Source of the DNA: Elusimicrobia bacterium RIFOXYB2_FULL_49_7
GTDB lineage: Bacteria > Fibrobacterota > OXYB2-FULL-49-7
Assembly (NCBI GenBank): GCA_001800515.1
Contig: MGVN01000253.1
Span: 1 to 20,752, forward strand
Direction of reading: 5' to 3'
Length of the DNA: 20,752 nt
The position numbers and the translations under genes are program-made. The notes under the pieces were generated by a model. The model did not search any database and was not told where the DNA came from. It was given only the letters and a program-made list of their open reading frames with translations. Below are positions 1 through 20,752 of the stretch, piece after piece (position 1 is the first letter of the stretch; the number at the start of each line of letters is the position of its first letter).

Positions 1-1
1 C

Positions 2-277
2 CAGGCATTTGCCCAGGTACAGAATTATCCAAACCCCTTCAATCCTTCCACCCTGATTCAGTATCGCATTGAAAACGGCGCCAAAGTCTCTCTCAAAATC
101 TTTAACGCCCTCGGCCATGAAGTGGCCTCCCTGGTCAACCGCGTACAGGAAGCGGGAAATTACAGCGTGACGTTCGATGCCGGCAATGAAAGCTCCGCTC
201 TCTCCAGCGGCATCTATTTCTGCCGTTTGCAAGTAGGCTCTTTTGTCTCGACAAATAAGTTGATTTTGGTCAGATAA
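2..277 (+). CDS. C-terminal 91 residues of a T9SS-secreted protein (5' end outside window)
   Basis: Frame 2 is open from the window edge to a TAA at 275-277. The fragment has the type A C-terminal sorting domain used by the type IX (Por) secretion system. YPNPFNPST lies at about fragment residues 9-17, followed by a VSLKIFNALGHEV strand, an AGNYSVTFDA strand, SGIYFCRLQVG, and a short basic end (LILVR). In this family the domain directs a protein across the outer membrane and is removed or anchored there. The function of the missing N-terminal part cannot be known. The YPNPFNPST wording is typical of Ignavibacteria, Calditrichota, KSB1 and related FCB lineages, and it is the best taxonomic clue in the window. 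No terminator is visible before the next gene, 22 bases downstream. Confidence 0.9.
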   Translation, partial: QAFAQVQNYPNPFNPSTLIQYRIENGAKVSLKIFNALGHEVASLVNRVQEAGNYSVTFDAGNESSALSSGIYFCRLQVGSFVSTNKLILVR

Positions 278-299
278 CCTTCATTTTACAGAAAGATTC

Positions 300-1817
300 A
301 TGATTATGAAACAAAAAGCTTCCAAAACCCACACCGGCCTGCGCCTTCTCTGCACCGCCTTATGCGCCGGTCTACTCCCCAATCTTATCCAGGCCGATGA
401 ATACGGCGTCACCCCCATTATCAATAATGAAGCCACACGGGGACTCACCACCATCAGTTCGGCGGAACCCATGGGTGAAGGTCGGTTGACTTTCACGGTT
501 TCCGGCAACTGGTACAACCAAAATCAGGCCTTCCTGACCACGCCCAATAAAGATGCCAATATCATCAATGCACTGGGTGCCGGTTCTTATGGAATCAGCC
601 CCTATGTTGATGTTTTCGCCTCTATCGCCGCTTTCGGATCAAGTAATTATACCAACACAAGTAAAGACGGGGGCTGGGGCAGCATCAAGGCGGGCCTCCA
701 AGGCACGCTCCCCTATCCGGATAATTCCATGATGAATCTGGGCGGTCAGATTGCACTGATTGGCGGAACATCGGAAAATCAGATCGATAATAATCGTGCA
801 GATGGGTACGGCTATTTCCAAACTCGTACCAACAATGATATTCTCTTCAAATTGCTGCAATCGCTCAGTTTTGGTACCGAATCCCATGCAATCAAACTCC
901 ACTTGAATGAAGGTGTTGCTCAATCCTTAAGCGGAAGCAATTCCTCCCTGCTGCTTCTCGGTGCAGGTCTCCAGGGTAACCTGGCTTCTTTCGCTGCGGT
1001 CGGTGTTGAATTGAATTCCAGAACCAAACTGAATGATTGGGCATTCGGAACGGATCCCTTGTGGGTGACGCCTTCCGTCCAATTCCGTACCTTCTATAAT
1101 ACCAATCTCTCGACCGGCATCGATATCGCCCTGTCTAACGATCGCTCCAACAATGAACCACGGGCACTGGAACCTTACCGTATTTTCGGTTCAGTCGCAT
1201 TTTCGTTTGATCGATTTGGTGAAAAACGGAGAGCCGAGGTATTACAGAAGCTTCGTGCTGCTGAGACGGAACGAGAGAACGCCATTCTAATCAAAGATCA
1301 GGATGCCGCCCGGGTTGAGGCGGATAGCCTGGCAAAAAAAGCTCAGGCGGATTCGGTCATGCTGGAAGTCACGACCCAAAGCCTTGCGGAAGAAAAGGCA
1401 AAACGGACAGATGAGGAAAACATGCTGTTATCCAAAGGCTTACTGACTCTGGATACGGTCTATTTCGACATCAACATGAGCACCATCAAGATGAATTCGA
1501 AGCCTTATCTGAATCTCATCGCCAAAATGCTGACCAAATACCCCAAGCTGCAACTGGAAGTCTCCGGCCACAGCGATAATACCGGTTCCGTTGCCGTCAA
1601 TACCGAACTCGCCCAGGCACGGGCGGATGCCGTGCGCAATTATCTGATTGAGTGTGCGCCGGAACTGGCCAGCAAACTGATTGCCCGCGGATATGGCGAA
1701 TCACTATCCAAAGGTGATAATAAAACAGTCCATGGGAGAGAAGTCAACCGCAGAGTCGAAATAGTCGTACTTAACAAGGATATCCTTACCGCGGATTTTC
1801 CGCAAACAGATAAATAA
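300..1817 (+). CDS. OmpA-family outer-membrane protein with N-terminal beta-barrel and C-terminal peptidoglycan-binding domain
   Basis: 505 residues. The N-terminus is a signal peptide with probable cleavage after Ala32 (LIQA|DEYG). Residues about 35-300 have the alternating polar/hydrophobic pattern and Gly/Asn/Ser richness of a beta-barrel. Residues about 300-375 are charged and helical (EKRRAEVLQKLRAAE and following), a likely coiled-coil spacer. Residues about 383-495 are an OmpA_C domain: TVYFDINMSTI, SGHSDNTGS, AQARADAVRNYL, GYGES and the GREVNRRVEIV end that lines the diaminopimelate-binding pocket. The protein should tie the outer membrane to peptidoglycan. Met codons at 300 and 306 are both possible starts. 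The BON-domain gene follows after 28 bases and is probably co-transcribed. The ligand or pore function of the barrel is not deducible. Confidence 0.9.
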   Translation: MIMKQKASKTHTGLRLLCTALCAGLLPNLIQADEYGVTPIINNEATRGLTTISSAEPMGEGRLTFTVSGNWYNQNQAFLTTPNKDANIINALGAGSYGISPYVDVFASIAAFGSSNYTNTSKDGGWGSIKAGLQGTLPYPDNSMMNLGGQIALIGGTSENQIDNNRADGYGYFQTRTNNDILFKLLQSLSFGTESHAIKLHLNEGVAQSLSGSNSSLLLLGAGLQGNLASFAAVGVELNSRTKLNDWAFGTDPLWVTPSVQFRTFYNTNLSTGIDIALSNDRSNNEPRALEPYRIFGSVAFSFDRFGEKRRAEVLQKLRAAETERENAILIKDQDAARVEADSLAKKAQADSVMLEVTTQSLAEEKAKRTDEENMLLSKGLLTLDTVYFDINMSTIKMNSKPYLNLIAKMLTKYPKLQLEVSGHSDNTGSVAVNTELAQARADAVRNYLIECAPELASKLIARGYGESLSKGDNKTVHGREVNRRVEIVVLNKDILTADFPQTDK

Positions 1818-1845
1818 GCACTTTAACAAAGAAAGAATCAAAATC

Positions 1846-2607
1846 ATGAAAAAATCAAGTTCAGTCACTAAAATAGTGAGCGCCGTGATTATGCTGGGAG
1901 CTGGCAGTATGCTGCTTGCTACCCAGACAGGCGACCGCATCGAATCGTCAGCCAAAAAATCCTATGTCTATAAGACCTATCTGAAGGATGATGATATCAC
2001 CATCAAGACAACGGATAAAAATGTCGTTATCCTGACCGGTTCCGTTGCCGACTGGTCTCACCGATCCCTTGCGGAGCAGACTGTGGCAGGACTTCCCGGC
2101 GTACTTCGGGTGGACAACAAACTGGAAGTCAAAGGCGATAAAATCGAAGAGAACTCAGATGCCTGGCTCAAAATGAAAGTGAAAACCATGCTGCTGTTTT
2201 ACAGCAACGTAAGCAGCATCAACACGGAAGTGGAGGTTAAAGACGGCATTGTCACCCTGCGCGGCGAAGCGGAAAGCGAAGCACAGAAAGAGCTGACAAC
2301 CGAATACATCAAGGATCTGGAAGGCGTTCAAAGCGTTACCAATAACCTGACTGTCAAAAACGGCAAGAAATCAACCGCTGAAAAAATCAGCGACAAAATC
2401 GACGATGCCTCCATCACGGCCCAGGTCAAGATAGCCCTGCTTTTCCATCGTTCAACCAGCGCCACGGCAATCACCGTGGTGACAAAGAACGGCATAGTCA
2501 CCGTCTCCGGCCTGGCCAAAAATGATGCAGAAAAGGCATTGGTGGGCAAACTGGTTCACAATATCAAAGGGGTGAAAAGTTTGAAAAATGAAATAAAGAT
2601 CGACTGA
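1846..2607 (+). CDS. Periplasmic protein with three BON domains (OsmY-like)
   Basis: 253 residues. A signal or anchor sequence occupies about residues 1-26 (VSAVIMLGAGSMLLATQ). Three BON modules follow: about 45-96 (ITIKTTDKNVVILTGSV...LPGVLRVDNKLEV), 103-170 (INTEVEVKDGIVTLRGEAES...LEGVQSVTNNLTV) and 185-252 (ITVVTKNGIVTVSGLAKN...IKGVKSLKNEIKI). Each shows the family's GxVxLxG strand and the conserved GV..V.N near its end. The first module lacks the usual N-terminal helix, so it is partial or diverged. BON domains bind phospholipid or membrane surfaces; in OsmY, DolP and Kbp they accompany osmotic or envelope stress. The position between OmpA and an Mla-like lipid transporter fits an envelope-maintenance job, but that is inference. 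Confidence 0.88.
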   Translation: MKKSSSVTKIVSAVIMLGAGSMLLATQTGDRIESSAKKSYVYKTYLKDDDITIKTTDKNVVILTGSVADWSHRSLAEQTVAGLPGVLRVDNKLEVKGDKIEENSDAWLKMKVKTMLLFYSNVSSINTEVEVKDGIVTLRGEAESEAQKELTTEYIKDLEGVQSVTNNLTVKNGKKSTAEKISDKIDDASITAQVKIALLFHRSTSATAITVVTKNGIVTVSGLAKNDAEKALVGKLVHNIKGVKSLKNEIKID

Positions 2608-2636
2608 GAATACCGAATCTTCTTACCTGAATCCAG

Positions 2637-2685
2637 GGGACAGGGTGCAAGTCGGCTGATGATCAGTCGGGACACCCTGTCCCGA
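2637..2685. repeat. Compound inverted repeat (stem-loop) between the BON gene and the Mla-type operon
   Basis: An 11-base arm at 2637-2647 (GGGACAGGGTG) is perfectly complementary to 2673-2683 (CACCCTGTCCC). Inside it a second stem, 2653-2659 with 2663-2669, forms with one G-U pair around a TGA loop. The right side can also fold alone: 2667-2674 (TCGGGACA) pairs perfectly with 2678-2685 (TGTCCCGA) around CCC, which excludes the long fold. No T-run follows, so it is not a canonical intrinsic terminator. It could be a REP/BIME-like element, an mRNA stabiliser or an attenuator ahead of the operon starting at 2703. The structure is read directly; any function is inference. Confidence 0.7.
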
Positions 2686-2702
2686 TCTTAAAGGATGAAA
2701 CA

Positions 2703-3341
2703 ATGAAACTATGGTACAGGACCCTCTCCCTTGCAGCTATCTGCTGTCTTTTGACTCAAATAGGCGGCTGCGCCTCCTCGCGCCTGGTTGATATATGGCA
2801 TGACCCCACTTTTCAGAATCAACCCCTTAGTAATCTACTTGTCATATCGGCCAGGAAAGATGCGGTTAAACGACGAATATGGGAGGATGCCTTTGCCGCG
2901 GAACTGGTGAAACAAGGCATTATGGCCACTTCGTCCTATCGTTTATTTCCCGAGGCCCCGCCGGATACGAACCAAGTGGTGGAGTCCGCACAAACCAATG
3001 GTTTTGATGGTATTCTGGTTATCTTAAGACGGCGCACTGAAACGACAACGCAATTCATCCAAGGCTATAGCTCAATAGAGCGGGACAGACGATACAGCAC
3101 CTTCTGGGAAAGATACCGAACCTACTATCTCGAGATAGAACACCCCGGATATATTGACTCGCAGACGGTCGATATTCGCGAGATTGATGTGACCGCCACC
3201 GGAAACGATAGACGGCTGATCTGGAGCGCTACCAGTAAGACCCCGGACCCCGTTTCTGTAATCGATGTGCAACTCGGCATTGCCGACCAAATCATATCCA
3301 AACTGATAAAAGGCGGTATTCTCCGTCAGCAAGATGAATAA
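2703..3341 (+). CDS. Outer-membrane lipoprotein, first gene of the Mla-type operon (DUF4136-like, uncertain)
   Basis: 212 residues. A lipoprotein signal peptide ends in the lipobox IGGC with acceptor Cys23; Ala at +2 predicts outer-membrane sorting. A clear AAGGA ribosome-binding site sits at 2691-2695. The mature part starts SSRLVDIWHDPTFQNQPLSNLLVIS, with a Trp-centred opening, a hydrophobic strand, an RRIWEDAFAAELVKQGI helix and then SYRLFPE. This resembles lipoproteins annotated as DUF4136 or uncharacterised, but I cannot assign a family firmly. Its last 8 bases overlap the mlaE-like gene, so its product probably serves the lipid transporter, perhaps as an outer-membrane partner. It does not resemble MlaA. 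Confidence 0.8.
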   Translation: MKLWYRTLSLAAICCLLTQIGGCASSRLVDIWHDPTFQNQPLSNLLVISARKDAVKRRIWEDAFAAELVKQGIMATSSYRLFPEAPPDTNQVVESAQTNGFDGILVILRRRTETTTQFIQGYSSIERDRRYSTFWERYRTYYLEIEHPGYIDSQTVDIREIDVTATGNDRRLIWSATSKTPDPVSVIDVQLGIADQIISKLIKGGILRQQDE

Positions 3342-4098
3342 ATCATTTCTATTCACTTATATAACGGCCATCGCGGAAGTCGTTTTATTCGTCATGCGAA
3401 CAATAAAAGAAACATTTTCCCGTGAAATCGAGTTTCGTGAAATTTTTCGGCAATGCTACCAAATGGGATATAAATCCCTGCCTCTGGTATCCGTCACCGG
3501 AATCATCATGGGGCTGGTACTAACCATTCAATCCCGACCCGTGCTGATTGATTTTGGCGCAGTAACCATGCTTCCGGGCATGGTCACCGTCTCTCTTATC
3601 CGGGAAATGGGACCGGTTATCACGGCCTTGATTTGTGCCGGCAAGATCGGATCCGGCATGGGCGCCGAACTGGGCTCCATGCGTGTGACCGAACAGATTG
3701 ATGCCATGGAAGTCTCTTCCACCAACCCCATGCGATATTTAGTGGTGACCCGAGTACTGGCATCCACTTTGATGGTACCCATATTAATCATGTATGCGGA
3801 TGGCCTCGGCATTCTGGGCAGCTGGGCCGGGGTCAACATTAAGGGCGATGTCACCTTTGTCTTGTTTTTCTCCCAGGCTTTCAGCCATCTGGAATTTATC
3901 GACATCCTGCCCGCCTTCTTCAAATCGATTTTATTCGGCACGGTCATCGGACTGGCCGGCTGTTATAGAGGTTATACGGCGGGCCGCGGCACGGAAAGTG
4001 TCGGCGTTGCCGCCAATTCCGCAGTGGTGACCGCCTCCCTGCTGGTGATCATTGCAGACATGATTGCGGTTCAGATTACGGATATGTTAATCACATGA
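3334..4098 (+). CDS. mlaE: MlaE/YrbE-type ABC lipid transporter permease
   Basis: 254 residues, the usual length for this permease. The family's core reads through clearly: an N-terminal amphipathic helix, hydrophobic segment SVTGIIMGLVLTIQS at about 53-67, then MGPVITALICAGKIGSGMG followed by AELGSMRVTEQIDAM at about 111-125, and hydrophobic segments to the C-terminus. The MlaE permease forms the inner-membrane core of the MCE phospholipid transport complex. The start overlaps the lipoprotein gene by 8 bases. The stop overlaps the mlaF start in an ATGA arrangement, indicating translational coupling and a shared complex. Assignment to the Mla-type family is secure. Transport direction and substrate are taken from the family, not shown here. 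Confidence 0.95.
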   Translation: MNKSFLFTYITAIAEVVLFVMRTIKETFSREIEFREIFRQCYQMGYKSLPLVSVTGIIMGLVLTIQSRPVLIDFGAVTMLPGMVTVSLIREMGPVITALICAGKIGSGMGAELGSMRVTEQIDAMEVSSTNPMRYLVVTRVLASTLMVPILIMYADGLGILGSWAGVNIKGDVTFVLFFSQAFSHLEFIDILPAFFKSILFGTVIGLAGCYRGYTAGRGTESVGVAANSAVVTASLLVIIADMIAVQITDMLIT

Positions 4099-4844
4099 CC
4101 GACCTAATTGAAACCGGTCAACCGGTCATCGAGATAAGGAATCTTAAGAAATCCTTCGGTGAACAGAAGGTGTTGGTGGACATTTCCTTGAAACTGTTCA
4201 ACAATGAAAATCTGGTGGTACTCGGAAAATCGGGTTCAGGCAAATCGGTTCTGATAAAATGCATCGTCCGCCTGCTGCAATCGGATGGCGGCTCGATATC
4301 CGCGCTCGGGCAGGAGGTTCGCAGCTTAAACACCGAACAATTAGGTAAATTACGGCAAAAAATAGGTTTTCTATTCCAAAGCGGCGCCCTCTATGACTCC
4401 ATGACCGTGCGGGAAAACCTGGAATTTCCGTTGAAGCGGACAAAAAAAGAGATGAACTCATCAGACATCAACAACAAAATCAAAGAAGTACTGGAGCAGG
4501 TCGGCTTGTCCGATACCCCGGACAAGCTTCCTTCGCAACTCTCGGGCGGTATGCGCAAGCGAATCAGTCTGGCCCGGACCCTTATCGTGGATCCCCTCAT
4601 CATGCTCTATGACGAACCGACCACCGGACTGGATCCCGTCACCTCAAAAGAGATCAGTTCACTGATTAAGGATATTCAGAACAGATACAAAACCTCCTCT
4701 CTGATCATCACCCATGATATTGCGTGCGCCCGCCTGACCGCGGATCGTGTCATGATGCTGAAAGAGGGAAGTGTTTACAAGGAAGGCAAACCGGAGGATT
4801 TTGAAAAGTCATCCGATGAATTGATACAATCTTTCTTTCAATAG
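4095..4844 (+). CDS. mlaF: MlaF-type ABC transporter ATPase
   Basis: 249 residues. Complete ABC ATPase motif set: Walker A GKSGSGKS at 44-51, Q-loop Gln95 in FLFQSGALYDSMTV, signature LSGGMRKR at 149-156, Walker B LIMLYDEP at 168-175 with catalytic Glu174, D-loop TTGLDP, and H-loop His207 in IITHD. The FQSGALYDSMTVREN and LSGGMRKR wording is characteristic of the MlaF branch. It should power the adjacent MlaE permease at the inner-membrane cytoplasmic face. The gene overlaps mlaE by four bases; the MCE-protein gene follows about 30 bases later. No mlaB-like STAS gene is next to it, although MlaB stabilises MlaF in Escherichia coli. Confidence 0.95.
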   Translation: MTDLIETGQPVIEIRNLKKSFGEQKVLVDISLKLFNNENLVVLGKSGSGKSVLIKCIVRLLQSDGGSISALGQEVRSLNTEQLGKLRQKIGFLFQSGALYDSMTVRENLEFPLKRTKKEMNSSDINNKIKEVLEQVGLSDTPDKLPSQLSGGMRKRISLARTLIVDPLIMLYDEPTTGLDPVTSKEISSLIKDIQNRYKTSSLIITHDIACARLTADRVMMLKEGSVYKEGKPEDFEKSSDELIQSFFQ

Positions 4845-4874
4845 CGCTTCCAACCCAAACCCAGGTTGTTAAAT

Positions 4875-5618
4875 ATGAATATGCAAAGCCCGAAAAACAA
4901 AATCAAATTAGGCCTTTTCACGGCCGGCGGATTGGCCCTTTTCATCATTGCCATCTTTATCATCGGAAAACAGCAGTATCTATTTAACCCCGTCTTCAAG
5001 GTGTCCGCCACCTTCCGGAATGTTAGCGGGTTGGAAGTCGGCAGCAATATCCGTTTCTCCGGCATCAATGTGGGCACGGTCGACAACATTCAGATCCTGA
5101 ATGACACCACTGTCATTGTCAATATGCTTATCAGAAATGATGTTCAACGGTTCATCAAATCGGATTGCGAGGCAGGTATCGGATCGACCGGCATCATCGG
5201 CGATAAGATACTCACCCTCTCTCAGGGCAGTCAGGCCGCTTCTCTCGTGAAAAAAGGGCAGCACATTGCGTCCAAAGAGCCGGTTGAAACGGATGTGATT
5301 ATGGTGAAACTGAAAGAGACAGTGGACAATACCGTCATTGTTTCAAAGCAATTGGCCGAGATTATGGAAAAAATCAACCATGGGAACGGTATCATCGGAC
5401 GAATCATCCAGGATTCCGTCATGGCGGACAATATCAACGAAATTATCATCAGCCTTAAGAAAAGCAGTGTAGGATTGAACGAAAACATGAATGCCGCCAA
5501 GGATAATTTCCTGCTCAGAGGCTATTTCAAGAAAAAGGAAAAAGCGGCGCAAGAGGCCAAGGAGGATGCGGAGGAGAAAAAACAGGAAGAACAAAAGGAA
5601 AAACAAAATGCTGATTAA
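4875..5618 (+). CDS. mlaD: MlaD-type MCE-domain substrate-binding protein
   Basis: 247 residues from ATG 4875. A TTG at 4866 and an ATG at 4881 are alternative starts; I chose 4875 because an AGG lies nine bases upstream. One transmembrane helix at about 11-31 is followed by a single MCE domain at about 41-118, with GLEVGSNIRFSGINVG and the GIGSTGIIGDKILTLS hallmark. A helical region follows. The C-terminus (about 215-247) is a very Lys/Glu-rich tail. MCE proteins form a hexameric ring on MlaEF that channels lipid through the periplasm. The last 11 bases overlap the PRC-barrel gene in another frame. No MlaC-like shuttle gene is present in the window. Confidence 0.92.
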   Translation: MNMQSPKNKIKLGLFTAGGLALFIIAIFIIGKQQYLFNPVFKVSATFRNVSGLEVGSNIRFSGINVGTVDNIQILNDTTVIVNMLIRNDVQRFIKSDCEAGIGSTGIIGDKILTLSQGSQAASLVKKGQHIASKEPVETDVIMVKLKETVDNTVIVSKQLAEIMEKINHGNGIIGRIIQDSVMADNINEIIISLKKSSVGLNENMNAAKDNFLLRGYFKKKEKAAQEAKEDAEEKKQEEQKEKQNAD

Positions 5619-6378
5619 TGCAAAAACACTTGCCGGATACAAGCTGGACAGTCTGGACGGCGTTATCGGGCAGGTCAAGGATTTCTATTTCGATGACCGA
5701 TATTGGACGGTTCGTTATCTGGTGGCCGATACCGGAACTTGGCTGACGGAACGGCAGGTATTGCTTTCTCCCTATGCGGTCAAAGCCGTGATAACGGAGA
5801 TGAGACTGCTGGTCCTTAATCTGACCAAAAAGCAGATTGAACAAAGCCCTTCTCTGGAATGCGATAAACCGGTGTCGCAACAATTTGAAGACATCTATTA
5901 CGGCTATTACGGCTGGCCCACCTATTGGGGCGGCACGGCCATGTGGGGCGATTCTCCGCTTCTGATACAAGACCATCAGGAATGGAAGAAAGTCAATCGG
6001 CAGGAAAAAAAATGGGACCCCAATCTGCGCAGCATGCACGACGCAAGCAGCCATCACATTCACGCGCTGGACGGTGAAATCGGCCATGTTGAGGATTTTA
6101 TAATCGACCAGGAGAGCTGGGCTATCCGGTACATCATCATCGATACCACCAACTGGCTTCCAGGTAAAAAAGTGCTGGTCTCCCCGCAATGGATAGAACG
6201 CGTCAGCTGGATGGAATCCGCGGTTTTTATCAACCTCTCCCGAGAAGCCATTCAAGGGGCGCCGGAATACACGGAAGAATCGCGGATCAACCGGGATTAC
6301 GAAATCAATCTGCACCACCATTACGATCGCCCGGGCTACTGGCCCGCGCTTTCGGCCCATCAAAAGGATTCCGTGTAA
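5608..6378 (+). CDS. Double PRC-barrel domain protein
   Basis: 256 residues from ATG 5608, with an AAGGAA ribosome-binding site at 5595-5600. The frame is open further upstream, but that stretch lies over the mlaD-type C-terminus and encodes an implausible Arg/Lys-rich extension. Two PRC modules are visible at about 1-82 and 145-220. They are internal repeats of each other: LDSLDGVIGQVKDFYFDD...TVRYLVADTGTWL against IHALDGEIGHVEDFIIDQ...AIRYIIIDTTNWL, each followed by a VLLSP or VLVSP strand. The linker at about 93-118 is strongly aromatic (YYGYYGWPTYWGG). PRC-barrels are small beta-domains found in photosynthetic reaction centre H subunits and in RimM, and as stand-alone proteins often linked to stress. 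No signal peptide is visible, so a cytoplasmic location is likely. The ligand is unknown. Confidence 0.88.
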   Translation: MLINAKTLAGYKLDSLDGVIGQVKDFYFDDRYWTVRYLVADTGTWLTERQVLLSPYAVKAVITEMRLLVLNLTKKQIEQSPSLECDKPVSQQFEDIYYGYYGWPTYWGGTAMWGDSPLLIQDHQEWKKVNRQEKKWDPNLRSMHDASSHHIHALDGEIGHVEDFIIDQESWAIRYIIIDTTNWLPGKKVLVSPQWIERVSWMESAVFINLSREAIQGAPEYTEESRINRDYEINLHHHYDRPGYWPALSAHQKDSV

Positions 6379-6379
6379 C

Positions 6380-8663
<2,284 letters not shown>

Positions 8664-8664
<1 letters not shown>

Positions 8665-9053
8665 TGCATCTTAAAATACTTCTCCCCTTTCAGGTGTTTG
8701 CCAATATCACCGATGTCTCCCGTATCGTAGCGGAAAGCGGTCTCGGTTCCTTTGGACTCCTGCCGCATCGGCTGGACTGTGTGGCCGCATTGGTGCCGGC
8801 CATTCTTCTGTATGAAAGCGACGCGGAGGGAGAAGTCTTTATCGCCATAGATGAAGGGGTGCTGATTAAAACCGGACCGGAAATCCTTATTTCCGTGCGG
8901 CATGCTGTCCGCGGAAGCGATCTGGGCCAATTACAAGAGACCGTGGAAAAAGAATTTCTCACCTTAAATGAACGGGAAAAGAGCGCCCAATCGGTCATTG
9001 CAAAAATGGAAAGCGGTTTCATCCATCGATTGGCGACCTTTTATCATGAATAA
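8664..9053 (+). CDS. atpC: N-ATPase subunit epsilon
   Basis: 129 residues. It starts at the last base of the atpD stop (TGATG overlap). The N-terminal beta-sandwich is recognisable: LKILLPFQVFANITDVSRIVAE, GSFGLLPHRLDCVAALVPAILLYE (the epsilon GxFGILPxH signature, here GSFGLLPHR) and DEGVLIKTGPEILISV. A helical C-terminal part follows. The subunit belongs to the central stalk with gamma. In N-type operons the second position after atpD is atpC, as here. The last eight bases overlap atpQ. Confidence 0.93.
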
Positions 9054-9381
9054 ACACGACAACACCAAAAAAACCATAAAACCGCTCTCCTTCAGGCAAA
9101 CGATTGGTGCCAAGGCGGCCCGCAAGCTCAAGGCGCAACAGCAACCGGCACAGGGAATCTGGTTCGGGCTGGGCATGATGGGACTCATCGGCTGGTCGGT
9201 GACCCTTCCGACACTGCTCGGCGCCGTTGTCGGCATCTGGCTGGATCGCCGTGATCCGGGCCGATATTCGTGGACCCTGATGCTCCTTATCGTCGGCTTG
9301 GGGCTGGGCTGTGTGAATGCGTGGCATTGGGTCAGCAGACAGGACCGGGAAATGCGTAAAGGAAATGGTGATGAAAAATGA
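9046..9381 (+). CDS. atpQ: N-ATPase accessory membrane protein AtpQ (AtpI-like)
   Basis: 111 residues from ATG 9046, which overlaps the atpC stop by eight bases. The longer open frame upstream lies entirely over atpC and was rejected. A basic N-terminal region (about 1-35) is followed by two hydrophobic hairpin helices, about 37-63 (GIWFGLGMMGLIGWSVTLP and on) and 75-95, joined by WLDRRDPGRYSW. This is the AtpI-like architecture of the first accessory gene in N-ATPase operons. AtpI-type proteins are linked to c-ring assembly or divalent cation transport. The specific role of AtpQ is not established. Confidence 0.88.
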   Translation: MNKHDNTKKTIKPLSFRQTIGAKAARKLKAQQQPAQGIWFGLGMMGLIGWSVTLPTLLGAVVGIWLDRRDPGRYSWTLMLLIVGLGLGCVNAWHWVSRQDREMRKGNGDEK

Positions 9382-9665
9382 ATGACACAATAGCCATGAT
9401 CATCGCATTATTAACCGGCGTTTTGCTGGGCGTTGTTTTCTTCGGCGGCTTGTGGTGGACGCTTCAGAAGATCCTGCCAACCCGCCATTCGACCCTCTGG
9501 TTTTTGGCCAGCCTGATACTGCGCACCAGTGTCGTTCTGACCGGCTTTTATGTTGCAGGACATAATCACTTTGAAAATATGCTGATGTGCCTGCTGGGAT
9601 TTCTCCTGGCACGCTTTATTGTAACACGGTTGACCCGATTGTCTGGAGCCACCCATGCGTCTTAG
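9378..9665 (+). CDS. atpR: N-ATPase accessory membrane protein AtpR
   Basis: 95 residues, beginning in an ATGA overlap with atpQ. Three hydrophobic helices are visible: GVLLGVVFFGGLWWTLQKIL at about 14-33, LWFLASLILRTSVVLTGFYV at about 40-59, and MLMCLLGFLLARFIVTRL at about 68-85. Membrane-embedded Arg49 in helix 2, in the SLILRTSVVLTGFY context, is the hallmark reported for AtpR. It was proposed that this Arg could interact with the c-subunit carboxylates. Arg79 in helix 3 is also in a hydrophobic setting. AtpR is found only with N-type ATPases, so it is the most diagnostic gene of this operon. The gene overlaps atpB by 11 bases. Confidence 0.9.
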   Translation: MNDTIAMIIALLTGVLLGVVFFGGLWWTLQKILPTRHSTLWFLASLILRTSVVLTGFYVAGHNHFENMLMCLLGFLLARFIVTRLTRLSGATHAS

Positions 9666-10329
9666 TCCGGATGAAATCATTTTCTGGAAACAAGGGTTTC
9701 TGAAACTCAATGCCACCATTGTTTTCACCTGGGTACTGATGCTGGTCATGGGGGTGGGTTCAAAGCTCATCACACGCCACCTTTCCTCCGAGAAGACCCG
9801 TTCCCGCTGGCAGAATCTGCTCGGCATGATTGTGACCTCCCTTCTTTCGCAAATCGAAGAAGTGGGCCTGCCCGATCCGCGGAAGTATCTCCATTTCCTG
9901 GGCACCCTCTTTTTATTTGTGGCCATGGCCAGCCTGTCCACGCTGATTCCCGGCTTCGAACCGCCAACGGGTTCCCTGTCCACCTCCACCGCCCTGGCTC
10001 TCTGCGTCTTTGTGGCGGTCCCCTTTTTCGGTATCCGGGAACAGGGCGTAATGCCCTATCTCAAATCCTATCTGAAGCCCACCTTCATCATGCTGCCCTT
10101 CAACATCATCAGTGAAATATCCCGCACCCTGGCGCTGGCGGTACGGCTTTTCGGAAACATGATGAGCGGCGCCATGATTATCGGCATTCTGCTCACCATT
10201 ACCCCGCTTCTCTTTCCGCTGATCATGACCTCGCTCGGTCTGCTGACCGGCATGGTGCAGGCGTATATTTTCAGTATTCTGGCCGCGGTTTACATCGCCG
10301 CTGCGACACGGATTCATCAACCCAATTAA
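9655..10329 (+). CDS. atpB: N-ATPase subunit a
   Basis: 224 residues, short and typical for N-type a subunits. It contains the essential stator arginine, Arg164, in RTLALAVRLFGNMMSG, and the matching Gln202 in MVQAYIFSILAAVYI. The N-terminal part has a hydrophobic helix (TIVFTWVLMLVMGVGSKLI) and a conserved helix starting NLLGMIVTSLLSQIEEVG. It forms the ion half-channels facing the c-ring. The ATG lies 11 bases inside the end of atpR, so translation is coupled. The assignment is certain; the ion carried is discussed with the c subunit. Confidence 0.95.
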   Translation: MRLSPDEIIFWKQGFLKLNATIVFTWVLMLVMGVGSKLITRHLSSEKTRSRWQNLLGMIVTSLLSQIEEVGLPDPRKYLHFLGTLFLFVAMASLSTLIPGFEPPTGSLSTSTALALCVFVAVPFFGIREQGVMPYLKSYLKPTFIMLPFNIISEISRTLALAVRLFGNMMSGAMIIGILLTITPLLFPLIMTSLGLLTGMVQAYIFSILAAVYIAAATRIHQPN

Positions 10330-10342
10330 CCAGGAGTATTCT

Positions 10343-10624
10343 ATGGACAGCATGACAATCATGGGTGTAACCTCCATTGCGATTGCCGGCATCACCACCG
10401 GCTTTGGAACCATGGGACCTGCGCTGGCGGAAGGACGGGCCGTGGCCACGGCGCTGACCTCACTGGCCCAACAGCCCGATGCCTCGGCCACCATCACCCG
10501 AACCCTCTTTGTGGGACTCGCCATGATTGAATCCACGGCCATCTACTGCTTTGTGGTGTCAATGATTCTCATTTTCGCCAATCCCTTCTGGAATCATGTC
10601 ATTGCCCAGGCCGGAGGAAAGTGA
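10343..10624 (+). CDS. atpE: N-ATPase subunit c (rotor ring), two-carboxylate type
   Basis: 93 residues forming a two-helix hairpin with loop AQQPDA at about 42-47. Helix 1 holds GPALAEGRA with Glu30; helix 2 holds GLAMIESTAIY with the ion-binding Glu63, then Ser64, Thr65 and Tyr68. Glu30 and Glu63 are 33 residues apart, the same spacing as the Gln and Glu ligands of the Ilyobacter tartaricus Na+ site, so Glu replaces Gln there. It has the strongest ribosome-binding site of the operon (AGGAG, 10332-10336) and a 13-base leader gap. That suits a subunit needed in many copies per complex. The E-EST-Y motif is the N-type signature. Confidence 0.95.
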   Translation: MDSMTIMGVTSIAIAGITTGFGTMGPALAEGRAVATALTSLAQQPDASATITRTLFVGLAMIESTAIYCFVVSMILIFANPFWNHVIAQAGGK

Positions 10625-10627
10625 CCC

Positions 10628-11395
10628 ATGCTCATTGACTGGTTCACGGTTATCGCACAGGCGATTAATTTTATCATTCTGGTATGGCTGATGAAGCGCT
10701 TTCTGTATCACCCCATTCTCCATGCCATTGATGAGCGGGAAAAACGGATTGCCGCCGAACTGGCCGATGCGGAAGCCAAAAAAGCGGGCGCTGAAAAAGA
10801 GAGCAATGAATTCAGACGGAAAAATGAGGACTTTGACAAAGAACGGGCCTCTCTGTTAAGCCGGGCAACGGATGAAGCGGATACGGAACGGAAACGATTA
10901 ATCGGTGAAGCACAGAAAGCCGCCGATACCTTGAGTGCGCAGAGAGCGGAAGCATTTAAGAACGACGCGATTCAACTCCGTCAGGCCATCACCCAAAAAA
11001 CACAGCAAGCGGTATTCAGCATCACCAGAAAGGCGCTGACAGACCTGGCCGGTACGAGTCTTGAGGAGCAGTTGGTCAAGGTCTTTTCCCGCCGTTTGCA
11101 GGAAATGGATTCCGCAGCCAAGGAGTCTCTTTCCGGCGCGTTGAAAGACGGTTCTGAACCCGCCCTGATACGCACCGCCTTTGACCTACCGGAAGCGCAG
11201 CGTTCAATCCTTCAAACGGTTGTCAATGAAACCTTCCAGTCGGCCATTCCCCTTCGTTTCGAAACCGCACCGGACCTGACCGCCGGAATCGAACTGCTGA
11301 CTCAGGGACAGAAATTGGCATGGACTATTTCGGAATATCTTGTCTCAATGCAAAAGAACCTGTCGGACTCGGCTCCTAAAACAAAAGACGAATAA
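10628..11395 (+). CDS. atpF: N-ATPase subunit b with delta-like C-terminus
   Basis: 255 residues, roughly 100 longer than a standard b subunit. One transmembrane helix lies at about 5-24 (WFTVIAQAINFIILVWLMKR), followed by the conserved FLYHPILHAIDEREKRI and a long charged coiled coil to about residue 135. Residues about 175-242 look like the C-terminal half of a delta subunit: LRFETAPDLTAGIELLTQGQ aligns in pattern with the delta KVxxxxDxSLxGGxxIxxG block, followed by SEYLVSM. No separate atpH gene is present, so this protein probably serves as both peripheral stalk and head connector. That role is inference from pattern and gene absence. Confidence 0.92.
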   Translation: MLIDWFTVIAQAINFIILVWLMKRFLYHPILHAIDEREKRIAAELADAEAKKAGAEKESNEFRRKNEDFDKERASLLSRATDEADTERKRLIGEAQKAADTLSAQRAEAFKNDAIQLRQAITQKTQQAVFSITRKALTDLAGTSLEEQLVKVFSRRLQEMDSAAKESLSGALKDGSEPALIRTAFDLPEAQRSILQTVVNETFQSAIPLRFETAPDLTAGIELLTQGQKLAWTISEYLVSMQKNLSDSAPKTKDE

Positions 11396-11397
11396 TC

Positions 11398-12951
11398 ATG
11401 GAACCCGAAACGCTTCAGACCATCACCGATGGCGCATTCACCGCCCTCGGTCACCATCTTGACGCCTTTTCCCCGAACCTGATGCCGCAGGAGGTGGGTT
11501 TCATCCTGAATGTTTCCACCGGCATCGCCACGGTGTCCGGCCTGCCGGGCGTGGGTTTTGATGAACTGCTCTCCTTTCCCGGCGGTGTACTGGGGATTGC
11601 ATTCAATGTGGATGACGACAGCGTCGGTGTGGTGCTTCTCGGTAATTACTGGAATCTCCACGCAGGGGATGAAGTACGGCGCACCGGCCGGGTCATGGAA
11701 GTGGCCGTTGGCAATGAATTGCTGGGACGGGTCATCAACCCGCTCAGTCAGCCGCTCGATGGCAAAGGGCCCCTATCGGCCCTGTATCGTCTGCCTATTG
11801 AGCAACCCTCTCCGCCCATCATGGATCGTGCACCGGTCTCTGTGCCGCTGCAAACCGGCATCAAAGTCATTGATGCGCTCATCCCCGTGGGCCGCGGCCA
11901 GCGGGAACTGATTCTCGGTGACCGTCAGACCGGTAAAACCGCCATTGCCATCGATACGATTATCAATCAGCGCGACCAGAATGTGGTATGTGTCTATTGC
12001 GCTATCGGTCAACGCGCCTCGGCCGTGGCCAAAGTGGTCGCCACCTTGCAGAAAGAAGGGGCCATGGCCCACACGGTGGTGGTAGTGACCGAAGGCAATG
12101 ACCCGCCGGGCCTATCCTATATTGCCCCCTATGCCGCAACCCGCATTGCGGAATGGTTCATGGAAGCGGGCCGGGATGTGCTCATCGTCTATGACGACCT
12201 CACCCGGCATGCACGCGCCTATCGTGAACTATCGCTGCTGCTCCGCCGTCCGCCCGGTCGTGAAGCCTTTCCGGGAGACATTTTTTATATTCACTCCCGA
12301 CTGCTTGAACGGGCAACCCACCTCTCCCAGGAAAAAGGCAACGGTTCCCTGACCGCCCTTCCGATCATCGAAACAGAATCGCAGGATATGTCCGCCTATA
12401 TTCCCACTAATCTGATTTCCATCACGGATGGGCAGATATATCTGTCGCCCACCCTTTTTGAACTTGGCATTTTGCCGGCAGTAGATGTGGGAAAATCCGT
12501 TTCCCGCGTGGGGGGCAAGGCGCAACGGGCGGCCTATCGCGCCGTCGCCGGGGCGCTCAAACTCAGCTACGCCCAATTTGAAGAGCTCGAAACGTTCTCC
12601 CGATTCGGCGCCCGCCTGGATGACGCCTCCCGTCAAACCATCGATCATGGAAAACGGATTCGTGCCTGCCTGAAACAACCGCAGTTCAGTCCGGTCTCTG
12701 TGCCCGCACAAATCTCGGTACTGCTGGCCTTAACAGCCAACCTGTTCGACCCGGTTCCCCTGGAACGGATGACAGAAGCGGAGCAAGCGGTACAGAAGGC
12801 CGCTTCGACCATCCCGGCCGACCTGTTGACCCGGCTTCAAACAGAGACCAAAATGAATGACGAAGATCGCAAACTCATTACAGAAATCACCCGCCAGGCG
12901 CTTGTGCCCTTTTTGCCCATAGAAAAACAGCCGCCTGAACCAAAATCATGA
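11398..12951 (+). CDS. atpA: N-ATPase subunit alpha
   Basis: 517 residues. The nucleotide-binding domain carries Walker A GDRQTGKT at 174-181, the Walker B strand VLIVYDDL at 261-268, and the conserved IETESQDMSAYIPTNLISITDGQIYL block. The arginine finger is Arg370 in KSVSRVGGKAQ, which reaches into the beta catalytic site. The N-terminus (METPxTLQ-like region, about residues 1-30) is the part expected to contact the peripheral stalk. The start lies two bases after the atpF stop. The last four bases overlap atpG in an ATGA arrangement. All motifs are intact, so an active complex is expected. Confidence 0.96.
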   Translation: MEPETLQTITDGAFTALGHHLDAFSPNLMPQEVGFILNVSTGIATVSGLPGVGFDELLSFPGGVLGIAFNVDDDSVGVVLLGNYWNLHAGDEVRRTGRVMEVAVGNELLGRVINPLSQPLDGKGPLSALYRLPIEQPSPPIMDRAPVSVPLQTGIKVIDALIPVGRGQRELILGDRQTGKTAIAIDTIINQRDQNVVCVYCAIGQRASAVAKVVATLQKEGAMAHTVVVVTEGNDPPGLSYIAPYAATRIAEWFMEAGRDVLIVYDDLTRHARAYRELSLLLRRPPGREAFPGDIFYIHSRLLERATHLSQEKGNGSLTALPIIETESQDMSAYIPTNLISITDGQIYLSPTLFELGILPAVDVGKSVSRVGGKAQRAAYRAVAGALKLSYAQFEELETFSRFGARLDDASRQTIDHGKRIRACLKQPQFSPVSVPAQISVLLALTANLFDPVPLERMTEAEQAVQKAASTIPADLLTRLQTETKMNDEDRKLITEITRQALVPFLPIEKQPPEPKS

Positions 12952-13856
12952 GCAGCACACTGACCGATCTAAGGCGGAAAATCGGCGGGGCCGGGGATCT
13001 GGAATCCGTGGTGCGAACCATGAAAGCCGTGGCCGCCTCCAATATCAGTCAATACGAAAACTCGGTGCGTGCACTGAAAGACTATACCCGCTCCGTGGAA
13101 CTGGGGCTCTCGGTCTGCTTTCGGGAGAACGGTTTTGCCCCGCAGACACAGAAAAAAGAAAAACAGACTGAAACAAAAAAGATCGACATCCTCGTTTTCG
13201 GCTCTGATCAAGGATTGGTCGGCCGGTTTAATGATATCATCGCTGATGAAACAATCAAAAAGATCGAGACGCTTCCGGGACAACCCACCCTATGGGCTGT
13301 CGGCGAACGCCTTCATACCTGCCTGACCAGTGCGGATCTGACACCTTCCGGTTGCTTCGCCGTACCCAATTCCATCAAAGCCATCACACCGCTGGTGGGA
13401 CAGATTCTGCTTGAAATCGAGCAACATGACAACCCTGAAACAATCGCCGAACTGCACCTGCTTTATAACCGCGCCACCTCCGGTGCCATTTTCGAACCTT
13501 ATTATCAGCAACTGCTGCCCTTAGATGAAAGCTGGCACCGCCGCCTCATCGACCTTTCCTGGCCCACCCACCACCCTCCCGATATCATGGGCGGCCATGA
13601 AGCAACCTTACGAGCACTTATCCGGGAATACCTCTTCATCTCCCTTTTTAAGGCCATGGCGGAATCCCTTGCCGCTGAAAATGCAAGCCGTCTGGCCGCC
13701 ATGCAACGGGCGGACAAAAATATCGGCGAATTGCTGGATGAACTCCGAAAAAACTTCAGCCGTGTACGACATAGCCGTATGGATGAGGAATTGTTTGATG
13801 TCATTGCCGGATTCGAAGCACTGAAGAATCCTCCCCATTCATTCTCCCGAAAATAA
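12948..13856 (+). CDS. atpG: N-ATPase subunit gamma
   Basis: 302 residues. The N-terminal coiled-coil helix (LTDLRRKIGGAGDLESVVRTMKAVAASNI) and the C-terminal helix (ENASRLAAMQRADKNIGELL and on to about residue 290) are the two halves of the rotor shaft. Between them lies the Rossmann-like body with DILVFGSDQGLVGRFND. The N-terminal QIT.AM motif of housekeeping gamma is changed to SVVRTMKAVA, a diverged form expected of N-type subunits. It is the last gene of the operon. The next 190 bases hold no gene until 14047. Confidence 0.93.
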   Translation: MSSTLTDLRRKIGGAGDLESVVRTMKAVAASNISQYENSVRALKDYTRSVELGLSVCFRENGFAPQTQKKEKQTETKKIDILVFGSDQGLVGRFNDIIADETIKKIETLPGQPTLWAVGERLHTCLTSADLTPSGCFAVPNSIKAITPLVGQILLEIEQHDNPETIAELHLLYNRATSGAIFEPYYQQLLPLDESWHRRLIDLSWPTHHPPDIMGGHEATLRALIREYLFISLFKAMAESLAAENASRLAAMQRADKNIGELLDELRKNFSRVRHSRMDEELFDVIAGFEALKNPPHSFSRK

Positions 13857-13967
13857 CCCGTTATTATTATCAGTAATTGATTCCAATAAACGATAAAATC
13901 TGCTGCACTCTAAAATCCTGACCCGTTTTTCCGCCCAATTCATCCCCTATTGGTTCATTTGTAAACC

Positions 13968-13981
13968 GGCATTCTTATTGC
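13968..13981 (+). promoter_or_regulatory. Sigma-54 (-24/-12) promoter upstream of the lmo0937-like gene
   Basis: GGCATTCTTATTGC has the invariant GG (13968-13969) and GC (13980-13981) separated by exactly ten bases, and it closely follows the GGCAc...TTGC consensus recognised by RpoN. It ends 65 bases before the ATG at 14047, room for a short leader. Two almost identical elements occur in this window, at 17082-17095 and 19097-19110. Sigma-54 promoters need an enhancer-binding activator; no convincing activator site was found in the 13857-13967 stretch, which is otherwise AT-rich noncoding sequence after atpG. Confidence 0.78.
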
Positions 13982-14046
13982 TTGGTAGCTTATGAAGAGT
14001 GGAAGTTCATTCCATTTCTCAAAACATTCAATAAAGGATGCTTACG

Positions 14047-14196
14047 ATGCTGTACACGATTGCCGCCGTTCTGACCATTATGTGGCTTCTCGGATTGATT
14101 ACCTCCTACACCATGGGCGGCTTCATCCACATATTACTGGTTGTCGCCCTTGTTTTTCTCCTCGTCAGATTCATTCGCGGAAAAAACCTCGTCTAA
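14047..14196 (+). CDS. Small lmo0937-family (DUF5670-like) membrane peptide
   Basis: 49 residues: MLYTIAAVLTIMWLLGLITS, then YTMGGFIHILLVVALVFLLV and a short basic end (RFIRGKNLV). The two hydrophobic helices joined by TSYTMGGFIH match the lmo0937 family of tiny membrane proteins, which are widespread in bacteria and often found with envelope or osmotic stress genes. AAGGA at 14034-14038, eight bases before ATG 14047, is a good ribosome-binding site. A sigma-54-type promoter lies just upstream. The molecular role of the family is unknown. A longer open frame beginning at 13992 on the same strand has no such homology and is a shadow. Confidence 0.85.
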   Translation: MLYTIAAVLTIMWLLGLITSYTMGGFIHILLVVALVFLLVRFIRGKNLV

Positions 14197-14230
14197 CACG
14201 ACTCTTACTTAAATAATCGGAGATTCCAAC

Positions 14231-14758
14231 ATGAAAAAAACATTTTTAGCCTATATCACTTTTATTCTCATCTGTTCCACGGTGACAACATTTGCACAGC
14301 AACGCCGATTCGGATTGGGCGTTATTCTGGGAGAGCCGACCGGACTTTCCGCAAAACTCTTCGTTTCCCCCACCACGGCCTATGATTTCGGTCTGGGATG
14401 GTCCATGGGCGGGGACCGGATAGATCATTATGATGGCCGATATGATGGCGGAAGTCGCGTCCACTTCCACATGGATTATCTGTGGCATTGGTTTGACGCC
14501 ATTCGCGCCTCTGAACCGCTTCCACTCTATACCGGTATCGGTGCACGTATCAATACAGGCGCCGGGTATGACAACTCCGCCGGACTCCGCGGCGTATTCG
14601 GTATTGCCTGGATGCCCCATCTGCCGCCAATCGATATCTTTTTAGAATTAGTTCCGACCTTACAGGTGATACCGTCAACCGGTTTCGGCATGGATGCGGG
14701 TCTTGGAATACGGTACTTTTTCGGTTCTTCGGCGGTTCAAATGCGTCCTAAGGCGTAA
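14231..14758 (+). CDS. Small outer-membrane beta-barrel protein, BAPKO_0422-like
   Basis: 175 residues. A signal peptide (MKKTFLAYITFILICSTVTTFA) ends with likely cleavage after Ala22. The mature part begins RRFGLGVILGEPTGLSAKLFVSP, then FGLGWS, FHMDYLWHWF, LPLYTGIGARI, FGIAWMPHLPPIDIFLELVPTLQVIPSTGFGMDAGLGIRYFF. These short Gly/aromatic strands and the terminal aromatic (YFF) indicate an eight-strand-like barrel of the group named after Borrelia BAPKO_0422. Substrate and function are unknown. The gene follows the lmo0937-like gene by 34 bases and precedes an RNB ribonuclease by 16 bases, so it probably belongs to the transcript from the promoter at 13968. Confidence 0.82.
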   Translation: MKKTFLAYITFILICSTVTTFAQQRRFGLGVILGEPTGLSAKLFVSPTTAYDFGLGWSMGGDRIDHYDGRYDGGSRVHFHMDYLWHWFDAIRASEPLPLYTGIGARINTGAGYDNSAGLRGVFGIAWMPHLPPIDIFLELVPTLQVIPSTGFGMDAGLGIRYFFGSSAVQMRPKA

Positions 14759-14774
14759 AGAAAAGGAATCTGGC

Positions 14775-16250
14775 ATGACCGATATCCGTGATGGACAGCA
14801 CCGCGCCTTTCTGCAAAAGATCGCAAAGCAAGTCATGGCGAACCGGGGATTTCTGCCGGAAATTCCCTATCAAGCCATTGCAGAGCTGAATAGATATCTT
14901 GAGAAAAATCCGATCAATGGAACCGCTGTCCGCGATCTGGTACATCTTCCCTGGTGTTCCATTGATAATGATGCCTCACTTGATTTGGATCAGCTGACCG
15001 TGGCCGAGATCGTTCCCGGCAACAAGATTAAAATTCTCGTGGCTGTTTCAGATGTCGCTCTTTTCGTGAAAAGACATTCAGGGATAGATGACTATGCAGA
15101 ACACAATACCACCTCCGTCTATACCGGCGCCAAAGTCTTTCCCATGCTGCCGGAAAAACTGTCAACCGACCTTTCCTCTCTGAATTATGGCGCCGACCGC
15201 TACGCCCTGATCACTGAAATGGTTTTTGATGAACAGGGCCTGCTGAACAGCTCCGATCTTTATACCGCCCGCGTCAACAACCATGCCAAACTGGCTTACG
15301 CCGTTGTAGGAGCATGGCTCGCGGGAAATGGACCCTTGCCGCAAGACATCAAAGCCATAGGGGGGCTTGAAGAAAATCTGCACATTCAATCGCGCATGGC
15401 GCAACAGCTCAAATCCCTTCGCCACGAACAAGGTGCGCTCAGTCTGGAAACCCTGGAAGCGAATCCGGTATTTGAAGGCAATACCCTTAAAACTCTGGAA
15501 GCGGTTGAAAAAAACCGAGCGACCGAGATCATTGAAGAATTCATGATTGCCGCAAACAGCGTGGCCGCCCAATTCCTGACATTAAATAAAATCCCCGCGC
15601 TCAGACGAATCGTGCGCACCCCTAAACGATGGGAGCGCATTGTGGAACTGGCCAAAGAGCGAGGCCATCTTTTGCCGGACCGTCCTGACGCGAAAGCGTT
15701 AAACGAATTCCTGACCCAGGCCAAAAGTGCGGACCCTTCTCTCTTTCCGGATCTCTCTCTTTCTGTCATCAAATTACTGGGCCCCGGAGAATATCAGGTG
15801 GAACGGCCGGGAAGTGCCGTGACCGGCCATTTCGGTCTGGCCCTGTCGGATTATACTCATGCCACGGCCCCTAACCGGCGCTTTCCGGATCTGGTGACAC
15901 AGCGGCTCATCAAAGCAGCGCTGGCCGGAGAAAACACTCCCTATACAATCGAAGAACTTTTAAAATTGGCAAAACACTGCACCGATAAAGCGGATGACGC
16001 CAAGAAGGTGGAAAGACAGCTGATCAAATCAGCGGCCGCCATGCTGCTGGAAAACAGAATCGGCGAACAATTCAATGCCATGGTCACAGGTGCCTCGGGC
16101 AAAGGAACCTGGGTCCGGGTGGCTTATCCGCCGGTCGAAGGAAGATTGGTTTCCGGATATGCCGGACTGGATGTGGGCAGACGGCTTCGCGTGCAATTGG
16201 TATATACCGACGTGGAGCGCGGCTTTATTGATTTCGCTTCCATGACATAA
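14775..16250 (+). CDS. RNB-domain (RNase II/R superfamily) ribonuclease
   Basis: 491 residues from ATG 14775, with AAAAGGA at 14761-14767. The frame is open to 14694, but that part overlaps the upstream barrel gene. The RNB core begins at about residue 50. The metal-binding block CSIDNDASLDLDQL supplies Asp64, Asp70 and Asp72, but the fourth acidic position is Gln73. The distal signature YTHATAPNRRFPDL (360-373) replaces the usual YTHFTSPIRRYPDL. A short S1-like segment may lie at 435-491. The N-terminal cold-shock domains of RNase II and R are missing, so this is a compact subfamily. The family degrades single-stranded RNA 3' to 5'. The stop overlaps the next start (TAATG). Confidence 0.88.
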   Translation: MTDIRDGQHRAFLQKIAKQVMANRGFLPEIPYQAIAELNRYLEKNPINGTAVRDLVHLPWCSIDNDASLDLDQLTVAEIVPGNKIKILVAVSDVALFVKRHSGIDDYAEHNTTSVYTGAKVFPMLPEKLSTDLSSLNYGADRYALITEMVFDEQGLLNSSDLYTARVNNHAKLAYAVVGAWLAGNGPLPQDIKAIGGLEENLHIQSRMAQQLKSLRHEQGALSLETLEANPVFEGNTLKTLEAVEKNRATEIIEEFMIAANSVAAQFLTLNKIPALRRIVRTPKRWERIVELAKERGHLLPDRPDAKALNEFLTQAKSADPSLFPDLSLSVIKLLGPGEYQVERPGSAVTGHFGLALSDYTHATAPNRRFPDLVTQRLIKAALAGENTPYTIEELLKLAKHCTDKADDAKKVERQLIKSAAAMLLENRIGEQFNAMVTGASGKGTWVRVAYPPVEGRLVSGYAGLDVGRRLRVQLVYTDVERGFIDFASMT

Positions 16251-16969
16251 TGCCATGCAAATGCTTTCTTTTCTTTTTCTGCTGTCTTCTTTTCCTGTCA
16301 TTATCCATCTCGGCAGGCCCAAACAAGAACAATCCCAAAAAGCATAAAAGCCGAACCCCTCAGAAAAGTCTGAAAAAGGTTCATTTATCTCTCGACTATG
16401 TCTACACGCCCATCACGCATAATAGCCCGGACACGCTTGCCCGGCTTCAAAAAGAGCCGGATGACCCATGGCAATCCACTCCCAATTTTCTGCTTTCCGT
16501 GTCCGCCTATCTGCATGGCAATATCGGGCTGGGTCTTTTTTATTCCAGATATATCTCCCATGTTTCTTTGGATGCCTATGCCGTTTCAATCGTGCAAAAA
16601 AACTTTCGCGGCCCTTATACGGAAAAGCTCTCCGTGAATTATTTCGGCCCTGTGATTGGCATTAAAAGCAGTGTCTGGGACAAATATCTAGTGTTCCATG
16701 CGGACATTCGCCCCGGACTAGTCCTTTTTTTTGACGACATCAGTTATTCCAATGTCATAAACAATTTTTCTTCGCCGGTCTTCGGCCTGGGCGGATCCCT
16801 CGGAATGGAATACAAACTGAAAAACAATTATGGAATCAGTCTGGACATCAATGGACTGTATGCCACTATCCGGAGTATGAAGGATGGAGAGGGCCATATC
16901 CGAATAATGGAAAGAGACATCAGCCGGGCTGACATCAACCTCGGATTCAGATATCATATCAGCCGATAA
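16250..16969 (+). CDS. Predicted outer-membrane beta-barrel protein, family not recognised
   Basis: 239 residues, starting at the last base of the RNB stop. A Cys/Phe-rich signal peptide (MPCKCFLFFFCCLLFLSLSISA) ends after Ala22, followed by a Lys/Asn-rich stretch to about residue 42. The remainder alternates in strands: VHLSLDYVYTPI, LLSVSAYLHGNIGLGLFYSRYI, VNYFGPVIGIKSSV, LVFHADIRPGLVLFF, FGLGGSLGMEYKL, YGISLDINGLYATI and NLGFRYHIS. This pattern indicates a periplasm-exposed barrel; no family can be named. The last 91 bases are duplicated downstream at 18893-18983, where the rest of the gene is missing. Confidence 0.75.
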   Translation: MPCKCFLFFFCCLLFLSLSISAGPNKNNPKKHKSRTPQKSLKKVHLSLDYVYTPITHNSPDTLARLQKEPDDPWQSTPNFLLSVSAYLHGNIGLGLFYSRYISHVSLDAYAVSIVQKNFRGPYTEKLSVNYFGPVIGIKSSVWDKYLVFHADIRPGLVLFFDDISYSNVINNFSSPVFGLGGSLGMEYKLKNNYGISLDINGLYATIRSMKDGEGHIRIMERDISRADINLGFRYHISR

Positions 16970-17096
16970 ACGCTTTCCCAACATCCTTGCTCTTCTCAAA
17001 AACAGCCATCGTCATTCTCGAAAGCGACAACGCCCGACATTGAAATCAGCGATAATTGAACGGAAAGGACATTACAACACGGGCATCCTTATTGCT
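16879..17096 (+). repeat. Direct repeat, copy 1 (barrel-gene tail plus sigma-54 promoter)
   Basis: This segment recurs at 18893-19111. The first 147 bases (to 17025) differ at only three positions by my alignment. The following roughly 55 bases are more diverged, and the last 15 or so, carrying the -24/-12 promoter, are identical again. Copy 1 covers the functional 3' end of the gene at 16250-16969, its stop codon and the whole intergenic leader. The net length difference between the copies is one base. Confidence 0.92.
17082..17095 (+). promoter_or_regulatory. Sigma-54 (-24/-12) promoter upstream of the PorT-like barrel gene
   Basis: GGCATCCTTATTGC, with GG at 17082-17083 and GC at 17094-17095 and ten bases between them. 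It ends 55 bases before the ATG chosen at 17151. The same 14 bases are found at 19097-19110 inside the second copy of the direct repeat, while the bases just upstream have drifted. That contrast suggests the element is under selection. Confidence 0.8.
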
Positions 17097-17150
17097 CTAC
17101 AGTCCCATAGGTGTAAAATTAAACAAACCGTCAGCGCCAAAGGAAATAAG

Positions 17151-17795
17151 ATGAAAAGAATATGTCTGATGATCGTGTCTGTTGTCCTGATGATTAACCT
17201 CAGCAGCGTACAAAGCAATGGGAATACTTTACGTGAAATACCTTTGCTCGGTATTAAAATCGGCACCAATATATCGAATGTGTATGATGCCAAGAACGAG
17301 GATTTCGATGCGGATTCCAAATTCGGTCTCGCGGCCGGGCTGTTTTTGGCTATACCCATCGGGAAATATATGGGCATTCAGCCTGAAATACTTTTTTCAC
17401 AGAAAGGTTTTCAGGCAACCGGACGCCTGCTGGGAATCTCTTATGAACTCACACGCACGACTAATTATATTGATGTCCCTCTCTTATTCGCACTGAAGCC
17501 CACCGGTTTTTTGACTGTCTTGGCAGGCCCGCAGTATTCCTTCCTGCTGAAGCAAAAGGATTCCTTTAAGAGCGACATTTCGACCGTTGATGTAGAAAAA
17601 GAATTCAATAATGAGAATATCCGCAAGAATACCCTCTGTTTCCTGGGCGGATTGGATCTCAATTTGGATCATCTTGTCATTGGCATCAGAACCGGATGGG
17701 ATATCCTGACGAATAACGGAGATGGGACATCGGTGACGCCCCGTTATAAAAATGTCTGGTATCAATTCACCGTTGGATACCGCTTTTATTACTAA
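17151..17795 (+). CDS. Outer-membrane beta-barrel protein, PorT-like (OMP_b-brl_2 type)
   Basis: 214 residues from ATG 17151, preceded by AAAGGA (17139-17144). The frame is open to 17040, but that extension would contain the promoter at 17082-17095 and lacks a signal peptide. From 17151 the protein starts with MKRICLMIVSVVLMINLSSV, a good signal peptide. The mature part has LLGIKIGTNISNVYD, FGLAAGLFLAIPIGKYMGIQPEILFSQKGF, YIDVPLLFALKPTG, LTVLAGPQYSFLL and a C-terminal FTVGYRFYY. The QPEILFSQKG and YIDVPLL motifs are typical of the Bacteroidota PorT-like barrel family. The role is unknown; PorT itself acts in type IX secretion, but most members are unassigned. Confidence 0.85.
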   Translation: MKRICLMIVSVVLMINLSSVQSNGNTLREIPLLGIKIGTNISNVYDAKNEDFDADSKFGLAAGLFLAIPIGKYMGIQPEILFSQKGFQATGRLLGISYELTRTTNYIDVPLLFALKPTGFLTVLAGPQYSFLLKQKDSFKSDISTVDVEKEFNNENIRKNTLCFLGGLDLNLDHLVIGIRTGWDILTNNGDGTSVTPRYKNVWYQFTVGYRFYY

Positions 17796-17798
17796 ATA

Positions 17799-18872
17799 GT
17801 GAAAATTCCGCTTTATGCCAAGATAACCGTATCTCTGGTCGGTCTCTTTGCCCTGGTCGCGATGTTATACATCGCCCAGGGCCTTATCATTCCCCTTGTT
17901 TTTGCGCTTATCATTGCCATGACCCTTCACCCGGTGGTGAAAATATTCAGCCGACTTGGCATCAACAGAATCGTGGCCATCAGCATCACTTTGTTAGTCA
18001 CCTTTCTGGTTATCGCCGCAATCGGGACGCTTCTGGTTTCACAGGCCAGCCAATTCAGCAAATCGTGGCCTTCGCTGGTCGATCGATCCGTTGCCCTGTT
18101 TAACCAGACGACCCTCTGGGCCTCCGGTTATTTCAGCATCGATCCGCTTACCATTCAGGAATGGCTTGTCAAAACAAAAGATGATTTCATCAGCAACGGC
18201 GGCACGACTCTCGGGCAAACCCTGCTCTCTTTAAGCAGCGGCATGATGGTATTGCTGTTAGTCCCGGTATATGTTTTCCTGATATTATTTTACCACCCGC
18301 TATTGCTTGAATTTACTCACCGCCTCTTTGAGAAAAGCAATCAAAACCAAGTGAAAGAAATCATCACACAGACCAAGTCCTTGATTCAACGCTATCTGAC
18401 CGGGCTGGTCATTGAAGCCGCTCTGGTGGCAACGCTCTACTTTATCACATTGAAACTATTCGGAATAGAATACGCCCTGCTGCTGGCCATCATCGGCGCG
18501 TTACTCAATGTCATTCCCTATGTCGGCGGCGTGGTGGGTGCAGCGCTGCCCATCATGGTCGCTCTGGCCACCCAATCAACGGGCTGGTACGCCCTGTATG
18601 TTCTCATCGCTTACTCTACCATTCAGATGATTGACAACAACATCATTGTTCCCAAAATAGTGGCCTCAAAGGTGAAAATCAATGCACTCTGTTCAGTCAT
18701 CGTAGTGATTGCCGGAAGCGCGCTTTGGGGCATTTCGGGTATGTTTCTGTCCATCCCGCTTTTAGCCATCATCAAGCTCATCGCCGACCATATCGAACCG
18801 TTGAAACCTTTCGGATTCCTGCTCGGGGTGCCCATTGTGGCGGCAAAGACGGAAAGCAGTGAAAAAAGCTAA
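17799..18872 (+). CDS. AI-2E family transporter (PerM/TqsA-like permease)
   Basis: 357 residues with about seven to eight hydrophobic segments. Recognisable blocks are GLIIPLVFALIIAMTLHPVV near the N-terminus, the central VPVYVFLILFYHP, FGIEYALLLAIIGALLNVIPYVGGVVGAALP and a C-terminal stretch with IPLLAIIKLIADHIEPLKP. The family includes exporters linked to autoinducer-2, sodium/proton exchange and osmotic stress, so the substrate cannot be named. The start is GTG at 17799, three bases after the stop of the barrel gene, without a clear ribosome-binding site; ATG 17862 is a weaker alternative because it would cut into the first helix. It is probably translated in coupling with the upstream gene. 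Confidence 0.88.
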   Translation: MKIPLYAKITVSLVGLFALVAMLYIAQGLIIPLVFALIIAMTLHPVVKIFSRLGINRIVAISITLLVTFLVIAAIGTLLVSQASQFSKSWPSLVDRSVALFNQTTLWASGYFSIDPLTIQEWLVKTKDDFISNGGTTLGQTLLSLSSGMMVLLLVPVYVFLILFYHPLLLEFTHRLFEKSNQNQVKEIITQTKSLIQRYLTGLVIEAALVATLYFITLKLFGIEYALLLAIIGALLNVIPYVGGVVGAALPIMVALATQSTGWYALYVLIAYSTIQMIDNNIIVPKIVASKVKINALCSVIVVIAGSALWGISGMFLSIPLLAIIKLIADHIEPLKPFGFLLGVPIVAAKTESSEKS

Positions 18873-18892
18873 TGTGAATTCAGACGGAAAAA

Positions 18893-18983
18893 GAAGGATG
18901 GAGAGGGCCATATCCGAATAATTGAAAGAGACATCAGCCGGGCTGACATCAACCTCGGATTCAGATATCATATCAGCCGATAA
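18893..18983 (+). pseudogene. 3'-end fragment of the barrel gene at 16250-16969
   Basis: The frame from about 18894 reads DGEGHIRIIERDISRADIN and on through LGFRYHISR to a TAA at 18981-18983. It is identical to the end of the protein encoded at 16250-16969 except for one Met-to-Ile change. No start codon, ribosome-binding site or upstream part of the gene is present. It is a non-functional duplicate carried within the direct repeat. Confidence 0.88.
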
Positions 18984-19096
18984 ACGCTTTCTCAACATCC
19001 TTTCTCTTCTCAAAAACAGCCATCGTCATTCTCGAAAGCAACAACTGCCGATATTGAAACCGGCGCTGATTGAACAAAAAAGCCCTTTGCAATACT

Positions 19097-19110
19097 GGCA
19101 TCCTTATTGC
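19097..19110 (+). promoter_or_regulatory. Sigma-54 (-24/-12) promoter upstream of the Ig-like lipoprotein gene
   Basis: GGCATCCTTATTGC preceded by T, giving TGGCA, the best match of the three to the RpoN consensus. GG is at 19097-19098 and GC at 19109-19110. The ATG at 19163 follows 52 bases later, a spacing similar to that of the other two promoters (55 and 65 bases). Confidence 0.8.
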
Positions 19111-19162
19111 TTGATGACCCTTGATGTGATGAATCTAAATCTTTGACAGGAGTAACTTTCTG

Positions 19163-20752
19163 ATGAACAAAATGACAAGTCCTTCTACAATGTGGCTGAT
19201 GCCGCTTCTACTTGTAATGGTCATGGTCGGCTGCGAAAGCCGCCTCGGCCTTACCTCTCCTGTGAACAGCACCACCCCTTCCGTGAGCGCAACCAATCCG
19301 GCGGATATGGAAACCGGCGTTGCTTTCAACAATCAAATCACCGCCACTTTCAGCGAAGTGATGGACTCATTAACGATGACCACCGCCACCTTTACCTTGA
19401 TGCAAGGAACCTCCTTTGTCTCCGGCACCGTTTCCTATACGGGTACCACAGCCACTTTTTCACCTTCCGGCAACCTCACCCCGAACACCGTTTACACGGC
19501 AACACTGACCACCGGAATTCATAACCTGGCGGGCAATTCGCTTGCCAACAACCATGTCTGGAGCTTTACGACCGGCGCCTCGGCCGCAGTCATTCCGCCC
19601 ACCGTCAGCTCAACGGATCCGCTGAATGCGGCAACGAATGTGCCGTTCAACCAGAAAATCGCCGTCACCTTCAGCAAAACCATGGATGCGGCAACCATCA
19701 CGACCTCGACCTTCACTTTGACACAGGGCACAACACCGATATCCGGTTTTGTCTCCTATTCCGGCACCACTGCGCTCTTTTCGCCAACCAGCAATCTGGC
19801 CGCCAACACCGCCTATACCGCAACGATCACCAGCGGCGCAAAAGATTTGGCAGGCAATGCGCTGGCCGCAAACTATATATTCAGTTTTATCACGGGTGCA
19901 GCAGCGGTCATCACCCCGCCGACCGTGAGCTTGACCGATCCGCTCAATAATGCAACGGGCGTGGCATTGAATCAGAAGATTGCCGCCACCTTCAGCAAAA
20001 CCATGAACGCATCCACCATCACCACCGCCACTTTTATATTACGGCAGGGAACGACCCCCATTCCGGGATTTATTTCTTATTCCGGCACCATGGCCATTTT
20101 TGCTCCGGCCGTTAATCTGGGCGCCAATACCGTTTATACCGCAACAATCACCACAGGTGTTGAAGATTTGGCGGCCAATGCATTAGCCGCAAACCACAGC
20201 TGGAGCTTTACCACCGGCGCAGCCGCGGTGGTCATCCCACCCACCGTCAGTCTGACGGATCCGCTTAATCTTGCCGTGGGTGTGGCATTGAATCAGAAAA
20301 TTGCCGCCACCTTCAGCAAAACCATGAATGCGTCCACCATCACCACCGCCACCTATATATTACGACAGGGCACCACCCCCATTCCGGGATTTATCTCCTA
20401 CTCCGGTACCACCGCCCTTTTTTCACCGGCCACCAATCTGACCGCAGCAACCGTCTATACCGCCACCCTGACAACCGGTGCCGAAGATCTGGCCGGAAAT
20501 GCATTAGCCGCAAACCATAGCTGGAACTTTACCACCGGTGCAGCAATCGTGGTGACCCCGCCTACCATCAACTCAACCGATCCAGTTGACATGGCTGTGG
20601 GTGTGGCTTTAAATCAGAAGATTTCCGCCACCTTCAGCAAAACCATGGATCCGGGCAGTCTGACCTCCGCGACCTTTACATTACAACAAGGAGCCACCTC
20701 GGTTTCAGGCTTTATCTCCTACTCCGGAATAACCGCCCTCTTTACCCCGGCA
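19163..20752 (+). CDS. Lipoprotein with tandem Ig-like (Big_5/SbsA-type) repeats, 3' end outside window
   Basis: 530 codons are visible and the frame is still open at the edge. AGGAG at 19148-19152 serves ATG 19163. The signal peptide ends VMVGC with acceptor Cys24; Met at lipobox position -3 is slightly unusual. After a Thr/Ser/Pro linker, units of 107 residues start at 19274, 19595, 19916, 20237 and 20558, the last incomplete. Each runs PPTVSxTDPLN...ATGVALNQKIAATFSKTM, then TTATFxLxQGTTPxxGFxSYSG, FSPxxNL, NTxYTATITTG and DLAGNALAANxxWSFTTG. This is the bacterial Ig-like Big_5 fold found in S-layer and large surface proteins. It is probably a long surface stalk or adhesin; the distal domain is unseen. 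Confidence 0.9.
   Translation, partial: MNKMTSPSTMWLMPLLLVMVMVGCESRLGLTSPVNSTTPSVSATNPADMETGVAFNNQITATFSEVMDSLTMTTATFTLMQGTSFVSGTVSYTGTTATFSPSGNLTPNTVYTATLTTGIHNLAGNSLANNHVWSFTTGASAAVIPPTVSSTDPLNAATNVPFNQKIAVTFSKTMDAATITTSTFTLTQGTTPISGFVSYSGTTALFSPTSNLAANTAYTATITSGAKDLAGNALAANYIFSFITGAAAVITPPTVSLTDPLNNATGVALNQKIAATFSKTMNASTITTATFILRQGTTPIPGFISYSGTMAIFAPAVNLGANTVYTATITTGVEDLAANALAANHSWSFTTGAAAVVIPPTVSLTDPLNLAVGVALNQKIAATFSKTMNASTITTATYILRQGTTPIPGFISYSGTTALFSPATNLTAATVYTATLTTGAEDLAGNALAANHSWNFTTGAAIVVTPPTINSTDPVDMAVGVALNQKISATFSKTMDPGSLTSATFTLQQGATSVSGFISYSGITALFTPA
19274..20752 (+). repeat. Tandem 321-base repeats encoding Ig-like domains
   Basis: Units begin at 19274, 19595, 19916, 20237 and 20558, exactly 321 bases apart without indels. 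Units 3 and 4 are the most alike at the DNA level, sharing long identical stretches (for example around 19970-20090 and 20290-20410). Unit 1 is the most diverged. The gradient suggests recent internal duplication or gene conversion toward the middle of the gene. The array continues beyond the window. Confidence 0.93.

What the first reader, a model, noticed from the sequence alone, without database searches (positions are those of the whole stretch)
13968..19110. Three near-identical sigma-54 promoters in one 5-kb region
At 13968, 17082 and 19097 the motif GGCAT(T/C)CTTATTGC appears with the exact GG-N10-GC spacing, always 52-65 bases before a start codon and always before an envelope gene (lmo0937-like peptide, PorT-like barrel, Ig-like lipoprotein). 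Even the spacer bases CTTATT are shared, which the generic consensus does not require. This points to a local RpoN regulon under one activator.
Basis: seen in the sequence. Interest (0 to 1): 0.7.

Follow-up and report, generated by a model that had tools for sequence, protein, structure and literature searches.

The report
Copied sigma-54 promoter with paired enhancer
Three look-alike switches sit in front of cell-envelope genes; two of them are copies of one another that kept both the switch and a matching upstream control site, which points to a shared, perhaps stress-type, control circuit in a poorly known group of bacteria.

Summary
The three motifs are real, at the stated places and spacings. 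They are not three independent sites: 17082 and 19097 close a direct duplication (16871-17096 / 18885-19111, 90%) that also carries the 3' end of an outer-membrane-protein gene. The window looks like Fibrobacterota near Ca. Raymondbacteria; rpoN is in 161 of 167 genomes of that phylum, but the window's own genome is not held. In the nearest relative (G167) a 23-kb contig with homologs of window genes has 6 sigma-54-like sites, 6 of 6 intergenic; a further 789 kb has 5 intergenic ones. A box, TTCTC[AG]NAA, stands upstream of 8 of 27 held-out intergenic sites, 0 of 21 coding ones and 9 of 418 background positions. A matrix from relatives alone puts its four best hits in the window on tandem boxes before 17082 and 19097. 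In the duplication core and first box are unchanged, the linker is 70%. Best reading: sigma-54 promoters with an activator site, part of an envelope/stress-type regulon; 17082 and 19097 share one activator. At 13968 the box is weak, so one activator for all three is unproven. No activator gene was found in the window; no expression data exist here.

The parts
13968..13981 (+). sigma-54-like core 1, GGCATTCTTATTGC, 65 nt before the DUF5670 start
17082..17095 (+). sigma-54-like core 2, GGCATCCTTATTGC, 55 nt before the PorT-like start
19097..19110 (+). sigma-54-like core 3, GGCATCCTTATTGC, 52 nt before the Big_5 start
16993..17010 (+). upstream box 1 of core 2 (TTCTCAAAAACAGCCATC), -89
   Evidence: score 15.5 with a matrix from relatives only, joint best of the window
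17015..17032 (+). upstream box 2 of core 2 (TTCTCGAAAGCGACAACG), -67, 22 bp from box 1
   Evidence: score 12.1, fourth of the window
19007..19024 (+). upstream box 1 of core 3, -90
   Evidence: score 15.5
19029..19046 (+). upstream box 2 of core 3, -68, 22 bp from box 1
   Evidence: score 13.6
13861..13898 (+). weak box-like pair upstream of core 1 (13861, 7.6; 13881, 8.1, at -107 and -87); doubtful
   Evidence: 22 of 400 shuffles reach the better score
16871..17096 (+). duplicated segment, copy A: 3' end of OMP gene, boxes, linker, core
18885..19111 (+). duplicated segment, copy B (the OMP tail here is a fragment)
14047..14196 (+). lmo0937/DUF5670 membrane peptide
   Evidence: PF18919 E 2.9e-15; NF033488
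14231..14758 (+). protein of unknown family, second gene after core 1; 75% to a G167 protein that also follows DUF5670
   Evidence: no Pfam or NCBIfam hit
16250..16969 (+). outer-membrane barrel-like gene whose 3' end is in the duplication
   Evidence: PF13505 E 6.4e-4, below cut-off
17151..17795 (+). PorT-like outer-membrane barrel
   Evidence: PF13568 E 1.1e-15
17799..18872 (+). AI-2E family transporter
   Evidence: PF01594 E 8.8e-58
19163..20752 (+). Big_5 repeat lipoprotein-like gene, runs off the window
   Evidence: PF13205 E 1.7e-108

Best explanation
The motifs are -24/-12 promoters of the sigma-54 (RpoN) holoenzyme. At -89/-67 of core 2 and -90/-68 of core 3 lie two direct copies of a box (TTCTC[AG]NAA), 22 bp or about two helix turns apart, where a bacterial enhancer-binding protein would sit and drive open-complex formation by looping (inferred). 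The same box plus core stands before envelope and stress-type genes in related Fibrobacterota, so the window genes belong to a regulon of that kind. Cores 2 and 3 descend from one promoter-plus-enhancer segment copied together with the 3' end of the upstream OMP gene; the copy now stands before the Big_5 lipoprotein gene. Core 1 stands before the lmo0937-type peptide and its neighbour; whether it answers to the same activator is open. Shown: sequence, duplication, enrichment, conservation pattern. Inferred: binding, activation, stress signal.
For: rpoN in 161 of 167 genomes of the phylum, nearest relative G167 included. G167 contig C103, which carries the best OmpA homolog, has 6 GG[CT]A[CT]N5TTGC sites, 6 of 6 intergenic, 34-84 nt before starts of BON, small membrane peptide plus OMP16250 homolog, LapA, OmpA, STAS-MlaE and one unnamed gene; elsewhere in G167, 8 of 22 sites in 311 kb and 5 of 47 in 788,910 bases are intergenic. 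Box in -150..-35: held-out intergenic sites 8 of 27, coding sites 0 of 21, promoter-like background 9 of 418 (Fisher 1e-6). TTCTCA plus core over 167 genomes: 149 hits against 44 for the reversed pattern (my sums). Matrix from relatives only: the top four window hits are the two tandem pairs. Duplication: core 15/15, box 1 18/18, box 2 16/18, linker 35/50, after the core 12/30.
Against: The window's own genome is not held, so rpoN there is inferred. In the further 789 kb of G167 the matrix (score 10 or more) finds a box before 0 of 5 intergenic sites, 1 of 42 coding sites and 2 of 25 reversed-pattern controls; 44 of its 45 hits of 12 or more lie away from a core, so the box alone is not specific. 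Core 1 has only a weak box. Of 26 DUF5670 loci in 17 related genomes 1 has such a core within 300 nt, and of 30 OmpA loci 1 has a strong one. The 98.9% identity of the OMP tail is not explained by an enhancer and suggests recent copying or gene conversion. The box was found among ten upstream regions that included those of 13968 and 17082; only the matrix leaves the window out.
Confidence: 0.75

Rival explanations
1. The cores are sigma-54 promoters, but 13968 answers to another activator than 17082/19097; the local cluster is due to one duplication and to sigma-54's general leaning to envelope genes.
For: Weak box upstream of 13968, 22 of 400 shuffles; two of three sites are one copy; G167 has 31 matches to the activator domain, 27 of them strong.
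Against: 13968 shares the CTTATT spacer, seen in 1 of 159 TGGCAYN5TTGCT sites of 13 related genomes, and its weak boxes lie at a like distance, -87.
Confidence: 0.4
2. The motif is a passively repeated sequence: an old duplication plus one chance match, no promoter function.
For: Two of three copies are within a duplication whose coding tail is 98.9% alike.
Against: Core unchanged between a 70% linker and 40% downstream (P about 0.005 at the linker's rate); sites before homologous genes in G167; box found by a matrix from relatives.
Confidence: 0.1
3. The motif is the binding site of another factor (another sigma factor or a repressor), not of sigma-54.
For: AT-rich TTATTG stretch shared beyond the consensus; no transcript data.
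Against: GG-N10-GC, GGCA and TTGC all fit; the same class of site stands before flagellin-like and flagellar-rod-like genes in G167 (names by eye), classical sigma-54 targets (recalled).
Confidence: 0.07

Closest known systems
Sigma-54 (RpoN) promoters with upstream activator sites and enhancer-binding proteins
   Same: GG-N10-GC core, box 67-90 bp upstream of cores 2 and 3; [quoted passage not shown]
   Different: The box TTCTC[AG]NAA matches no activator motif that I can recall; the activator is not identified
Sigma-54 as controller of the bacterial exterior (Francke et al. 2011, PMC3162934, passages)
   Same: Envelope genes as targets; sigma-54 almost absolutely conserved in diderm species with a lipopolysaccharide outer membrane
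   Different: Its main text has 0 occurrences of 'fibrobacter'; the gene set here includes general-stress-type families (BON, CsbD, Hsp20, lmo0937)
SigB general stress regulon of Listeria (lmo0937; PMC2813243 and PMC7690807, passages)
   Same: lmo0937 is listed among sigma-B-dependent genes
   Different: There by sigma-B; here a sigma-54-like core
PspF and ZraR-type envelope-stress activators (recalled); DVU1419 and DVU3381 of D. vulgaris (PMC4641369, passages)
   Same: Sigma-54 activators for envelope stress
   Different: Other target genes; no Pfam hit named for psp or zra among the 24 window proteins scanned

Membership tests
sigma-54 promoter | GG-N10-GC with GGCA and TTGC | tested here: met
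   3 of 3 sites
sigma-54 promoter | full consensus TGGCAC-N5-TTGCW (recalled) | tested here: inconclusive
   T before GG only at 19097; all three have T for C after GGCA
sigma-54 promoter | rpoN in the genome | not testable with these tools
   own genome not held; 161 of 167 relatives have it
sigma-54 promoter | transcript start about 12 nt after GC | not testable with these tools
   no transcript data
sigma-54 promoter with upstream activator site | conserved activator box upstream of the core | tested here: met
   17082 and 19097: top four matrix hits of the window
sigma-54 promoter with upstream activator site | same box upstream of 13968 | tested here: inconclusive
   best 8.1, 22 of 400 shuffles
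local regulon under one activator | activator gene next to the targets | tested here: not met
   no Sigma54_activat hit in the 24 window proteins scanned; in G167 none of 31 matches on C103, C100, C26, C107, C92
local regulon under one activator | three independent sites | tested here: not met
   two are one duplication
general stress regulon | induction by stress | not testable with these tools
   gene families only

The most novel reading that the evidence does not exclude
Larger-genome Fibrobacterota run an envelope/general-stress regulon (OmpA, BON, PRC, CsbD, LapA, Mla, AI-2E, Hsp20, rubrerythrin, lmo0937 peptide) from sigma-54 instead of a sigma-B/RpoS-type factor, through one enhancer-binding protein that reads tandem TTCTCA boxes; new genes, including an outer-membrane barrel of Bacteroidota type, are recruited by copying a promoter-plus-enhancer cassette.
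Probability: 0.4. Interest if true: 0.68.

Novelty: new member of a known kind. Interest (0 to 1): 0.5.

Why it matters
I know of little work on control of gene expression in Fibrobacterota (recalled; one listing for Fibrobacteres with rpoN, shows none on it). A defined core-plus-box grammar makes the regulon searchable in every genome of the phylum and the activator findable. If stress-type genes hang on sigma-54 there, it is an alternative to the sigma-B/RpoS solution. The duplication shows how a promoter and its enhancer can be moved together to a new gene.

Tried and rejected
Loci of the RNase-II-like gene (29 loci): in the 12 loci printed, neighbours not shared except a Big_5-like match in L001; sigma-54-like sites in the 29 loci near chance (8 seen, about 7.8 expected with the window included). 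Exact GGCAYNCTTATTGC in 167 genomes: 45 hits, 35 for the reversed control by my count; 0 in G167, so the spacer is not a phylum-wide signature. GGCAYNNTTATTGC in 12 genomes: G167 8 against 7 control, but 3 of its 8 on the 23-kb contig C103. DUF5670 and OmpA upstream regions across the phylum: core present in 1 of 26 and, strongly, in 1 of 30. Plasmid search: no match. Rfam: no match at gathering score. Shared words between the upstream regions of 13968 and 17082: at null level. Inverted-repeat enhancer: some relatives show TTCTCAN4TGAGAA (by eye), the window does not. A further 789 kb of G167 gave no box before an intergenic core (0 of 5).

The search for the OMP16250 gene in the phylum did not complete and was not done. 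Papers: searches gave listings with abstract starts only; passages were read. I did not search print for the TTCTCA box, so its novelty is not tested.

Full report
Observation. The motif GGCATNCTTATTGC is present exactly three times, all on the + strand, at 13968, 17082 and 19097. With up to two mismatches 4 matches are found against a shuffle mean of 0.54, and 0 of 100 shuffles reach 4. GC-to-start distances are 65, 55 and 52. By my gene calls the sites lie in the only three gaps above 100 bp between genes of the window.

The copies are not independent. The segment 16871-17096 recurs at 18885-19111. It holds the last part of the OMP gene 16250-16969, the intergenic stretch and the core; the aligned similarity stops at the base after the core. 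Along the copy, the OMP tail is 98.9% alike (90 of 91), box 1 18 of 18, box 2 16 of 18, the linker 70% (35 of 50), the core 15 of 15, and the 30 bases after it 40%. The core is thus kept inside diverged DNA (P about 0.005 for no change in 15 at the linker's rate). The coding tail is also kept although it is a fragment in copy B; a recent copy or gene conversion explains this better than function does. I therefore count two independent observations.

Organism. No genome is held for the window. The OmpA protein is 67% identical to one named Ca. Raymondbacteria, 64% to one named Elusimicrobia and 62% to one named Fibrobacterota (names given by the sources). Of these, G167 has the best OmpA match, 67% over residues 3-357; its fetched contigs also encode homologs of BON (67%), DUF5670 (69%), the 14231 protein (75%), OMP16250 (55%), PRC and BrkB. 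The PorT-like gene is different: best match in that phylum 43% over part of its length, but 59-67% among the other 119 of 120 proteins listed, of which 12 carry an organism name, all Bacteroidota (Catalinimonas by recall). I infer horizontal origin.

Sigma-54. Sigma54_DBD is in 161 of 167 of these genomes, G167 included. TGGCAYN5TTGCT is found 10 times in G167 against 2 for the reversed pattern; among these are sites 86 nt before a flagellin-like gene (by eye) and 59 nt before an OmpA gene. In 12 further genomes, which I chose, it is more frequent than its reverse in 12 of 12 (149 against 58). On G167 contig C103 (23,419 bases) the looser GG[CT]A[CT]N5TTGC occurs 6 times, 6 of 6 intergenic, 34-84 nt before starts: BON, a small membrane peptide followed by the OMP16250 homolog, LapA, OmpA, a STAS-MlaE permease and an unnamed protein. 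Three of the six carry TTATTGC. Elsewhere in G167, 8 of 22 sites are intergenic in 311 kb of contigs C15, C26, C107 and part of C23, and 5 of 47 in a further 788,910 bases, among them the flagellin-like gene. Several of those contigs were known to me from earlier pattern hits, so this is not a random sample; the bias favours sites there.

Enhancer box. Counting words upstream of ten such sites, window sites 13968 and 17082 among them, showed TTCTCATAA/TTATGAGAA in 4 of 10, against a shuffle maximum of 2 or 3 in 40 shuffles; two of the sites share one divergent region. The box TTCTC[AG]NAA lies mostly at about -65 to -121. With the box as fixed, 8 of 27 intergenic cores outside the finding set have it within -150..-35, against 0 of 21 coding cores and 9 of 418 promoter-like positions (Fisher 1e-6). 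Over 167 genomes TTCTCA-N72..102-GGCAYN5TTGC gives 149 hits against 44 for the reverse: 64 against 12 in G001-G040, 73 against 30 in G041-G153, 12 against 2 in G154-G167, and 7 against 0 in G167 alone (my sums). By eye, many of the hits in G041-G153 are homologous coding copies. Among 31 sites checked from the 30 loci of that search, 13 were intergenic.

Window boxes. A matrix made of 14 boxes from G167, G023 and G024, none from the window, gives as its four best hits in the whole window the pairs at 16993/17015 and 19007/19029 (15.5, 12.1, 15.5, 13.6; next 8.6), at -89/-67 and -90/-68, 22 bp apart. A like tandem is seen at G167 C100 (-102/-79, 23 bp). Caution: hits of 12 or more occur 45 times in 789 kb of G167, 44 of them away from cores, and boxes of score 10 or more precede 0 of 5 intergenic cores, 1 of 42 coding cores and 2 of 25 reversed controls there. 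By that rate one box of 12 or more near a core has a chance of about 0.7% per region, the pair far less. For 13968 the best box scores 8.1 at -87, reached by 22 of 400 shuffles.

Genes. Sites with core and box in relatives precede STAS-MlaE, OmpA, LapA and a small peptide with the OMP16250 homolog (G167 C103), AI-2E (G167 C26, start 189 nt on), Hsp20 and rubrerythrin (G024 C160), a protein of no Pfam family (G023 C70) and, 254 nt on, a PRC-barrel gene (G023 C47); a YgaP-like membrane gene (G024 C160) has TTCTCA but not the full box. Cores without the box precede CsbD, BON, a homolog of the 2703 gene, lmo0937 and small proteins of no Pfam family. The window carries AI-2E, PRC, BON, OmpA, Mla, BrkB and lmo0937 genes itself. 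lmo0937 of Listeria is listed as sigma-B dependent. So the set looks like an envelope/general-stress regulon. Against conservation: of 26 DUF5670 loci in 17 genomes 1 has the core, of 30 OmpA loci 1 has a strong one; the box-free cores mean that a single activator for the whole set is not shown.

Activator. None of 24 window proteins scanned hits Sigma54_activat. G167 has 31 matches, 27 strong, none on C103, C100, C26, C107 or C92 (the family also rings in all 14 control genomes, so weak matches mean little). The activator is unknown.

Verdict. Sigma-54 promoters with a shared enhancer for 17082 and 19097: likely. One activator for all three: possible. The mechanism is of a known kind; the regulon and its box look new to me, but I did not search print for the box.

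Noticed in passing
window 7162-13856: Run of N-type ATPase genes including AtpQ-like (PF09527) and AtpR genes just before the first motif.
   Followed up: no
window 14775-16250: RNase-II-like gene whose 54-62% relatives sit in eight MAGs of seven labels, about six phyla (L001-L008); scattered transfer or misbinning.
   Followed up: partly
window 17151-17795: PorT-like barrel closest to proteins named Bacteroidota and without a close relative in 167 Fibrobacterota genomes.
   Followed up: partly
window 2-274: C-terminal type IX secretion sorting domain (Por_Secre_tail) at the window's start.
   Followed up: no
window 19431-20693: Four copies of a Big_5 repeat at 321-bp spacing, 67-72% alike to the first.
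   Followed up: no
L265; G036:C117:154133; G038:C43:12986: TTCTCA boxes with another right half (TTCTCAN4TGCAAAA, by eye) before sigma-54-like cores; L265 precedes a BON-like gene (by eye). L258 has a TTCTCA box and core before a GroES-like gene (by eye).
   Followed up: partly
L235:4751-5984 (G024:C160): Divergent Hsp20 and rubrerythrin genes, each with its own sigma-54-like core and box.
   Followed up: partly
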